DNA of 64,000 nucleotides from Olsenella sp. (GTDB lineage: Bacteria; Actinomycetota; Coriobacteriia; Coriobacteriales; Atopobiaceae). The notes beneath the pieces were generated by a model that was given only the letters and a program-made list of their open reading frames with translations, did not search any database and was not told the origin of the DNA. The stretch is taken from positions 1 through 64,000 of the forward strand of contig JALCMG010000005.1 of assembly GCA_022648325.1 (NCBI GenBank). The letters run 5' to 3'. A program made the position numbers and the translations under genes. Positions 1-64,000 of the stretch are shown piece by piece (position 1 is the stretch's first letter; each line of letters starts with the position of its first letter).

Positions 1-51
1 ATTGGGATGGCCATTCGTCGCAAGAAAAAGGAGCGCGCGGCCCGCTCATAG
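1..51 (+). CDS. C-terminal end of a truncated gene
   Basis: The reading frame is open from the first base and ends at TAG 49-51. The 16 visible residues finish in a basic tail (RRKKKERAARS). Such tails often follow the last helix of a membrane protein, but nothing here identifies the family. A strong hairpin starts 38 bases downstream, which fits the end of a transcription unit. Confidence 0.4.
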   Translation: MGMAIRRKKKERAARS

Positions 52-88
52 GCGTGACGCCCGAGAGCTCCCTTTCGACAGCATTACC

Positions 89-137
89 AAGCAACTCGCC
101 CTCCGGCGTCTTCCAGGCACCGGGGGGCGAGTTGCTT
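89..137. terminator. 18-bp hairpin between convergent genes
   Basis: Arms 89-106 and 120-137 pair over 18 bp with a single G-U, closing a 13-nt loop. There is no T-run on either side. It sits between the truncated + gene and the PAP2 gene on the minus strand, so a bidirectional terminator is likely. Confidence 0.6.
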
Positions 138-171
138 GCAGGTAGCGTGAACGAAAGGCCTTGTTCCCGCG

Positions 172-849
172 TCATTCATCCGCGTCGCATTCATCATCCA
201 TGAGCAAAGGCACAACGAGCTTGGTGTAGAGCGCGAGCCAGATGAGAGACACGCAGAAGCCGGCAAGCACGTCAGAAGCGTAGTGGACTCCCAGGTAGAT
301 GCGGCTTATGCCGATAAGGACAATTACCAGGCCAAAACCAATCACGCAGAGCCAGCGCACAAAGCGATCGCGTTCGTAGTGCCACACCATCCACGCGAGA
401 AGCCCGTAGAACGCCATAGCCACCATGGAGTGCCCAGAGGGGAAGCTGTAGCCCGTCTCGGCTATGAGGCGAAAGCCTTCCGGCCTGGGCCTCTGAACAA
501 GCTGCTTGAGCAACACGTTGAGCGCCACGGCGCATACCAAGTTAACAGCTGCGCAGACGCCTGGCCTGCGTCCCGGTGCAAACGCTTCCACGGCCAACAG
601 CATGACGAGAAGAACTACAGGCTGTGCGAGCTCAGAGATCGACTCCATGTACGGTGTGAGCCACGGCTGGCGGAGTGTCTGAACAAAGAGCAGGTAGGTA
701 CCAGAGTCAAGTTTGGTGAGCTCGCCCTTGCCGAGTTCCTCCAGAAGCCATATGAACACGAACGCAGCCGCTGCCGCAAGGACGAGACGAAGGTTTTCTC
801 GCACCAAGCTTCGAAAAGCATGGCTCTTCCTTGCCAGATGGTCGGCCAT
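172..849 (-). CDS. PAP2-family membrane phosphatase
   Basis: This is a 225-residue integral membrane phosphatase of the type 2 phosphatidic acid phosphatase superfamily. These act on lipid phosphates such as phosphatidate or undecaprenyl pyrophosphate. All three signature blocks are present in order: KQLVQRPRP (about 115-123), PSGH (about 137-140) and SRIYLGVHYASD (about 182-193). Five or six hydrophobic segments surround them. I chose the ATG at 849 because GGAAGGA lies just upstream; a longer in-frame start at 915 lacks this and would add an unconserved leader. It is a monocistronic minus-strand gene 121 bases downstream of trxA. The exact substrate cannot be read from sequence; undecaprenyl-PP recycling is a guess. 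Confidence 0.85.
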   Translation of the reverse strand: MADHLARKSHAFRSLVRENLRLVLAAAAAFVFIWLLEELGKGELTKLDSGTYLLFVQTLRQPWLTPYMESISELAQPVVLLVMLLAVEAFAPGRRPGVCAAVNLVCAVALNVLLKQLVQRPRPEGFRLIAETGYSFPSGHSMVAMAFYGLLAWMVWHYERDRFVRWLCVIGFGLVIVLIGISRIYLGVHYASDVLAGFCVSLIWLALYTKLVVPLLMDDECDADE

Positions 850-970
850 GCGGGGTCCTTCCCACGAGAGCAAATAAGAAGGGCAGACGCCGGATAGGCG
901 CCTGCCCAGCAACACACAAGCTTAAATCCTTTGGCCTGGTGCTACGCGCCACCGCGTCACGCGCCAACCC

Positions 971-1291
971 TTACAGGTAGGCCTCGAGCTCCTTCTTGAG
1001 CTCTGCCTTGGGCATGTTGCCCACCATGGTGTGGACGGGCTTGCCGTTCTTAAAGAGGATGAGCGTGGGGATGGAGACGATGCGGAACCTGGTGGCAAGG
1101 TCAGCCTCTTCGTCCACGTTGCACTTGTAGACGTCGAGCTTGTCGCTCAGCTCGCCAGAGATCTCCTCGACAACGGGGCCAAGGGCACGGCAGGGGCCGC
1201 ACCAGGAAGCCCAGAAGTCAACGAGGACGGGCTTCGCGGAGCCGGATACGATGGAATCGAACTTGTCGGTGGTGATAGGGGTTGTAGCCAT
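971..1291 (-). CDS. trxA: thioredoxin
   Basis: This 106-residue cytoplasmic disulfide reductase has the normal length of a single-domain thioredoxin. The WCGPC active site is at residues 30-34, preceded by VLVDFWAS, and the cis-proline loop SIPTLILFKNG is present. GGGAGG stands just before the ATG. It is divergent from the gene at 1451 across 159 bases that should carry both promoters. It would keep protein thiols reduced and supply electrons to ribonucleotide reductase and peroxidases; no thioredoxin reductase is in this window. Confidence 0.95.
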   Translation of the reverse strand: MATTPITTDKFDSIVSGSAKPVLVDFWASWCGPCRALGPVVEEISGELSDKLDVYKCNVDEEADLATRFRIVSIPTLILFKNGKPVHTMVGNMPKAELKKELEAYL

Positions 1292-1450
1292 GTCTGCCTC
1301 CCAGTGGATGCGGACGCCGTCGCCCGCGATTTGGTGTCGTGACGGCTTATACCCGATTTACACTGGGTGTGACATGGGGCGCAAAATGCTATCTCCATTA
1401 CCACATGTGAACGGTCGACGGCTCTGGCGAGCGGTACAACGGAGGGCGTA

Positions 1451-2008
1451 ATGGCAACCGAACGTGACAGGCGCCGCGAGGCATACGTGGGGAAGGCCCG
1501 GGCAGAGCTATCGGGCCTGGCCGTGCGCGGCGTGCGCATGGGAGGCAATGCCTTCTCGGCAGTGGCTCTCGCCAAGGGCGACCTCACGCCGGAGGAGCGC
1601 AATGGTGCCGAGCTTTTCTCTGGTCCAGATGGCGTGGCGCTGAGAAAGTCACTTGCCAAATTAGGCTACGAGCCAGAGGACTGGTGCACACTCTGCCTGC
1701 CGGCACCGGGTGCCCCTGACGCACTGGCTGCCCCACTTGTTAGAGAGACGTTGGCGGCGCTCGACCCCTCGACACTCGTGTGCTGCGACGATGCCGCGGC
1801 TCAGGCGGTGCGCGACGCCTTCGCAGACGACCTCGCCGCCATCCAGAGCTTCCCAGAGGCAATGCTCGAGCCGGGCTATGTGGTCTACGTGCGCGGGGTT
1901 CGCGTGCTCGCGCTGGGCGGCTTCGCGAACGCCCTGGGCGACCAGCACCAAAAGCAGGTCATGTGGGCGCGGCTCAAGGAGCTGCCGCCACTGGGCGAGC
2001 CATTCTAG
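1451..2008 (+). CDS. UDG-fold-like protein of unknown function
   Basis: A 185-residue soluble protein I cannot assign firmly. Its layout recalls small uracil-DNA glycosylase-like proteins. A glycine segment (FSGPDGVALRKSLAKLGY, about 55-72) sits where family 4 UDGs have G-x-L-L-x-x-x-L. A strand (WCTLCLPAP) follows where those enzymes have TN-x-V-K-C-R-P. Then comes a helix and a hydrophobic strand (PSTLVCCDDAAAQAV) resembling the P-x-x-I-V-A-L-G element. The iron-sulfur cysteine pattern and usual catalytic residues are not evident, so if related it is degenerate or repurposed. A purine-rich ribosome site precedes ATG. It ends 66 bases before pgi and could be cotranscribed with it. Confidence 0.55.
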   Translation: MATERDRRREAYVGKARAELSGLAVRGVRMGGNAFSAVALAKGDLTPEERNGAELFSGPDGVALRKSLAKLGYEPEDWCTLCLPAPGAPDALAAPLVRETLAALDPSTLVCCDDAAAQAVRDAFADDLAAIQSFPEAMLEPGYVVYVRGVRVLALGGFANALGDQHQKQVMWARLKELPPLGEPF

Positions 2009-2074
2009 CGTTTTCTTACCACCAGACGCGGTATCCTTAAGACGTATGTTGTCCCTTGCGACAAGGAGCATGCC

Positions 2075-3769
2075 ATGCCAAACATTCCCGCACCAATCGA
2101 CGCTACAAAGACCTCTGCCTGGAAAGCGCTCCAGGACCACCACGACAAGCTGGTTGCAGATGGCATTAGCCTCAAGGATTGGTTTGCCAAAGATGCAGAC
2201 CGTGTGGACAAGTTCTCCTATGACCTCAACGACCTGCACTTCGACCTTTCCAAGAACCTTGTGACCGAGGAGACCATCAAGCTTCTGTGCGACCTCGCCC
2301 GCGAGGTGGGCGTTGAGGACCGCCGTGCAGCCATGTTCGAGGGCGTCCACATCAACACCACCGAGGACCGTGCCGTGCTTCATACCGCGCTGCGTCGTCC
2401 CGCTGCGGACGCGGGTAAGCTCGTGGTCGATGGGCAGGACTGTGTGGCAGACGTCCACGAGGTTCTCGACCGCATGTACTCCTTTGCCGAGTGCGTGCGC
2501 TCCGGCGAGTGGAGGGGCGTTACCGGCAAGGCCATCAAGAACGTGGTCTCCATTGGCATTGGTGGCTCTGACCTTGGCCCGGTCATGGTGTACGAGGCCC
2601 TCAAGCCCTACGCGGACGCAGGCATTGGCGTGCGCTACGTCTCCAACATCGACCCCAATGACATGGCTGAGAAGGTCAAGGGCCTTGACCCCGAGACCAC
2701 GCTGGTCGTTGTTGTCTCTAAGACGTTTACCACGCTCGAGACCATGACCAATGCGCGCGAGGCGAAGGCGTGGCTGCTCAACGGCCTTAAGGCTTCCGGT
2801 GCCATCGGCGGCTCCGACGCCTCTGTGGCCGAGGCCGTGAAGCACCATTTTGTGGCCGTCTCCACCAACCTCAAGCTCGTCGAGGATTTTGGCATCGATC
2901 CGCAGAACGCCTTTGGCTTCTGGAGCTGGGTGGGCGGCCGTTACTCCGTTGATTCTGCGGTTGGCCTCTCGCTTATCATTGCCTTTGGCCCCAAGGTCTT
3001 CGAGGAGTTTCTCGCCGGGTTCCACGACGTAGACCGTTACTTCTGCGAGACCCCGCTCGAGAAGAACGTTGTGGCGCTCATGGGCCTCATCAACGTGTGG
3101 TACTCGAACTTCTTTGGTGCCGAGAGCCACGCGGTACTTCCCTACAACCAGTACCTCCACCGTTTCCCCGCGTACCTGCAGCAGCTTACGATGGAGTCCA
3201 ACGGCAAGTCCACGCGTTGGGACGGTACACCGGTTACAACCACCACGGGAGAGATTTTCTGGGGCGAGGCCGGCACCAATGGCCAGCACTCGTTCTACCA
3301 GCTCATTCACCAGGGCACGCACCTCATCCCCGCAGACTTTATCGCCTTTGCCAACACGCCTAATCCTGCCAAGGATGGCGAGCAGGACGTGCACGAGCTG
3401 TTCCTCTCCAACTTCCTCGCACAGACCAAGGCACTTGCTTTTGGCAAGACCGCAGACGAGGTTCGCGCAGAGGGCACGGCCGAGTGGATGGTTCCGGCCC
3501 GCTGCTTCCCAGGCAACCGCCCGACCACATCCATCTTTGGCATCAAGCTTGACGCGCATGCGCTGGGCGAGCTGATTGCGCTCTACGAGCACATCGTCTT
3601 TGTCGAGGGAACGGTGTGGGGTCTCGACTCCTTCGACCAGTGGGGCGTCGAGCTTGGCAAGCAGCTTGCCAAGCAGATTACTCCCGCGTTCCACGATGAC
3701 GAGGCGCTGGCCAAGCAGGACGCATCGACCAAGGCACTCATCGAGTTTTATCGCGCGCACAGGGAGTAG
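2075..3769 (+). CDS. pgi: glucose-6-phosphate isomerase
   Basis: Interconverts glucose-6-phosphate and fructose-6-phosphate in the cytoplasm. The 564-residue length matches the long (E. coli-like, about 550) isomerase class. Recognisable blocks are [18 protein letters not shown], the phosphate loop [12 protein letters not shown], the family signature [19 protein letters not shown], and [18 protein letters not shown] with the catalytic Glu and His. AAGGAG lies seven bases before ATG. A hairpin terminator follows at 3788. Functionally it connects the glycogen and beta-glucoside genes elsewhere in the window to glycolysis. Confidence 0.96.
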
Positions 3770-3787
3770 GGAAGGCACCGTTCTGCG

Positions 3788-3816
3788 CCCTCCGGCGACG
3801 ATTTGTCGCCGGAGGG
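3788..3816 (+). terminator. terminator of pgi
   Basis: Perfect 12-bp arms (CCCTCCGGCGAC at 3788-3799 and its complement at 3805-3816) enclose a 5-nt loop and are followed by TGCTGTTT. The site separates pgi from the convergent rSAM gene. The next 140 bases to 3960 show nothing else clear. Confidence 0.75.
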
Positions 3817-3959
3817 TGCTGTTTGGCGACAATTGCACTCAAAACCCCAGCTCCGGCAACACATTGCAAATTAGGCACCCGTTCGGACTTCTCCGGACGG
3901 GTGCCGCTTTACGTGCATACTGGGGAAACATGGCCGTGCAACCGCACCGCTGCTCCGCC

Positions 3960-4805
3960 CTAGCAGTTGCCCACGTGGACGTGAGGTAGGTACTCTCGCG
4001 CAACGTCTGCCAGGCGAATCACGGTTGGCACAGGAGTGGGCTGAGCGTCTGCCATGTGCCATTGCGGGAAGAAGCGCGTGATGTGCAATACGATATTCTC
4101 GCTAACGCTGGCAAGCCACGCGGCCTCCTCGCGCATTGCGGCCTCAGAGTCGCTCACGCCGGGCACCACGAGGGTGGTCACTTCAAGATGGCACGTCTCG
4201 CTTGTCCCAAGCACCTCTATGGTGTGCCTGACGTCCTCAAAGCTGCCGCCCAGGTTGCGGTACCCATCTGCCGAGAAGCACTTGAGGTCTATGTTCGCGG
4301 CGTCAAGAAGCGGCGCGAGGGCATCAATCACGTTGGCGCAGGCACAACCGTTGGAGACCAATACGTTGGCGAGGCTGGCCTTGCGTGCCAGCACCGAGCA
4401 GTCTTGTACGTACTCCCAGCCCACCAGTGGCTCGTTGTACGTGTGTGCAATCCCGATGACCGCCGGATCGCGCTCGGCGCACACGAGCGCCAGGTCAACA
4501 AGCTCCTGCGGCAAAATCTCACGCCAGGGGACGCCGGTTGCGCCCTCCTGCGATATCTCGAAATTTTGGCAGAAGGGGCAGCGCATGTTGCATCCGTAGC
4601 TCCCCACCGAGAGCACCCGTGCGCCGGGATGCCACTCTGCCAGGGGCTTCTTCTCCACGGGGTCTATTGCCACAGAGGTAAGCCTGCCATAGTTGCCTGC
4701 AACTACGTGGCCATCCTGGCAGGTGCGTGCACGGCAAAAGCCCGTAGCGCCTTCGGTGATTACGCAGTGGCGCCAGCAGACGTCGCATGTTGCGCTGCGG
4801 CTCAC
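3960..4805 (-). CDS. AmmeMemoRadiSam system radical SAM enzyme
   Basis: This 281-residue radical SAM protein carries the cluster motif C72-x3-C76-x2-C79 (CNMRCPFCQN). Upstream are four N-terminal cysteines (C7, C10, C14, C24) typical of the pyruvate formate-lyase-activating-like AmmeMemoRadiSam branch. It starts with GTG, and that GTGA overlaps the stop of the upstream gene by four bases, so the two are translationally coupled. The partner encodes the other two components, fused. The biochemical reaction of this conserved trio is still unclear to me; a radical-based modification is inferred from the cluster motif. The order on the transcript is dioxygenase-AMMECR1, then rSAM. Confidence 0.88.
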   Translation of the reverse strand: MSRSATCDVCWRHCVITEGATGFCRARTCQDGHVVAGNYGRLTSVAIDPVEKKPLAEWHPGARVLSVGSYGCNMRCPFCQNFEISQEGATGVPWREILPQELVDLALVCAERDPAVIGIAHTYNEPLVGWEYVQDCSVLARKASLANVLVSNGCACANVIDALAPLLDAANIDLKCFSADGYRNLGGSFEDVRHTIEVLGTSETCHLEVTTLVVPGVSDSEAAMREEAAWLASVSENIVLHITRFFPQWHMADAQPTPVPTVIRLADVAREYLPHVHVGNC

Positions 4806-6205
4806 GTGTGCCTCACAACCTCAAAGCGCTCGAGCATGCAGTTGTCGCGCCGAAGGTCGATGTGCCCCTTGGTTGCGGCGATTCGCAGCTGCTCAGATAC
4901 GGTATCAACCCCGTCGAGGTCGGGGAGGAGAAGGCCGCGCCTCCCGTCTGCACAACTCACAATCACGCCGTAGCGCTTTGGGTCAAGCTGGTCTGCCGAG
5001 TCTACCGGCTCGGGCTCTCCCAGCACGTCCACGTCGTAGACAAGCTCGCCCAGCTCGTCTTCCGTTACTGGCGGGAAGCGCGGGTCGTGCCTCCCGGCAG
5101 AGATGGCGTTGGCGCAGATCTCCTCTGCGAGGTTGGACTGCACCGGTGCGATGGTGCCAATGCATCCGCGCAGCTCCCCGTCCTGCTTAAGCGAGACAAA
5201 CGCTCCCGCGCGTGTCGAGAGCAGCTCTGCGGGTAGCCCCGGTACCTCATCCGGCGTGATGCGCCTCCGATCGCGCACGTACGTCTCCAGCGAGAGGCGC
5301 GCGAGCGAGACATACGGGTCTTCCGCTGCCTTGCGACGGGCAAGGTCGGCTTTGTGGAAGGCCTCGTATTGGTCGAGAAGCGCACGACTCTCGTCTTTGC
5401 CCTCCTCGCCCACTGGCGTAAAGGCGGCAACGCCGTACCCCACGCCAAAGGGGCCCTCGTAGGAGAGAAGCTCCGGCTTGATGGCGGTACGGTCAAGCGC
5501 GCCCGCCATAATCTGGAAGCTGCGCAGGCCACATTCGGCGGCACGCTCGGCAAAGCCCCGGTCCATCGTGAGCAGGGGGAGCAAATCGCCCGTCGAGAAG
5601 GCATGCGTGACTATCTCGTCGAACTTTGGTCCCTCTGGGGCAAAGCCATATGGGCCGCTCTCCAGCAGCTTGTGCGAAAGGTCACCGGATGCCACGTAGA
5701 CCACGCGCCTGCCAAGCTCATGGGCGACGCGCTGCACCAGCATGCCCATGCGGTAGTGGTCCGTCGGGGAAAGCCCCGAGATTCCCATGCGCACAACCTG
5801 GAAGTCCTTGGTGTGGCGCTGGATAAAGTGCAATGGAATCATGATGCCGTGGTCAAGCGTGGGGTCTCGCTCGCCCTCGCAGCCAGCCGAGAGACCCTCC
5901 TGCCTGCAGGCGCCAGCTAGGGCGCGAACGAAATCCTGGTCGTAGACGGCCTCGTAACGTGCCTGTGGCGCCCCAAACATGGAGAAGCCACCCTGCGCCC
6001 CACGACCAGGGGATATGTGGATGTAGTCCGCATACATGACGGAGTGCGGGCTAGAAATAACCACGGTGTCCGGCGCAAGCTCGGCAACACGGCGGCCCAC
6101 CTCGTCGTACGCGGCGATGGTGGCGGATATCTTATCCTTGCCAGAACCCACCCCAGGGATGATGAGCGGCGGGTGCGGAACGGCAAATGCAGCAACGATA
6201 CTCAT
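4802..6205 (-). CDS. LigB-like/AMMECR1 fusion protein (AmmeMemoRadiSam)
   Basis: This 467-residue protein joins two components of the AmmeMemoRadiSam system. Residues 1 to about 270 form a class III extradiol dioxygenase-like (LigB/Memo) domain, seen in AVPHPPLIIPGVG near the N-terminus, SSPHSVMYADY, and a conserved YVASGDLSHKL block. Residues about 295-467 are an AMMECR1 domain, with AFVSLKQDGELRGCIGTI, the ISAGRHDPRFPPV segment and a C-terminal GLLLPDLDGVDTVSEQL. AAGGAGG precedes the ATG, and the following gene overlaps by four bases. The LigB-like part keeps potential metal-binding histidines, but whether it has dioxygenase activity is unknown. The fusion supports physical association of the two parts with the downstream rSAM enzyme. 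Confidence 0.87.
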   Translation of the reverse strand: MSIVAAFAVPHPPLIIPGVGSGKDKISATIAAYDEVGRRVAELAPDTVVISSPHSVMYADYIHISPGRGAQGGFSMFGAPQARYEAVYDQDFVRALAGACRQEGLSAGCEGERDPTLDHGIMIPLHFIQRHTKDFQVVRMGISGLSPTDHYRMGMLVQRVAHELGRRVVYVASGDLSHKLLESGPYGFAPEGPKFDEIVTHAFSTGDLLPLLTMDRGFAERAAECGLRSFQIMAGALDRTAIKPELLSYEGPFGVGYGVAAFTPVGEEGKDESRALLDQYEAFHKADLARRKAAEDPYVSLARLSLETYVRDRRRITPDEVPGLPAELLSTRAGAFVSLKQDGELRGCIGTIAPVQSNLAEEICANAISAGRHDPRFPPVTEDELGELVYDVDVLGEPEPVDSADQLDPKRYGVIVSCADGRRGLLLPDLDGVDTVSEQLRIAATKGHIDLRRDNCMLERFEVVRHT

Positions 6206-6327
6206 GGCAGAGACCTCCTTGGTTCACTACCAGAATCAATACCCGTTGCAGCGGGTTATACATTCCGTTTTCGGCGTCCGGGTATGGGATGGCGCCACGC
6301 GTTACCGGACGCATGGTCGCTTTGACC

Positions 6328-6921
6328 CTAGTGCTTGCCCTTCTTGGGCTCGTGATCGAGGAAGAAACGAACGAGTGCCTGGTAGCGACCCTCTCTCATG
6401 GGCGCGCGTGGAATGTACACGCAGCGCTTGTCACCAAAGTCGGCAACAGTGGCCTCGTCGCTTGAGCGGGAATGCTTAAGCTCGGAGAGGGGGTATACGG
6501 CCACGCGGTCATCGGGCCCCTCATCGACAACCTTGTCCTCGGTCACCACGATGTGATGGCGGTTATTCTCGCCAACCAGACCCAGGGTGCTCTTGCGCGC
6601 GAGGAAGGTGACAAAGCGACTCCAGCTCGTGGTGATGGAGGACGCAATAACGGCAATGACCAGCAGGATTATGTCGAGCACGATGTTGTCGCGCATGGTC
6701 ACGAGGACAAGGATGAGCAGGGCAAGCGAGAGAATCGCCGCTCCGTTGAAGATGTCCTTCATGCGGTCGGGGCCATAGAGGTTGGCGGCGCGGGCCAGCT
6801 CGTACTCGTTCATCTCATAGGTGAGAGAGAAGAGCGGCTTGCCGTACCTCTCGTCTAGCTTTGACTGGCGAACTGCCTCCTCGTTCGCCTTGCGAGCCTT
6901 TGCGCTGGGCTTCTTAGCCAT
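6328..6921 (-). CDS. two-helix membrane protein, unknown function
   Basis: A 197-residue protein with a basic N-terminus (MAKKPSAKARKANEE). Two adjacent hydrophobic stretches follow at about residues 58-78 and 80-100. The soluble C-terminal half ends in a Lys-rich tail (DHEPKKGKH). The arrangement resembles YcxB-like proteins, in which a C-terminal PH-like domain follows a short helical hairpin, but I cannot confirm that. The start at 6921 is preceded by AGGAGG; longer upstream frames lack any such site. It lies 122 bases upstream of the AmmeMemoRadiSam genes on the same strand. Confidence 0.6.
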   Translation of the reverse strand: MAKKPSAKARKANEEAVRQSKLDERYGKPLFSLTYEMNEYELARAANLYGPDRMKDIFNGAAILSLALLILVLVTMRDNIVLDIILLVIAVIASSITTSWSRFVTFLARKSTLGLVGENNRHHIVVTEDKVVDEGPDDRVAVYPLSELKHSRSSDEATVADFGDKRCVYIPRAPMREGRYQALVRFFLDHEPKKGKH

Positions 6922-7283
6922 AGGTCCTCCTTGTTGCCATACATACGTGCAGCATGGTAGCGCATCGAAAGGCGTAAGGCGGGCACCGCAGCATGAAATG
7001 CTGACCACCGAGGTTGTGGGCAATTTGTCTGCCGCGTGTGCTTCTCCGATGAATTGAACCGTTCGCGCCTGCGGCGTGGCTGAGGCTTGCGGGTTGGGGA
7101 ATCATATACATCGAGCAGAGGAGCGCGGCGTGACTGGCAAGAGCCTCGCGCCGCGACCTGCGTGAGCTTTAAACAGCTTGGCAGCTGCCAAAAGTGGGGG
7201 CCTTCGGATCCGATCAATCCGTGGGCCCTCGTCCATTTTCTGTGGTTATGTCCCACCCGAGCGCGGCCATGGCTGGTTTGCTC
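6922..7283. other. 362-base gene-free stretch
   Basis: No supported gene. It should contain the promoter for the minus-strand membrane-protein gene at its left side. One hairpin is visible around 7196-7233, made of GGGCC and CGGAT segments pairing with ATCCG and GGCCC. The paired palindromes begin at 7284. Confidence 0.4.
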
Positions 7284-7354
7284 GTCACACATTCGTACCC
7301 GAATCTGTGACCCACGCAGAACGTCACACATTCGGACCCCGAATGTGTGACGTT
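7284..7354. repeat. paired palindromic intergenic repeat, copy A
   Basis: Two hairpins in tandem. The first, 7284-7311, pairs GTCACA-ATTCG-like arms around TACCC with one mismatch. The second, 7320-7354, has perfect 15-bp arms (AACGTCACACATTCG and its complement) around a 5-nt loop. It starts 56 bases past the stop of the GntR gene. Copies B (12202-12268) and C (61162-61250) share the CACACA-TCG/CGAATGTGTG core and likewise lie just downstream of genes. Confidence 0.75.
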
Positions 7355-7409
7355 GGGGGGGCGGCTCGCGGTTTACCCGAGCAGCGCGGGCCCGTCGAGA
7401 AACCGCACT

Positions 7410-8129
7410 CTACTTCGTTGAGATGGAGTGGAACTCGTAGTCGTGGACGTGCCGCGAGATCGAGTACTCAAAGGGCCTTCCGTCATCGAGGTAGCCAACC
7501 TGCTCGACCTCAAGCAAGGGCTCGCCCTCGGGGACCTTGAGCCGCTTGCGCTCCTCGGCCGTGGGCATCACGGCGCGGATGATGCGGTGCGCGCTGGCAA
7601 TCTTGAGGCCAAGGTCCTTCTCGATGAACGAATAGATCGAGGTCTGCACGTTCCTGAGTTTTAGGTCCGTGATCACGTCGATGGGCATGTAGGTGTACTC
7701 GATTACGCGAGGGCTATCGTTTGCGCACCTCACACGGCACACGTGATAGGTGAAGGAGTCGTCGTCAACATCAAGCGCTTCGGCCACATGGTGCGGCGGG
7801 CGAACGACGGAGAAGTCGTAGACTACGGTTTGCACGGATTCGCCGCGCGCCTGGTGCTCGGCGAGAAAGCCCATCATCTGACCGGAAGTGTCGTTAGTGT
7901 CTGGCGCGGCGGTTGAGGTCTCGACCTTCTTGACGAAAGAGCCGGAGCCGCGCCGGCGGGAGATGAGCCCCTGCGCCTCAAGCTCGCCCAGCGCCTTGTT
8001 GATGGTGATCTTGCTCACGTCGTACTGCTCGCACAGCTTACTTACCGAGGGAAGCTGAGAATATGCCGGGTACGTCCCGTTCTTTATCGCCAGGCGCAGG
8101 TCATCTATGACAATTTGATACTTGAGCAC
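7410..8129 (-). CDS. GntR/HutC-type transcription regulator
   Basis: Sugar-responsive repressor, 239 residues with this start. Residues 1-70 are a GntR winged helix (YQIVIDDLRLAIKNGTY, LPSVSKLCEQYDVSKITINKALGEL, GLISRRRGSGSFV). Residues about 85-235 are a UTRA ligand domain ending in the typical PLLEVEQVGYLDDGRPFEYS. I chose the GTG at 8129 because GAGAGGGG lies 7 bases before it and family members usually begin just before KYQ. The in-frame ATG at 8156 has no ribosome site and overlaps an ACATGT box that may be the operator. The gene is divergent from the GH1/PTS operon, which it most likely controls in response to a phosphorylated beta-glucoside. Confidence 0.85.
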   Translation of the reverse strand: MLKYQIVIDDLRLAIKNGTYPAYSQLPSVSKLCEQYDVSKITINKALGELEAQGLISRRRGSGSFVKKVETSTAAPDTNDTSGQMMGFLAEHQARGESVQTVVYDFSVVRPPHHVAEALDVDDDSFTYHVCRVRCANDSPRVIEYTYMPIDVITDLKLRNVQTSIYSFIEKDLGLKIASAHRIIRAVMPTAEERKRLKVPEGEPLLEVEQVGYLDDGRPFEYSISRHVHDYEFHSISTK

Positions 8130-8152
8130 GTTCTCGCCCCTCTCGGTAATAG

Positions 8153-8304
8153 ACATGTCAACTGTAAACCGAGAACCTGCTCCTAGCAGCACTGGCTACC
8201 GCACACCGCCAAATATCTACCGCTTAAAGCAAACCTGCTTTCAAACTAGACAAAACAGTCATGCAAATATAATCTGACATGTGATGTTAATAACAGGCAC
8301 ATGT
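8153..8304. promoter_or_regulatory. divergent promoter region with three ACATGT boxes
   Basis: A perfect -10 box TATAAT lies at 8268-8273, with TAGACA at 8247-8252 (5 of 6 matches, short 15-nt spacer). The hexamer ACATGT occurs at 8153-8158, 8277-8282 and 8299-8304. Two of these sit just downstream of the -10 box in the GH1 direction and one lies at the regulator's 5' end. This is the pattern expected for a GntR-type operator repressing both directions; the regulator assignment is inferred. Confidence 0.55.
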
Positions 8305-8358
8305 TAGCCTGTCACTCAACATCCGGCCAAAGCCGGAAGGGAAGGGGGTAAGCAAGCG

Positions 8359-9765
8359 GTGGCACAGCAGACCTACAAGCTGCCCGATGACTTCTTCTTT
8401 GGGGCTGCGATGTCTGGGCCGCAGACCGAGGGTCACTGGCGCGACGGCGGCAAGCTCGAGAGCCTGTGGGACACCTGGTCAAACCTCAGGATCGAGGACT
8501 TCCACAACCGCGTTGGCTCATACGCGGGGAACGACTTCACCAACCGTCGCCACGATGACCTGGTGCTTCTCAAGTCTTTGGGGCTCACCTCGGTGCGCAC
8601 GTCAATCCAGTGGAGCCGCCTTCTTGACGCAGACGGCAACATCAACCCCGAGGGCGAGAAGTACTACCACGAGCTCTTTGCGGATGCCCACGAGGTGGGC
8701 ATCGAGATGTTCGTGAACCTCTACCACTTCGACATGCCAACGTACCTCTTTAGGCGCGGCGGCTGGGAGAACCGCGAGGTTGTCGAGGCGTACGCACACT
8801 ACGCGGGCAAGGCGTTCCGCGCCTTTGGCAAGGAGGTTCGCTACTGGTTCACGTTCAACGAGCCCATCGTCGAGCCCGACCAGCGCTACACCAATGGCGT
8901 GTGGTACCCGTTCATCAAGAACTACGCTCGTGCCCGCGCGGTGCAGTACAACATCTCGCTGGCTCACTCCCTTGCCGTTCGCGAGTACCGTGCGGCAAAG
9001 GAGGAGGGCTGCCTTCTCGGCGACTCGCGCATCGGCCTCATCAACTGCTTCACCCCGCCCTACACGCGCGAGAATCCCAGCGCGGCTGACCTCGAGGCCG
9101 TGCGCATGACCGACGGCGTGTGCAACCGCTGGTGGCTTGACCTCGTGACCAAGGGCGAGCTGCCCCAGGACGTCATCGAGACGCTCTCCTCGCGCGGCAT
9201 CGACCTTCCCGCCCGCCCAGAGGACAAGCTCATTCTCGCCGACGGCAAGGTCGACTGGCTTGGCTGCAACTACTACCACCCCGAGCGCGTCCAGGCTCCC
9301 GCTCAGGACACAGACGAGAACGGCATCCCCAAGTTCGCGGACCCGTACGTCTGGCCCGAGGCCGAGATGAACAAGAGCCGCGGCTGGGAGATCTACCCCA
9401 AGGGCCTCTACGACTTTGCCATGAAGGCTCGCGACGAGTATCCCGAGCTGGAGTGGTTTGTCTCCGAGAACGGCATCGGCATCGAGCGCGAGGACCTCAA
9501 GAAGGACGAGAACGGCGTCATCCAAGACGACTACCGCGTGGACTTTGTCCGCCGTCACCTCGAGTGGGTTGCCCGCGCAATCCAGGACGGCGCCAAGTGC
9601 CGCGGATACCACTACTGGGGCGTCATCGACAACTGGTCCTGGGCCAACGCGTTCAAGAACCGCTACGGCTTTGTCGAGGTTGACCTTGAGGACAACTACA
9701 ACAGGCGGCCAAAGAAGTCTGCCGCCTGGCTCAAGCAGGCAGCTACGACCCACGTGGTCGACTAG
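8359..9765 (+). CDS. GH1 6-phospho-beta-glucosidase
   Basis: A 468-residue glycoside hydrolase family 1 enzyme. The acid/base Glu is E168 in TFNEP and the nucleophile is E370 in VSENGIG; the N-terminal FFFGAAMSGPQTEG block is also typical. It starts at GTG after GGAAGGGAAGGGGG. It heads an operon with PTS EIIC, EIIB and EIIA (36 bases to EIIC), so the natural substrate is most likely a 6-phospho-beta-glucoside such as cellobiose-6-phosphate, cleaved in the cytoplasm to glucose and glucose-6-phosphate. A 6-phospho-beta-galactoside cannot be excluded. Expression probably depends on the divergent GntR regulator. Confidence 0.92.
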   Translation: MAQQTYKLPDDFFFGAAMSGPQTEGHWRDGGKLESLWDTWSNLRIEDFHNRVGSYAGNDFTNRRHDDLVLLKSLGLTSVRTSIQWSRLLDADGNINPEGEKYYHELFADAHEVGIEMFVNLYHFDMPTYLFRRGGWENREVVEAYAHYAGKAFRAFGKEVRYWFTFNEPIVEPDQRYTNGVWYPFIKNYARARAVQYNISLAHSLAVREYRAAKEEGCLLGDSRIGLINCFTPPYTRENPSAADLEAVRMTDGVCNRWWLDLVTKGELPQDVIETLSSRGIDLPARPEDKLILADGKVDWLGCNYYHPERVQAPAQDTDENGIPKFADPYVWPEAEMNKSRGWEIYPKGLYDFAMKARDEYPELEWFVSENGIGIEREDLKKDENGVIQDDYRVDFVRRHLEWVARAIQDGAKCRGYHYWGVIDNWSWANAFKNRYGFVEVDLEDNYNRRPKKSAAWLKQAATTHVVD

Positions 9766-9801
9766 CTTGATCTGAACGCACAGTTAGAAAGGGGAGAGAA
9801 A

Positions 9802-11265
9802 ATGGCCGAGGACACAGCCGAGAAAAAGTCATTTCTCGACAGCTTTGCGGAAGTATCCGCAAAGGTAGGCAACCAGGTTCATCTGAGGAGCCTGCGCGAC
9901 GCATTTGCAACCGTCATGCCCATCTACATCCTGGCGGGCATCGCCGTTCTTATCAACAACGTCGTGTTCCCGCTGTTCCTTACGGGAGACGCACTTGCCA
10001 ACGCCCAGTACTGGGGCAACGCAGTCACCCAGGGCACGCTCAACGTGGCAACCATTGTGCTCGCGGGCATCATTGGGTACTGCCTCGCCAAGAACAAGCG
10101 CTTCGAGAACGCCATCGCGTGCGTGGTTATTGGCATCGCGGCCCTGTGCATCATGATGCCCCAGAGCGTGAGCAGCGCTGCGGCGTCCATCCAGGACTTC
10201 ACCGAGATCACCTACAAGAGCACCACCGACAAGGAAGCAGAGCCCTACACCGTGTCGCGCGAGGAGATCGAGTCTGACCTCGCCATCCCCGAGGGCTACG
10301 CTATCTCTTCCGTTGGCTCCAACAGCGTGTCCAACGTGTTCACCAAGACCTACACCGGCACCAACGGCCTGTTTGGCGCCATCATCATCGGTCTTGTGGC
10401 CACCACCGTGTTCATCAAGTTCTCCGAGAACGAGAAGCTCCGCGTGAGCCTGGGCGAGGGGATTCCGCCTGCGGTCGCAGAGTCCTTCAACACCATGATC
10501 CCCATGCTCATCACGCTCGCTATCTTTGGTCTTGTCGCCGCCCTGCTTCACGGCATCTGGACTATTGACCTCATGACGCTCATCAACACCTGCATCGCCG
10601 CCCCTCTCAAGGGCTTCGTGAACGCAGGCCCCTGGTTCATCATCCTGGTCTACACGCTGGCCAACCTGCTCTTCTGCCTGGGCATTCACCAGTCCACGAT
10701 TTCTGGCGTTCTTGCTGAGCCTATCCTTACCATCATCATCACCGAGAACATGGCCATGTTCGCCGCTGGCGAGCCCATCCCCTTTGACCACTACATGAAC
10801 ATGCAGATCATCAACACCTTCGCCCTTATCGGTGGCTCTGGCTGCACGCTCATGCTCCTCGTTGACACGTTCCTGTTCTCCAAGAACAAGGCCTCGAAGG
10901 ACATCGCCAAGCTGGCCCTGCTCCCCGGCATCTTCAACATCAACGAGCCCGTCATCTACGGCTACCCCATCGTGTACAACCTGCCCCTGATCGTTCCGTT
11001 CGTGCTCGTTCCTGACCTGTTCATCGGCCTGACCTACGCCCTCACCTGCGCCGGCATCCTTGCCCCCTGCGTGGTCATGGTCCCCTGGACCACCCCGGTC
11101 TTCATCTCCGGCTTCCTGGCCGTGGGCGGTGGTACCGCCGGTGTGGTCGCAGCCATCTGGCAGGTCATAGAGTTTGCCCTCGGCATGATCATCTACCTGC
11201 CATTCATGAGGGTTTCCGAGCGTGCCCAGGCCAAGCAGGCCGAGCTTGCCAGCGCGGAGGCCTAA
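9802..11265 (+). CDS. PTS EIIC permease, lactose/cellobiose family
   Basis: A 487-residue membrane translocation subunit of a lactose/cellobiose-type phosphotransferase system. The N-terminus (LRDAFATVMPIYILAGIAVL) and the C-terminal substrate-domain blocks GIHQSTISGVLAEPIL and LLPGIFNINEPVIYGYPIVYN are characteristic. About ten hydrophobic segments are visible. A polar stretch at about residues 130-180 (QDFTEITYKSTTDKEAEP onward) is longer than I expect between helices and may be an extracellular loop insertion. AGAAAGGGGAG precedes ATG. The EIIB and EIIA genes follow, so phosphate passes from EIIA to EIIB to sugar during uptake through this protein. Confidence 0.93.
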   Translation: MAEDTAEKKSFLDSFAEVSAKVGNQVHLRSLRDAFATVMPIYILAGIAVLINNVVFPLFLTGDALANAQYWGNAVTQGTLNVATIVLAGIIGYCLAKNKRFENAIACVVIGIAALCIMMPQSVSSAAASIQDFTEITYKSTTDKEAEPYTVSREEIESDLAIPEGYAISSVGSNSVSNVFTKTYTGTNGLFGAIIIGLVATTVFIKFSENEKLRVSLGEGIPPAVAESFNTMIPMLITLAIFGLVAALLHGIWTIDLMTLINTCIAAPLKGFVNAGPWFIILVYTLANLLFCLGIHQSTISGVLAEPILTIIITENMAMFAAGEPIPFDHYMNMQIINTFALIGGSGCTLMLLVDTFLFSKNKASKDIAKLALLPGIFNINEPVIYGYPIVYNLPLIVPFVLVPDLFIGLTYALTCAGILAPCVVMVPWTTPVFISGFLAVGGGTAGVVAAIWQVIEFALGMIIYLPFMRVSERAQAKQAELASAEA

Positions 11266-11292
11266 CGAAGGGCTACGTTCTACCGTGAGTTT

Positions 11293-11332
11293 CCGGCTGG
11301 CGCGGGTATGCGCTGCGGCTCGCGCCGGCCGG
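11293..11332 (+). other. GC-rich hairpin between EIIC and EIIB
   Basis: Twelve-bp arms 11293-11304 and 11321-11332 pair with one G-U around a 16-nt loop inside the 167-base EIIC-EIIB gap. There is no T-run. It may be an RNA processing or stability element that sets different levels of the membrane and soluble PTS subunits. Confidence 0.4.
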
Positions 11333-11432
11333 TGGGGTGCCAGACCCGCCGCGGTGGGCAAGGCGCACCAAGAGGGATAGGGAAGTTGCCCCGTCGCGAG
11401 GGTGTCGAGGCTAAGAGAGAGGGAGTTTTGCT

Positions 11433-11735
11433 ATGAAGACCATTTTGCTCGCCTGCAACGCCGGAATGTCCACCAGCCTGCTCGTGCAGAAGATGCAGAA
11501 GGAGGCTCAGGCCCAGGGCCTGGACGTCCAGATTAAGGCTAACCCGCTGAACAAGGCTCTCGAGATGATTGACCAGGCCGATTGCCTGCTGCTTGGCCCC
11601 CAGATTGCCTACGCAAAGAAGGAGGCCGTGGAGGCCGCTGGCAACAAGCCCGTCGCCGTCATCGCGATGGTTGACTATGGCCGCATGAACGCCAAGAAGA
11701 TCCTCGACGACGCTGTGAAGCTCATGGGCGAGTAA
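11433..11735 (+). CDS. PTS EIIB, lactose/cellobiose family
   Basis: A 100-residue cytoplasmic phosphocarrier. The N-terminal LLACNAGMSTSLL contains the phosphorylated cysteine C8, and the rest (LLLGPQIAYAKKE, VDYGRMNAKKILDDA) matches cellobiose-type EIIB. AGAGAGGGAG precedes ATG. It receives phosphate from the EIIA encoded 75 bases downstream and passes it to sugar bound by EIIC. The low-complexity-free sequence and typical length leave little doubt. Confidence 0.94.
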   Translation: MKTILLACNAGMSTSLLVQKMQKEAQAQGLDVQIKANPLNKALEMIDQADCLLLGPQIAYAKKEAVEAAGNKPVAVIAMVDYGRMNAKKILDDAVKLMGE

Positions 11736-11810
11736 GGGCTGGTACTCAGACACGGCGCTCGGCACGGCATCACATCTCAAAACAGGCTCGTCAGCGCGGA
11801 AGGGGACGGC

Positions 11811-12152
11811 ATGGCCAGCGAAGAAGAGAACCTCGAGGCAACCCAGGAGGCGGCATTCCAGATCATCGCCACCGTGGGGTCTGCAAAGTCCCAGTACATC
11901 GAGGCAATCCAGAAGGCAAAGGACGGCGACATCGCGGGAGCAAAGGCCCTTATCGAGAGTGGCAACAAGGACTTCAACGAGGGTCACACCGCTCACCTGT
12001 CGCTTCTCCAGCAGTCTGCCATCGACAACAAGAACGTGACCTTCTCGCTCATTCTCGTCCATGCGGAGGACCAGCTCATGCAGGCCGAGTCGTTCCGCAT
12101 CATCGCCGAGGACTTCATCGACGTGTACGAGAAGCTCAACGCAAAGGGCTAA
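11811..12152 (+). CDS. PTS EIIA, lactose/cellobiose family
   Basis: A 113-residue, mostly helical phosphocarrier that takes phosphate from HPr. The active-site histidine is H84 in LVHAEDQLM, matching the H-A-Q-D-H-L-M signature of this family. The sequence NEGHTAHLSLLQQSA at about 56-70 forms the preceding helix. GGAAGGGGAC precedes ATG. It is the last gene of the GH1/PTS operon; a palindromic repeat starts 50 bases past its stop. Confidence 0.93.
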   Translation: MASEEENLEATQEAAFQIIATVGSAKSQYIEAIQKAKDGDIAGAKALIESGNKDFNEGHTAHLSLLQQSAIDNKNVTFSLILVHAEDQLMQAESFRIIAEDFIDVYEKLNAKG

Positions 12153-12201
12153 CCGGGGAGAGTCTTGGCCAGAGCCCCCCGCGTCCGGCGATCCTCCCCG
12201 C

Positions 12202-12268
12202 CACACAATCGCACCCGAATGTGTGACCCGCGCTGGTCGATACACGATTGTACCCCGAATGTGTGGCG
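12202..12268. repeat. paired palindromic intergenic repeat, copy B
   Basis: Unit 1 (12202-12224) pairs CACACAATCG with CGAATGTGTG with one mismatch. Unit 2 (12241-12268) is more diverged but keeps CGAATGTGTGG. It has the same two-unit design and position after a stop codon as copies A and C. Confidence 0.65.
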
Positions 12269-12309
12269 TTCAGCCACGGAGGGAGGGCACGGGCTCTAGG
12301 CTGTCGGCA

Positions 12310-12388
12310 GAGAATATCGCCTTCCCTTAAAACTGCAGGGCGGCAACTGGGCAAATGCAGCCGTCGTTTAAGGAAAGGCGATATTCTC
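12310..12388. repeat. long AT-rich hairpin, 22-bp arms
   Basis: Arms 12310-12331 and 12367-12388 (starting GAGAATATCGC) pair with one mismatch around a 35-nt loop, and CTGCA/TGCAG inside the loop can extend the structure. The same GGAGAATATCGC string reappears at 54469-54480 after the GH13-GH77 gene. It could be a small non-autonomous element or the operon's terminator. The remaining bases 12269-12309 and 12389-12480 hold nothing I can name. Confidence 0.5.
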
Positions 12389-12521
12389 CGTAGAGCGGGG
12401 GTCGGGGCGCAGGGCGGGGCGCGGGGCCGTGCGTGGCTGCGGGCGTGGGCGGAGCTGCTCCGCTTTATCGCGTTTTCGTGGCGCGAGGGTGACGTGGCGT
12501 CTTCTTTGGTACAGTGTTCTC

Positions 12522-12630
12522 CAGCGCGTTGGATGGGTGCGGGTGACGCAACACCTCGAACCTGGTCAGGGCCGGGAGGCAGCAGCCATAAGGGGCCTCT
12601 GGCGGGCACCCGTTCCCATCGAGCGCGCTG
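12522..12630 (+). ncRNA. ffs: signal recognition particle RNA (4.5S type)
   Basis: The apical domain is recognised by CCTGGTCAGGGCCGGGAGG followed by AGCAGCCATAAGGGG, the conserved Ffh-binding loop region (GGTCAGG, the GGAGGCAGCAGCC block). The ends close by pairing CAGCGCG and GATGGG (from 12522) with CCCATC and CGCGCTG (to 12630). A -10-like TACAGT lies at 12510-12515. A strong terminator follows. The roughly 109-nt product is the small SRP RNA without an Alu domain. Ends are estimated from pairing. Confidence 0.88.
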
Positions 12631-12638
12631 ACTGATCT

Positions 12639-12680
12639 GCCCCATGGGCCGTGGGCTGCCACGGCCGTTGGGGCTTTTTT
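12639..12680 (+). terminator. intrinsic terminator of the SRP RNA
   Basis: Sixteen-base arms (12639-12654 and 12659-12674) with two mismatches close a GCTG loop and are followed by six T residues. Confidence 0.9.
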
Positions 12681-12726
12681 GTAGCCCGCTTGCTGGACGG
12701 CATTCTCGCCTGAACTGGGAGCCTTC

Positions 12727-13386
12727 ATGGGATTCGTCGACTTCATCGCCAACCTGCTGCGCGATCCGCGTGCTGCCATCGCCGGCTGGATTGCGGCTGG
12801 CCCTGTCACCGCGTATGGATTTGTGTTTCTCATCATCTTCATCGAGACGGGCGTGGTGTTCTTCCCGTTTCTGCCGGGCGATTCGCTGCTGTTTGCCTCT
12901 GGCTTCTTTGCGCAGGGCGGCGGGTTCAACATCTTTGTGCTTTTCGGCGTTGCGTGGGCTGCGGCCATCCTGGGCGATCAGTGCAACTTCATGATTGGTC
13001 ACTTTTTTGGCACGCGGATTGTGGCGTCGGGCAAGGTCAAGGCCATGACACCCGAGCGCATGGAGAAGAGCGAGAAGTTCCTGGAGAAGTGGGGCCACGT
13101 GGCTATTTTCCTTGGGCGCTTCTTCCCGTTTATTCGCACGTTCGTGCCGTTTATCGCCGGCATGGGCGGTATGCACTGGCGCAACTTTGTGGTGTTCAAC
13201 GTGCTAGGCGGCATTACCTGGTCCACGCTGTTCACGCTGCTGGGGTACTTCTTTGGCGGCATTCCCGCGGTGCAGGAGCACTTCGAGCTGGTTGTTGTTG
13301 GGATCATCCTGGTTTCCGTGATTCCCGCGGTTGTCGGGGCGATTCGCGCGCGCATGCATGCGAAGAAGGCCGCCGACGCGGAGTAG
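12727..13386 (+). CDS. DedA-family membrane protein
   Basis: A 219-residue inner-membrane protein of the DedA/SNARE-associated (VTT) superfamily, some members of which flip undecaprenyl phosphate or phospholipids. Typical blocks are ETGVVFFPFLPGDSLLFASG near residues 38-57 and FLGRFFPFIRTFVPFIAGMGGM at about 122-143, the latter holding the conserved arginines. GGGAG precedes ATG. It stands alone downstream of the SRP RNA. The specific lipid cannot be inferred. The IS-derived region begins directly after its stop. Confidence 0.9.
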   Translation: MGFVDFIANLLRDPRAAIAGWIAAGPVTAYGFVFLIIFIETGVVFFPFLPGDSLLFASGFFAQGGGFNIFVLFGVAWAAAILGDQCNFMIGHFFGTRIVASGKVKAMTPERMEKSEKFLEKWGHVAIFLGRFFPFIRTFVPFIAGMGGMHWRNFVVFNVLGGITWSTLFTLLGYFFGGIPAVQEHFELVVVGIILVSVIPAVVGAIRARMHAKKAADAE

Positions 13387-13462
13387 GGCGGCGCTCGGAG
13401 CGCCGAGCGGATGCCGGGCCGGTGCCGACTTGGCGTGGGGTTGTCGCCGTGCGCCGACTCGA

Positions 13463-13889
13463 CGCCGATTCCGGACGGTTAACCTCGTGCGGAGTCAGGC
13501 GGTCGTTGCACCGGCCTCCGATGCCTGAGACAGTAGCTCCGCCACCGCCTCCGCGGGGGTCCTCCACCCCAGCGTCTCCCTCGGCCTCGTCCGGCCTCGC
13601 CATGGCAGCCGCCTCCGTGCGCCGTCCCGGGCGCGAGCGGGCGCGCCCGCCACGCCGGCTGCCGCAACCGGCGACCGAGTGCGGCAGGCGCCCCCCCGAC
13701 CACTCCCCCACGGCGGTCACGCCGCAGCCCGCGAGCCCGGCCGCCCCTCTCGCGCCCATGCCCTCCTCGAGGGCGTAGAGCGCGAGCCCCACCTCGTCCC
13801 TGCCGTACATGCGGACTCCTCTCCGGACCACGCCCGTGGTCCAACATCGAGTCCGCGCCCCCCGATGGTGCCGCCGATTTTGGACGGTT
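13463..13889. repeat. direct repeats CGCCGATT(CC/TT)GGACGGTT
   Basis: An 18-nt sequence occurs at 13463-13480 and, with two changes, at 13872-13889 in the same orientation; a partial third copy (TTTGGACGGTT) lies at 14732-14742. They bracket the IS3-like fragment and the IS256-type element and look like repeated insertion-sequence ends. The interval 13387-13462 shows nothing else. Confidence 0.5.
13481..13810 (-). pseudogene. IS3-type transposase OrfA fragment
   Basis: The minus-strand frame starting at ATG 13810 opens with MYGRDEVGLALYALEEGM. A helix-turn-helix-like stretch follows (GARGAAGLAGCGVTAVGEW), then a basic segment (SRRGGRARSRPGRR). This resembles the DNA-binding OrfA of IS3-like elements as found in coriobacteria. 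The similarity fades after about 75 residues, no OrfB/integrase part is present, and the frame runs on without a natural end into dedA. I treat it as a truncated remnant; the family name is from memory and tentative. Confidence 0.4.
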
Positions 13890-13890
13890 G

Positions 13891-14724
13891 TGTGCCGAAT
13901 GTTGGTGTTAGCCCGCCCGGGGCGGTGCCCCCCCAGAGCCGATGCTCACATCCTACGGCATCCGCGTCACGCCGCCCTCCCCGCAGACTCGATGGCCTCG
14001 GCGACGATCAGGCGCGCCCTCTCCTCGACCTCCGGCGAGGGCTCCGCGTGGGCCCGCGGGGACCGGAGCCCCCCAACAGCGACGCCGCGTCGATGAAGCC
14101 CATGGACATCCACTCCTCGTCCACGCCTGTGAGGGCCGAGCCCACGAGCCGCCCCATCGCCCCCGCGGGCGGGAGGACGGACACGGCCCTGGCCCTGCGC
14201 CTGATCTCCTCGTCGGCGCACCCGGGCCCCACGAGGCGCCTCGGGCCGCCCCCCCCGCAGGCGATCGCGGTGACGGCGGCCGCCTCCATCTTCCTGGCGG
14301 AGAGGCCCCGGACGTAGGCCTCGCGCGCGCAGGCGACCGTCGCCCGGTCGACGCGGGAGCAGGGCCTCGGGAGCCCCTCGGGGAAGTGGCTGCCCTCCCC
14401 GGGCCTCGGCATCCTCGGCGTGGCCTCCCCGACGACGGCGGGCAGCCTCCGCTCGCGGTAGCCGTTCCTCCGGTTGCCCTCGCCGCGCAGCTCGTCGGCC
14501 TGGGCGTCCATCACCTGGTTGAGGGCCGACTCGAGGGCCCTCCTCGCCAGCTCGGTGAGGTCGATCGTCCCGTCGTCCCTGACGGCGAGCCCCTCCAGCA
14601 GGCCCCGTTCCTGCAGGGTGTCCATGGTGGCCGTTCCCTTCTCCTCGAACCGGCGTTTCTGCGAACATCGATTCTAGGGGTGCGGCCACCGCCCCGCCGG
14701 GGGCTGACACCACGGTTCGGCACA
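13891..14724 (-). mobile_element. internally deleted IS256-type element
   Basis: The ends are inverted repeats. The left reads inward TGTGCCGAATGTTGGTGTTA from 13891, and the right, on the minus strand from 14724, reads TGTGCCGAACCGTGGTGTCA; similarity continues to about 35 bases. The 834-bp length is well below the roughly 1.3-1.4 kb of intact IS256 elements. No matching target duplication is seen at the immediate flanks (GACGGTTG against TGATCGGT). Confidence 0.65.
14008..14625 (-). pseudogene. IS256-family transposase, catalytic core deleted
   Basis: The 205-residue frame begins like an IS256/mutator transposase: ALESALNQVMDAQADELRGE, then RRNGYRERRLPAVVGEATPRMPRPGEGSHFP and EAYVRGLSARKMEAA. 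It then jumps to a C-terminal stretch typical of the end of these proteins (EEIRRRARAVSVLPPAGAMGRLVGSAL and DEEWMSMGF). About 200 central residues, including the DDE catalytic domain, are missing between roughly residues 120 and 140. The protein cannot transpose by itself, though the intact ends could be mobilised in trans. Confidence 0.7.
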
Positions 14725-14800
14725 TGATCGGTTTGGACGGTTAGTCGCCCCTAAACGGCGAAATCCCGCGTCAAAGCAACCGGCGGCGGGTTATTTGGAT

Positions 14801-14814
14801 GTCTATAAGGTACT
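14801..14814. repeat. left 14-bp direct repeat flanking the IS30-type element
   Basis: GTCTATAAGGTACT is identical to 16519-16532 and abuts the element's left end, as a target-site duplication would. Confidence 0.85.
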
Positions 14815-16518
14815 GGTTGATTGCCAAAGCTAGTGCAGCTTCGGCAGGGTAAGTGCAGCTGACAGAGTAGATGCAGGAAGACAGTGCCGTTCCCGGCGTT
14901 GCGGGATGCGCTTTTGGCGCAGCAGGCGCAGGAGACCGACCGGTCGGCACCGTTTCGCGGCATGGCCCATGGTGACCGCATCCGCCCGTGTCAGACTAAG
15001 TGCAGCCTTACCGCCTGGTCCTTGTCCCCGCCCGCGCGCGTCGCCCGTGTGGTTTGCTTGTCAGCGTTTGGTGCCGTCGCGCTCGCGCCTGAGCCGTTCG
15101 ACGAGCTCCGGTCGCGTCTCGACCTCGTCCGGCGGGACGAGCGCGAGACCGAGGCCCTCGAGGAGCGAGGCCGGCAGCGCCACCCTCGCGAGGGCCATCG
15201 GCGAGGCGTCGCCGATGGCCCTTCTCAGGCTCGAGTTCACGTTGGAGCAGACGCCGGCGAGGATCCATGCGTCAAGTCCCAGGCCGTCGATCGAGGTGCC
15301 CTTGGGGATGACCTTCCTCAGCTCGACGTGGTTCTTCTCGCAGGCGCCCTTCTGGTCGGGGCGCTGGGGGCCGGCGCAGAAGACGCGGCACCTCCCGTTC
15401 CGCTCGATGCCGGCGATGTCGTCGAACTCGCGTCCCCGGTCGGTCAGGATGAGCCCGAAGACCCTGCGGAAGGCCTCGGGTCCGCCCAGGAGGCCCTCCA
15501 GCCAGTCGGGGGCGGCGACGACGTGGGCGCGGTCGTGCCGCCCGAGCAGGACGTAGGCCTGGAACCTGATCTGGACGAAGTGGAGCGTGAGCAGGGCCTG
15601 GGAGTCCCCCTCGGCGCCCTCCACGCAGTCCATCTCGACCGCTTGCGCTCCCCCTCGCCGGGGGCGAGGTAGTCGGCGTAGGTGCGGCCCTCGTAGAAGG
15701 CCGCCTCGCGGCGGCTCGCGCGCTTCCCGCCGCGCCTCTTGTACCTGACCTTCTTGCGCAGGTCCATCTTAGCCACGTCGATGTCCTCGTTCTCGACGTG
15801 GCGGTAGAAGGAGTGCTCCGAGCGGGGGAGGTCGTCCCTGGAGGCGAAGACGTGGTGGACCGACTGGCCCTTGGCGGGCCCCGCCTTGACCTCCCGGGCC
15901 AGGAACGCCATCTCGCGGCCGGTCATGTCCAGGCCCCGCCTCGATTCCGCGAGGCGCTCGTCGGCCTTGGCCTGCGCCATCCTGGCCGAGTAGGCGAACT
16001 GCTCCAGGGGGCAGGTCGGGCGCCTCTCGCAGCCGTTGCAGGCCCATGGCGCCCGATGCGTGCGCCCACACCGCTGGCGCTCGTAGTCCGCGCACCCCGC
16101 CCCCCCGCACATCCTCGCGCATGAGGAGCACTTCCTCCTGCAGTCGGGGTCGCATATTCTCCGCCTCGCGCAGGCCTTCCTGTGGGCGCAGTCGTTCCTG
16201 AGCGAGCAGTTGCGCCTGAGCTCGCGGGAGACGCTCGTGGCGTCGACGCCGAGTCCCTCCGCCATCCAGGCGGGGCTCCTCCCCTCGACGACCCCGTTCT
16301 CGATTTCCCTGCGCATCTCGAGGGTGAGGTGGGCGTAGTGCTTTGCTGTCGCCATGTTTCTCACCGCCTTCCTGGGCGGCGCGCAGAGCAGTGGTCACAG
16401 CGTATGACAAATCACGTTCGCAATGGGCGCGGAAGGCAAGGTCGCGGGAGCACCGGCGGCACTCGGTCCCTATGACAGACCTACTGCAGCCCCTCCTGCA
16501 CTAACTTTGTCAATCAAG
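14815..16518 (-). mobile_element. IS30-type insertion sequence, 1704 bp
   Basis: Imperfect inverted ends are visible. Left 14816-14838 reads GTTGATTGCCAAAGCTAG-TGCAG; right 16496-16518, on the minus strand, reads CTTGATTGACAAAGTTAG-TGCAG. The element is framed by identical 14-bp direct repeats, and GTGCAG motifs recur inside both ends. Between 14839 and 15060 there is only non-coding IS sequence. Its transposase gene is frameshifted, so it is probably inactive, yet the sharp duplications imply a fairly recent insertion. Confidence 0.85.
15061..16355 (-). pseudogene. IS30-family transposase, frameshifted
   Basis: The N-terminal part (ATG 16355) has the IS30 helix-turn-helix (HYAHLTLEMRREIENGVVEG, VDATSVSRELRRNCS). 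A cysteine-rich insert follows with paired cysteines (CAHRKACARRRICDPDCRRKC onward), common in actinobacterial IS30 relatives. The DDE core lies in another frame that ends at 15061: D in EMDCVEG, D in LTDRGREF, E in KNHVELRKVIP. Frames switch near 15640-15660, within the runs of C/G that encode APGEGE, consistent with a one-base indel. Without the shift the protein would be about 430 residues. Sequencing error or programmed shifting are alternatives. Confidence 0.8.
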
Positions 16519-16532
16519 GTCTATAAGGTACT
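16519..16532. repeat. right 14-bp direct repeat flanking the IS30-type element
   Basis: GTCTATAAGGTACT, identical to 14801-14814. Joining the two copies restores the presumed pre-insertion site. Confidence 0.85.
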
Positions 16533-16561
16533 TATCTAGCCGGCGTCAGATCTCAACAAAA

Positions 16562-16622
16562 GACGATCTATTTTCAACCGTATGTGGTACCACTAAACAT
16601 ATAGATAGAAATTTAGATCGTC
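16562..16622. promoter_or_regulatory. inverted repeats upstream of the RiPP precursor
   Basis: GACGATCTA (16562-16570) and its exact complement TAGATCGTC (16614-16622) flank the perfect 10-bp palindrome GTGGTACCAC (16584-16593) in an AT-rich stretch ending 9 bases before AAGGAGGTG. This is the expected place for the cassette's promoter and operators. No convincing -35/-10 pair is seen; TATAGA near 16601 is a possible -10. Confidence 0.45.
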
Positions 16623-16646
16623 AATCAGCTAAGGAGGTGCTCGAGT

Positions 16647-16733
16647 ATGGAATGGATCATTAAGCCAGTTGAAGATGAGGATGTTTTGGGTAGGTGCCAT
16701 GTGATGTCTCCGTGCAAAAGGGGGCTGGACTGA
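16647..16733 (+). CDS. candidate RiPP precursor peptide, two cysteines
   Basis: A 28-residue ORF with an ideal ribosome site (AAGGAGGTG at 16631-16639, 7 bases before ATG). It begins MEWIIKP, has an acidic segment (EDED, residues 9-12), then a glycine and the core-like C-terminus GRCHVMSPCKRGLD with C17 and C23 spaced C-x5-C. It lies 48 bases upstream of a radical SAM/SPASM maturase followed by an ABC exporter. The hydrophobic WIIKP start with a charged leader recalls Cys-containing precursors paired with SPASM enzymes in clostridia (from memory). Thioether crosslinking of the cysteines, as in ranthipeptides or sactipeptides, is an inference. The ORF is easily missed because of its size. Confidence 0.72.
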   Translation: MEWIIKPVEDEDVLGRCHVMSPCKRGLD

Positions 16734-16755
16734 CGGGTGTTTTTGCGCCCCTTTG
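16716..16755 (+). terminator. possible attenuator between precursor and maturase
   Basis: AAAGGGG (16717-16723) can pair with CCCCTTT (16748-16754), overlapping the precursor's last codons and enclosing a GTTTTTG run. A partial terminator here would give more precursor mRNA than maturase mRNA. The hairpin lacks a following T-tract, so its strength is uncertain. Confidence 0.35.
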
Positions 16756-16781
16756 ATTGCGGACCAGAGTGATTGGCCGAT

Positions 16782-18083
16782 ATGAAGTTATCTCAGTATA
16801 ATTATGTTCGGAAACAGAAAGATGGAGTGCTCCTCTTCAATACGAACAACAGAGGGCTGCTTCGGCTGGACTCTGAGTTTGCGGCTAAGTATAGAGAATT
16901 GGAGACGGGCCGCATTGATTCTTTGGATGACTTCACCGGCGCTCTATTCGCTAATGGATTTATAGTCGATGATGGTATCGACGAATTTGAGGCGCTTCTC
17001 GTCAAGAACCTGTGCTCTAGATACAACGAATCTAGGGCACAGGTTACTATTGCGCCAACGACGGGATGCAACTTCGCTTGCCCATATTGCTTCGAGGCCG
17101 GGCTGGCTGCTCTTACGATGTCCGGAGAGCGTGCGGCTGCTGTGGCACGCTTCGTGTCGGAAGAGTTTGGGAAGGCCAAAGTCCTGATGGTGAACTGGTA
17201 TGGGGGTGAGCCATTACTCTGTCTCGACCGTATCGCCCAATTGACAGAACTGATCAGAGGGGCTCTTCCACCTGAATGTAAGTACGAGGCATCCATAGTT
17301 ACCAATGGCTATCATCTGACAGAAAGAGCTGTCAAGGTGTTGTGCGATTGTGGCGTTCGGGAGGCCCAAGTTACCATTGACGGCGCGGAGCGATCGCATG
17401 ACCTGAGAAGAATACCAAGCAATGGAGAGCCTACCTACGAGAGGATTCTGCATAATATCAAGTCTGCTGTCGATGACATTGGAATAACGATTCGCGTGAA
17501 TGTGGATGCAGATAATTCTGCAGATCTTGATGGGTTGCTGATAGATATCGACAGGATGGCCCTCGCAGGGAAGGTGGGCATATATCTAGCCATGGTTGAT
17601 GATGCACTAGGTGACGACGGCCATAGTAGTACACGTTACCTAGATGCGAAGGCTTTTTCTACTGTTGAATCCCTGTTTTACCGGAGCGCGATTGAGCTTG
17701 GGTTTGATGTTGGGCTTTTCAGGGGGTCGGAACCAGGGATTTGCTCGGCGATAGCCCTCGGCTCTGCGGTGATAGACCCAGAGGGAAGTCTGTATAAGTG
17801 TTGGGACGAGATGGGCTGTTCAGATAAGAGTTATGACACTGTTGATGCGCCGCGGTTCTCATCTTTGAACAGTTCACGCTGGTTGAGGTACGTCCCTGGC
17901 CAGGAAGGAAAATGTCACCACTGTGTCTACTTTCCGCTCTGCTGGGGAGGATGTCCCCGCGAGGCGCTGGAAGGTCGAAAAGACATGTGCGGCCCAATCA
18001 AATACAACCTTGATGACAAGATTGACCTCCTGGCCCTTCAGAGCGCACGTTCGCGGGAGACGTCCGCAGGAGGGTGCCTATGA
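16782..18083 (+). CDS. radical SAM/SPASM peptide maturase
   Basis: A 433-residue enzyme. Residues 1-85 form a small N-terminal domain resembling a precursor-recognition (RRE/PqqD-like) winged helix. The radical SAM cluster motif is C96-x3-C100-x2-C103 (CNFACPYC). The C-terminal SPASM domain follows the standard pattern for auxiliary clusters: C...G-x4-C (ICSA...GSLYKC), then C-x2-C-x5-C-x3-C (CHHCVYFPLCWGGC) and a final C in DMCGP. It most likely installs a crosslink in the peptide encoded upstream. I prefer ATG 16782; TTG 16773 is possible, and the ribosome site is weak for both. Base composition is clearly more AT-rich than neighbours, with AGA and ATA codons, suggesting transfer. It overlaps the exporter gene by four bases. 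Confidence 0.9.
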   Translation: MKLSQYNYVRKQKDGVLLFNTNNRGLLRLDSEFAAKYRELETGRIDSLDDFTGALFANGFIVDDGIDEFEALLVKNLCSRYNESRAQVTIAPTTGCNFACPYCFEAGLAALTMSGERAAAVARFVSEEFGKAKVLMVNWYGGEPLLCLDRIAQLTELIRGALPPECKYEASIVTNGYHLTERAVKVLCDCGVREAQVTIDGAERSHDLRRIPSNGEPTYERILHNIKSAVDDIGITIRVNVDADNSADLDGLLIDIDRMALAGKVGIYLAMVDDALGDDGHSSTRYLDAKAFSTVESLFYRSAIELGFDVGLFRGSEPGICSAIALGSAVIDPEGSLYKCWDEMGCSDKSYDTVDAPRFSSLNSSRWLRYVPGQEGKCHHCVYFPLCWGGCPREALEGRKDMCGPIKYNLDDKIDLLALQSARSRETSAGGCL

Positions 18084-19708
18084 GGGCGCTTATCGCCGCG
18101 TGCTGGTCCAGCATCGATGATCATGGCGGGTTCGTGAGATATCTCCTCCTGAGCCTTTTTGCCGCGTTGCTGGGAAACCTCACGCCCCTGCTTGCCGGGC
18201 TTATGATCAACATGACGCTGGCGTCCGGTGACGTTGTGCGCAGCATAGCGCTTGCGGGAGCCGTCCTGGCGGCGTTGTGTTGTGTCTCGAATCTCTGCTC
18301 GTACAAGGCAGTGCTGCTCTACACCTACCTTCAGGCGGACTCGTCGTTCGAGCTTGACCTGCGTGCGACCGGACACATTCAGCACCTCCCGCACAGGTTC
18401 TTTAATGACTTCGATCCCTCGTACTGGCGCAAGAGGCTCGACGACGACACCAACGGCCTCTCGCTCTTCTTCCTCCAGGCGCTCACGGGCGTCGGGGAAA
18501 ATGTCATCGCCGTTGCCATTGCGGCGGTGTCGCTGTTCATGGTGAGCCCGCTCGTGTGCATCCTCTGCCTTGTGTCAACCGCGGCGTCGAACCTCTCCTA
18601 TCGCATCTTTAGCGAGAAGTTCGCCAAGTCCCAGCAGGCCTTTGTTGAGGAGATGGCGCGCTACTCCGCCATCGCGCTCTGGCAGCTGGCGAAAATCCCC
18701 TTCATTCGCCGGAACGTCCTGTTTGAGCGAAGCGCCGATGAGATGAGGCGCTCCTACTCGGCCGTCCGTCCGGCCATGTACAAGACCAACTGCATCGCTG
18801 CGCGGATGACCCTGTTTGCAGATGTCACGCGGAGCCTCTCGCTTGCCATCGTCCTCATAGTCGCGGCGGTGGAGGTTGCCTCGGGACACATAGAGGCGGG
18901 CTTCGTTGCCACGGTGTACGGGTACTTTACGACGCTGGTGACGTCCATGGAGTACTTTCTCAAGGTGGGACGGGAATACCAGCAGGCGAAAGTCAACCTC
19001 GGCCGCCTCACGGAGCTATGGGAGAGGAAGGTCGAGGACGTCGGAGAGGCGTGCGTCCGTGGCATCAAGACCGTGCGCATGCGCGATGTGACCTGCGAGT
19101 TGGAGGCGGGCAGGACCACCTTTGACGGAGTCTCCGCAACGTTTGCCAAAGGGAGGCTCTATGGCATCGTGGGGCCAAACGGCAGCGGGAAGAGCACGCT
19201 CATGACGCTGCTGTCTGGAGACCTTCGGGGATGCTGGACGGGCGAAGTGACGCTTGACGGGACGCCGATCGACGACATCGACCAGTACGATCTGCGAACG
19301 CATGAGATCGGCTATGTCGAGCAGGATCCCGTGATGATACGCGGCACGCTGAGGGACAACCTGACTCTGCTGTGCGATGGCCCGGTGAGCGACGAGCGGC
19401 TTCTCGACGTGATGCGCGAGGTGGGGCTTGACGCAATCGCCAAGGTGCCTGACGCCCTTGGCATGCAGCTTGGGGAAGGCGGTCGGCAGCTCTCGGGAGG
19501 AGAGGGTCAGAAGGTTGCCATCGCACGGGTGATTCTCAAAGATCCTGGCGTGGTCTTCCTGGACGAGCCGACGTCCGCCTTGGACGAGGGTTCGAGGGAA
19601 AGGTTGCTTGCCGTTCTGGATGATCTCAAGCGCTCGCGCATCGTGATTACCGTCTCGCATGACCCCGAGCTCCTGGCGGCGTGCGACGAGGTGCTCCAGA
19701 TGTCGTAG
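18080..19708 (+). CDS. ABC exporter (fused permease and ATPase)
   Basis: A 542-residue half-transporter. Residues 1-300 are a type I exporter membrane domain with about six helices. The ATPase has Walker A GPNGSGKST (366-374), signature LSGGEGQK, Walker B VVFLDEPTS and the H-loop SHD. There is no N-terminal C39 peptidase, so leader removal, if any, needs another protease. ATG overlaps the maturase stop (ATGA), with AGGAGG just upstream; a GTG two codons earlier is possible. It presumably works as a homodimer exporting the modified peptide, or conferring self-protection. It looks more GC-rich than the maturase gene. Confidence 0.88.
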   Translation: MRALIAACWSSIDDHGGFVRYLLLSLFAALLGNLTPLLAGLMINMTLASGDVVRSIALAGAVLAALCCVSNLCSYKAVLLYTYLQADSSFELDLRATGHIQHLPHRFFNDFDPSYWRKRLDDDTNGLSLFFLQALTGVGENVIAVAIAAVSLFMVSPLVCILCLVSTAASNLSYRIFSEKFAKSQQAFVEEMARYSAIALWQLAKIPFIRRNVLFERSADEMRRSYSAVRPAMYKTNCIAARMTLFADVTRSLSLAIVLIVAAVEVASGHIEAGFVATVYGYFTTLVTSMEYFLKVGREYQQAKVNLGRLTELWERKVEDVGEACVRGIKTVRMRDVTCELEAGRTTFDGVSATFAKGRLYGIVGPNGSGKSTLMTLLSGDLRGCWTGEVTLDGTPIDDIDQYDLRTHEIGYVEQDPVMIRGTLRDNLTLLCDGPVSDERLLDVMREVGLDAIAKVPDALGMQLGEGGRQLSGGEGQKVAIARVILKDPGVVFLDEPTSALDEGSRERLLAVLDDLKRSRIVITVSHDPELLAACDEVLQMS

Positions 19709-19896
19709 CGCTGCCCGTAGCGGCATCGCCCTCGGCCGAGGCCCCGGTGACCGTTGCCGCTGCTGGTTGGCACCTGCAATCTGCGACGGCTAACTAACCG
19801 GATGCGACCCTCCTTGCTTGCCTCTCTCGCGCTCCCCTACCCTTATCGTCGAACAAGCGGCCCTCGGGGCCGGAGGGAACGTTAGGGGAGTGGGGA

Positions 19897-22848
19897 ATGG
19901 CTAAAAACACAACGAGAAGGAAGTTCATCGGTTCGACCATTGCCTCGGTTGGCCTGCTGGGCATCACCGCCGCCGCAAACGTTGCTGCGAACAAGTTCAG
20001 CTCGCTTCTCGACCACTACGTTGGCGGACGCCCCGCAACGGTCGAGAAGGTCCAGGGCTCCGAGGACTGGGACGCGGAGTACTACACCTCTGACTACCGC
20101 GGCCGCAAGCAGGCGACCGAGGCCGCAAACGAGCTGGTCACCGAGATCGAGGGCGAGGGCATCGTCCTCATGAAGAACGACAAGAACGCCCTGCCGCTGT
20201 CCACCTCCGAGACCGTGAGTATGCTTGGCCGCTATGCGGCAGACCCGGTCTACGGCGGTGCTGGCTCCGGTACCGTTGACGCAAGCTCCTGCATCAACTT
20301 CTACCAGGGCATCAGCCAGGCGGGCTTCACCATCAACGACACCGCCTACAACTGGATCAACGACAACTACTCCAACTACGCCAAGGCCGCCATCACCATG
20401 GACAGCCCGTCCACGGCGTCCTACTACATTGGCGAGATTCCTTGGTCCGACTACAGCTCTGACGCCCAGACGTCCATCAAGGGCACCGTTGGCCTGGTCT
20501 TCATTGGTCGTGGTGGCGGCGAGGGCGGCGACCTCTCGCGCGACCTCAAGGCAGACGTCGAGTCCGGCGTCTCCGAGAACTTCACCGCCAACAGCGAGAC
20601 GGCCAACTACGAGGACGGCCAGCACGAGCTTGAGCTCACCGCCGAGGAGAAGAGCGTCATCGCGGCTGCCAAGTCTGCGTGCACCAAGGTCATCGCGGTG
20701 CTCAACCTCTCCACGACGATGGAGCTTGGTCCCCTGGTCTCTGGTGACTACGAGGTCGACGCTATCCTTGAGGTTGGATCGATTGGAGCCACCGGTGCCG
20801 CGGCGCTTGGTCAGGTCCTTGCCGGCACGGTGAGCCCCTCCGGCAAGACCACCGACATCTGGGCTGCCGACTTCACGGCAGACCCCACCTTCAAGAACTT
20901 TGGCGGCAAGCGCTACACCGACATCGAGGGCTACTATCCCCAGAAGTCCACGGGCAACGCGTACTTCGTCGAGTACGCCGAGGGCCTCTACTACGGCTAC
21001 CGCTACTACGAGACGGCAGCTGCGGAGGCCGAGGCGGGCAACTACTCCGGCTTCGACTACGACAGCGCCGTGGTGTTCCCGTTTGGCTATGGCCTCTCGT
21101 ACACCACGTTCTCGCAGACGCTCGACTCGGTGAATGCGGATGAGGAGAACGTCAAGGTTGAGGTCACGGTCTCCAACACGGGCTCCGTTGCCGGCAAGGA
21201 CGTCGTGGAGGTGTACTACTCGGCACCCTATACTGCAGGCGGGCTCGAGAAGGCCGCCGTCGTCCTGGGCGGCTTTGCCAAGACCGATGCGCTTGACCCC
21301 GGCGCGAGCCAGCAGGTCACCATCGAGTTCCCCGTGCGCGACATGGCCTCCTACAGCTCCGACGACCAGGCATACGTGCTCGATGCGGGCGACTACGTGA
21401 TTAGCCTGCGCACCGACTCCCACACTGTGGTGGACCAGAAGACCGTGACGCTCTCTGCCAAGAAGTACACGACCGACTCCGCCACCGAGGCGCAGATCTC
21501 CAACAAGTTCGACGACATGACGGAGTACATGGAGAAGAACGTCAAGACCATGTCCCGCAAGGACCTCAAGGGGACCTTCCCCGAGGAGGCGGCCGACAAG
21601 AGCGCTGCCGATTGTGGCGTGGAGCTTGTGGAATGGAAGCTCGAGGACCACGAGAACCCCAACGCCACCATGCCCACCACCGGCGCGGACAACGGCCTGC
21701 AGCTCATCGACATGCGTGGCCAGGACTTTGACTCCGAGGCGTGGAACGACATCCTCGACGAGCTTACCGTGGAGGAGATGGCGACCTGCCTGAACGATGA
21801 CGCCTACAACACCCCCGAGGTCGAGTCCGTGGGCAAGCCAGCTACCGTCGACCCCGATGGCCCCGCTGGCTTCACCTCGCTCACTGGCCCTACCGGCAAC
21901 TGCTCCTACTGCTCCGAGGTGGTCATGGCGCAGACGTGGAACGTGGAGCTCATGCGCCGCATGGGCCAGATGGTTGGCCAGGAGGCGCTGGCTTCCGGTT
22001 ACAACGGCTGGTATGCGCCTGCCATGAACACGCACCGCTCGCCCTTCGCCGGCCGCAACTTTGAGTACTACTCCGAGGACCCGCTGCTTGCCGGCAAGAT
22101 CGACGCGGCCGTGGTGGGCGGCGCCGCCGAGAACGGCTGCTATGCCTACATCAAGCACTTTGCGATGAACGACCAGGAGTCCTACCGCGTGCAGCACGTC
22201 TGCACCTGGGCCACCGAGCAGGTCGCGCGCGAGATCTACCTGCGCCCCTTCGAGACCACCGTCAAGGAGGCCACGTACGAGATGAAGTACATCTCGGACG
22301 ACAAGGGCACAGTCTCCACCAAGACCATGCCCGGCTGCACCGGCGTGATGAGTTCCTTCAACTACGTGGGCGCCGAGTGGGCCGGCGGTCGCAAGAGCCT
22401 GTGCACCGGCGTCCTGCGCGACGAGTGGGGCTTCAAGGGCATGGTCATCACGGACTTCGAGCTCTATGACTACATGAACAAGAACCAGGCCATCTATGCC
22501 GGCACCGACCTTCAGCTCACCTACTCCGCCATGACTGGCGAGTACCAGGGCACCAACACGGCGACCGTTGTCTCGGCGATGCGCGAGTCCATGCATCGTG
22601 TGCTTTACACCGTTGCAAACTCCAACGCCATGAACGGCATGGTGCCGGGCTCCAAGATCACCTACGGCGTTGCCCCGTGGCAGTATGGCCTGTGGGGAGG
22701 CTCGGCGGCGCTCGTTGCGCTGGCTGCGTTCTTTGGCTACAAGGCCGTCAAGAACCACAAGCTCATGAGGGCCGAGGGCAAGGACGGCGACGCTGCGGAC
22801 GTCCCCGAGGTCAAGAAGGGCGACAAGAAGGCGCCTGGCGAGAAGTAG
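19897..22848 (+). CDS. membrane-anchored, circularly permuted GH3 beta-glucosidase
   Basis: A 983-residue glycoside hydrolase family 3 protein with permuted domain order. After an N-terminal segment with a twin-arginine-like start (TRRKFIG) and hydrophobic stretch comes the GH3 C-terminal domain (GEGIVLMKNDKNALPL, about 85-100). A fibronectin-like domain follows (FPFGYGLSYTTF, NTGSVAGKDVVEVY). The catalytic N-terminal-type barrel comes last, with WYAPAMNTHRSPFAGRNFEYY, IKHFAMNDQE and the probable nucleophile D854 in VITDFE. A final hydrophobic helix (WGGSAALVALAAFFGY) and Lys-rich tail suggest membrane anchoring. It likely releases glucose from beta-glucosides outside the cell. AGGGGAG precedes ATG. 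A paralogue lies at 28664. Confidence 0.88.
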   Translation: MAKNTTRRKFIGSTIASVGLLGITAAANVAANKFSSLLDHYVGGRPATVEKVQGSEDWDAEYYTSDYRGRKQATEAANELVTEIEGEGIVLMKNDKNALPLSTSETVSMLGRYAADPVYGGAGSGTVDASSCINFYQGISQAGFTINDTAYNWINDNYSNYAKAAITMDSPSTASYYIGEIPWSDYSSDAQTSIKGTVGLVFIGRGGGEGGDLSRDLKADVESGVSENFTANSETANYEDGQHELELTAEEKSVIAAAKSACTKVIAVLNLSTTMELGPLVSGDYEVDAILEVGSIGATGAAALGQVLAGTVSPSGKTTDIWAADFTADPTFKNFGGKRYTDIEGYYPQKSTGNAYFVEYAEGLYYGYRYYETAAAEAEAGNYSGFDYDSAVVFPFGYGLSYTTFSQTLDSVNADEENVKVEVTVSNTGSVAGKDVVEVYYSAPYTAGGLEKAAVVLGGFAKTDALDPGASQQVTIEFPVRDMASYSSDDQAYVLDAGDYVISLRTDSHTVVDQKTVTLSAKKYTTDSATEAQISNKFDDMTEYMEKNVKTMSRKDLKGTFPEEAADKSAADCGVELVEWKLEDHENPNATMPTTGADNGLQLIDMRGQDFDSEAWNDILDELTVEEMATCLNDDAYNTPEVESVGKPATVDPDGPAGFTSLTGPTGNCSYCSEVVMAQTWNVELMRRMGQMVGQEALASGYNGWYAPAMNTHRSPFAGRNFEYYSEDPLLAGKIDAAVVGGAAENGCYAYIKHFAMNDQESYRVQHVCTWATEQVAREIYLRPFETTVKEATYEMKYISDDKGTVSTKTMPGCTGVMSSFNYVGAEWAGGRKSLCTGVLRDEWGFKGMVITDFELYDYMNKNQAIYAGTDLQLTYSAMTGEYQGTNTATVVSAMRESMHRVLYTVANSNAMNGMVPGSKITYGVAPWQYGLWGGSAALVALAAFFGYKAVKNHKLMRAEGKDGDAADVPEVKKGDKKAPGEK

Positions 22849-22886
22849 CACAGCGGTTCCGCGTGCGCGTCGAGGCTCGTGAAGCG

Positions 22887-22916
22887 GCGGCCCGTCCCCG
22901 GTTGGGGGCGGGCCGC
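22887..22916 (+). terminator. terminator of the first GH3 gene
   Basis: Thirteen-bp arms (22887-22899, 22904-22916) with one G-U, GGTT loop, then TTTGTG. Confidence 0.8.
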
Positions 22917-23131
22917 TTTGTGGGTCGCGGCGGAAACGCAGTGAGTCACGTTCAATCTAAGTTCTTGGGAAACATTCCAAGCGACACTTCGAAACGAAAT
23001 GGTGTACACGAACCGGTGGACTGTGGATCCTCAGCGACTGTCCATTCCCCTTGGGGCTGTGCTCAAGATTTTCCGCGTGCCGAGAAATGCTTCCCGTTCG
23101 CCGGCGCGCTTAGGGGGTATGTGAAAAACCA
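22917..23131. other. gene-free stretch before the small-ORF cluster
   Basis: The 215 bases become steadily less GC-rich than flanking genes. Apart from probable promoter sequence for the following small ORFs I see no feature. Composition suggests foreign or degraded DNA. Confidence 0.35.
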
Positions 23132-23296
23132 ATGAATTACAAGGTAATTCTGATGCATGAAGGAGGTGAGGAAAACTGGCTAGCGTATCGAGAAACACAA
23201 CTTCAACAGCTGGCCAACTCTGCAGTACTTTCCTTAATCAAGGTGATGTTAAAACATACTCTCTTTGTGTTTATCGGCAGGTTATTCGATGGATAG
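23132..23296 (+). CDS. possible 54-residue small protein
   Basis: ATG 23132 opens a frame to TAG 23294-23296. The product is charged and glutamine-rich in its first half (EGGEENWLAYRETQLQQL) and hydrophobic in the second (AVLSLIKVMLKHTLFVFIGRLF), as an amphipathic or single-pass peptide. A G-rich stretch lies about 14 bases upstream, further than ideal. Its stop directly abuts the ribosome site of the next ORF, an operon-like packing. A strong AAGGAGGTGAGG lies inside it at 23159-23170 without a conventional start after it. Unknown function; may not be expressed. Confidence 0.3.
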   Translation: MNYKVILMHEGGEENWLAYRETQLQQLANSAVLSLIKVMLKHTLFVFIGRLFDG

Positions 23297-23305
23297 GAGG
23301 AAGGT

Positions 23306-23452
23306 ATGGACTCTAAACCGTCACTGTCTCGTAGGGAAATGCTGACGGCCATCGCGGCGGGAGCGTCTGGGCTTGCTCTTCCAAGAACGGCGCTAGCAAG
23401 TGAAACTGAGGAAAGTGTATGTAGACTGCATTCTTTATGCCGGTACGGATAA
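23306..23452 (+). CDS. 48-residue peptide with twin-arginine-type signal
   Basis: A very good ribosome site (AGGAGGAAGGT) precedes ATG. The first 32 residues look like a complete Tat-type signal: SRREM, then the hydrophobic AIAAGASGLAL and an ALA-S cleavage site. Only 16-17 residues follow, ending SVCRLHSLCRYG with a C-x5-C pair. Shifting one base after about 23415 would instead join the signal to a frame ending at TAG 23484-23486 (VYVDCILYAGTDNYVHC...), so the gene may be frameshifted. Either a small exported peptide or a decayed secreted-protein gene. Confidence 0.45.
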   Translation: MDSKPSLSRREMLTAIAAGASGLALPRTALASETEESVCRLHSLCRYG

Positions 23453-23496
23453 TTACGTCCATTGTCGTTTTGGCATCACGTCCTAGGGAGCTTGAT

Positions 23497-23685
23497 GTGA
23501 TCGTATGGCGCAGCGCGGTGGTCGGTTTTCTATCCGGTGTAGGAATCTATGTTCTTCTCAGCGTGGTATTGATGTCTGCATTTCCGGAGCTTGAGCCTCT
23601 TGGAAACTGGATAACAAGGGCAGTGTGTCTTATTCCAGCAATAGCGGCCTGTATTCTCACATATCTCAAGTTGAGTAAGGGCTGA
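23497..23685 (+). CDS. 62-residue two-helix membrane protein
   Basis: I start at GTG 23497 because AGGGAG lies 6 bases upstream. The same frame is open from ATG 23437, which would give 82 residues but lacks a ribosome site and overlaps the upstream ORF. Two hydrophobic segments are clear: AVVGFLSGVGIYVLLSVVLM and AVCLIPAIAACILTYL. Size and topology fit an immunity-type or accessory membrane protein for the upstream peptide, but no family is recognised. A bidirectional terminator follows. Confidence 0.5.
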   Translation: MIVWRSAVVGFLSGVGIYVLLSVVLMSAFPELEPLGNWITRAVCLIPAIAACILTYLKLSKG

Positions 23686-23710
23686 TGGCCTAAGAGGCCA
23701 CTGGTAATTC

Positions 23711-23741
23711 GGCCCCCGGCGAGTGTGCGTCGCCGGGGGCC
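23711..23741. terminator. bidirectional terminator
   Basis: Perfect 12-bp arms (GGCCCCCGGCGA and complement) around a 7-nt loop between the small membrane-protein gene and the convergent metQ. Confidence 0.75.
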
Positions 23742-23766
23742 ATTGGCGTGCTCTGGTCTTCTCGCC

Positions 23767-24624
23767 TTAGAACGCGGGGAGGACGTCCTGGTCGTACGTG
23801 TCGGAGAGGTACTGCTTGAAGTCGTCGCTCGTGAGGACGCTGACCAGCGCGGCAATGCGGTCGTCGTCCTTCTTGTCGGGCGTGGTCACGATGTAGTTGG
23901 CGTACTGCTCGACGGCCTTGCCCTCCTTGGACTCCACGGCCACGGCGTCCTTCACGTGGAAGCCGGCCTCGATGGCGTAGTTGCCGTTGATGACGGCAAA
24001 GTCCACGTCCTGGAGCTGGCGTGGGACCGCCGCCGCCTCGACCTCAACAAACTTCAGGTTGTGGGGGTTCTCGGCGATGTCCACCGGCGTGGCCTTGAGG
24101 TTGTCGGGGTCCTTGAGCGTGATGAGGTTCTCCTGCTGGAGGAGAAGGAGTGCGCGGCCCTCGTTGGTGGGGTCATTGGGAACTGCAATCTGCGCGCCGT
24201 CCGCAATGTTGGCGAGGTCGGATGACTTGCCGGCGTAGATGCCAAACGGCTCGTAGTGGATGGCGGCCACGCCCACCAGATCCGTGCCGTTCTCCTCGTT
24301 GTAGTTGTTGAGGTAGTTGATGTGCTGGAAGTAGTTGGCGTCGACCTCGCCCGAGCTGGTCACCTGGTTGGGGATGATGTAGTCGGTGTACTCCTTGGTC
24401 TTAAGGTCGATGCCCTGCTCTTTGAGCTTGGGTGCGGCAAAGTTGTTGAGAATCTCTGCGTGGGGCGAAGGGGACGCGGCAACCGTGAGGGTCTGGCTCT
24501 GCGCCGAGTCGCTGGCGGCGGAGCTGCTGGAAGACGAGCTGGAGCCGGAGTTCCCGCAGGCGGCGAGGGTGGTTGCGGCAAGTGCGGCGAGACCGGTTCC
24601 AATGAAGTTCCTTCTGGTGAGCAT
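23767..24624 (-). CDS. metQ: methionine ABC transporter lipoprotein
   Basis: A 285-residue NlpA/MetQ-type substrate-binding lipoprotein. The signal peptide ends in the lipobox LAAC with C23 as the lipidated residue, followed by a Ser-rich linker (about 24-40). Mature blocks SPHAEILNNFAAPKLKEQGIDL, VDANYFQH and AQIAVPNDPTNEGRALLLL are typical. The N-terminal TRRNFIG resembles a twin-arginine motif, unusual but not rare for actinobacterial lipoproteins. AAAGGA precedes ATG. It is the last gene of the metN-metI-metQ transcript, 75 bases after metI. D- or L-methionine is the likely cargo. Confidence 0.9.
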   Translation of the reverse strand: MLTRRNFIGTGLAALAATTLAACGNSGSSSSSSSSAASDSAQSQTLTVAASPSPHAEILNNFAAPKLKEQGIDLKTKEYTDYIIPNQVTSSGEVDANYFQHINYLNNYNEENGTDLVGVAAIHYEPFGIYAGKSSDLANIADGAQIAVPNDPTNEGRALLLLQQENLITLKDPDNLKATPVDIAENPHNLKFVEVEAAAVPRQLQDVDFAVINGNYAIEAGFHVKDAVAVESKEGKAVEQYANYIVTTPDKKDDDRIAALVSVLTSDDFKQYLSDTYDQDVLPAF

Positions 24625-24699
24625 GAGGGGTTCCTTTCTGTTGGAAGAAATGATGAGAGTGGTGGTAGGGGTGCTGCCGAGAAGCGCAACGCGTTCCTG

Positions 24700-25363
24700 C
24701 TAGCGGTGGTCGATCTTCTTGGCGATGGCGTCGCAGGTGCTCTGGATCACCTGCACGAGGATGACGATGAGTACGAGCGTGGCGATCATGACCTCGTCCT
24801 GGTAGCGGTAGTAGCCGTAACGGATGGCGATGTCGCCCAGGCCGCCCGCGCCAACCGCGCCAGCGATGGCTGTGTAGCCCAGAACCGCGATGAGCGTGAT
24901 TGAGATGCCGCGGACAATGGAGGGCAGGGCCTCGGGGAGCAGGGCAGAGACCACGATGCGCGGGATTGACGCCCCGCAGGCCTCGGCGGCCTCGATGGCG
25001 TCGCGCGGGACCTCGGCCAGGGACTGCTCGACCATGCGCGCCACAAACGGCGTGGTAGAGAGCACCAGGGGAGGAATCACGCCCTGCACGCCGGTGGTGG
25101 TGCTCACCAGGGCGCGCGTGACCGGGAACATCGAGACCAGAAGGATGATGAACGGGATGGAGCGCCCGATGTTCACCACCCAGCCCAGCACGGCGTTCAG
25201 GGTGCGCATGGGGTGAAGCCCGCGCGGTGCGGTGACGCAGAGAACGACGCCCAGGAAGATGCCAATGAGGTACGAGAAGGCCGTCGACACGAAGAGCATG
25301 ACCAGCGTGTCGGCAAGTCCCTCGCCAAGAAGCGAGCCGTACTGGGCAAAGAAGGACGCGAGG

Positions 25364-25371
<8 letters not shown>
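24700..25371 (-). CDS. metI: methionine ABC transporter permease
   Basis: A 223-residue permease with about five transmembrane helices. The cytoplasmic coupling loop is EAAEACGASIPRIVVSALLPEALPSI, the EAA motif of importers, and the region GRSIPFIILLVSMFPVTRALV is characteristic of MetI. AAAGGAGAG precedes ATG, which overlaps the end of metN by eight bases, so translation is coupled. It forms the membrane channel of the MetNIQ importer. Confidence 0.92.
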
Positions 25372-26110
<739 letters not shown>

Positions 26111-26230
26111 AACGTGCGCTCCGCTCGATGCCGCCTGCTGGTAAGGTGCACGGCCCTGTGCAAAAGCCGCGCTGGTAAGACGCCCGGTCCCTCCGCGCTG
26201 GCGGCCCGTGCCGGGTGATGCGGCAGGCTG

Positions 26231-26308
26231 CTAGCGACGAGGGTGCCCGGGCTTGGGCATCTGCTGGCGCATGAGCGCAGAGGTGTATGTGCTGCTCGTC
26301 GTGTTCAT
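26231..26308 (-). CDS. possible leader peptide of the methionine operon
   Basis: A 25-residue minus-strand ORF, starting MNTTSSTYTSALM and ending RQQMPKPGHPRR, lies 120 bases upstream of metN. Its ATG falls about where transcription would begin from the promoter at 26317-26345, so it could be translated from a leaderless mRNA, as is frequent in actinobacteria. It contains three methionines. The downstream leader has several short GC-rich stems and a repeated TTACCAGC. Translation-coupled control of metNIQ is a hypothesis. Confidence 0.3.
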   Translation of the reverse strand: MNTTSSTYTSALMRQQMPKPGHPRR

Positions 26309-26316
26309 GATCCAAC

Positions 26317-26345
26317 ACTGTAGCTAGCGTCTGGCTGAATCTCAA
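26317..26345 (-). promoter_or_regulatory. promoter of the metNIQ operon
   Basis: On the minus strand, TTGAGA (26340-26345) and TACAGT (26317-26322) are separated by exactly 17 bases. Predicted start of transcription is near 26310. I searched the leader 26111-26310 for a SAM-I riboswitch and did not find its conserved core. Confidence 0.6.
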
Positions 26346-26399
26346 ATCGTTATTCGCGTTGACTAGCTATCGTTCTGGGTGATAGCTGTGGACGAGCGC

Positions 26400-27800
26400 C
26401 TATGCGCGTTCTGGGATCACCACGTCTACGCAGAAGGTCGTCCCGTTTGCCGAGAAGGCAAGTGTGCCGCCGTAGCGCTCGACGATTGCCTTCATGGAGC
26501 GCGTCCCAAAGCCGTGGTTGAGCGGGTCTCCCTTGGTGCTTGCGGGCAGGCCGTCCTTGAAGCTTGTCGCGCTGGCAGACGGGGCGTAGTAGTTCTCGAC
26601 GTGAATGGTGACCACCCCCGCGCGCTTGCGAACGATAAGCGAGACAGACCTTCTCGTCTTGTCATCCACGTGTTCCACGGCTTCGATGGCGTTGTCGAGC
26701 GCGTTGCCAAAGAGGGCATAGAGGTCGGCGGGCACCATGAAGCCCAGCGACTCGCCGTCTGCCACGCAGGTGAGCGTGACGCCGCGGCCCTCGCAGAGGA
26801 GGCTCTTCTCGGTGAGGATGGTGTCCAGGGCGTCGTTGTCGGTGCGAACCTTGGAGTCATAGACGTTGATATCGCGTGCGACGCTCTCGAGCACCGCCTT
26901 GTCTACGACCTTCTCGCCCGCCGCAAGCGAGCGAATCTGGTGGCGTAGGTCATGGCATTTGATGTTGATTGCCTCGATGTTCTCGCGCGAGAGCTGGTAC
27001 TGGCGTTCCCGCTCTGCCAGGAGGCGCTCGGTGGCCGCCTTCTCGGAGGAGAGTTGGCGCACCACGATCAGCTCTACCTCGGCGATGATCACAAAGATGC
27101 AGATGAGTGCATGGAATGCGCGCATGCACAGCGTCACGGGCAGCGCTAGGTTTCCGGTCACCACGTACTTGAGGATGAGGTCGAACTCGATGATGCCAAA
27201 GACCACCACCACGACCATAGCAAGCATGGCGGGGTTGCCGCGCCCCTCGAGCCCCTTTGGGTCGATGCGCCTAATAAAGAGCAGGTAGGCTATGGCATAG
27301 ACTGCAGCGCAGCTAATGGCGGTAAGCCAAGCGTTTCCGCCTGTCACGATGCCCGGTACTCCTGTGGCGTCAAGGATGAGCCCTACAGTCTCTCCGATGC
27401 TGCTGGCCAGGTTTTGGAGCGCGTAGCCTGCGGTGGCGCAGAAGGTTGCCGCCCAAGGGCTCATCTCGAAGCAGGCGAGAAGCAACGGGACGGTGACAAG
27501 GAGAAATGCGGTGCAGGTAACGAGCCCTCCGATGATGCCCAGCGAAAGCGGATAGCTGGCATCGATGCTGAGGACAACCAAAGAGCCGTCGTCAGTACTT
27601 CTGGTTCCTGCGAGGAAAGATGTAATAAGTTCAGCGGCAAAAAGTAGCGCGCCAGCTGCGATTGCCCTTGCTATGGGATGCTGCCTGGTGGGCTGTCCGT
27701 GGGCGAACAGGCACGCCGCAATTAGGACCTCGGCAAACAGCGCAGAGCCGCCTTCAGCGTATTTCAGCCCCAATGCAAGCGCTTCAGCGCCAGGCATCAT
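26400..27800 (-). CDS. GHKL-type sensor histidine kinase
   Basis: A 466-residue sensor with about six N-terminal transmembrane segments (to about residue 215). A short coiled stretch follows, then the phosphoacceptor motif KCHDLRHQI with the acceptor His, typical of AgrC/peptide-pheromone type kinases. The ATPase (HATPase_c_5) has N-boxes in NALDNAIEAVEH and a glycine box in GFGTRSMKAIVERYGG. It overlaps the response-regulator gene by four bases (ATGA). No cognate signal peptide gene is obvious. The target is unknown; the divergently transcribed GH3 gene is a candidate. Confidence 0.87.
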   Translation of the reverse strand: MMPGAEALALGLKYAEGGSALFAEVLIAACLFAHGQPTRQHPIARAIAAGALLFAAELITSFLAGTRSTDDGSLVVLSIDASYPLSLGIIGGLVTCTAFLLVTVPLLLACFEMSPWAATFCATAGYALQNLASSIGETVGLILDATGVPGIVTGGNAWLTAISCAAVYAIAYLLFIRRIDPKGLEGRGNPAMLAMVVVVVFGIIEFDLILKYVVTGNLALPVTLCMRAFHALICIFVIIAEVELIVVRQLSSEKAATERLLAERERQYQLSRENIEAINIKCHDLRHQIRSLAAGEKVVDKAVLESVARDINVYDSKVRTDNDALDTILTEKSLLCEGRGVTLTCVADGESLGFMVPADLYALFGNALDNAIEAVEHVDDKTRRSVSLIVRKRAGVVTIHVENYYAPSASATSFKDGLPASTKGDPLNHGFGTRSMKAIVERYGGTLAFSANGTTFCVDVVIPERA

Positions 27801-28513
27801 ATGGTGCCCCCAAAGTAGCGCGCAAGCGTCTCGAGGCAGGGTTTCTTGCGCGAGCGGCTAAAGAAGAGCTGGGTGCCATCGTCCAAACGCACGGAATCGC
27901 TGAGCACTGTGGTTACGTGCGCCATGTTGGCGAGACACCCCTGGCTCACGGTGATGAAGAGGTCCTGCGGGAGTTCTTCTCGCGCACCGCTAATGCTGCC
28001 GCGCCGGCGAAGAGGCTGGTCGAAGCCGGGCACATGGTAGAGAAGGTCGTGTTTAGCCAGCTCGACGTGCGTGATGTCGTTCACGTTGATAACGCGCGTG
28101 CCGCTGGCGGTGGGCAGCGCCATGGCGTGCGCTGCATTCTTCTCCATTACGCGCATCGCGCGCCCCATTCGCATGGCAAAGTCGCCGTAACTCACCGGCT
28201 TGACCATGAAGTCCAACGCGTCCACCTGGTATCCCTTTACAGCGTACTGTGCGAGGTTGGTCACAAAGATGAGCGGCGTGGAGGCATTCTCCTCGCGCAG
28301 CAGCTGGGCGGCCTCCATGCCGTTGATACCGGGAAGATCGATGTCCATGAAGATGAGGTCTACGGCTCCAGCCTCCGAGAGATCAAAGGCCGTTGCCAGA
28401 CGCGTCACCAGGAAGCGGATGCCCTGCTCGGCACCAAAGCGCTCGAGGTGCTCAGAAAGCGTGCTGGCCGCCTGGTCGTCGTCTTCGACCATGAGCACTT
28501 TGTACGTGGTCAA
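27797..28513 (-). CDS. LytTR-family response regulator
   Basis: A 238-residue regulator. The receiver domain spans about 1-125, with VEDDD at residues 9-13 and the phosphorylated aspartate D57 in FMDID. The LytTR DNA-binding domain spans about 135-238, with VINVNDITHVELAKHDLLYH and the FITVSQGCLANMAHV strand. The start is TTG with GAGGGGGA upstream. It is first in a two-gene operon with the kinase and is divergent from the second GH3 gene across 150 bases, where its binding sites would be expected. Confidence 0.9.
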   Translation of the reverse strand: MTTYKVLMVEDDDQAASTLSEHLERFGAEQGIRFLVTRLATAFDLSEAGAVDLIFMDIDLPGINGMEAAQLLREENASTPLIFVTNLAQYAVKGYQVDALDFMVKPVSYGDFAMRMGRAMRVMEKNAAHAMALPTASGTRVINVNDITHVELAKHDLLYHVPGFDQPLRRRGSISGAREELPQDLFITVSQGCLANMAHVTTVLSDSVRLDDGTQLFFSRSRKKPCLETLARYFGGTI

Positions 28514-28663
28514 CGGGCGTCCCCCTCTTATCCCAAATCTGTCCTGCGGGTGACGGATTTGGTCACCCTTTGACTTTCCTCAGCTTAGCTGAACTACCTT
28601 GCCCTTTGGCTTTGGATTAGGGCGGGAGATGTGGCTCGTCCGTGGTAGCGGCGGAGGGAAGAG

Positions 28664-31600
28664 ATGGGAAAGAAGAAGGCCGGGGGAAACGCCGGCGGCG
28701 TGCGCACCGTAAGCCGTGCCTGCAAGGTGGGGAGGGTCATCAAGACCATCCTCAAGTCCGTGCTGGTTGTGGTGCTCGCGGTGGCGATGGTGGGCGTGAA
28801 TATCATGCTACCCAACAGCATGATTGCCCGGATGGTCAACAACATTGCAGGATACCAGCAGTCCTGGGATAACTCCAAGACGAACACCGCAGGGCTTGAC
28901 CTGGACTACTACAAGGCGGATTACGACAAGGACAGCATTGGCGATGCGGAGAAGCAACTTGACCGCCAGATTGCCAACGAGGGATACGTGCTGCTCAAGA
29001 ACGATGATGACACGATGCCGTTTGAGCAGGGTACCACGTTCAGCTTCTTCGGCGAGTCCGTCAAGAACCTCACCGCAACCCAGAGCGTCCTCACACAGTT
29101 TACCGGTGCCAACGGTAACTCGAACCAGCTCAAGGACTCTTTTGAGAGCCGTGGGCTTGGGGTGAACCAGACCCTCATGGACTTCTACACCAAGGGTGCG
29201 GGCAGCAAGTACACCATGGGCGCCGGTTCGATCAACTTTGGCGCAGCCGAGGACTTCCGCATCAATGAGTGCCCGCTCAGCGAGCTTGAGTCCGCCGATG
29301 GGGTGCTCGATTCTACGAAGGGCACCGTGCCCGTGTTTGTGATGCGCCGCGTTGCGGGCGAGGGACGCGACATGCCGCGTTCCATGTACAACCACGCCAC
29401 AAGTGCGGAGGATAAGGCAAAGACCTATCTCGAGCCCGACTCTACCGAGCTAGAGATCCTTCAGTACATCAATGACAACTTCGATAATGGCGTGGTGATT
29501 CTCAACACCGCCTCGGCGCTGAACCTGGGTTGGCTCGAGCAGTTCCCAAACATTAAGAGCGTCCTGTTCGTCCCGTCGACAGGCAGGTATGGCACCGATT
29601 CTCTGGCGGACATCTTTGCCGGCGAGGTCAGCCCCTCTGGCAAGACCGTCGACACTTTCGAGGCTAACTCGCTCAACTCTCCGGCTGTCCAGAACTATGG
29701 CGACCATCAGTACATCGATGGCGATGGAAATCTCACCGGATATGCGTACGTCTCGTATGCCGAAGGCATCTATGTTGGCTATCGCTACTACGAGACCCGA
29801 TACGAGGATGCGGTCCTTGGCCAGGGCAATGCTGGCGACTTTGACTACGACAGCGAGGTCGTGTACCCGTTTGGCTACGGTCTGAGCTACACCACCTTTG
29901 ACTGGAGCAACTATCGGGCCAGCTGGGATGGCACCACGTGCACCGTGTCTGCAGACGTCACCAATACGGGTGATGTCGCGGGCAAAGACGTTGTTGAGGT
30001 CTATGCGCAGAGCCCCTACACCGACTACGACCGCGCGAATGGGGTCGAGAAGAGCGCTGTCCAGCTGGTGAACTATGGAAAGACAAAGCTGCTTGAGCCT
30101 GGCGAGACGCAGACGGTTTCCGTCACGTTTGACCAGGACATGCTCAAGGCCTATGACGCCAACGGAGCCAAGACGTACATCCTGGATGCTGGCACCTACT
30201 ACGTTACCGCTGCTCACGATTCCCTTGACGCAGTGAACAACGTGCTTGCCGCCAAAGGTGCAAACGTGGCGGGCGACGCCTCTCGCGTGAGTGCCTACGT
30301 TCCGAGCAACATGGATGTCGACGCCACCACCTATGCTACCGATGCAAAGAGCGGCGCCGAGATAACGAACCTCTTCGACGACGCCAAGGGCGACATCACC
30401 TATCTCACCCGTGCGGACTGGGAGGGCACCTTCCCCCAGCATGATGGAACGCCGTTGAAGGGCAATGTGTCCAGCTGGGGTGCAGAGATCAACGCCGTGG
30501 ACGAGAACGGCAATCCCGTCTCGTACGCGTGGGGAAAGGCTGCCAGCCCCGAGCTGATTGATCGCCTCAGAGGTCTTGACTCCGGCAACCCCGTGAGCGA
30601 TGCATCAATTTCCGACACTCCGGTCTATGGCCAAGACAACGGTCTTTCGCTCATCGACCTGCGTGGCAAGGACTACAACGACCCGATGTGGGACCAGCTG
30701 CTTGACCAGCTTTCCGCCGAGGACTATCGCGAGCTTGTCGGCCATTCCGGATATGGCTCCAACTTCATCCAGTCTGTTGGAAAGCCGTTCAACATCGATG
30801 CCGATACCGCAGCCGGCCTGATCTACGGCGGTACAGGGATGATGTTCTGCTCGCCAGTCGTGATGGCCCAGACCTGGAACCAGGAGCTTGCTTCGGCATA
30901 CGGCACGATGATTGGCAACGAGGCAAACATCGGTGGGGCTACTGGGTGGTACGCGCCCTCGATGAACATCCACCGCACACCCTTCACCGGTCGCAACGGC
31001 GAGTACTACTCCGAGGACCCCGTTATCAGCGGAACCGTTGCGTCGCTTGAGATCAAGGGTGCTGCCGAGAAGGGCGTCTACTCCACCATCAAGCACTTTG
31101 CCCTTAACGACCAGGAGAACCACCGTGGTGACGGTGGCATTGAGCAGGGATGCGCTACATGGTCAAACGAGCAGGCAATCCGAGAGATCTACGTCAAGCC
31201 CTTTGACATCTGCATGCACGTGGGCACTGTCGACGAGAACTACGTTGAGCAGGGCGCGGATGGCTCCTACTCCATGGCAACGACTAAGGTTGACGCTTGC
31301 CAGGCAATCATGAGCGCCTTCAACCGCGTGGGCGCCACGTGGGCCGGCGGAAATTACGCCCTGCTGACCAACCTGGCTCGCAACGAGTGGGGCTTTAATG
31401 GGTGGATTGTTACCGACTCCGCAAACTCCGCCGCTCCGTATATGGACAACAGCCAGATGATTCGCGCCGGCGGTGACTCGCGCCTGTGCTCAAACGAGAA
31501 CAACTACCAGTATGACGAGAATAACTCCGCCGAGTATCACTACGCGCGCGAGGCCATTCATCACCTGCTGTACGTTACGGCCAACTCTAAGGCCATGGAA

Positions 31601-31795
31601 GGTGCGATGCCGGGTAGCGTCTATGTGCCTGGCCTCCAGGCGGCCGACAAGGTTCGCATTGGCGTGACCGCCGGTGGCGCTGCGGTGATTGCGCTGGTGT
31701 TCTGGACCGGTTGGCGCAACCACAAGAAGTGCGCGGTCGAGCGGGCTGCAGCGGTGGCGGACGCTACTGCTACGGGCGACGGCGGCGAGAAGTAG
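28664..31795 (+). CDS. second membrane-anchored, permuted GH3 glucosidase
   Basis: A 1043-residue paralogue of the protein at 19897 with the same permuted order. An N-terminal membrane anchor (VIKTILKSVLVVVLAVAMVG, about 25-45) comes first, then the GH3 C-type domain (ANEGYVLLKNDDDTMPF) and a fibronectin-like domain (FPFGY-like YPFGYGLSYTTFDW, NTGDVAGKDVVEVYAQ). The catalytic barrel follows with WYAPSMNIHRTPFTGRNGEYY, IKHFALNDQENHR and nucleophile D918 in IVTDSANS. A C-terminal helix (AAVIALVFWTGW) ends it. GGAGGG precedes ATG. Substrate specificity probably differs from the first copy, since the residues after the nucleophile differ (SANS against FELY). Control by the adjacent LytTR system is plausible. 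Confidence 0.88.
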   Translation: MGKKKAGGNAGGVRTVSRACKVGRVIKTILKSVLVVVLAVAMVGVNIMLPNSMIARMVNNIAGYQQSWDNSKTNTAGLDLDYYKADYDKDSIGDAEKQLDRQIANEGYVLLKNDDDTMPFEQGTTFSFFGESVKNLTATQSVLTQFTGANGNSNQLKDSFESRGLGVNQTLMDFYTKGAGSKYTMGAGSINFGAAEDFRINECPLSELESADGVLDSTKGTVPVFVMRRVAGEGRDMPRSMYNHATSAEDKAKTYLEPDSTELEILQYINDNFDNGVVILNTASALNLGWLEQFPNIKSVLFVPSTGRYGTDSLADIFAGEVSPSGKTVDTFEANSLNSPAVQNYGDHQYIDGDGNLTGYAYVSYAEGIYVGYRYYETRYEDAVLGQGNAGDFDYDSEVVYPFGYGLSYTTFDWSNYRASWDGTTCTVSADVTNTGDVAGKDVVEVYAQSPYTDYDRANGVEKSAVQLVNYGKTKLLEPGETQTVSVTFDQDMLKAYDANGAKTYILDAGTYYVTAAHDSLDAVNNVLAAKGANVAGDASRVSAYVPSNMDVDATTYATDAKSGAEITNLFDDAKGDITYLTRADWEGTFPQHDGTPLKGNVSSWGAEINAVDENGNPVSYAWGKAASPELIDRLRGLDSGNPVSDASISDTPVYGQDNGLSLIDLRGKDYNDPMWDQLLDQLSAEDYRELVGHSGYGSNFIQSVGKPFNIDADTAAGLIYGGTGMMFCSPVVMAQTWNQELASAYGTMIGNEANIGGATGWYAPSMNIHRTPFTGRNGEYYSEDPVISGTVASLEIKGAAEKGVYSTIKHFALNDQENHRGDGGIEQGCATWSNEQAIREIYVKPFDICMHVGTVDENYVEQGADGSYSMATTKVDACQAIMSAFNRVGATWAGGNYALLTNLARNEWGFNGWIVTDSANSAAPYMDNSQMIRAGGDSRLCSNENNYQYDENNSAEYHYAREAIHHLLYVTANSKAMEGAMPGSVYVPGLQAADKVRIGVTAGGAAVIALVFWTGWRNHKKCAVERAAAVADATATGDGGEK

Positions 31796-31824
31796 CTTCG
31801 TGTTGCTCGCGTGACGCTTGGTTT

Positions 31825-31859
31825 GGCGGGCCTGCTCCTCGTGGGCGGGCCCGCCTTTC
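31825..31859 (+). terminator. terminator of the second GH3 gene
   Basis: GGCGGGCC (31825-31832) pairs with GGCCCGCC (31848-31855), followed by TTTCT. Confidence 0.7.
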
Positions 31860-31908
31860 TCGGCATGGCGGGTGTTTCTCATAGCGTTAATAACGAGAGG
31901 AGCCAATC

Positions 31909-32016
31909 ATGCCGGTCGCCGTAAGCACCATCACCCAGTCTGGATAGATCGGCATTCCAAAGAGCATCAGGGATATTCTCGGTGTTGCCCCGCACGATTA
32001 GGTGGCCCTGCGCAGC
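31909..32016 (+). pseudogene. AbrB/MazE-type antitoxin remnant with two amber codons
   Basis: After GAGAGGAG and ATG 31909 the frame reads like a SpoVT/AbrB swapped-hairpin domain: VSTITQSG, then stop TAG at 31945-31947, then IGIPKSIRDILGVAPHD, stop TAG at 31999-32001, then VALRSL. Both amber codons stand where relatives have Gln, so two CAG-to-TAG changes explain them. No toxin gene follows. Past 32016 the frame shows no recognisable domain. Confidence 0.65.
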
Positions 32017-32437
32017 CTTTGGAATACGGTGGCGCAGGCCGCTGAGGCAAGTTGCGGGAAATGGATATCGGCTCTGCAGTCGGCTGCCATGTCAAACGCC
32101 AGCCTAGCTCGTTCTATTTTTGCTCACCATTATTGCACGATTTTCCTGGAAAGTGGTGTATTACCCCAGTTGAGAGAGTGCTTATCAAGAAATTTCGCGC
32201 AATAAATGATAACGAGAAGCCCCTTTCCGACGGGATCCCGTACTAAACGCCTGTTCGGGCGTCAGTTTCTCGCCGGAAGCGCGTTTTTCTCCACGGCGGC
32301 TTCTTGTCGGGAGAGCGGTGCGACACCTTGAACGGCAGCCGTTATCCGCCGCCGTTCAAGGTGACGCCGTGGAGCGCGGCCCATCGCCAACGGCCGCGGG
32401 TATACTGGGAATCTCAGGCAAGAGGCGCGGAGGTCCC
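32017..32437. other. gene-free stretch with hairpins before dnaX
   Basis: No supported gene. A frame open to 32205 has no ribosome site or family. A small stem (ACGCC/GGCGT, 32247-32262) followed by CAGTTT may be a terminator. A perfect 13-bp hairpin (CACCTTGAACGGC at 32324-32336, complement at 32351-32363) lies 74 bases before the dnaX start and may belong to its leader. Confidence 0.45.
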
Positions 32438-34612
32438 ATGGAATCGCTCTACACGAAGTACCGCCCAAAGACGTTCGAAGAGGTTGTCGGCCAGGAGCAC
32501 GTGGTCGAGACCCTCAAACGCGCGGTTCTCGAGGGCAAGGTGAGCCACGCGTACCTCTTCTGCGGCCCGCGCGGCACCGGCAAGACCACAATGGCGCGCA
32601 TCCTGGCCAAGGCCCTCATGTGCCACCGCGGCGCAGGTCACCTGCCCGACGGCACCTGCGAGGAGTGCCAGCTCATCGCAGCCGGCGAGCATCCGGACGT
32701 GCTTGAGCTCGACGCCGCCTCCCGCACGGGTGTCGACAACGTCCGCGATGAGATCATCAGCCGCGTCAACTACGCCCCCGTGCGCGGCAGCTACAAGGTC
32801 TACATCATCGACGAGGTCCACATGCTCACGCCGGCAGCGTTCAACGCGCTGCTCAAGACGCTCGAGGAGCCCCCGAGCCACGTGGTCTTCATCATGTGCA
32901 CCACCGATCCGCAAAAAATCCTGGCTACGATCCTCTCGCGCGTCCAGCGCTTTGACTTCCACGCCATCGGCCCCAACGAGATGCAGGCGCATCTGGCATA
33001 CGTGTGCTCGCAGGAGGGCTTCACCTACGAGGACGCCGCGCTCGAGCTTATCGTGCGCCATGCGCGCGGTGGCATGCGAGACGCGCTTACCTCGCTCGAG
33101 CAGGTCTCGGTCTTTGGCGACGGTGCCATCACGCTCTCTGCCACCCAGGACCTCTTTGGCGAGGCCAACGGTGCCGTTCTGGGCAACGTCACAAAGTCGA
33201 TTGCTGAGAGGGACGTGGCGTCGCTCTTCGAGGAGGTCTCCAAGCTTGCGTCCGAGGGGCGAGACCTCCTGCAGTTTACGCGCGAACTTGCCGCGCGCAT
33301 GCGCGACGTATATGTGACAGCGGTGGTGGGCGACCCGTCTAAGGTGATCGCCGCGTCGCCCGAGGAGCTCGCGAACCTCTCGGCTGAGGCTGCCGCGTTT
33401 GGCTCGACCGACCGCATTGCTCGTGTGCTTTCCATTCTCGGTGAGGCCTCAAGCGAGATGCGCACCGCTACCAACCAGCGCCTTGTTCTTGAGATTGCGC
33501 TTACGAGAATCGCCCGACCGGAGTCGGACCTCACGCTGGAGTCGCTTGCCGAGAGGATCGAGGGCCTCGAGCGACAGGTTGCTGCGCTCTCGACGCCTGG
33601 CCGTGTTGCGGCACCCGTTCCAGCGGCGGCTGCGACGCCAGCTGCTCAGCCGGCAAGCGCACCCGCGCCACGCCCGGTTGTGCCCGAACCCGTTTCGCAG
33701 CCGGCTCCGGCTCCGCGCCCGGCACCCCAACCCGCGCCGGCTCCGACACCGCGCCCGGCGCCCCAGCCCGCGCGTGTCTCGGCCCCCGCGCCGCGCCCGG
33801 CCGCGACACCCGTCGCCGGTGCAGCAGTCACCGACGGCGCCACGTTGCAGCGCAACTGGAAGCGCGTCACAGAGGGCCTCATGTCCAAGTCGGCGTCAAG
33901 GGGTTCTCTGCTCCTTAACTCGAGCATCGTCTCGGATGACGGGTCCAGGCTTACTGTCTCCTTGCCTACGGGCTCGCACTTTGCGGCTCGCATGCTCGAG
34001 CGCGTGGATGTCCGTGAGCTCTACCTGCCCATCGTCGCGAGCGTCTTTGGCACGCGCGAGGTCATCTTCGTGGAGTCGAGCCTTTCGAACCAGGCAATAG
34101 CCCAGTCTGATCTCGCCGCAGCGGCTCCTCGCCCGGCGGCTCCTACACCCAGTCCGGCACCTGCGCCGCAACAGGCCTCTACCTCGTATCCCATGCCCTG
34201 GAATCCCGTCGAACCGGCGACCCAGTCCGCGCCGGCTTCTTCGGCCGCCCCGGGGCCTTCGGTGGTGGAGCAGGTTCCGTACAGCGATGCGGACGCCTCG
34301 GCCTACGAGGAGGACGAGGGCTTTGGCGTGTCCGGGGCTGCCCCAGCGCTTCCGACCGCGCCGGTCCCACAGCCTGCTCCGGCACCGCAGGCGACCCCGG
34401 CTCCGCAACAGGCCCCACAGCCGGCTCCGGCTCCCAAACCCGCGGCAAAGCCAGCCCCACCGGCCACGTCCCCTGCCGACGACGCTCCCGTCCTTACCGA
34501 GGAGTTCGCGAACATCGCAGCGATGCTCGAGGATGCCTTTGGCGGCTCCGTGGTCGTGAAACCGGACGACCCGCGTGCGCCGTCCGCGTCTGACAGCGAG
34601 GGTACCGATTAG
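32438..34612 (+). CDS. dnaX: DNA polymerase III gamma/tau subunit
   Basis: A 724-residue clamp-loader ATPase. It begins MESLYTKYRPKTFEEVVGQ, with Walker A GPRGTGKT at 43-50, zinc-site cysteines near 62, 74 and 77, Walker B IIDEVHM and sensor 1 CTTDP. After about residue 380 comes a long Pro/Ala-rich region (about 395-460 and again 640-685) separating a conserved C-terminal module (NWKRVTEGLMSKSASRGSLL). GGAGG precedes ATG 32438; the longer upstream frame lacks a ribosome site. It is the first gene of the dnaX-ybaB-recR group. I saw no convincing programmed frameshift site. Confidence 0.95.
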   Translation: MESLYTKYRPKTFEEVVGQEHVVETLKRAVLEGKVSHAYLFCGPRGTGKTTMARILAKALMCHRGAGHLPDGTCEECQLIAAGEHPDVLELDAASRTGVDNVRDEIISRVNYAPVRGSYKVYIIDEVHMLTPAAFNALLKTLEEPPSHVVFIMCTTDPQKILATILSRVQRFDFHAIGPNEMQAHLAYVCSQEGFTYEDAALELIVRHARGGMRDALTSLEQVSVFGDGAITLSATQDLFGEANGAVLGNVTKSIAERDVASLFEEVSKLASEGRDLLQFTRELAARMRDVYVTAVVGDPSKVIAASPEELANLSAEAAAFGSTDRIARVLSILGEASSEMRTATNQRLVLEIALTRIARPESDLTLESLAERIEGLERQVAALSTPGRVAAPVPAAAATPAAQPASAPAPRPVVPEPVSQPAPAPRPAPQPAPAPTPRPAPQPARVSAPAPRPAATPVAGAAVTDGATLQRNWKRVTEGLMSKSASRGSLLLNSSIVSDDGSRLTVSLPTGSHFAARMLERVDVRELYLPIVASVFGTREVIFVESSLSNQAIAQSDLAAAAPRPAAPTPSPAPAPQQASTSYPMPWNPVEPATQSAPASSAAPGPSVVEQVPYSDADASAYEEDEGFGVSGAAPALPTAPVPQPAPAPQATPAPQQAPQPAPAPKPAAKPAPPATSPADDAPVLTEEFANIAAMLEDAFGGSVVVKPDDPRAPSASDSEGTD

Positions 34613-34672
34613 CCAACGTCCTTATCAGCTCTATATACAGCACGTTTATCAACGAACAACCAGGAGGAAGAC

Positions 34673-35020
34673 ATGTCAAAGGGATCCAGAGGCGGTTACA
34701 ACATGGGCGGCATGAACCGCAACCAGATGATGGCCCAGGCCCGCAAGATGCAGGAGCAGCTCGTTGCCGCGCAGCAGCAGGCGGCGGCAACGGAGGTCTC
34801 GGCCTCGGCCGGCGGCGGCACGGTGAAGGTTAGCGCCACGGGTGACCTGCGCATTACTTCGATTACCATCGATCCCCAGGCCCTTGATCCCGATGACGTT
34901 GACATGCTGCAGGACATGGTCCTCGCTGCCGTGAACGATGCTCTTGAGCAGGCCGAGTCTGCCACCGAGAAGGCCATGGGCTCCGTCACTGGCGGTCTCA
35001 ACATCCCGGGGCTCTTCTAG
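34673..35020 (+). CDS. YbaB/EbfC nucleoid-associated protein
   Basis: A 115-residue DNA-binding protein. After a Gly/Met-rich start (GSRGGYNMGGMNRNQMM) comes the family helix AQARKMQEQLVAAQQQ. The strand region follows (GTVKVSATGDLRITSITIDPQAL), then the C-terminal helix DMVLAAVNDALEQAES. AGGAGG precedes ATG. It is set between dnaX and recR, the usual order in bacteria, 2 bases from recR. It is thought to bind DNA as a dimer; its precise role is unsettled. Confidence 0.93.
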   Translation: MSKGSRGGYNMGGMNRNQMMAQARKMQEQLVAAQQQAAATEVSASAGGGTVKVSATGDLRITSITIDPQALDPDDVDMLQDMVLAAVNDALEQAESATEKAMGSVTGGLNIPGLF

Positions 35021-35022
35021 GG

Positions 35023-35628
35023 ATGGATCAGCTCAACGACGGGCACGCGCTGCAGCGCCTCCTTGACGAGCTGGGCAGGCTTCCGGGTATTGGCCCAAAG
35101 TCTGCCCAGCGCATTGCGTACTACCTTCTCGAGACAGACGCAGAGGAGGCGCGCAGGCTTGCCACCGCCATTCTCGAGGTCAAGGAACAGGTTCACTTTT
35201 GCCCAATCTGCTTTAGCTACGCAACGCGCGACACCTGCGACGTGTGCTCGGACGCATCGCGAGACCGCACGACAATCTGCGTGGTGTCCGAGCCGCGTGA
35301 CGTCTCGGCCATCGAGCGGACAGGCAGCTACCACGGCCTTTATCACGTGTTGGGGGGCGTCATCTCGCCCATGGACAAGATTGGCCCCGAGCAGCTCCAC
35401 GTGAAGGAGCTGCTGGCGCGCCTTGCCTCGGGCGAGGTCCAGGAGGTTATTCTCGCCACCAACCCAGACGTCGAGGGCGAGACAACCGCCACGTACCTCT
35501 CGCGCATCATCCGCCCCTTGGGCGTGCGCGTGTCTCGCCTTGCCAGCGGACTACCCGTTGGTGGGGATCTTGAGTATGCCGACGAGGTGACGCTTGGCCG
35601 CGCAATCGAGGCGCGCCGAGAGGTGTAA
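35023..35628 (+). CDS. recR: recombination mediator RecR
   Basis: A 201-residue gap-repair protein acting with RecF/RecO. In order: the helix-hairpin-helix LGRLPGIGPKSAQRIAYYLL, the four-cysteine zinc motif CPICFSYATRDTCDVC, the Toprim domain beginning ICVVSEPRDVSAIE, and the C-terminal VSRLASGLPVGGDLEYADEVTLGRAIEARREV, which is nearly invariant in the family. The start lies two bases after ybaB, so translation is probably coupled. Length is normal (about 200). Confidence 0.96.
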   Translation: MDQLNDGHALQRLLDELGRLPGIGPKSAQRIAYYLLETDAEEARRLATAILEVKEQVHFCPICFSYATRDTCDVCSDASRDRTTICVVSEPRDVSAIERTGSYHGLYHVLGGVISPMDKIGPEQLHVKELLARLASGEVQEVILATNPDVEGETTATYLSRIIRPLGVRVSRLASGLPVGGDLEYADEVTLGRAIEARREV

Positions 35629-35680
35629 GTCCTTGGTGGTCTAGGATGATGCTGACAGGACACATGCAGGGGGAGACGAG

Positions 35681-36517
35681 ATGGGCTACGCATCTAACGA
35701 CGAGAGGTACAGGCGCTCCGCACACGCTGTGGGCAGGCATGCTGCCGGCGTCTCGAGAGCTGGCGCACATGCCGTCCCCGAGGACATGGATGACAGCGCG
35801 GCTCCGCGTCAGAGCGCCGCGCCCGTTGACTCGCTCCAGACGCTCTCTGCTGGTGAGGGGGCCCGTGTGACCACGCGCGACAATGCGGCGGAGGCTGCCG
35901 ACATCGCACGCGACCGCGCCGCCGAGCGTTCGCGCAGTCGGCGCCTTCGCGGACGCAACCGCTCAAAGTACGGACAAGAGCCCGAGTGCAAGTCCGCTAA
36001 CATCAAGCCCGTTCTGCTGGTTGTTGCCGGCGTGGTGGGGCTCTTTGTCATTCTCGCCATCGTCGCCTTTGTCACCTCCCTTGGCGCGCAGGACAACGCG
36101 CAGACCTCAGAGCCCACCACGGCCGCAGTGGAGGAGCCGCAGCAGGTTCAGACCACCTCGGACGGTTCCGTTACGTACCAGAATGTCTCCTACTCCATCA
36201 AGGTAACTGGGGATGGAACGTATGCCATCGTTGCCACCGATGCCCAGGGCAACAAGACCGAGGAGTTCACCGGCGGGGGAACGCCCGTCTCGCTCATCCT
36301 CTACAACTCGGTGATTGTGGTTCCCGAGAACAAGTCTGACGGCACGTGGGACGTCATGGCATACACGCTCGGTGGCGACTCGGCACCCATGCTGGTGGTC
36401 GACTCCTCGGGCAACACCATTACAGGGACGGGGACCATTTCCTCGGCCACGCTTGACGGCTCCGCGGTCCACGTGACGGATTCGACCGGCGCTACCACGG
36501 ACGTTTCGCTCGAGTAG
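35681..36517 (+). CDS. single-pass membrane protein, unknown function
   Basis: A 278-residue protein. Residues 1-105 are hydrophilic and apparently disordered, ending in a basic stretch (RSRSRRLRGRNRSK). One transmembrane helix (VLLVVAGVVGLFVILAIVAF) spans about 109-132. The remaining 145 residues should lie outside the cell: a Thr/Glu-rich linker and a beta-rich domain (SVTYQNVSYSIKVTGDGTYAIVATDAQGNK). The topology is type II (positive residues inside). GGGGGAGACGAG precedes ATG. It follows recR by 52 bases. No family recognised. Confidence 0.7.
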   Translation: MGYASNDERYRRSAHAVGRHAAGVSRAGAHAVPEDMDDSAAPRQSAAPVDSLQTLSAGEGARVTTRDNAAEAADIARDRAAERSRSRRLRGRNRSKYGQEPECKSANIKPVLLVVAGVVGLFVILAIVAFVTSLGAQDNAQTSEPTTAAVEEPQQVQTTSDGSVTYQNVSYSIKVTGDGTYAIVATDAQGNKTEEFTGGGTPVSLILYNSVIVVPENKSDGTWDVMAYTLGGDSAPMLVVDSSGNTITGTGTISSATLDGSAVHVTDSTGATTDVSLE

Positions 36518-36573
36518 GCAGCCGCGCCAACGGAAGCGCCCGCGGAGACCGGACAATCGCCGATGGTTGAGCC

Positions 36574-36682
36574 TTGCAGATTTCGATTATTTAGAGGCCT
36601 CTAACCAATCGGAATATGCAAGTTGAGAACTGCGCTGCATTTTTCGATTGTTTAGGCAGGGCTAAACGATCGGAATCTGCAG
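36574..36682. repeat. two tandem 48-nt imperfect palindromes
   Basis: Unit 1 (36574-36621) and unit 2 (36635-36682) are both 48 nt, separated by 13 nt. Each folds on itself: T/CTGCA...TTCGATT...TTTAG on the left pairs with CTAA...ATCGGAAT...TGCAA/G on the right. The two units also resemble each other. They begin 57 bases after the upstream stop codon. Sequence is AT-rich for this genome and unlike the CACACA-type palindromes. Confidence 0.7.
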
Positions 36683-36761
36683 AAGAATCCTCATGCCCCC
36701 TGGTTGAAGCCAGGGCGGATTTGAACCCCGCCAAACCCACAAAACTTTCTCAATTTTGGGC

Positions 36762-36791
36762 TAGACAGACCTCGCGCCCTCTGCGTATAAT
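36762..36791 (+). promoter_or_regulatory. promoter of tRNA-Asp
   Basis: TAGACA (36762-36767) and TATAAT (36786-36791) are 18 bases apart, placing the start about 15-20 bases before the tRNA. Confidence 0.75.
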
Positions 36792-36811
36792 AGCTCCCGC
36801 ACAACGCGCGT

Positions 36812-36888
<77 letters not shown>

Positions 36889-36898
36889 TTGTGAACTC

Positions 36899-36926
36899 AA
36901 GGAGTCCCGAAAGGGGCTCCTTTCTT
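36899..36926 (+). terminator. terminator of tRNA-Asp
   Basis: AAGGAGTCCC and GGGGCTCCTT pair across a GAAA tetraloop and run into TTCTT. Confidence 0.8.
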
Positions 36927-37106
36927 ATGTGCGAGGACTCTTGCCTTCGAGGTTTCCGGCGGTGACGCCGCGCCATCAGCACACACGGAATGCATCCATA
37001 AAATCGCTCAATTGATATGGCAAATAGTACAATTGCTTCTGGGCTCTTTCCGTACTGGTATCATGAGTACGTTACGATTTCACAATGCACTATGGAGACG
37101 CACAGC

Positions 37107-37844
37107 ATGCTCGCTTCTACAAACGACAGCGCGCAACCGCAGGGAAAGACCAGGCTGGCCGTGTTTGACTTCGATGGCACGTCCATCGATGGGCAGTCTG
37201 GTGCTCTCTTCTCGGTATATCTGTGGCGCCATGGGCTTATGTCCATCCCGCGCGCCCTTGCACTCTCTTGGTGGGGCTTGCGCTATAAGCTTCATCTGCC
37301 TCAGAGCCAGGACGAGGCTCGCGAACTTGTCTTTGGGTCACTAGAAGATCTGAGCCATCGGGACATCGACAAAATCATGCATGAGTTCTACGAGAGCGTC
37401 CTCAAAGATCGCTATCGGCCAGAGGTTGCGGGGGAGGTTGCCAGGCGCCACGATGAGGGCTGCGTTACGCTGCTTGTCTCCGCAACATTCGCGCCCATCG
37501 CTGCGGACGCCGCTGAGACCCTCGGGGTAGATGACTACATCGCTACCGGCATGGAACGCGATGCCGACGGCAACTACACGGGCCGCGTCGAGGGAACCGT
37601 TGTGCAGGGGCCCGAGAAGGTAGCCGCGGTCACGCACTGGGCGGATGCACATATTGGCAAGGGCGCGTGGACCCTTGCGTACGCCTATGGTGACCACCAC
37701 ACAGATGCAGCGCTCCTCTCGGCAGCCACCAAGGGCTATGCGGTGTGCCCGGGGGAGACGCTTAGAAAATTGGCACGGCAGCATGGCTGGCAGATTCTCG
37801 ATTGGGGAGACTCGCCCGCAAAGATGAGCCGGAGGAAGGGCTAG
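37107..37844 (+). CDS. HAD-superfamily IB phosphatase
   Basis: A 245-residue hydrolase of the SerB-like subfamily IB. Motif I is DFDGTSIDG (the two aspartates of the DxDxT-type site), motif II is LLVSATFAP with the conserved Ser, and motif III/IV is YGDHHTDAALLSAA. The cap region between motifs I and II includes SVYLWRHGLMSIPRALALSWWGLR, suggesting partial membrane association or a hydrophobic substrate pocket. I choose ATG 37107 because GGAG lies 9 bases upstream; longer frames to 37017 lack ribosome sites. Substrate unknown (phosphoserine or a lysophospholipid phosphate are family precedents). Rrf2 regulator follows 25 bases later. Confidence 0.82.
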   Translation: MLASTNDSAQPQGKTRLAVFDFDGTSIDGQSGALFSVYLWRHGLMSIPRALALSWWGLRYKLHLPQSQDEARELVFGSLEDLSHRDIDKIMHEFYESVLKDRYRPEVAGEVARRHDEGCVTLLVSATFAPIAADAAETLGVDDYIATGMERDADGNYTGRVEGTVVQGPEKVAAVTHWADAHIGKGAWTLAYAYGDHHTDAALLSAATKGYAVCPGETLRKLARQHGWQILDWGDSPAKMSRRKG

Positions 37845-37869
37845 CCCGTCGGGTTGCCAGGAGGTAGCA

Positions 37870-38349
37870 ATGGAAATCTCGAGAAAGACCGATTACGCGC
37901 TCCGCATGCTCGCGGCTCTTGTCCAGAACCCAGACGGCGTGGTGTCAGTCCGTACGGCCGCGAAGGACAACGGCGTCCCGTACTCGTTTGCTCGGTCCAT
38001 CCAGCATGACCTTGCCCTGGCGGGCATTGTCGAGAGCACGCGCGGTGCCCACGGTGGCATGAGGCTTGCCGTAGACCCGCGCACCACGTCGCTTCGCAAG
38101 CTTGTGGAGGCGGTCCAAGGGCCAATCCTCATTGCTGCCTGCGATTACGCTGGCGATGACGGCGGCCCTTGCCCGCGCATGGCCGAGTGCCACTTCAACC
38201 CCGTCTGGTGCAACGCCGAGCGCATGCTGTGCGCCTACTTTGACTCTGTGACCCTTTACCAGGTTGTGATAGAGGGGAAGATGCCGCAGATGACGGGTTC
38301 GTTCAAGCTTGTGGGGAACAAGCGCAAGTCAAAGGCTGCGGCCGAGTAA
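37870..38349 (+). CDS. Rrf2-family transcription regulator
   Basis: A 159-residue regulator with the Rrf2 winged helix (ISRKTDYALRMLAALVQ, VSVRTAAKDNGVPYSFARSIQHDLALAGIVESTRGAHGGMRLA). The C-terminal half holds five cysteines (AACDY, GPCPRMAEC, VWCN, LCAYF), enough to bind an iron-sulfur cluster, as in IscR/NsrR/RsrR relatives. AGGAGG precedes ATG. Its TAA overlaps the ATG of the MutY-like gene, so the two are cotranslated. It could sense redox or cysteine status and might also act on rubrerythrin or metY downstream; this is inferred from position. Confidence 0.85.
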   Translation: MEISRKTDYALRMLAALVQNPDGVVSVRTAAKDNGVPYSFARSIQHDLALAGIVESTRGAHGGMRLAVDPRTTSLRKLVEAVQGPILIAACDYAGDDGGPCPRMAECHFNPVWCNAERMLCAYFDSVTLYQVVIEGKMPQMTGSFKLVGNKRKSKAAAE

Positions 38350-39248
38350 TGCCGTCCCTCGCGGACCCCGGAGCCCTGTCTGCTGCAGAGGAGCTCGCCC
38401 AGTTTCGCGCCACGGTGCTCTCGCGCGGCCGTGAGCTCTACCGCGACCTGCCATGGCGGCGGACGAGAGACCCTTATGCCATCTGGATTTCTGAGGTGAT
38501 GCTCCAGCAGACGCAGGTGGCGCGAGTGGACGGGCGCTGGCAGCATTGGCTGGAACTCTTTCCAACGGTTGACGCCCTTGCGGCTGCGGGCTCCGCAGAT
38601 GTGCTGGACGAGTGGCAAGGTCTTGGCTACAACAGGCGCGCGCTCTCGCTCTGGCGTGCCGCGCAGGAAGTCTCGGCCACTGGCGGCCACATGCCTTCTG
38701 ACGAGGCGGCGCTAAGGTCGCTTCCCGGCGTAGGCCCGGCGACGGCTGCGGGGATTCGTGCGTTTGCCTTCGACCTGCCGGGGGTCTACCTCGAGACAAA
38801 CGTGCGCGCTGTCCTTCTCCACGAGCTCTTCCCCAAAGAGGACGCGGTCTCAGACGCGTCTCTGGTGCCCATAGTGCGCGCCACATGCCCCAAGGACGCA
38901 GGCAACCCAGAGGACGACCCGCGTACGTGGTACTACGCGCTTCTCGACTATGGCGCGCACCTCAAGGCAACGGTCCTCAACCCCTCGCGGCGCTCCCGCT
39001 CGCACGCGCGCCAGTCGCGCTTCGAGGGTTCTCACCGGCAAAAGCGCGCGGAGGTTCTGCGCATCCTTCTCGCTCACCGAGCCGACCCGCGAGGCGGCGT
39101 TGACCTTGATACTCTATCTGTGGAGCTTTCCCGCAGAGAGGTTGCGGCGGGTAGAAGCGAAGTGGATGTGTCTGACGCACAGGCGTTGTTGGCAGAACTC
39201 TCGAGGGAGGGTTTTTGTCATAATAACGGTAACATTTGGTGCGCCTGA
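38349..39248 (+). CDS. MutY-like HhH-GPD DNA glycosylase without Fe-S site
   Basis: A 299-residue base-excision repair protein. LPWRRTRDPYAIWISEVMLQQTQVARV (about 34-60) is the signature of adenine glycosylases and includes the catalytic Glu. The helix-hairpin-helix is LPGVGPATAAGIRAFAF. Three oddities: the usual catalytic Asp of the LDGNV/VDTNV segment is Glu here (YLETNVRAVL); the four-cysteine [4Fe-4S] motif after the core is missing; and there is no C-terminal NUDIX-like 8-oxoG recognition domain. A distinct subfamily with altered substrate is likely. It overlaps the Rrf2 stop by one base (TAATG). Confidence 0.8.
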   Translation: MPSLADPGALSAAEELAQFRATVLSRGRELYRDLPWRRTRDPYAIWISEVMLQQTQVARVDGRWQHWLELFPTVDALAAAGSADVLDEWQGLGYNRRALSLWRAAQEVSATGGHMPSDEAALRSLPGVGPATAAGIRAFAFDLPGVYLETNVRAVLLHELFPKEDAVSDASLVPIVRATCPKDAGNPEDDPRTWYYALLDYGAHLKATVLNPSRRSRSHARQSRFEGSHRQKRAEVLRILLAHRADPRGGVDLDTLSVELSRREVAAGRSEVDVSDAQALLAELSREGFCHNNGNIWCA

Positions 39249-39335
39249 TGCTACCATAGGCATTGCCTGCGCATGCAGGTGGGGCACGGCTACGTGGCCC
39301 AACGTTTTCCCAAGAGGGGAAGGAGAGGAGCAGCA

Positions 39336-39881
39336 ATGGCAGTCGATTTCGAGAACTCGCAGACCAAGAAGAACCTCGAGGCAGCGTTCGCAGGTGAGTC
39401 CCAGGCGAGCCGCAAGTACTCTTACTACGCTAGCAAGGCCAAGAAGGAGGGCTACGTCCAGATCTCCGACATCTTCACCGAGACCTCCGGCAACGAGTCC
39501 GAGCACGCCAAGCTCTGGTTCAAGTACCTGCACGGCGGCGACGTGCCCGAAACCCTGACCAACATCAAGGATGCTGCGGCCGGCGAGAACTATGAGTGGA
39601 CCGAGATGTACAAGGGCTTCGCCGAGACCGCCGACGAGGAGGGCTTCAAGGAGATCGCCGCCAAGTTCCGCCTGGTGGGCGAGGTCGAGAAGCACCACGA
39701 GGAGCGCTACAACAAGCTCGCCGAGCGCGTCGAGAAGGGCGAGGTCTTCAACCGTCCGGGCGTCAAGGTCTGGAAGTGCCTCAACTGCGGCCACCTGCAC
39801 GTTGGCCCCGAGGCCCCCAAGGTCTGCCCGGTCTGCAACCACCCGCAGAGCTACTTCGAGGAGCAGGCGATCAACTACTAG
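39336..39881 (+). CDS. rbr: rubrerythrin
   Basis: A 181-residue peroxide-detoxifying protein of anaerobes. The N-terminal ferritin-like four-helix domain carries the diiron ligands ([49 protein letters not shown]). The C-terminal rubredoxin-like domain has paired cysteines ([18 protein letters not shown]) for one iron. AAGGAGAGGAG precedes ATG 39336; an upstream in-frame start at 39273 lacks this. It reduces hydrogen peroxide with electrons from a rubredoxin or similar donor. A perfect terminator follows, so it is monocistronic. Confidence 0.94.
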
Positions 39882-39918
39882 CGCGTTATCGCGCAAGATT
39901 CGCCAACCTTGTAAGAGG

Positions 39919-39950
39919 CGCCCACCCCGAATCCCGGGGTGGGCGTTTTT
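39919..39950 (+). terminator. intrinsic terminator of rubrerythrin
   Basis: Perfect 11-bp arms (CGCCCACCCCG and complement), 5-nt loop, then TTTTT. Confidence 0.92.
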
Positions 39951-40243
39951 GTGTGCCGAAGGGGGCGAGAGCGTGTCGAAAGGGCCGAATCGGCAGGTCA
40001 TACCATATCTATTTCATCGATAACCAGTTGTAGGTATCCGCTGTATCTATGAGGGTGGACTTCTCCTCTGCAAGCGATAACATGCAGGTCATGGGAAAGA
40101 CGGTGACATATACAGCGCTATCGGGAAGGCAGATGCCGTAGCCCGAGAAGAGACACCGCGCACGCGGTGACTGGTCTCGGGCTTCCTCGCCTCCCACAAA
40201 CGCCCGGCACACCCGCGCCATCACTTACAAAGGAGTATGCATC
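39951..40243 (+). promoter_or_regulatory. long metY leader with attenuator-like hairpin
   Basis: The 293 bases before metY contain no gene. At 40140-40183 AGCCCGAGA pairs with TCTCGGGCT, and inside it CACCG pairs with CGGTG, followed by TCCTC. The size of the leader and this hairpin suggest transcriptional or translational control by sulfur status. I looked for a SAM-I riboswitch core and did not find it. The sequence between 39990 and 40110 is AT-rich and should hold the promoter. Confidence 0.45.
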
Positions 40244-41563
40244 ATGGCTTTCGAACTCGACCCCGACTTCGCCAAGGATCCCGAGAAGCACTTCAACACC
40301 CTGCAGGTCCATGCCGGCTGGTCCCCCGACCCCACCACCGGCTCCGCGGCGCTCCCCATCTACGCCTCCGCTGCCTTCGAGTTCAAGGATGCCGAGGACG
40401 GCGCCGCCAAGTTTGCCCTTTCCCGTCCCGGCAACGTCTATGGCCGTCTGACCAACACCACCACCGACTCGGTTGCCGCCCGCGTGGCCGCCATCGAGGG
40501 CGGCACCGGCGCCGTTGCCGTGGCCTCCGGCCATGCCGCCGAGATTCTCGCCCTCACCAACCTGGTTGGCGCGGGCGACGAGATCGTTGCCTCCGACTCC
40601 CTCTACGGCGGCACCTGGAACATCTTCCTTCACACCCTTGGCGATCTGGGCGTGAAGACCACTTTCGTTGAGAACAACGACATCGACGCCTTTGTCGCCG
40701 CCACCACCCCCAAGACCAAGCTCTGGTACGTCGAGACCATCGGCAACCCCCTGGTCGACGTCGCTGACGTGCCCGCCATCGTCGAGGCCGCCAACTCCCT
40801 GCCCTCGCCCGTGCCTGTCTTCGTCGACAACACCTTCGCGACCCCGTACCTCTATCGTCCCGCCGAGGATGGTGCGGCCGTCGTGATCGAGTCTCTCACC
40901 AAGTGGATCGGTGGCCACGGCGCCACGCTTGGCGGCGCGGTTATCGACACCGGCAAGTTCAACTGGAAGCAGGACCTCGAGAAGTGGCACACCCTTGCCC
41001 AGCCCGACCCCTCCTACCACGGCATCGTCTTTGCCGACGCCGCTCCTGCAGCGCCCTTTGCCACTCGCGTGCTTGCCAACAAGCTTCGTGACTTTGGCCC
41101 CACGCTCTCGCCGTACGCGGCCCAGCTCATTGGCCTTGGCATCGAGGACCTATCGCTTCGCGTCCAGCGCCACGCCGACAACGCGCTTGTCGTTGCCAAG
41201 TACCTCAAGGAGAACCCCAAGGTCTCCTGGGTGCGCTACTCCGGACTCGAGGACGACCCGTCGCACGAGGTCGCGAGCCGCATCCTGCACCACGGCTTTG
41301 GCGGCGTAGTGGTCTTTGGTGTCAAGGGCGGCCGTGAGGCTGGTCTCAACGTGGTGAACAACGTGAAGCTCTTCACGCACCTCGCCAACGTGGGCGACGC
41401 AAAGTCCCTCATCATCCACCCCGCCTCCACCACGCACTCCCAGCTCACGGCCGAGCAGCTTAAGGCCGCACACCTCTCCGAGGACCTCATCCGCCTCTCC
41501 ATTGGCATCGAGGACGTGGATGACATCATTGCCGACCTCGACCAGGCCCTCGCCAACGCGTAG
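40244..41563 (+). CDS. metY: O-acetylhomoserine sulfhydrylase
   Basis: A 439-residue PLP enzyme of the Cys/Met metabolism family, with the length of O-acetylhomoserine (thiol)-lyases. The N-terminus HFNTLQVHAGWSPDPTTGS, the SRPGNVYGRLTNTTTDSVAARVAAIEGG block and FVDNTFATPYLYRP are typical. The PLP lysine lies in ESLTKWIGGHG. It joins sulfide to O-acetylhomoserine to form homocysteine for methionine synthesis, or acts on related thiols. AAAGGAG precedes ATG. It is preceded by a long structured leader and followed by a terminator. Confidence 0.93.
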   Translation: MAFELDPDFAKDPEKHFNTLQVHAGWSPDPTTGSAALPIYASAAFEFKDAEDGAAKFALSRPGNVYGRLTNTTTDSVAARVAAIEGGTGAVAVASGHAAEILALTNLVGAGDEIVASDSLYGGTWNIFLHTLGDLGVKTTFVENNDIDAFVAATTPKTKLWYVETIGNPLVDVADVPAIVEAANSLPSPVPVFVDNTFATPYLYRPAEDGAAVVIESLTKWIGGHGATLGGAVIDTGKFNWKQDLEKWHTLAQPDPSYHGIVFADAAPAAPFATRVLANKLRDFGPTLSPYAAQLIGLGIEDLSLRVQRHADNALVVAKYLKENPKVSWVRYSGLEDDPSHEVASRILHHGFGGVVVFGVKGGREAGLNVVNNVKLFTHLANVGDAKSLIIHPASTTHSQLTAEQLKAAHLSEDLIRLSIGIEDVDDIIADLDQALANA

Positions 41564-41609
41564 GCAGGCGGGACGACCCCCGGCTCTCCTCGCATCCCTG
41601 GTGCGCTTG

Positions 41610-41633
41610 TCGCCAAAGAGCCCCTTTTGGCGA
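41610..41633. terminator. hairpin between convergent metY and nth
   Basis: TCGCCAAA (41610-41617) pairs with TTTGGCGA (41626-41633). There is no T-run beyond the stem. Confidence 0.55.
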
Positions 41634-41696
41634 GAATTGCAACAAACTGCCCTCTCCGGCGACGCCGTGAGAGCGCAGGTGCTACTGGCGCCCCCC

Positions 41697-42374
41697 CTAC
41701 TTCTTCCGCTTTACGTAGCGATCTGGCCGTCCTGCGCTGGGGCAGATGTCTGCCATGGGGCACCCGGCGCACTTGGGAGAGCGGGCCGTGCAGACGTCGC
41801 GCCCAAAGTGGATCCACTCCTCGTTCACGTTGCCCCACAGCTCGCGCGGGATGATGTCGAGAAGGTCCTTCTCGGCAGCTGCGGGCGTCGTGGCTCGAGT
41901 GAGCCCAAAGCGCGTTGCCAGTCGGAATACGTGGGTGTCGACCGCGATCCCGTCGACCACACCAAACGCCTTGTTGAGCACGATGTTGGCGGTCTTTCTC
42001 CCCACACCGGGAAGCTGGCAGAGCTCCTCCATGGTCCCGGGGACCTTTCCGCCAAATTCGGAGATAATCATCTGCGCTGCTTCCACGCAGTGCTTGGACT
42101 TGGCACGCCAGAAGCCAATGGACCGGATTACTTCGCCAACCTCCTCGGGGTCAGCGGCAGCCATGGACTCGGCGCCTGGCCAGCGCGAGAAGAGCTCGGG
42201 CGTTACGCGATTCACGCCGGCGTCGGTGGTCTGCGCCGAGAGAAGCACGCATATCACAAGCTCGAAGGGATTCGTGAACGTGAGTGCGCTCTTGACGCCG
42301 GGATACAGCTTGCCCATGCGACGGCATATCTCTGTGGCTCGCTCGCGCTTGGATCTCTTCGACTCTCTCGGCAT
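41697..42374 (-). CDS. nth: endonuclease III
   Basis: A 225-residue base-excision repair glycosylase/lyase for oxidised pyrimidines. Helix-hairpin-helix LPGVGRKTANIVLNKAF includes the catalytic lysine, and VDTHVFRLATRFGL holds the catalytic aspartate. The [4Fe-4S] motif C-x6-C-x2-C-x5-C is intact (CTARSPKCAGCPMADIC). GAGAGGAG precedes ATG 42374; the longer frame to 42437 lacks one. The intact cluster and Asp contrast with the MutY-like protein at 38349. Confidence 0.95.
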   Translation of the reverse strand: MPRESKRSKRERATEICRRMGKLYPGVKSALTFTNPFELVICVLLSAQTTDAGVNRVTPELFSRWPGAESMAAADPEEVGEVIRSIGFWRAKSKHCVEAAQMIISEFGGKVPGTMEELCQLPGVGRKTANIVLNKAFGVVDGIAVDTHVFRLATRFGLTRATTPAAAEKDLLDIIPRELWGNVNEEWIHFGRDVCTARSPKCAGCPMADICPSAGRPDRYVKRKK

Positions 42375-42498
42375 TGCAGCTCCTCTCGCTTGTCCACAAT
42401 GATACCCAATCGACTGCAATTCGGCCTGCGCTAGCACATCCTCGCCAGATCTGGGTACTCCGTTCGGGTGCCGGTCCCAACCGTTCGCACCCCCATGT

Positions 42499-42568
42499 GG
42501 AACCGTTCCCGCACTCCTCGGCTCAACACCTGTACGACCCCGGCCGCTTTGCGTTTATGGAATATAAT
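42499..42568 (+). promoter_or_regulatory. glgB promoter with GGAACCGTTCCC box
   Basis: TATAAT at 42563-42568 is the likely -10; no good -35 is visible, suggesting an activator. The box GGAACCGTTCCC (42499-42510) resembles the perfect palindrome at the glgP promoter, and two further CCGTTCG motifs lie at 42459-42464 and 42480-42486. Confidence 0.55.
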
Positions 42569-42647
42569 TGGAGAAAACAGGGGGTGTCGACAAATAAACC
42601 GCATGTCACACCCCATGGGGGACACAAGCGACGCGTGAGGAGCGAGC

Positions 42648-44795
42648 ATGCAGACTCGTGACAGTTCTCTGTATCTGAGCGATGACGATCTCTACCTGCT
42701 AGCAAAGGGCGAGTGGTACCGCAGCTACGACAAGATGGGTGCTCATCAGGCCGTTGGCGAGAACGGCAACGAGGGCTTCCACTTTGCCGTGTGGGCCCCA
42801 CAGGCAAAGAGCGTCCACGTGATCGGAGAGTTCAACGGCTGGGATGAGTGGGCAAGCCCCCTCGCCAAAACCAAGACCGGTGACGTTTGGGAGGGCTTTG
42901 TCCCCGGCGTCCAGATGGGCTCTCTCTACAAGTTCGTAATCGAGACAAACTCCGGCAAGCTTCTCTACAAGGCCGACCCCTACGCGTTTCTGGCCGAGAA
43001 GGCACCGGGTACGGCGTCGCGCACGTATGACATTAACGGCTACAACTGGGGCGACGATGCATGGCTTGCACAGCGTGCAAAGGAAGATAAGCTCAAGAGC
43101 CGCCTCAACATCTTTGAGATTCACCTTGGATCGTGGCGCCGCCATGGTGACGAGCCCCAGGGCGATCCGCGTCCAGATGGCACCTACCCCGGTCCCGGCG
43201 ACCCGTTCCCCGCGCAGCGCGGCGAGTTTTACTCCTACGACGACCTCTCCGTTGAGCTGGTGGACTACGTGCGCTCGATGGGCTACTCGCATATCGAGCT
43301 CATGCCCGTCATGGAGCACCCATTTGATGGCTCGTGGGGCTATCAGGTGACGGGATACTTTGCCCCCACCTCGCGCTACGGCGAGCCCAAGCAGTTCAAG
43401 CATTTTATTGACACCTGCCACGCTGCTGGCATTGGCGTCATTCTCGACTGGGTGCCGGGCGGCTTCTGCGCAGACGAGCAGGGCCTTGCCACGTTCAACG
43501 GCGAGATGCTCTACGAGAACGAGATTCACCCCAACTGGGGCACGCACAAGTTCGACTTCTCGCGCGGACAGGTGCGCACCTTCCTCATCTCCAACCTGCT
43601 CTACTGGATTGACGAGTACCACGCGGACGGTATCCGCATGGACGGCGTCACTTCGATGCTTTACCTCAACTTCGGCGTGGACGACCCGCGTCTCAAAAAG
43701 TTCAACTCGCGTGGCACCGAGGAGGACGACGAGGCCATCGCGTTTGTGCGCCAGTGCAACTCCACGGTGGGCAAGTACTACCCCGACGTCTCGATGATTG
43801 CCGAGGAGTCAACGGCATGGCCGCTCGTGACCTACCCGCCCGAGGACGGTGGCCTGGGCTTCAACTTCAAGTGGGACATGGGCTGGATGAACGACACGCT
43901 GCACTACATGCAGACCGACTTCCCCTATCGCCCCGGTAACCACCGGCTGCTCACCTTCTCGACCATGTACCAGTTCAACGAGAACTTCGTGCTTCCGCTT
44001 AGCCATGACGAGGTGGTCAACGGCAAGTGCTCGCTCATCACGCGCATGCCCGGTGACTACTGGTGCCAGTTCGCCGGCATGAGGGCACTCGCCTTCTACC
44101 AGATGACGCACTCCGGCGGCAAGCTTAACTTCATGGGCAACGAGATTGCCCAGTTCATCGAGTGGCGCTACTACGAGGGAATCCAGTACTTCCTCGCCGA
44201 GCAGTACGATACACACCGCCACCAGCAGCAGTTCATTGCGGCGCTCAACGCGTTCTACAACGCGCACCCCGCGCTCTGGCAGTGCCCCTACACAAGTGAC
44301 GGCTTCGAGTGGATAGACGCCGACAACGCGCAGCAGTCGATCATCTCGTTCATCCGCAAGGGCGATAATCCCAAGGACGACCTCGTCATTCTCATCAACT
44401 TTGATGTCAACGCGCACGAGGACTTCCGTCTGGGCGTGCCCGAGGAAGGCTACTACGAGGAGCTCTTCAACTCCGATGCCGAGCAGTTTGGCGGCTCGGG
44501 TGTTGTGAACATCGGCAAGCTCGAGACGAGCGAGACCCCATGGAATGGCCGCAAGCAGTCCGTTGCCCTTCGGGTGCCGCCGCTTGGTGGACTGGTCCTA
44601 CATCGCAGCGGTGCGCTGAGGAAGCGCCGCACAACCACTACGAAGACAAAGCCTTCCACGGCCAAGAAGCCCGCCGCTAAGGCAGCGCCCGCCAAGACCG
44701 CCGCAAAGAAGGCAGCACCCGCGGCAAAGAAGCCCGCCGCTAAGAAGCCCTCTACACGTCGCTCGACATCCGGGGGCACGGCAAAGAGCAAGTAG
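42648..44795 (+). CDS. glgB: glycogen branching enzyme with K/A-rich tail
   Basis: A 715-residue 1,4-alpha-glucan branching enzyme. A CBM48 domain (FAVWAPQAKSVHVIGEFNGWD) precedes a GH13 barrel with WVPGGFCADEQGL, the nucleophile region GIRMDGVTSMLY, acid/base Glu in MIAEESTAWP and LPLSHDEVVNGKCSL. From about residue 657 the enzyme continues into a tail of roughly 58 residues built from KKPAAKAAPAKTAAKKAAP-type repeats, ending STRRSTSGGTAKSK. This resembles histone H1-like bacterial DNA-binding tails and is not part of usual GlgB. GAGGAG precedes ATG. It is transcribed ahead of glgP with its own promoter. Confidence 0.95.
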   Translation: MQTRDSSLYLSDDDLYLLAKGEWYRSYDKMGAHQAVGENGNEGFHFAVWAPQAKSVHVIGEFNGWDEWASPLAKTKTGDVWEGFVPGVQMGSLYKFVIETNSGKLLYKADPYAFLAEKAPGTASRTYDINGYNWGDDAWLAQRAKEDKLKSRLNIFEIHLGSWRRHGDEPQGDPRPDGTYPGPGDPFPAQRGEFYSYDDLSVELVDYVRSMGYSHIELMPVMEHPFDGSWGYQVTGYFAPTSRYGEPKQFKHFIDTCHAAGIGVILDWVPGGFCADEQGLATFNGEMLYENEIHPNWGTHKFDFSRGQVRTFLISNLLYWIDEYHADGIRMDGVTSMLYLNFGVDDPRLKKFNSRGTEEDDEAIAFVRQCNSTVGKYYPDVSMIAEESTAWPLVTYPPEDGGLGFNFKWDMGWMNDTLHYMQTDFPYRPGNHRLLTFSTMYQFNENFVLPLSHDEVVNGKCSLITRMPGDYWCQFAGMRALAFYQMTHSGGKLNFMGNEIAQFIEWRYYEGIQYFLAEQYDTHRHQQQFIAALNAFYNAHPALWQCPYTSDGFEWIDADNAQQSIISFIRKGDNPKDDLVILINFDVNAHEDFRLGVPEEGYYEELFNSDAEQFGGSGVVNIGKLETSETPWNGRKQSVALRVPPLGGLVLHRSGALRKRRTTTTKTKPSTAKKPAAKAAPAKTAAKKAAPAAKKPAAKKPSTRRSTSGGTAKSK

Positions 44796-44802
44796 ACTAG
44801 CG

Positions 44803-44846
44803 TTCGTCACGCGTGCCACACCATTAGGCAACGTGCGCGTGACGAA
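44803..44846. terminator. inverted repeat between glgB and glgP
   Basis: TTCGTCACGCG (44803-44813) and its exact complement (44836-44846) enclose 22 nt. It lies 8 bases after the glgB stop and ends 9 bases before the glgP -10 box, so it could be a terminator, an operator or both. Confidence 0.5.
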
Positions 44847-44854
44847 TACCTCCG

Positions 44855-44877
44855 TATAATGGGACGGGAACGTTCCC
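44855..44877 (+). promoter_or_regulatory. glgP promoter with GGGAACGTTCCC palindrome
   Basis: A perfect -10 TATAAT (44855-44860) is followed at 44866-44877 by the perfect 12-bp palindrome GGGAACGTTCCC, where a repressor would cover the transcription start. No clear -35 is seen. The same half-sites occur upstream of glgB. Confidence 0.6.
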
Positions 44878-44925
44878 ACGTTATTGGTGGGCGTCCCGGC
44901 CCAGAAGACATGACATTGGAGTCGC

Positions 44926-47355
44926 ATGGCACAGGAAAAGGTATTCAAGAACACCGCAGACTTTGAGAAGCAGTACCGCGAGGCTTGCATGGCAGACCTC
45001 AGCAAGAAGTTCGAGGACTGCACCGAGCTCGAGCGCTACCAGGTTCTTGCAACGCTCATCGCAAAGAAGTCGCGCAACGTTGGCATTGGCACTCATGAGG
45101 CTGGCGAGAAGAAGGTCTACTACTTCTCCCTCGAGTTCCTTCTCGGTCCGCTGCTTGATAACTACCTGCTCAACCTCGGCGTCCACGACATTGTTGCCAA
45201 GGGCGTGGAGGACATGGGCGGCTCTCTTGAGACCATCTGCCGCCAGGAGGCGGACCCCGGCCTTGGCAACGGCGGCCTCGGCCGTCTTGCCGCGTGCCTC
45301 CTCGATTCCATGGCCCACGAGGGCATTGCCGGTTACGGCAACGGCATGCGCTACCACTATGGCCTGTTCCGCCAGGTCATCGAAGGAGGCCGTCAGGTTG
45401 AGAAGACCGACAACTGGCTCGAGAATGGCTTCCCCTGGGAGTTGCGTCGTGATTCCGACACGGTGATCGTCCAGTTTGGCGGTCAGGTCGTGCGCCACGA
45501 GGACGAGAGCGGGCGCTACTGGTTCACGCAAGAGGGCGGCGACAAGGTGCGTGCTGTGCCATACGACGTGCCTATCGTTGGCTATGGCATCAAGAAGGTC
45601 AACCGTCTGCGCCTCTGGAGCGCTGAGCCCTACGAGGAGAACTTTGACCTCGATGCGTTCAACGCCGGAGACTACGCCAAGGCGAACAAGTTCCGCTCCG
45701 ATATCGAGGCCATCTCTACGATTCTCTATCCCAACGACTCTGGCGAGCACGGCAAGATTCTCCGGCTCAAGCAGGAATACCTGTTTGTCTCCGCTGGCCT
45801 CCAGACCATCCTCGGTACGTATGAGCGTGACTTTGGCCCCGACTGGGAGCACCTTGCCGACCACGTGGCCATTCACACCAACGACACGCACCCCGCCATG
45901 TGTGGCCCCGAGCTCATGAGGCTTCTGGTCGACGAGCACGGCGTTGACTTTGACCTCGCTTTCAAGATTGCCAAGGAGACCATCTCCTACACCAACCACA
46001 CGGTCATGCCCGAGGCGCTCGAGAAGTGGCCAATCAACACCTTCCGCTCCCTCATGCCGCGCCTCTGCATGTTCATCGAGGAAATCGACCGTCGTTATCG
46101 CGAGAACTTCCCCCACACCTTCCCGGACTGGGGCGAGATGCTCAAGAGCACGGCAATCCTGTGGGACGGCCAGGTTCGCATGGCCAACCTCTCCATCATC
46201 TTCAGCCACTCGGTGAACGGCGTCTCTGCGCTCCACACGAGCATCCTCGAGGAGACGGTGCTCAAGGATTTCTACCGCCTCAACCCCGAGATATTCAACA
46301 ACAAGACCAACGGCGTCTCTCACCGTCGCTTCCTGGCAGAGGCGAACCCCTCGTACGCCAACCTCATCTCTGGCGCAATTGGCAAGGGGTGGCTGGATGA
46401 CGCCTTCGAGCTCGAGAGGCTCACCGCGTATGAGGAGGATTCCGGCTTCCTGGACGAGATGGAGAAGGCCAAGCTCGCAGACAAGCGTCGCCTTGCGGAC
46501 TACATTCACGAGACCTCCGGTGTCGGCCTTGACTGCTCCATGGTCTTTGACGTGCAGGTTAAGCGCTTCCACGCCTACAAGCGTCAGCTCCTCAACGTGT
46601 TCAAGATCCTGGACGTCTACAACCGCATCCTTGCCGACCCGCATTATGACCCGTGTCCTACTGCCTTTATCTTCTCGGGAAAGGCCGCGCAAAGCTATGC
46701 CTTCGCCAAGGAGGTTATCCGCCTCATCAACTCCGTTGCCGACGTGGTGAACAACGACGAGCGTGTGAACGACAAGATCAAGGTTGCGTTCGTGCCCAAC
46801 TTCGCCGTCTCGAGCGCCCAGCTCATCTACCCGGCAGCAGAGATTTCCGAGCAGATCTCTACCGCTGGCACCGAGGCCTCCGGCACCTCCAACATGAAGC
46901 TCATGATGAACGCCGCCATCACGCTTGGCACCTACGACGGCGCAAACGTCGAGATTGCCAAGCTCGTTGGTGACGAGAACATCAAGATCTTTGGTCTGCG
47001 TACCGAGGAGGTCGAGGCCCTGCATGCCTCCGGCCATTACTTCGCGTGGGACCAGTACAACGCCGACCGCGAGCGGCTTGGTCGCGTAGTCGACATGCTC
47101 TCCGATGGCTCGCTCGCGCGTCTCTCCGGTAACTTTGAGAGCATCCACGACTACCTCATGGTGAGCAACGATCCGGACCTCGTTCTGCGCGACTTCCGCT
47201 CCTATGTTGACGCTTGGGACGAGCTCACCACCGCCTACGGAGACCGCGCCGCATGGAACAAGTCGGCGCTGCACAATACCGCCAAGGCCGGATACTTCTC
47301 TAGTGACCGAACCATTCGCGAGTATATGAGTGACATCTGGCATATTGAGGCTTAG
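44926..47355 (+). CDS. glgP: glycogen/maltodextrin phosphorylase
   Basis: An 809-residue PLP enzyme releasing glucose-1-phosphate from alpha-1,4-glucans. [19 protein letters not shown] and [15 protein letters not shown] near the N-terminus and [23 protein letters not shown] with the PLP lysine near the C-terminus are diagnostic, and the length is normal. GGAG precedes ATG. It leads an operon with glgC, glgD, glgA and the GH13-GH77 fusion, so synthesis and breakdown genes are co-expressed from one promoter with the palindromic box. Confidence 0.96.
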
Positions 47356-47428
47356 GAACCATCCCGCAGACAAGCGGGTTGAAGGTACATGGCATGCATT
47401 GGGACGACTGAAGGGAATGGGGGACCTT

Positions 47429-48574
47429 ATGAGCAAGAAGGAATGCATCGCGATGCTTCTTGCCGGCGGGCAGGGCAGCAGGCTTGGCGCGCTCACCAGC
47501 AATGTGGCAAAGCCTGCCGTCTCGTTTGGGGGCAAGTTCCGCATCATCGACTTTGCGCTCTCCAACTGCGCGAACTCGGGCATCTCGACGGTGGGTGTTC
47601 TCACGCAGTACCGCCCATACCTCCTGCACTCCTACATTGGCACTGGCGAGGCGTGGAACCTCGACGAGCGTGACGGCGGCGTTTCCATCCTCCCGCCGTA
47701 CGCCACCCAGACCGGCGGTGCCTGGTATGAGGGCACTGCAGACGCCGTGACGCAGAACCTTGGCTACATCGAGCAGAACGACCCCGAGTACGTGCTCATC
47801 CTCTCGGGAGACCAGCTCTACCGCATGGACTATGGCAGGATGCTCGAGAACCACAAGCGCCACAACGCCGACCTCACCATCGCCGTAATGCCGGTACCCT
47901 GGGAAGAGGCCTCGCGCTTTGGCATCATTACCCAGGACGAGGACGAGCGCATCCTCAAGTTCACCGAGAAACCCAAGAAGCCCGATTCCAACCTCGCCTC
48001 CATGGGCATCTACATCTTCAACGCCGATCTCCTTGAGGCCTCTCTCAAGGAGGATGCTGTCGACCAGACCTCTGAGCACGACTTCGGTAAGAACATCATC
48101 CCCAAGCTCCTGGCCGACGGCAAACGCCTGTACACGTACGAGTTCAACGGGTTCTGGCGCGACGTTGGCACCATCTCGAGCTATCACGAGACGAGCATGG
48201 ATCTTCTCGGCCCCAACCCCGCCTTCGACCTCTACAGCAAGGACTTCCCCATCATGAGCAACGCCTCCACGAGGCCGCCCGCGTATGTGGGCCGTGATAG
48301 CGACGTCGATGACTGCCTGGTCGCCAACGGTGTTCAGGTCTTCGGCAAGGCCAAGCACTCAATTCTCTCGGTTGACGTCTACGTGGGCGAGCACGCCACG
48401 GTCGTCGACTCCGTCTTGCTCCCCGGTGCCGTCGTGAAAAACGGCGCGCACGTTGTCCGCGCAATCCTCGGCGAGAACTCCGTTGTCGAGGAGAACGTGG
48501 ACCTCGGTAGTGTCGACTCTACGAAGGACACGGCAGTCATTGGGAATGACGTCGTTGTCGGGAAGGGGGAGTAA
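47429..48574 (+). CDS. glgC: glucose-1-phosphate adenylyltransferase
   Basis: A 381-residue ADP-glucose synthase. Nucleotide-binding [15 protein letters not shown] and [19 protein letters not shown], then [27 protein letters not shown] and the left-handed helix C-terminus ([18 protein letters not shown]) are all present. I start at ATG 47429 after GGGGGAC; the frame stays open to 47330 inside the end of glgP but without ribosome site. It is paired with GlgD, three bases downstream, as in firmicutes-type heteromeric enzymes. Confidence 0.95.
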
Positions 48575-48577
48575 GCA

Positions 48578-49672
48578 ATGGAAAAGGTGATTGGTCTTAT
48601 CACGTGCAACTACTCGGCTAAGTCTCCGAGCGCGCTCGTCGAGAGCCGCCCGGTTGCGTCGATGCCGTTCCTTGGCCGCTATCGCCTGGTCGACTTTCCC
48701 CTGTCCAACATGGTCAATGCCGGCCTGCGCACGGTTGGCATGGTCATGCCCTACAACTACCGCTCGCTTATCGACCACGTGGGGTCTGGCAAGGACTGGA
48801 ACCTCGACCGCAAGAACGGCGGCCTCTTCATCCTTCCCGGCTCTGCCTTTGGCACCTCTCGCACAGGCGCTCGCTTCCTGCTGCGCGACCTCGTTCACAA
48901 CAAGGTCTTCTTCACGAGGTCCAAGGCGGACTACGTGGTATTCTCCACCGCGAACTTTGTCTACAACATCAATCTCGACGAGCTGCACAACGCGCATGTG
49001 GCGTCCGGTGCAGACATCACCGTGCTTGTCAAGCAGGCGAGCGGCAACGATGCCGACGTCACTGGCTTTGACCTCGATGGCTCCCGCGTCACCGGCGTGA
49101 AGCACGGCGTCTCCTTCGGCGACGCTGCCTTCCTTGACTGCTTTTTGATTAGTCGCCAGCTGCTTCTCGATATGTTCGACTGGTACGCTGCCACTGATTA
49201 CCTCGACCTCTTTGAGGCTATGGGGAATGACTACGGCCGCGTGAACGTCCAGGCCTACAACTTCAATGGCTATGCAGCCGCGGTGTTCAACAAGAAGAGC
49301 TACTACCGCTCCAACATGGACGCTCTTGATCCGCGTATCAACGCCGAGCTCTTCCCCGAAGGACGCTTCATTAAGACCAAGGCGCACGACACCTCGCCTG
49401 CTAAGTTCGAGGTTGGTTCCCACGTCACCAACTCCCTTGTCTCGGCCGGCTGCCGCATCTTCGGCAGCGTGGGCGATTCTGTCCTGGGTCGTAACGTCAT
49501 CGTGGAGAGCGGCGCTACCATCCGTGGATCCGTGGTGATGCAAGACTGCGTCATCAAGAGTGGCGCTCGCGTCGAGAACGCAATCGTCGACAGGAACAAT
49601 GTCGTCCCGGCAGGCACCGAGCTTCGAGGCACCCCCGAGGACGTCCTCATTAAGGAAAAAGGTCGCGAGTAA
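48578..49672 (+). CDS. glgD: ADP-glucose pyrophosphorylase-related subunit
   Basis: A 364-residue paralogue of GlgC. It keeps the fold (VASMPFLGRYRLVDFPLSNMVNAGLRTVGMV, VFSTANFVYNINLDEL, VLGRNVIVESGATIRGSVVMQDC). It lacks the glycine-rich nucleotide loop seen in GlgC: its start reads VIGLITCNYSAKSP instead. It is therefore probably a regulatory partner rather than a catalytic subunit. GGGAAGGGGGAG precedes ATG, overlapping the glgC end region. The glgC-glgD pair is the arrangement known from bacilli and clostridia. Confidence 0.92.
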   Translation: MEKVIGLITCNYSAKSPSALVESRPVASMPFLGRYRLVDFPLSNMVNAGLRTVGMVMPYNYRSLIDHVGSGKDWNLDRKNGGLFILPGSAFGTSRTGARFLLRDLVHNKVFFTRSKADYVVFSTANFVYNINLDELHNAHVASGADITVLVKQASGNDADVTGFDLDGSRVTGVKHGVSFGDAAFLDCFLISRQLLLDMFDWYAATDYLDLFEAMGNDYGRVNVQAYNFNGYAAAVFNKKSYYRSNMDALDPRINAELFPEGRFIKTKAHDTSPAKFEVGSHVTNSLVSAGCRIFGSVGDSVLGRNVIVESGATIRGSVVMQDCVIKSGARVENAIVDRNNVVPAGTELRGTPEDVLIKEKGRE

Positions 49673-49683
49673 AGGTGGGAACC

Positions 49684-51183
49684 ATGCCAACAAGTGCACA
49701 CCGCAGGAAACTGAGGATCCTCTTTGCATCCTCAGAGGCGGTGCCGTTCGCCAAGACTGGCGGCTTGGGCGACGTGGCGGGCTCCCTCCCGCGCGCGCTC
49801 AAGCACGCCGGTGCCAAGGCGGCAGTCATCATGCCCAAGTACGGCAGCATCCCCCAGGAGTACAGGGGCCGCATGAAGCACGTCGCGGACTTCTACGTGC
49901 CCCTAGCGTGGAGGAGCGTCTACTGCGGTATCGAGAAGCTCGAGCTTCAGGGGCTCGAGTTCTACTTCGTGGACAACGAGGCCTACTTCAAACGTGACGG
50001 ACTCTACGGCTACTTCGATGACGGCGAACGCTTCGCCTTCTTTGCGAAGGCTATCTGCGAGGCCATTGTTAAGGTGCCGGAGCTTGCCTGTGACGTGCTG
50101 CACTGCAACGACTGGCAGACAGCGCTCTGCCCAGTCTTCCTTCGCGAGCTCTATCGCGGCGCCCCGCAGTGCAACGACGTTAAGACCGTGATGACGGTCC
50201 ACAACATCAAGTTCCAGGGGCAGTACGGAGACAAGATGCTCTCCGATGTCCTTGGCCTTGCCGACATCCCGGCCGCCCGTGACCAGCTCTACTGCGATAA
50301 GGACTCGATTAACTTCATGAAGGGCGGCCTGTGCTATGCGGACGCCCTCACCACCGTGAGTCCCAGCTACGCCTACGAGCTTCAGATGCCATTCTATGGA
50401 GAGGGGCTTGACCCCATATTCCGCCGTCGCTCGAGCATCCTCACCGGCATCCTCAACGGCATTGACACCTCCATCTGGAACCCCAAGACCGATGGCATGA
50501 TTGCCGCCAATTACTCTGCCGATGACCTTGCCAACAAGGCCGAGTGCAAGCGCGCCCTTCAGCAGGAGCTTGGCCTTCGCCAGGATCCTACGCGCCCGCT
50601 CGTGGTGATGATTGGGCGTCTCACCAACCAGAAGGGCCTGGGCCTTGTCCGCTACGCCATGGACGGCATCATGAAACGTGGCGTCCAGGTTGCCATTCTC
50701 GGCACCGGTGACGCGGACCAGGAGGAGGCGTTCCGCTACTTCGACCAGAAGTACGGCGACATGATGTGTGCGCGCATCGCCTTTGACAATGCGCTCTCGC
50801 ACCGCATGTATGCAGGCGGAGACATTCTCCTCATGCCGTCTGAGTTCGAGCCCTGCGGCCTCTCTCAGATGATTGCCATGCGTTATGGCACCCTGCCCCT
50901 CGTTCGCGAGACGGGTGGCCTGCGCGACTCGGTTGTCCCGTACAACAAGTTCACCAGGGAGGGCACAGGCTTCCGCTTCTCCAACATGAACGCGGACGAG
51001 ATGGCCGATACGCTCCTTGGCGCGTGCGAGATCTTCTGGACGAACCAAGAGCTCTGGACTAAGCTCATGCTTCAGGCCATGGCGACAGACTTCAGCTGGC
51101 GCCGTGCCGCGAACGACTACATGGACATCTACCACGGGCTTCATCCAGAGGTCATTAGGTACAACAAGAGAAGAGACAGGTAA
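49684..51183 (+). CDS. glgA: glycogen synthase
   Basis: A 499-residue GT5 glycosyltransferase that adds glucose from ADP-glucose to glycogen. The N-terminal RILFASSEAVPFAKTGGLGDVAGSLPRAL contains the KTGGL motif binding ADP-glucose. Further blocks are LHCNDWQTAL, VMTVHNIKFQGQY, LVVMIGRLTNQKGLGLV and the catalytic E in MPSEFEPCGLSQMIAMRYG. I start at ATG 49684 with AGGTGGGA upstream; GTG 49675 is in frame. It is eleven bases after glgD and four before the next gene. Confidence 0.95.
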   Translation: MPTSAHRRKLRILFASSEAVPFAKTGGLGDVAGSLPRALKHAGAKAAVIMPKYGSIPQEYRGRMKHVADFYVPLAWRSVYCGIEKLELQGLEFYFVDNEAYFKRDGLYGYFDDGERFAFFAKAICEAIVKVPELACDVLHCNDWQTALCPVFLRELYRGAPQCNDVKTVMTVHNIKFQGQYGDKMLSDVLGLADIPAARDQLYCDKDSINFMKGGLCYADALTTVSPSYAYELQMPFYGEGLDPIFRRRSSILTGILNGIDTSIWNPKTDGMIAANYSADDLANKAECKRALQQELGLRQDPTRPLVVMIGRLTNQKGLGLVRYAMDGIMKRGVQVAILGTGDADQEEAFRYFDQKYGDMMCARIAFDNALSHRMYAGGDILLMPSEFEPCGLSQMIAMRYGTLPLVRETGGLRDSVVPYNKFTREGTGFRFSNMNADEMADTLLGACEIFWTNQELWTKLMLQAMATDFSWRRAANDYMDIYHGLHPEVIRYNKRRDR

Positions 51184-51186
51184 GTA

Positions 51187-54100
51187 TTGAAGGCGCGTCA
51201 CGTAACTTCTGATAGGGAGTACCGTAATCCCTTTGGCGCCGTCCGGCTGGGCGGCGCCGTTAGTATAGGCATCGACGTCTGGGACGACGATGTGACATTC
51301 TGCACGCTTCGCACTTGGATGGACGGGACAGGGGAGCGACTGCTCGAGATGCATGGCGAGCAACGCGGGAGTGTGACTCACTTCTCTGTCACCTTTACCC
51401 CCGAGCGCACCGGCATCATCTGGTACAGCTTCGATATCGAGGCGTCCGACGGGGCGGTTTGGCGTTACGGCGCACAGCCGGGCTGGACTACCGGCGAGGG
51501 CGCCTTTGCCTACGGAGACCCGCCATCGTTCCAGGTTACTGTCTACAGGCAACGCGCCATTCAGCCCAACTGGTATCGCAACGGTATTGTTTACCAGGTG
51601 TTTCCTGATCGATTTGCGCGAGGGAAGGACTGGCACCGCAGGGCCGATGTCGCCATGGAGCGCCCGCACATCGCCGGCCCGGGACGCGCGGTGGTCGATG
51701 ACTGGTCGACCCCTCCGAGGTACGACAAGGACGAGAATGGCCGAATAAAACGCTGGGACTTCTATGGGGGGACCCTTGAGGGCGTCTGCGACAAGCTCCA
51801 ATACCTCAAGGACCTTGGCGTGACGGTCATCTACCTCAATCCCATTTTCGAGGCCGCGAGCAACCACCGCTACGACACCGGAGACTACATGGCTATCGAC
51901 CCCATGCTGGGGGACGAGGAGAGCTTCCGGCGCCTGTGCGTGGATGCCGAGGAAATGGGAATCTCGGTAATTCTGGACGGCGTGTTCAACCACACCGGCT
52001 GCGACTCGCGTTACTTCAACAAGTATGGGAACTATCCAGACTCCGTGGGTGCCTACCAGAGCGCGGACTCCGTCTACCGCTCGTGGTACACCTTCCGCGA
52101 CGATGGGACCTACGACAGCTGGTGGGGCGTAGATGATCTGCCTGCCATCAACGAGAGCGACCCCTCCTACCACGAGTTTATTTGCGGGCGAGAGGGCGTA
52201 GTACGTCGATGGCTGCGCGACGGCGCGCGTGGTTGGCGTCTTGACGTGGCAGACGAGCTGCCGGACAGCTTCATCGTAGACATCAAACATGCAGTGCTTG
52301 CCGAGAAGCCCGACGGCCTTCTTCTGGGCGAGGTATGGGAGGACGCCAGCAACAAGGCTGCCTATGGGTCCTTGCGCCAGTACTTCGAGGGGTCCGAGCT
52401 CGACGGCACCATGAACTACCCGCTGCGCGAGGGTCTTCTCGCCTTCATGCGCAACGAGATTGGTGCGCAAGAACTCACGAGGCGCCTTGAGCAGCTGGGG
52501 GAGAACTACCCCGGCCAGGCGCTTTACAGCGAGCTTAACCTCCTGGGCAGCCATGACCGCGAGCGTCTGTTCACGACGCTGGGTGGCGCACCCAATCCCG
52601 ACACGCTCTCCGAGCCCGAGCGCGCGTCGTATCGCCTTGACCCCGGCCAGCGCAACCTTGCCAAGAGTCGCCTGTGGGCGATCACGCTGCTGCAGATGAC
52701 GCTCCCCGGCGTTCCCTGCATCTACTACGGTGACGAGCGGGGCATGGAGGGATTCCGTGATCCCTACAGCCGTGCTGCATATCCCTGGGATGGCGGCGAC
52801 AAGGACTGCTTTGACATCTACCGCAACGCAATCGCCGTGCGCAAGACGCTCGACGTGCTGGTGAATGGCCGCTTCAATCCCTTTGCGGTAGGCGACGACG
52901 TCTTTGGCTTCTGGCGTAGGAGCCGCACCAAGAGCGACTGCGTCTGCGTTCTCGTGAACGCAAGCCTCAACGCGCCGCATACCGTGCGGGTGCCCATCGA
53001 GAGCGGCATGGAGGTCTCGGACATCGTCTCTGGTAGAGACCCCAAGATCTCCCAGGGACAGGCGGAGGTCTTCCTCTGGCCGCTGGGTACGGCAGTGCTC
53101 CACTTCCACAGGCGCGTGCGGCTTCAGAAGCCACTCGAGCGTGGCATGGGCGTGCTGTGCCACATCACCTCGGTGCCCAACGGTGACAGGCCCGGAACCT
53201 TGGGTGCGCCGGCAAAGCGCTTTGTCGACTGGCTTGCCAGCTGTGGCCAGCGTTACTGGCAGGTGCTCCCCGTGAACCCCACGGACGAGTACGGTTCGCC
53301 ATACGCGGGCCTTGCTGCAAATGCTGGCAACGTCGCGCTCCTCGAGCGGGATCTTGAGGAGGTGCTTGCGGATGACGCCCTCTTTGGGGATGGTCGCTTT
53401 GTCGAGTTCTGCGATGACAACGACTACTGGCTCACGCCCTACGCCACCTTCTGTGCGCTCAAGGACAAGTTCGACGGCGCTCCGTGGCAGGTATGGCCCG
53501 AGCGCTACCGCGGATACTCGCCACGCCTTGCTGATGATCCCGAGCTTGCCGCGGGCATAGCGGCGGCACGCAAGCTGCAGTATGAGTTCCAGCTCGAGTG
53601 GGATGAGCTTCGGAAGTATGCCAATGAGCGTGGCGTGCGCATCGTGGGCGACATGCCCATGTACGTCTCGGCAGACTCTTCCGACGTATGGAGCGAGCAG
53701 GATATCTTTAACCTCGATTCGGATGGGCATGCAGCCATGCAGGCCGGTGCTCCGGCAGACCAGCTCTCCGCCGAGGGGCAGCTTTGGGGCAACCCCACAT
53801 ACGACTGGGACGCGCTGCGTTCGGATGGCTACGACTGGTGGCTCCGCAGGCTCGACCGTGCCTTTAAGCTGTACGACTACGTACGGCTCGATCACTTTAT
53901 TGGGTTCTCCTCGTATTACCAGATTGAGGCGGGCAAGCCCGCGACCGAGGGCGAATACGCCTTTGGACCGGGTGCGAACCTCTTCGTTGCCGCAAACAAG
54001 CTCTTTGGTGGCCTACCCCTCATCGCAGAGGACCTGGGCAACGTTACTCCTGCCGTGCGCGCGCTCGTTGCGGAGACGGGCGTGCCGGGAATGAGCGTCG

Positions 54101-54462
54101 TGCAGTTTGCCGACCAGGATGTGAGAAGCGAGTTCACGCCAAACAAGGGGGCCGTGGTTTATACGGGCACACACGACACGGAAACTCTCGTGGGCTGGTG
54201 TTCGCGCAGCTTTGCACCAGAGGACGACGAAAAGGCAGTTGAGCTGGCGCGTGACATCGAGCGCCGAACTGTTGGCGTGGACAACGATGTGGTGATCATG
54301 CCGCTGCAGGATGTCCTGCTCCTTGGTGACGAGGCGCGGATGAACGTGCCGGGTGTGGCTGAGGGCAACTGGACGTGGCAGGCAGACGAGAAAGACGTCG
54401 AGTCTGCAACCGAGTGGCTGTGCGAGCTGGCAAAGGAATCCTCAAGGGCTCCTGCCAAGTAG
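51187..54462 (+). CDS. GH13 alpha-glycosidase fused to GH77 4-alpha-glucanotransferase
   Basis: A 1091-residue bifunctional protein. Residues 1-125 are a beta-rich N-domain. Residues about 130-640 form a GH13 neopullulanase-like barrel: NGIVYQVFPDRFARG, nucleophile D353 (WRLDVADEL), acid/base E382 (LLGEVWEDA) and D457 (GSHDRERL). Residues about 650-1091 form a MalQ-type GH77 domain: GVLCHITSVPNGDRPGTLG, D902 (RLDHFIGF), E948 (IAEDLGN) and D997 (GTHDTETL). It would trim and disproportionate maltodextrins released by GlgP, handing longer chains back to phosphorylase. The start is TTG with AGG nearby, a weak site; coupling to glgA four bases upstream probably helps. Last gene of the operon. Confidence 0.9.
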   Translation: MKARHVTSDREYRNPFGAVRLGGAVSIGIDVWDDDVTFCTLRTWMDGTGERLLEMHGEQRGSVTHFSVTFTPERTGIIWYSFDIEASDGAVWRYGAQPGWTTGEGAFAYGDPPSFQVTVYRQRAIQPNWYRNGIVYQVFPDRFARGKDWHRRADVAMERPHIAGPGRAVVDDWSTPPRYDKDENGRIKRWDFYGGTLEGVCDKLQYLKDLGVTVIYLNPIFEAASNHRYDTGDYMAIDPMLGDEESFRRLCVDAEEMGISVILDGVFNHTGCDSRYFNKYGNYPDSVGAYQSADSVYRSWYTFRDDGTYDSWWGVDDLPAINESDPSYHEFICGREGVVRRWLRDGARGWRLDVADELPDSFIVDIKHAVLAEKPDGLLLGEVWEDASNKAAYGSLRQYFEGSELDGTMNYPLREGLLAFMRNEIGAQELTRRLEQLGENYPGQALYSELNLLGSHDRERLFTTLGGAPNPDTLSEPERASYRLDPGQRNLAKSRLWAITLLQMTLPGVPCIYYGDERGMEGFRDPYSRAAYPWDGGDKDCFDIYRNAIAVRKTLDVLVNGRFNPFAVGDDVFGFWRRSRTKSDCVCVLVNASLNAPHTVRVPIESGMEVSDIVSGRDPKISQGQAEVFLWPLGTAVLHFHRRVRLQKPLERGMGVLCHITSVPNGDRPGTLGAPAKRFVDWLASCGQRYWQVLPVNPTDEYGSPYAGLAANAGNVALLERDLEEVLADDALFGDGRFVEFCDDNDYWLTPYATFCALKDKFDGAPWQVWPERYRGYSPRLADDPELAAGIAAARKLQYEFQLEWDELRKYANERGVRIVGDMPMYVSADSSDVWSEQDIFNLDSDGHAAMQAGAPADQLSAEGQLWGNPTYDWDALRSDGYDWWLRRLDRAFKLYDYVRLDHFIGFSSYYQIEAGKPATEGEYAFGPGANLFVAANKLFGGLPLIAEDLGNVTPAVRALVAETGVPGMSVVQFADQDVRSEFTPNKGAVVYTGTHDTETLVGWCSRSFAPEDDEKAVELARDIERRTVGVDNDVVIMPLQDVLLLGDEARMNVPGVAEGNWTWQADEKDVESATEWLCELAKESSRAPAK

Positions 54463-54485
54463 CTTCTGGAGAATATCGCTATCTC

Positions 54486-54527
54486 TTACCGCGTCCTGCC
54501 CTTTCGCAAGGCGCGGTAATTTCGTTT
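54486..54527 (+). terminator. terminator of the glycogen operon
   Basis: TTACCGCG (54486-54493) pairs with CGCGGTAA (54512-54519); CCTT/AAGG can pair inside. TTTCGTTT follows. Just upstream, 54469-54480 carries GGAGAATATCGC, shared with the hairpin at 12310. Confidence 0.75.
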
Positions 54528-54645
54528 ATAAGAGGCACTTTTCCGGCCCGTGTGGTGGCCTTGGCACTCTTGCTTGCGGAGAATCTCAACTAGTTGAAGA
54601 TTTTCTTAATGTTTCCGTAATCGTTCAGTTATCATTGGCACAATC

Positions 54646-54686
54646 CTTAATCTGAACTATATCTTAATCAAAGATCTTAATCAAAG
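54646..54686 (+). repeat. CTTAATC direct repeats before the lic operon
   Basis: The heptamer CTTAATC occurs at 54646, 54663 and 54676. The last two belong to a perfect 13-nt tandem duplication (ATCTTAATCAAAG at 54661-54673 and 54674-54686) ending at the ribosome site. The 54528-54694 stretch is strongly AT-rich and has no other feature. Confidence 0.6.
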
Positions 54687-54694
54687 GATTCGCC

Positions 54695-56464
54695 ATGGCA
54701 CTCACGCGCAAAGAGTTTGACCTCCTTAGCTCCCTTGTCGTCGGCTCTGGGAAGGCGATGGCCTCGCAAGAGTCTCCAGAGCTGGATGGTCTCTGCAGCC
54801 TGGGGCTCGTCTCTGATGGCGCTATCACGGAGCTTGGGCGTAAGGCCTTGGAGCCCTACCGCGTGGAGAACGCGGTCATCATGGCCGCAGGCCTCTCGTC
54901 TCGCTTCGTGCCCATCTCGTACTGGCGTCCCAAGGGGCTCACGCGCGTGCGCGGAGAGGTTCTTGTCGAGCGGCAGATTCGTCAGCTCCATGAGGCAGGC
55001 ATCACCAATATCACTGTGGTCGTTGGTTATCGCGCCGATGAGTTTACCTACCTTGCCGACAAGTACGGCGTTCGCCTTGTGAAGAACGACCTCTATGCCG
55101 AGCGGAACAACAACTGGACGCTCTGGCTTGTTCGCGACCAGCTGAGGAACACCTACATCTGCTCGTCTGATGACTACTTCACGGAGAACCCCTTCGAGAA
55201 GTACGTCTATCGCGCCTACTACTCTGCGGTCTACATGGAAGGCCCCACGGACGAGTGGTGCCTGGGTGTGGACGAGGACGACCGCATTACCTCCGTCACG
55301 GTGGGTGGAAGAGACGAATGGGCAATGCTCGGCCACGTATACTACGACCGCGCCTTCTCCAACACCTTTGTGCGCATCCTCGAGGGCGTCGTGAATGGCG
55401 CAGGCTACGAGGAGAAGTACGCTGGCGAGCTCTGGGAAACCATCTTCATGCGTAACCTCGACCGCCTCTCCATGGACATGCGCCGCTATCCGGCAAACGA
55501 GGTTCTCGAGTTCGACTCGGTGGACGAGCTGGTTGACTTCGACCCTGGGTTCTTGGAATCTGCCGGCTGCCCCGCGCTTGACAACATCCAGGCGGTTCTT
55601 GGTTGCAAGCGTTCACAGCTCCACGATTTCCGTCCCATCAAGAATGGGCTTACCAACCTCACGTTCCACTTTGCCGTTGGGGCAAACGAGTACGCCTACC
55701 GGCATCCCGGTGTTGGCACTGAGAAGTTCATCAATCGCACTGCCGAGAAAGACGCGGACTCCGTGGCGCACGAACTGGGGATAGATAGCACCTTCATCTA
55801 CGAGGACGCCGAGAAGGGATGGAAGATTTCGCACTTTGTCCCCAACGCGAGAAACGTCGATCCCCTCAATCAGGGCGAGGTTGCTCGTGCAATGGCGCTT
55901 GCGCGTACACTCCACGAGTCCGATGCGAAAATAGATGCCAAGTTCGACTTCTACGAGGATGGCCTTGGTTACGAGCGCCTCCTCAAGGCCCATGGGGACA
56001 TCGATGTGCCAGGCTATGGAGAACTGCGCGATAAGGTTACTCGCCTAAACGGGTGCTGCAGCGCTGACGAGGGCTTCTCAACCTGCTTCTGTCATAACGA
56101 CTACTTGCCGCTCAACTTCCTCATTGGCGAGGATGGCTCGATGAGCGTGATTGACTGGGAGTTCGCGGGTATGGGCGATCCAGGTAACGACACCGCGACT
56201 TTCATCATCTGCTCCCAGTACAACGAGGAGCAGGCGAATGCTGCCATTGACGCCTATTTTGGACGCGAGGCCACACGGGAGGAGCGTCGCCACTTCTGGG
56301 CGCGCGTGGTGCTTGGCGGGTGGTGCTGGTACGTCTGGGCGCTCGAGAAGGAGGCCGAGGGCGCGGGCGTTGGCGAGTGGCTCGACATCTACAAGAGCTA
56401 TGCCGCCATGTACGTGGACAAGGTCCTCTCGTGGTACGAGGGGAATGATTACCTGGCCGCCTAG
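54695..56464 (+). CDS. phosphocholine cytidylyltransferase-choline kinase fusion
   Basis: A 589-residue fusion of LicC- and LicA-type enzymes. Residues 1-55 look like a small winged helix (FDLLSSLVVGSGKAMASQ, GLVSDGAITELGRKAL). Residues about 58-290 are a nucleotidyltransferase (NAVIMAAGLSSRFVPISYWRPKGL, VVVGYRADEFTYL, SSDDYF). Residues about 305-589 are a choline/ethanolamine kinase-like domain with CFCHNDYLPLNFL (H467, D469) and VIDWEFAGMGDPGND. Together they would phosphorylate choline and activate it to CDP-choline. AAAGG precedes ATG. The transporter gene follows 28 bases later. A phosphocholine transferase (LicD) is not in the window. Confidence 0.85.
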   Translation: MALTRKEFDLLSSLVVGSGKAMASQESPELDGLCSLGLVSDGAITELGRKALEPYRVENAVIMAAGLSSRFVPISYWRPKGLTRVRGEVLVERQIRQLHEAGITNITVVVGYRADEFTYLADKYGVRLVKNDLYAERNNNWTLWLVRDQLRNTYICSSDDYFTENPFEKYVYRAYYSAVYMEGPTDEWCLGVDEDDRITSVTVGGRDEWAMLGHVYYDRAFSNTFVRILEGVVNGAGYEEKYAGELWETIFMRNLDRLSMDMRRYPANEVLEFDSVDELVDFDPGFLESAGCPALDNIQAVLGCKRSQLHDFRPIKNGLTNLTFHFAVGANEYAYRHPGVGTEKFINRTAEKDADSVAHELGIDSTFIYEDAEKGWKISHFVPNARNVDPLNQGEVARAMALARTLHESDAKIDAKFDFYEDGLGYERLLKAHGDIDVPGYGELRDKVTRLNGCCSADEGFSTCFCHNDYLPLNFLIGEDGSMSVIDWEFAGMGDPGNDTATFIICSQYNEEQANAAIDAYFGREATREERRHFWARVVLGGWCWYVWALEKEAEGAGVGEWLDIYKSYAAMYVDKVLSWYEGNDYLAA

Positions 56465-56491
56465 CGGCCCGAAGAGAGAGAAGGGTCGATC

Positions 56492-57436
56492 ATGCCCTAT
56501 GGCTTTGGCGCCGCGCTAACTTGGGCGCTCGACACGGTTATCCTCGGCATTGCACTTGCCAATCCCGCGTTTGCGGCAACGCCGCAGGCAATCGCGCTCG
56601 CGGCCTTCACGAGCACCTTCCTGCATGATGCCAGCTCGGCGGTCTTTGCCTTTGCCTACATGGGCATCCGCCGTAAGCTTGGCGAGACCTGGCGTACGCT
56701 GCGATCGAAGAGCGGGCTGGTCATTCTTGGCGCCGCGCTCATCGGCGGGCCAATCGGCATGACCGGTTACGTGCTAGCCATCAACAACATCGGCCCCGCA
56801 TACACTGCGGCGATCTCGGCGTTCTTCCCAGCCTATGGCGCAGCGCTCGCGACCGTGGTCTTGAAGGAGCGCATGCGCCCCTACCAGTGGGCAGGGCTTG
56901 CTGCGTGCCTGGTGGCGGTTGCCGTTCTGGGCTGGACGCCCGTGGACGGGGTTCCTGGCAGCTGGACCATGGGTATCATTGGCGCCCTCGTATGTGTCTT
57001 TGGCTGGGGCACCGAGGCCGTCGTGATTGACTGGGGCCTCCGCAACGCAAGCGTGGATGACGAGTGTGCCATGCAGATAAGGCAGACCACCTCTGCAGTC
57101 ACGTATGCCCTGGTCATCCTGCCGCTTTTGGGCGGCTGGCCGAGCGCGATCGAAGCCCTCACCTCAAGTGCCATGCCTGTCATCGCGCTTGCCGCGCTCT
57201 CGGGCACCGTCTCTTACCTGCTCTACTACAAGGCGATCGCCGCCATTGGGGCCTCGCGTGCAATGGCCCTCAACATCACGTACTCCGCCTGGGCGATTCC
57301 CTTCTCGCTTCTGCTTCTGGGGACCATGCCCGACGTTCGCGGTGTCGTGTGCGCGGTGGTAATCATCCTTGGTGCCATAACCGCGGCAACGGATGTGAAG
57401 ACTCTCTTTGGACACGACGAGAAGGCGGCGGCTTAG
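56492..57436 (+). CDS. DMT-family transporter, probable choline importer (LicB-like)
   Basis: A 314-residue permease with ten predicted transmembrane helices in two EamA repeats (about 1-145 and 150-300). MPYGFGAALTWALDTVILGIAL, GPIGMTGYVLAINNIGPAYTAAISAFFPAYGA and GAVTSYLLYYKAIA-like segments fit the LicB branch of drug/metabolite transporters, which import choline. The operon with the kinase-cytidylyltransferase supports that substrate. GAGAGAGAAGGG precedes ATG. Sequence alone does not distinguish choline from related amines. Confidence 0.82.
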   Translation: MPYGFGAALTWALDTVILGIALANPAFAATPQAIALAAFTSTFLHDASSAVFAFAYMGIRRKLGETWRTLRSKSGLVILGAALIGGPIGMTGYVLAINNIGPAYTAAISAFFPAYGAALATVVLKERMRPYQWAGLAACLVAVAVLGWTPVDGVPGSWTMGIIGALVCVFGWGTEAVVIDWGLRNASVDDECAMQIRQTTSAVTYALVILPLLGGWPSAIEALTSSAMPVIALAALSGTVSYLLYYKAIAAIGASRAMALNITYSAWAIPFSLLLLGTMPDVRGVVCAVVIILGAITAATDVKTLFGHDEKAAA

Positions 57437-57532
57437 GGAACGGCTCCCTAACGGCGCATCGCGTTTTTCGGTAGCCAATCTGCAGTCGAGGTGTTGGTGC
57501 GCGTGACGCCAGGCGTCCGCTGCCCCTCCTGC

Positions 57533-57538
57533 TACAAT
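57533..57538 (+). promoter_or_regulatory. probable -10 box upstream of mfd
   Basis: TACAAT in the 220-base gap between the lic operon and mfd; no good -35 at the right distance. Downstream, GCCCG and CGGGC around 57562-57588 could form a leader stem. Confidence 0.35.
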
Positions 57539-57656
57539 CGCGGAGAAAAACAGCCAACAGCGAGCCCGTGCGCATGCCGTGCGGGCCGCTTTGCGTGTCC
57601 TTGACGGGTGGAAGCTCGTCTGCCACGCAATGCGTCACATCCAAGGAGCCTCCTCA

Positions 57657-60600
57657 ATGTTCATCAATAGGGTCTCTCGCCAGCTGCTCTCTGCGCCAGA
57701 GCTCGTGCCGCTACTCCACGAGCTTGGCAGTGGGAACGACGCATCCCTTGCCGTGGGACAAAGTGCCCGGCCGCTGGTGATTGCCGCCCTCTGGGCACGC
57801 GATCCCAGGCCATGCCTGGTGGTCGTCTCGGGTGAGGAGGCGGCCGATCGCACTGCGCGGGCGCTTGCCGCCTGGCTTGGCCCGGATGTTGTTGCCCGCT
57901 ATCCCATGCGTCGCGATCACCCCTGGGCCGAGACCGCACCCGATGACGCCATTATCGGCACGCGCTGCCGCGCCATCGCCCGCCTGGCAGTGGGGGAGCA
58001 GTGCGTTGTGGTGGCGTCGGCGCCGGCCCTCCTGCGTCGCGTGCCGCCAGCGGGCTCTGGATACTTTGCCTCGAGCACCTTCTCCGTTGGAGACGAGGTT
58101 CCCTTTGAGGACGTGGCACCGCTGCTTGTGGGCATGGGCTACACGGACGTGGGCGATGCCGAAGACGTGGCTGCTGCCGGAACCTTCCATGTGCATGGCG
58201 ACTCCGTAGACATCTTTCCTGCACAGGCAACCTCTCCCGTACGAATCGAGTTCTTTGGCGACGAGATCGACCGCGTGCGACGCATGGTGCCCTCTACGGG
58301 CCAGACTATCGGCGAGCTCGACTCCGTTGAGGTGATGCCCTGCCGCGAGATGGCCCTAACCCATGAGACCATTGCCCGTGCCGAGAAGGCCCTCTACAAC
58401 CGTGCGCGCGACAACGGCAAGGTTGCAGCTGACCTCGAGGCCATTCAGGCGCACTCTGCCCAGTCGTCGCTCGAGAAGTACCTCCCGGCTCTCTATGGCG
58501 ATACGGCGAGTCCCATCGAGCACATCTCCAAAGATGCCCTTGTGGTGCTTGCGGAACCGCGCGCTCTCTTCGATGACTGCCAGCGCGCCATGGATGACAT
58601 CTCCGCCTCGGCGTCCTCGGCGCACGTCTCCACCGACGGCCTCTATACCAGCCCGCGCGAGATGGACTTTGGGCGCCAGCAGCGTCTGTCCCTCTCGTCC
58701 ATCCTCAGGGTCGGAGGCTCGGTGACGGCGGAGCTCAAGGTGCGCCAGCCCAACGTGGCGGGGGCCGACACCAAGCTCATTGGAGCGGTGCGCCAGCTTG
58801 TCAACGATAACGTCAGCGTGGTGTTTGCCGCCCCCGACCGCAGCGCCCGCGAGTCGCTTGAGCTGCGACTTAATGACGAACACATCCCCTTTGGGGAGTC
58901 CCTTGGCTCGGCTGCCGAGAATGCCGTGCCCGTGACCTCCCCAGATGCCAACCGTACCGTGACCCCGCTACGCCGCGGGTCGGTTACCTTTACCGATGCG
59001 CCGGTACCCACCGGCATCGTGGTGCCTTCTGCGCACCTTGGAGTGCTCTCGATTTCGGACCTTACCCCGCGCACGGCACGTAACCGGCGTCGCGCCAAGC
59101 GCGTGGACCCCACGAGCGTGACCTTCCCGTTCAAGCCCGGTGACTACGTTGTCCACGCCACGCATGGCATTGCGCTCTTCTCGCAGATCGTGCGCCAAGA
59201 GGTCGCCGGACGGATGCGCGACTACTTCCTCCTGGAATACGCCGGCGGCGACAAGCTCTACGTGCCGCTTGAGCAGGTCGACCGCATCACTCGCTACGTG
59301 GGGCCAGATGGCTCGTCTCCGCGCCTCACGCGGCTCAACACGGCCGACTGGTCGCGTGCCACGGGCAAGGCCCGGCGCTCGGCAAAGAAGCTCGCGTTTG
59401 ACCTTGTCGACCTCTACACCCGCCGCGCCTCTGTGACGGGCTACGCGTTCTCGCCCGACACCCCCGCCCAGCTGGACATGGAGTCGAGCTTCCCCTACGA
59501 GCTCACTCCCGACCAGGCTTCGGCCGTTGCCGATATCAAGGCCGACATGGAGGCGAGGAAGCCCATGGACCGGCTGCTTTGCGGCGACGTGGGCTTTGGC
59601 AAGACCGAGGTTGCCCTTCGCGCGGCGTTCAAGTGCTGCCAGGACAACAAGCAGGTCATGGTGCTGTGCCCCACGACGATTCTTGCCGAGCAGCACTTCG
59701 AGACGTTCTTTGCCCGCTTCTCGCCCTTTGACCTCGACGTGCGCGTGCTCTCGCGCTTTGTGACGCCCGCCCAGCAGAGGCAGGCTCTCGAGGGCTTTGC
59801 CGCAGGCACGGTAAACGTGCTTATCGGTACGCACAGGCTCCTCTCGGCTGACGTTAACCCCCATGACCTCGGGCTCGTTATCATCGACGAGGAGCAGCGC
59901 TTTGGCGTGCAGCACAAGGAGCAGCTCAAGAACATGCGCGAGCAGGTGGACGTCCTTACGCTCTCGGCAACGCCCATCCCGCGCACCATGCAGATGGCCA
60001 TGAGCGGCGTGCGTGACATGAGCCTCATCATGACCCCCCCGCCAGGGCGCCTGCCCGTCAAGGTGCACGTGGGGGAGTGGGACCCCGATCTGGTCTCGGC
60101 CGCTATTCGCAACGAGCTGGAGCGCAAGGGGCAGGTCTACTACGTGAGCAACCGCGTGACGACCATCGACGACGCCGTTGCCCGCGTGATGGAGGCCGCA
60201 CCAGAGGCCCGCGTTGGCGTGGCGCACGGCAAGATGAGCGCCCGCGAGGTCGAGGACGTGATGCTGCGCTTCCAGGAGCACGAGATAGACGTCCTGGTAG
60301 CCACTACCATCATCGAGAGCGGCATCGACAACCCGCGCACCAACACGCTGGTCATCGAGGACTCCCAGCGCCTTGGCCTGGCCCAGCTCTACCAGCTCAA
60401 GGGCCGCGTTGGGCGTGGCCGAACGCAGGCGTATGCGTACTTCATGTTCCCCTCCACGGCCCCTCTCACGCCCGAGGCAACTGATCGCCTTACGGCCATC
60501 AACGAGTACCAGGACCTGGGCAGCGGCATGCGCATTGCCATGCGCGACCTCGAGATTCGTGGCGCCGGCTCGCTCATGGGCGCCGAGCAGCACGGCAACC

Positions 60601-61127
60601 TCTCGAGCGTGGGCTTCGATCTCTTCACCCAGATGCTGGGCGAGGCAGTGGCCGAGGCGCGCGGCGAGACGGCAGAGGTGGAAGTCCCCGAGGTCACCAT
60701 CAACCTCTCGGCCGATTTCTACCTCGCGGAGGAGTACATGCCCGAGGTGGACCAGCGCGTGCTCGCCTATCGCAGGCTCGCTGCAGCCACCGAGCTCTCC
60801 GATGTCGACGCGCTCGGGCACGACCTCGAGGAGAGCCACGGGGCGCTGCCGCTTGCTGGGCGCAACCTCCTTGATCGGGCTCGCATTCGCATCCGTGCGC
60901 AACGCCTGGGATGCACCTCGGTCTCGCTCACAAATGGTCGCCTTGTCTACCTGGGGATTGACGTGCCGCGCAAGGAGGCGCTCAAGCCCAAGGAGCGAGG
61001 TGCCCTCGTCTACCCCAAGACTCACAAGCTGGCGTACCCCTTCCGCGCAAAGCAGGAGGAGGTCATGCCTGCCGCGCTCGGCGTGCTTGAGGAGATTGGC
61101 GGCGATGACGAGACGGACGACGAGTAG
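57657..61127 (+). CDS. mfd: transcription-repair coupling factor
   Basis: A 1156-residue DNA translocase that removes stalled RNA polymerase and recruits UvrA; the length matches E. coli Mfd (1148). The UvrB-like N-terminal module is followed by the RNA polymerase-interacting domain (KPGDYVVHATHGIALF, DYFLLEYAGGDKLYVPLEQVDRITRYVG). The RecG-like motor comes next: LLCGDVGFGKTEVALRAAFK with Walker A, VIIDEEQRFGV, LSATPIPRTMQMAMSG and ESGIDNPRTNTLVIE. AAGGAG precedes ATG 57657; the frame extends to 57579 without a ribosome site. It stands alone, with palindromic repeat C directly after. Confidence 0.96.
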   Translation: MFINRVSRQLLSAPELVPLLHELGSGNDASLAVGQSARPLVIAALWARDPRPCLVVVSGEEAADRTARALAAWLGPDVVARYPMRRDHPWAETAPDDAIIGTRCRAIARLAVGEQCVVVASAPALLRRVPPAGSGYFASSTFSVGDEVPFEDVAPLLVGMGYTDVGDAEDVAAAGTFHVHGDSVDIFPAQATSPVRIEFFGDEIDRVRRMVPSTGQTIGELDSVEVMPCREMALTHETIARAEKALYNRARDNGKVAADLEAIQAHSAQSSLEKYLPALYGDTASPIEHISKDALVVLAEPRALFDDCQRAMDDISASASSAHVSTDGLYTSPREMDFGRQQRLSLSSILRVGGSVTAELKVRQPNVAGADTKLIGAVRQLVNDNVSVVFAAPDRSARESLELRLNDEHIPFGESLGSAAENAVPVTSPDANRTVTPLRRGSVTFTDAPVPTGIVVPSAHLGVLSISDLTPRTARNRRRAKRVDPTSVTFPFKPGDYVVHATHGIALFSQIVRQEVAGRMRDYFLLEYAGGDKLYVPLEQVDRITRYVGPDGSSPRLTRLNTADWSRATGKARRSAKKLAFDLVDLYTRRASVTGYAFSPDTPAQLDMESSFPYELTPDQASAVADIKADMEARKPMDRLLCGDVGFGKTEVALRAAFKCCQDNKQVMVLCPTTILAEQHFETFFARFSPFDLDVRVLSRFVTPAQQRQALEGFAAGTVNVLIGTHRLLSADVNPHDLGLVIIDEEQRFGVQHKEQLKNMREQVDVLTLSATPIPRTMQMAMSGVRDMSLIMTPPPGRLPVKVHVGEWDPDLVSAAIRNELERKGQVYYVSNRVTTIDDAVARVMEAAPEARVGVAHGKMSAREVEDVMLRFQEHEIDVLVATTIIESGIDNPRTNTLVIEDSQRLGLAQLYQLKGRVGRGRTQAYAYFMFPSTAPLTPEATDRLTAINEYQDLGSGMRIAMRDLEIRGAGSLMGAEQHGNLSSVGFDLFTQMLGEAVAEARGETAEVEVPEVTINLSADFYLAEEYMPEVDQRVLAYRRLAAATELSDVDALGHDLEESHGALPLAGRNLLDRARIRIRAQRLGCTSVSLTNGRLVYLGIDVPRKEALKPKERGALVYPKTHKLAYPFRAKQEEVMPAALGVLEEIGGDDETDDE

Positions 61128-61161
61128 GGATGGGGGCTTTGGCGCGAGCCCGGGCCTTGCA

Positions 61162-61250
61162 GCGCGTCACACAATCGGACCCGAATGTGTGACGCGCGCA
61201 GGTTGATACACAATCGGCCTCCGAACGTGTGACGGGTCGCAACACATTCG
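61162..61250. repeat. paired palindromic intergenic repeat, copy C
   Basis: Unit 1 (61162-61197) has 16-bp arms, GCGCGTCACACAATCG against CGAATGTGTGACGCGC, with one mismatch and a 4-nt loop. Unit 2 (61205-61233) is similar but diverged, and a half copy (AACACATTCG) follows at 61241-61250. It begins 35 bases after the mfd stop. Confidence 0.75.
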
Positions 61251-61334
61251 TGGCCCTGTGGCCGTGGCACACCCGGTTGCCCTATGCTGGCTAGGATCGA
61301 CAGCGAGCGCGATGTTAGGAGAGGAGCAAGGCCC

Positions 61335-63443
61335 ATGGCTTTGAGCAAGGATGACAGGGCTAGGCTCACCAAGTCCGGCAAGCTTGCGCGTACTGCGCTT
61401 GCTGCCGCGCACATAGGGACGAGAGCAACGTCGCATTCGGGCGAACGTGGCGCGGCAACGGGTGCATCCCTTCCTGGTGACATCACGGATTACCTGCGGG
61501 GCGCCCTTGTTGTCGAGGACGCTGGCAACGGTCTTGTGCAGCCCTACCGCTTTTCAAAAAAGCAGCTGCGCTACCTGGACTCCGTTGGCCGCGGACGTCG
61601 TGCCCGGGCGACCTCGGGCATCTGCTTTGCCCTCGTGACCACGGGTGACGAAGTCTCCTTTGACTGCCGGGTGACGGGCGCTCTTGACCCATCAAACCCC
61701 CTGTACGCCGAGGTCATGACCCGCTTGGGAAGCCTTGGTCAGGCGGAGGATGGCCTTATCGACGGCATCGATGTCGTGGTAGAAGGCGGGCAGGCCCATA
61801 CCGTTGCGGTACAGGACGGTCGCATTTCCGTGGGCTTTGACAATCCCGGGCACGTGCCCGTTGAGGTGCGTGTATACCTCCCGCTTATTATGTCTGTTAC
61901 GGTGGGACACCTTGCCTCGAACGGTACGGCTTCGCCCGCGCCGCACCGTGGGTACCTGCTTGCCCTTGGCGACTCCATTACCCAGGGCTTTGTTGTTGGG
62001 TGCCCGTCCCTCTCGTACCCTGCGCTTCTCTCGGCTGAATTGGGCCTTGACCTGGTGAACCAAGCCGTCTGCGGCTACGTCTTTGACTCTCGGACGCTGG
62101 CTGGCACGAAGGCGCTACGCAAGGAGCCGCCTGCGGCAATAACCTTGGCATACGGAACCAACGATTGGTGCCGCAAGGGGTCTGGCAAGAAGATTCGCCG
62201 CGACGCGGCCGCCTATCTGGACCGCCTTTGCGAGCTCTTTCCCAAGACGCCCATCTATGTTCTCACGCCGCTCTGGCGTCCAGAGGAAGAGGACGAGGCG
62301 GCGTGCGCTGACATCCCCAGTGGAAAGTCACTCTCGTGGGTGCGGCATGCCGTCGAGCGTGCGTGCGACGGCCACAAAAACGTGACCCTGGTCGACGGCT
62401 CTGCCATTCTGCCGAGAAGCCCGCTCTTGTTTGCGGACGGTCAGTTGCATCCCGGTTCTACTGGTGCGGCGATTGTTGCGGAGGCACTGGCGGCAGCAAT
62501 GCGCAAAGAGAACCTCGAGGCGAGCGGTCGCGCTCCGCGGGCAGCGCTCGTGCCCGGGCCCAAACAGAAGAAGGCGCCAGCAGAGCCCACGTTGCGTCTC
62601 GACGTGGTTGACGCCGAGAGCCTCTCTCGTTCCGGGGCTCCGGGCACGCACCGTGAATTCGATTGTCTCGTACGCACGGTCTGGCGCTTGCGCCAGGAAG
62701 ACGGCTGCCCTTGGGACCGAGAGCAGACGCACGAATCCCTTGCGCGCTATATGGTCGAGGAGGCCTACGAGGCTGCCGAGGCGCTGCGCGCCGATGACCC
62801 CTCCCATATGGCCGAGGAGCTCGGCGATGTGCTCTACCAGGTGGTCCTCAATTCTCAGATTGCTGCGGAGGAGGGGGCCTTCACCGTCGATGACGTGTGC
62901 CGGGCTATTGACGAGAAGCTCGTGCGTCGCCATCCGCACGTGTTTGGTGGCATAGACGCCAAGACTCCCGAGGACGTGGCGCGCATCTGGGACAACGTGA
63001 AGCGCCACGAACGTGAGAGGGCCGGAGGCGGCAGGGAGGCCGATGAGGTTGGCCTGCTCGACTCGGTGCCGCGCTCGATGCCAGCGCTCATGCAGTGTCA
63101 GAAGATTAGTGCTCGCGCAGCCAAAGTTGGCTTTGAGTGGGATGACGTTTCCGGCGTGTGGGATAAGGTGCGCGAGGAACGCGACGAATTCGAGCGCGAG
63201 CCCGAGGGATCCCAGAGTCGCGCACACGAGTTTGGGGACCTGCTGTTTGCGCTGGTGAACGTCGCGCGCATGGAGGGCATCGATGCCGAGGGCGCTCTGG
63301 CGCAGAGCAACCAGAAGTTTCGTCATCGCTGGTCGCGCATGGAGGAGCTGGCACGCGAGAAGGGCCGTGACCTTGGTACGCTTTCGACTGCTGAGCTTAA
63401 CGACCTTTGGGACCGTGCGAAGCACGAGGAGAAGCGCTCCTGA
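61335..63443 (+). CDS. SGNH hydrolase fused to MazG nucleotide pyrophosphohydrolase
   Basis: A 702-residue two-enzyme protein. Residues about 55-190 are beta-rich, like the jelly-roll preceding some SGNH esterases. The SGNH domain has all four blocks: GDSIT with nucleophile S214, a Gly in block II, GTNDW (N276) and D368-x3-H372 (DGQLHPG). After a Lys/Pro/Ala linker (about 395-430), residues 435-695 are a complete MazG with tandem domains (DGCPWDREQTHESLARYMVEEAYEAAEAL, MAEELGDVLYQVV and RAHEFGDLLFALVNVARM). The first may be a deacetylase or esterase; the second hydrolyses NTPs such as damaged nucleotides. GGAGAGGAG precedes ATG 61335. No break or stop separates the parts. Confidence 0.87.
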   Translation: MALSKDDRARLTKSGKLARTALAAAHIGTRATSHSGERGAATGASLPGDITDYLRGALVVEDAGNGLVQPYRFSKKQLRYLDSVGRGRRARATSGICFALVTTGDEVSFDCRVTGALDPSNPLYAEVMTRLGSLGQAEDGLIDGIDVVVEGGQAHTVAVQDGRISVGFDNPGHVPVEVRVYLPLIMSVTVGHLASNGTASPAPHRGYLLALGDSITQGFVVGCPSLSYPALLSAELGLDLVNQAVCGYVFDSRTLAGTKALRKEPPAAITLAYGTNDWCRKGSGKKIRRDAAAYLDRLCELFPKTPIYVLTPLWRPEEEDEAACADIPSGKSLSWVRHAVERACDGHKNVTLVDGSAILPRSPLLFADGQLHPGSTGAAIVAEALAAAMRKENLEASGRAPRAALVPGPKQKKAPAEPTLRLDVVDAESLSRSGAPGTHREFDCLVRTVWRLRQEDGCPWDREQTHESLARYMVEEAYEAAEALRADDPSHMAEELGDVLYQVVLNSQIAAEEGAFTVDDVCRAIDEKLVRRHPHVFGGIDAKTPEDVARIWDNVKRHERERAGGGREADEVGLLDSVPRSMPALMQCQKISARAAKVGFEWDDVSGVWDKVREERDEFEREPEGSQSRAHEFGDLLFALVNVARMEGIDAEGALAQSNQKFRHRWSRMEELAREKGRDLGTLSTAELNDLWDRAKHEEKRS

Positions 63444-63533
63444 GCCTGAGCGTGGGCCCTTCTGGTATACACTGGATTCCATGCGGGAAAGCCGCGCTGT
63501 CACGCCAAATCAAACAAGAAACGAAGTAACGGC

Positions 63534-64000
63534 ATGAGCAGATATTCGGGCACAGAAATTGCGCTGAGAGGATCCACAGACGTGTCTCCACGACCTGCGG
63601 TATATACCTACTCCGCGGGCAGGGCACATCACTCTCGCTTTTCTTCGGTAATGGAGGGCGTTCGCGTGGAGGAGGACAGTCCTAGTGGCCGTCACGTTGG
63701 TACAGGTTCTGCTCCGCGCTCGCGCTCGGGTCGTGTGCAGCCCACGGCATCGCGCGGACGCGCTTCCCGAGGGGCCTCTGCTAGGCGTGTGACGGAGGCC
63801 CGTTCCGTTGGCGCCGCAAGCGCCGCCCGCACCAGTACCCGCTCTGGACGCCGTGTACAGCGCACCGCCGAGCCGGCATCCGGTGCCGCTGTCGGTGCTG
63901 CCACCAAGGCCACAAGCGTCGTCTCGGAAGCCACATCTGTTGCGTCTGCGACTGTTTCGCGGGCGGAGGGATTTGCCGCCGCGCACCGCCTTCCCATCAT
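63534..64000 (+). CDS. Ser/Arg/Ala-rich protein, cut by the window edge
   Basis: The frame from ATG 63534 is open to the end of the window (155 residues visible). Composition is strongly Ser/Arg/Ala/Thr with no hydrophobic helix yet; segments such as ASRGRASRGASARRV and TSVVSEATSVASATV look disordered. Such basic, unstructured N-termini occur before a transmembrane helix in some actinobacterial cell-division or wall proteins, which also often follow mazG, but this is a guess. No clear ribosome site; an 18-codon ORF at 63481-63537 overlaps its start (ATGA), so coupling is possible. Confidence 0.5.
   Translation, partial: MSRYSGTEIALRGSTDVSPRPAVYTYSAGRAHHSRFSSVMEGVRVEEDSPSGRHVGTGSAPRSRSGRVQPTASRGRASRGASARRVTEARSVGAASAARTSTRSGRRVQRTAEPASGAAVGAATKATSVVSEATSVASATVSRAEGFAAAHRLPI

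Follow-up and report, generated by a model that had tools for sequence, protein, structure and literature searches.

A candidate minimal RiPP cassette with a 28-residue, two-cysteine precursor in Olsenella sp.

In a window of 64,000 nucleotides of an Olsenella contig, which is the whole stretch of DNA analysed here, the gene for a radical SAM/SPASM maturase is preceded by a very short ORF and followed by an ABC exporter gene (Table 1). Does this ORF encode the substrate of the maturase and, if so, what kind of product would the three genes yield? The ORF comprises 87 nt including the stop codon. Common gene callers apply a floor of 90 nt; precursor-type genes of this length fall just under it and are thus easily missed.

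Table 1. Features of the cassette, in positions of the window
Feature	Position	Strand	Remarks
Upstream region common to the window and genome G052	16536..16646	+	Includes AAGGAGG; start of the 97.3% homology
Precursor ORF	16647-16733	+	28 aa; encodes MEWIIKPVEDEDVLGRCHVMSPCKRGLD
Precursor leader	16647..16694	+	Residues 1-16, MEWIIKPVEDEDVLGR; start motif M-x-x-[IV]-[IV]-x-[PA]
Precursor core plus stop	16695..16733	+	CHVMSPCKRGLD; C[HN]VxxPCKR kept in three independent cassettes
Weak terminator-like hairpin	16735..16750	+	Precursor-maturase gap; z -0.86
Radical SAM/SPASM maturase	16782..18083	+	433 aa; PF04055, TIGR04085, AF2 model, CteB/TigE fold matches
N-terminal RRE domain (predicted)	16782..17036	+	Maturase residues 1-85; modelled alone, pLDDT 92
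Radical SAM cluster motif CNFACPYC	17067..17090	+	CxxxCxxC, residues 96-103
SPASM domain	17742..17990	+	Seven cysteines: C321, C340, C378, C381, C387, C391, C403
ABC exporter	18080..19708	+	Membrane and ATPase parts; ABC_membrane and ABC_tran are the main Pfam domains

A short precursor and its recurrence in Coriobacteriia

The first-pass annotation had described a precursor ORF with a ribosome site and two cysteines spaced C-x5-C, and the sequence bears out all three. The ribosome site AAGGAGG (16631-16637) lies nine bases 5' of the ATG, and the leader is followed by C17 H18 V19 M20 S21 P22 C23 K24 R25 G26 L27 D28. An acidic residue precedes the first cysteine, and Trp, Tyr and Phe are all absent from the core. 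A DNA pattern search found no second copy of the core pattern in the genome of the window.

In searches with the maturase through genomes of the family (n = 140), the class (398) and the phylum (296), the complete three-gene cassette was found in the same order at two independent loci of other Coriobacteriia lineages. One of these (G049), located on L033 (JAQXQO010000127.1, a Coriobacteriales MAG; found also as L054), encodes a maturase 33% identical and an exporter 38% identical to those of the window, and just upstream of the maturase the precursor MDVVISPERIDQLTVDVSCHVSHPCKRD, with the ribosome site GAGGGGAGGG. The other (G327), located on L120 and belonging to another family of the order, encodes a maturase 35% and an exporter 42% identical to those of the window; its precursor is MEIVVKAAADVVEVACNVMHPCKRGLDK, the ORF of which is preceded by AAAGGAGG. 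The independent precursors known (n = 3) are all exactly 28 residues long and share the core C-[HN]-V-x-x-P-C-K-R, in which both cysteines are invariant and His18 is replaced by Asn in G327. In all three, an Asp lies C-terminal to the second cysteine (spacing x4, x2 and x4). Also, the leader start M-x-x-[IV]-[IV]-x-[PA] is common to the three peptides and to Cys-rich relatives (MNWVIDP, MSWIVKP), and Clo7bot precursors (MKFIKKP) resemble it loosely. The pattern that had been predicted at the outset for a genuine precursor, a CHVMSPC-like core kept between variable flanks beside maturase homologues, thus occurs in two independent lineages.

Within the nine-residue core, 14 of 18 first and second codon positions agree between the window and G049, as against 0 of 9 third positions, a pattern indicative of selection on the peptide. 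A strict DNA pattern of the core matched 2 of 398 genomes of the class and gave no match in reversed controls. A looser pattern matched 1 of 67 genomes of the G327 family and, order-wide, 7 of 397, four of these being true precursors and three (G023, G047 and G721) chance matches with an internal stop or in antisense or another frame. Since the core recurs at the corresponding site of two independent cassettes, the precursor ORF is, as judged from comparison of the sequences, beyond chance. A hairpin in the precursor-maturase gap is very strong in G049 (z -5.4) and strong in G327 but weak in the window, and a conserved post-precursor hairpin is therefore not claimed.

Maturase and exporter

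The maturase ORF opens at TTG 16773 and ends at 18083, but ATG 16782 (MKLSQYN) is the better start, as it aligns with the MKxSxYN start of homologues. The protein scores 56.5 bits against PF04055 (cut-off 29.5) and 45 bits against the SPASM model TIGR04085 (cut-off 27), placing it above both thresholds. Its cluster motifs are complete, as had been annotated: the cysteines of CxxxCxxC and all seven of the SPASM domain are invariant in 20 homologues. An AlphaFold2 model made with 20 homologues (pLDDT 89) gives full-length fold matches to CteB (5wgg; Z 28.0 over 392 residues) and TigE (8vpo; Z 24.7), whereas anSME (Z 28.8) and ChlB match the model minus its N-terminal domain; SuiB, which forms C-C bonds, and the epimerase EpeE follow at lower Z (18-20). 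CteB is a thioether-forming ranthipeptide synthase that binds its leader via an N-terminal RRE (PMC8326336). Folded alone, residues 1-85 of the maturase (pLDDT 92) have as top matches TigE (Z 8.3), TbiB1 (7.8), 6jx3 (6.4) and the PbtF RRE (6.2), with MccB and ThcOx also among them, these being RiPP leader-binding domains or enzymes bearing them. Structure prediction and fold search (Z 6-8) agree with the RRE-like domain assigned initially, and residues 1-85 are predicted to adopt a leader-binding RRE fold.

The exporter ORF, with its ATG at 18080, shares four bases with the end of the maturase ORF. C39-type cleavage/export transporters carry an N-terminal C39 peptidase, whereas a domain search found this domain absent from the exporters of the window, G049 and G327. 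The overlap had been noted in the first-pass annotation, together with the lack of a separate protease or tailoring gene, which holds for all three cassettes. No protease, immunity gene, regulator or receptor is present at the cassette, and maturation may therefore need genes elsewhere; no dependent oxidoreductase is encoded nearby.

Relatives and genomic setting

The system had been called apparently new. This stands for the peptide, which is uncatalogued, the curated peptide-family models giving zero matches for the 28-residue peptides of the window, G049 and G327. It does not stand for the enzyme, which belongs to a broad known Clo7bot/TIGR04463-like clade and is not a new kind of system. 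By NCBIfam cut-offs the maturase is in none of the named maturase families. The best-scoring family for both the window enzyme (239.7 bits) and that of G049 (258 bits) is TIGR04463, at under half of the curated cut-off of 525; the Clo7bot model TIGR04334 gives 221.9 bits (cut-off 600), PapB, the freyrasin enzyme, 91.4 bits (cut-off 340), and the SCIFF model TIGR03974 only 52 bits (cut-off 425). The closest sequence families (TIGR04463, Clo7bot, CefB and PapB) act on Cys-rich peptides. In the paper library searched, no paper naming TIGR04463 or Clo7bot was found.

Clo7bot systems, for which a Paraclostridium plasmid (L127) with peptides beginning MKFIKKP served as comparison, are similar in the leader (M-x-[FYW]-[IV]-[KIV]-K-P), in the RRE-SPASM maturase adjoining the peptide gene and in the downstream ABC transporter. 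Their peptides, however, are Cys-rich, 41-53 aa long and encoded in tandem gene arrays, whereas the window has one gene for a peptide of 28 aa with two cysteines, and none of the three 28-residue peptides matches the Clo7bot peptide model TIGR04333 (cut-off 31). SCIFF/CteB systems also have the RRE-rSAM-SPASM architecture, with a fold match at Z 28 over the full length, but their precursors carry six cysteines in about 45 residues. The nearest maturases, 40-42% identical, are encoded in larger operons in genomes of the G327 family, two of which encode the Cys-rich precursors MNWVIDPCSNVQGGGGGCRNYHPCSRCSCFGVYVHF (G280) and MSWIVKPSYVDPGGGCNGYCKTFCGARTCVNNCSKNFCLVNL (G256). These peptides have the same type of leader, and the G280 core holds CRNYHPCSR, that is, C-x5-C and then x-R, the layout of the window core; they differ in being 36-42 aa long with 6-7 cysteines and in having extra upstream transporter genes and an exporter of another clade. 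The precursors of G095 carry PCGR close to the C terminus. On these comparisons the window peptide looks like a Clo7bot-type leader joined to a single C-x5-C unit, and the best reading of the system is that of a minimal two-Cys relative of Clo7bot/TIGR04463 RiPP systems.

Protein scans of genome contigs and viral contigs revealed no close relatives, and a plasmid DNA search gave no match. Relatives in viral contigs and phage records are only 21-36% identical, some of them in short unverified records. Relatives outside Coriobacteriia mostly have GG-leader or NHLP-like precursors without the C[HN]VxxPCKR core, and the wider maturase clade is therefore not evidence for the 28-residue peptide. The PADLOC matches (viperin-like, mads) reflect generic domains, and a defence-system reading was rejected.

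The exporters of the three two-Cys cassettes form one clade (95/100) with 38-42% identity, and the exporter appears to follow the core peptide. The three maturases are 31-35% identical to each other, and the free maturase tree groups the window with G280 (99/98) and G049 with G327 (95/90) on long branches; a single clade of the three two-Cys maturases is not rejected (p-AU 0.298). This pattern would fit either one old cassette or maturase exchange. That the window maturase is nearest to an enzyme of the Cys-rich type (G280) and not to the other two-Cys enzymes was counted against the best explanation.

The host is a gut-type actinobacterium. Window positions 16536-21033 are 97.3% identical to a region of G052 (L032, 4577-9073), a genome from a different genus within the family, and the precursor is identical; the G052 copy is decaying, with a frameshifted maturase and a truncated neighbouring glycosidase. 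The homology breaks off abruptly at 16536, beside different insertion-sequence remnants in each genome. Seven congeners have the glycosidase (19897-22848) at 87-92% identity, partial in G121, and none of the seven has the maturase. The region matching 13398-19755 is missing or replaced in the four congeners whose flanks were compared, and the cassette lies within a genome-specific insert (about 13398-19755) with transposase remnants. This presence/absence pattern, together with the flanking IS remnants, suggests that the cassette is a sporadic and probably horizontally acquired unit.

Proposed product and alternatives

With its conservation in three lineages, a core under protein-level selection, complete cluster motifs, a predicted RRE fold and a peptidase-less exporter, the locus is probably a complete minimal RiPP cassette, in which an RRE-bound leader would direct radical modification of the core, most likely thioether formation, followed by ABC export. 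The 28-residue precursor would be translated from its strong ribosome site, and its M-x-W-I-I-K-P leader would dock on the N-terminal RRE of the maturase. A 5'-deoxyadenosyl radical would then act on the C-[HN]-V-x-x-P-C-K-R core with participation of the radical SAM and auxiliary clusters; for the general mechanism, an interaction of the Cys sulfur with an auxiliary cluster has been proposed (PMC8326336, PMC9413430). One or both Cys sulfurs may be joined to a nearby residue in a thioether, either at C-alpha (sactipeptide type) or at C-beta/gamma (ranthipeptide type), with a mass change of -2 Da per bond, and such cross-linking by the maturase is likely. The modified peptide would be exported by the ABC protein, with the leader either kept or cut by a protease encoded elsewhere in the genome, none being encoded here. 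A Cys-to-Asp link of the PapB type is possible, at the level of a guess, given the Asp beyond the second cysteine in all three cores and the acidic residue ahead of the first. The spacing (x4 or x2) differs from C-x3-D, but PapB tolerates Cys-x0-6-Asp (PMC9413430).

Other readings were weighed against the thioether RiPP cassette. The same genes may instead yield a non-thioether product: the enzyme might epimerize a residue, form a C-C bond at His/Asn or Val or catalyse some other radical reaction, and the cysteines would be free, disulfide-bonded or metal-binding. SPASM enzymes also form C-C and C-O bonds (PMC8326336), and SuiB and EpeE are among the fold matches. We consider this unlikely: the nearest named families have Cys-rich peptides as substrates, the best full-length fold matches include CteB, and neither cysteine varies whereas His gives way to Asn in G327; for aromatic cross-linking, the core lacks Trp, Tyr and Phe. 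Scarcely tenable is the proposal that the ORF is a chance ORF or a regulatory uORF and that the maturase acts on another peptide. A 28-residue ORF with no database family match would allow it, but two further lineages keep the core at the corresponding position despite scrambled synonymous third positions, the ribosome site is strong and the genome has no further copy of the core.

A non-functional remnant of a recent insertion would agree with the genome-specific insert and its transposase remnants, with the congeners lacking the maturase and with the broken G052 copy. The three window genes are nevertheless intact and keep all catalytic cysteines, and the G049 and G327 cassettes are intact as well, making a remnant improbable. 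Cofactor precursors resemble the peptide in combining a nearly fixed core with a very short precursor, and the product may be an intracellular cofactor-like peptide, as PQQ or mycofactocin, the transporter serving something else. The exporter gene overlaps the maturase, however, the exporters of the three two-Cys cassettes form their own clade and a dependent oxidoreductase is lacking nearby, which renders a cofactor very improbable.

The preferred thioether-type RiPP would carry a core that is nearly fixed across enzymes of only 31-35% identity. On this ground a fixed partner (a signal, a metal or one conserved target) is probable for the product, and a role as a diversifying bacteriocin is less likely. 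In clostridia, a link of ranthipeptides to cell-density signalling has been reported (review PMC8102284, citing Chen et al. 2020). A further, speculative possibility is that the three-gene cassettes scattered over Coriobacteriia specify a two-Cys RiPP whose pharmacophore, C-[HN]-V-x-x-P-C-K-R, is all but fixed, with a cross-link pattern unlike that of known sacti- and ranthipeptides and a role as cell-cell signal or as metal or target ligand. The Asn in place of His18 in G327 lowered the weight given to a metal-chelator reading. That the core hardly varies among strongly diverged enzymes suggests a conserved target, for which one can search. With one C-x5-C unit as against six or more cysteines, the peptide is the smallest found here for this enzyme clade, and its 28 residues offer a clean substrate for identifying the bond made by the TIGR04463/Clo7bot-like maturases, a large and chemically uncharacterised group.

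Insertion site and neighbourhood of the cassette

Window segment 13398-19755, which carries the cassette, is a genome-specific insert flanked by a DedA-like gene on one side and a GH3-like gene on the other. In congeners, which lack the maturase, the gap between these two genes is occupied by a CapA-like gene (G116 and G117), an additional GH3-like gene and two-component genes (G116 and G118) or an IS21-like element (G117), and is only ~1.1 kb in G120. As its contents differ among these congeners, the gap is a variable site. Two transposase relics, of the Mutator family and IS30-like, lie to the left of the window cassette.

Features of the insert region and of the G049 locus
Feature	Position	Strand	Remark
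DedA-like gene	window 12727-13386		flank of insert
GH3-like gene	window 19897-22848		flank of insert
Mutator-family transposase remnant	window 14008-14625	minus	
IS30-like transposase	window 15061-16364	minus	divided between two frames
Hairpin	L033 7370-7450	minus	precursor–maturase gap, G049; 17 pairs, z -5.4, very stable

metNIQ-like methionine uptake genes are located near the window cassette, at 23767-26110 (minus strand), and near that of G327, an independent lineage, at L120 10615-12948, which is possibly a coincidence.

Related copies and hairpins

In the near-identical cassette copy of G052, from another genus of the family, the maturase is frameshifted. An adjoining IS481-like transposase (region L032 8300-9975) appears to interrupt a gene located downstream of an ABC transporter operon.

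The G327 hairpin sits within the maturase start (z -2.9); this hairpin and that of G049 may hold precursor in excess over maturase.

Further SPASM maturases

The genome bearing the window cassette encodes a second SPASM maturase (L002, G000:C20:30044-31012), nearest to the ranthipeptide maturase PapB (178 bits versus a cut-off of 340). In G095 (L040 5280-5580), two neighbouring precursors, MKAIVKPAETVEKLAKAPERLVAAASGCSECRDLPCGRNSR and MKVIVKPVEAVEKLAKAPEKLIAASHGCDPLRDFPCGRNTRS, are followed by a 29% identical maturase; this pair is another short variant. In g31 and g35, two genera belonging to the window's family, many genomes encode between 2 and 6 SPASM maturases apiece; these are divergent paralogues and point to a set of candidate peptide systems.
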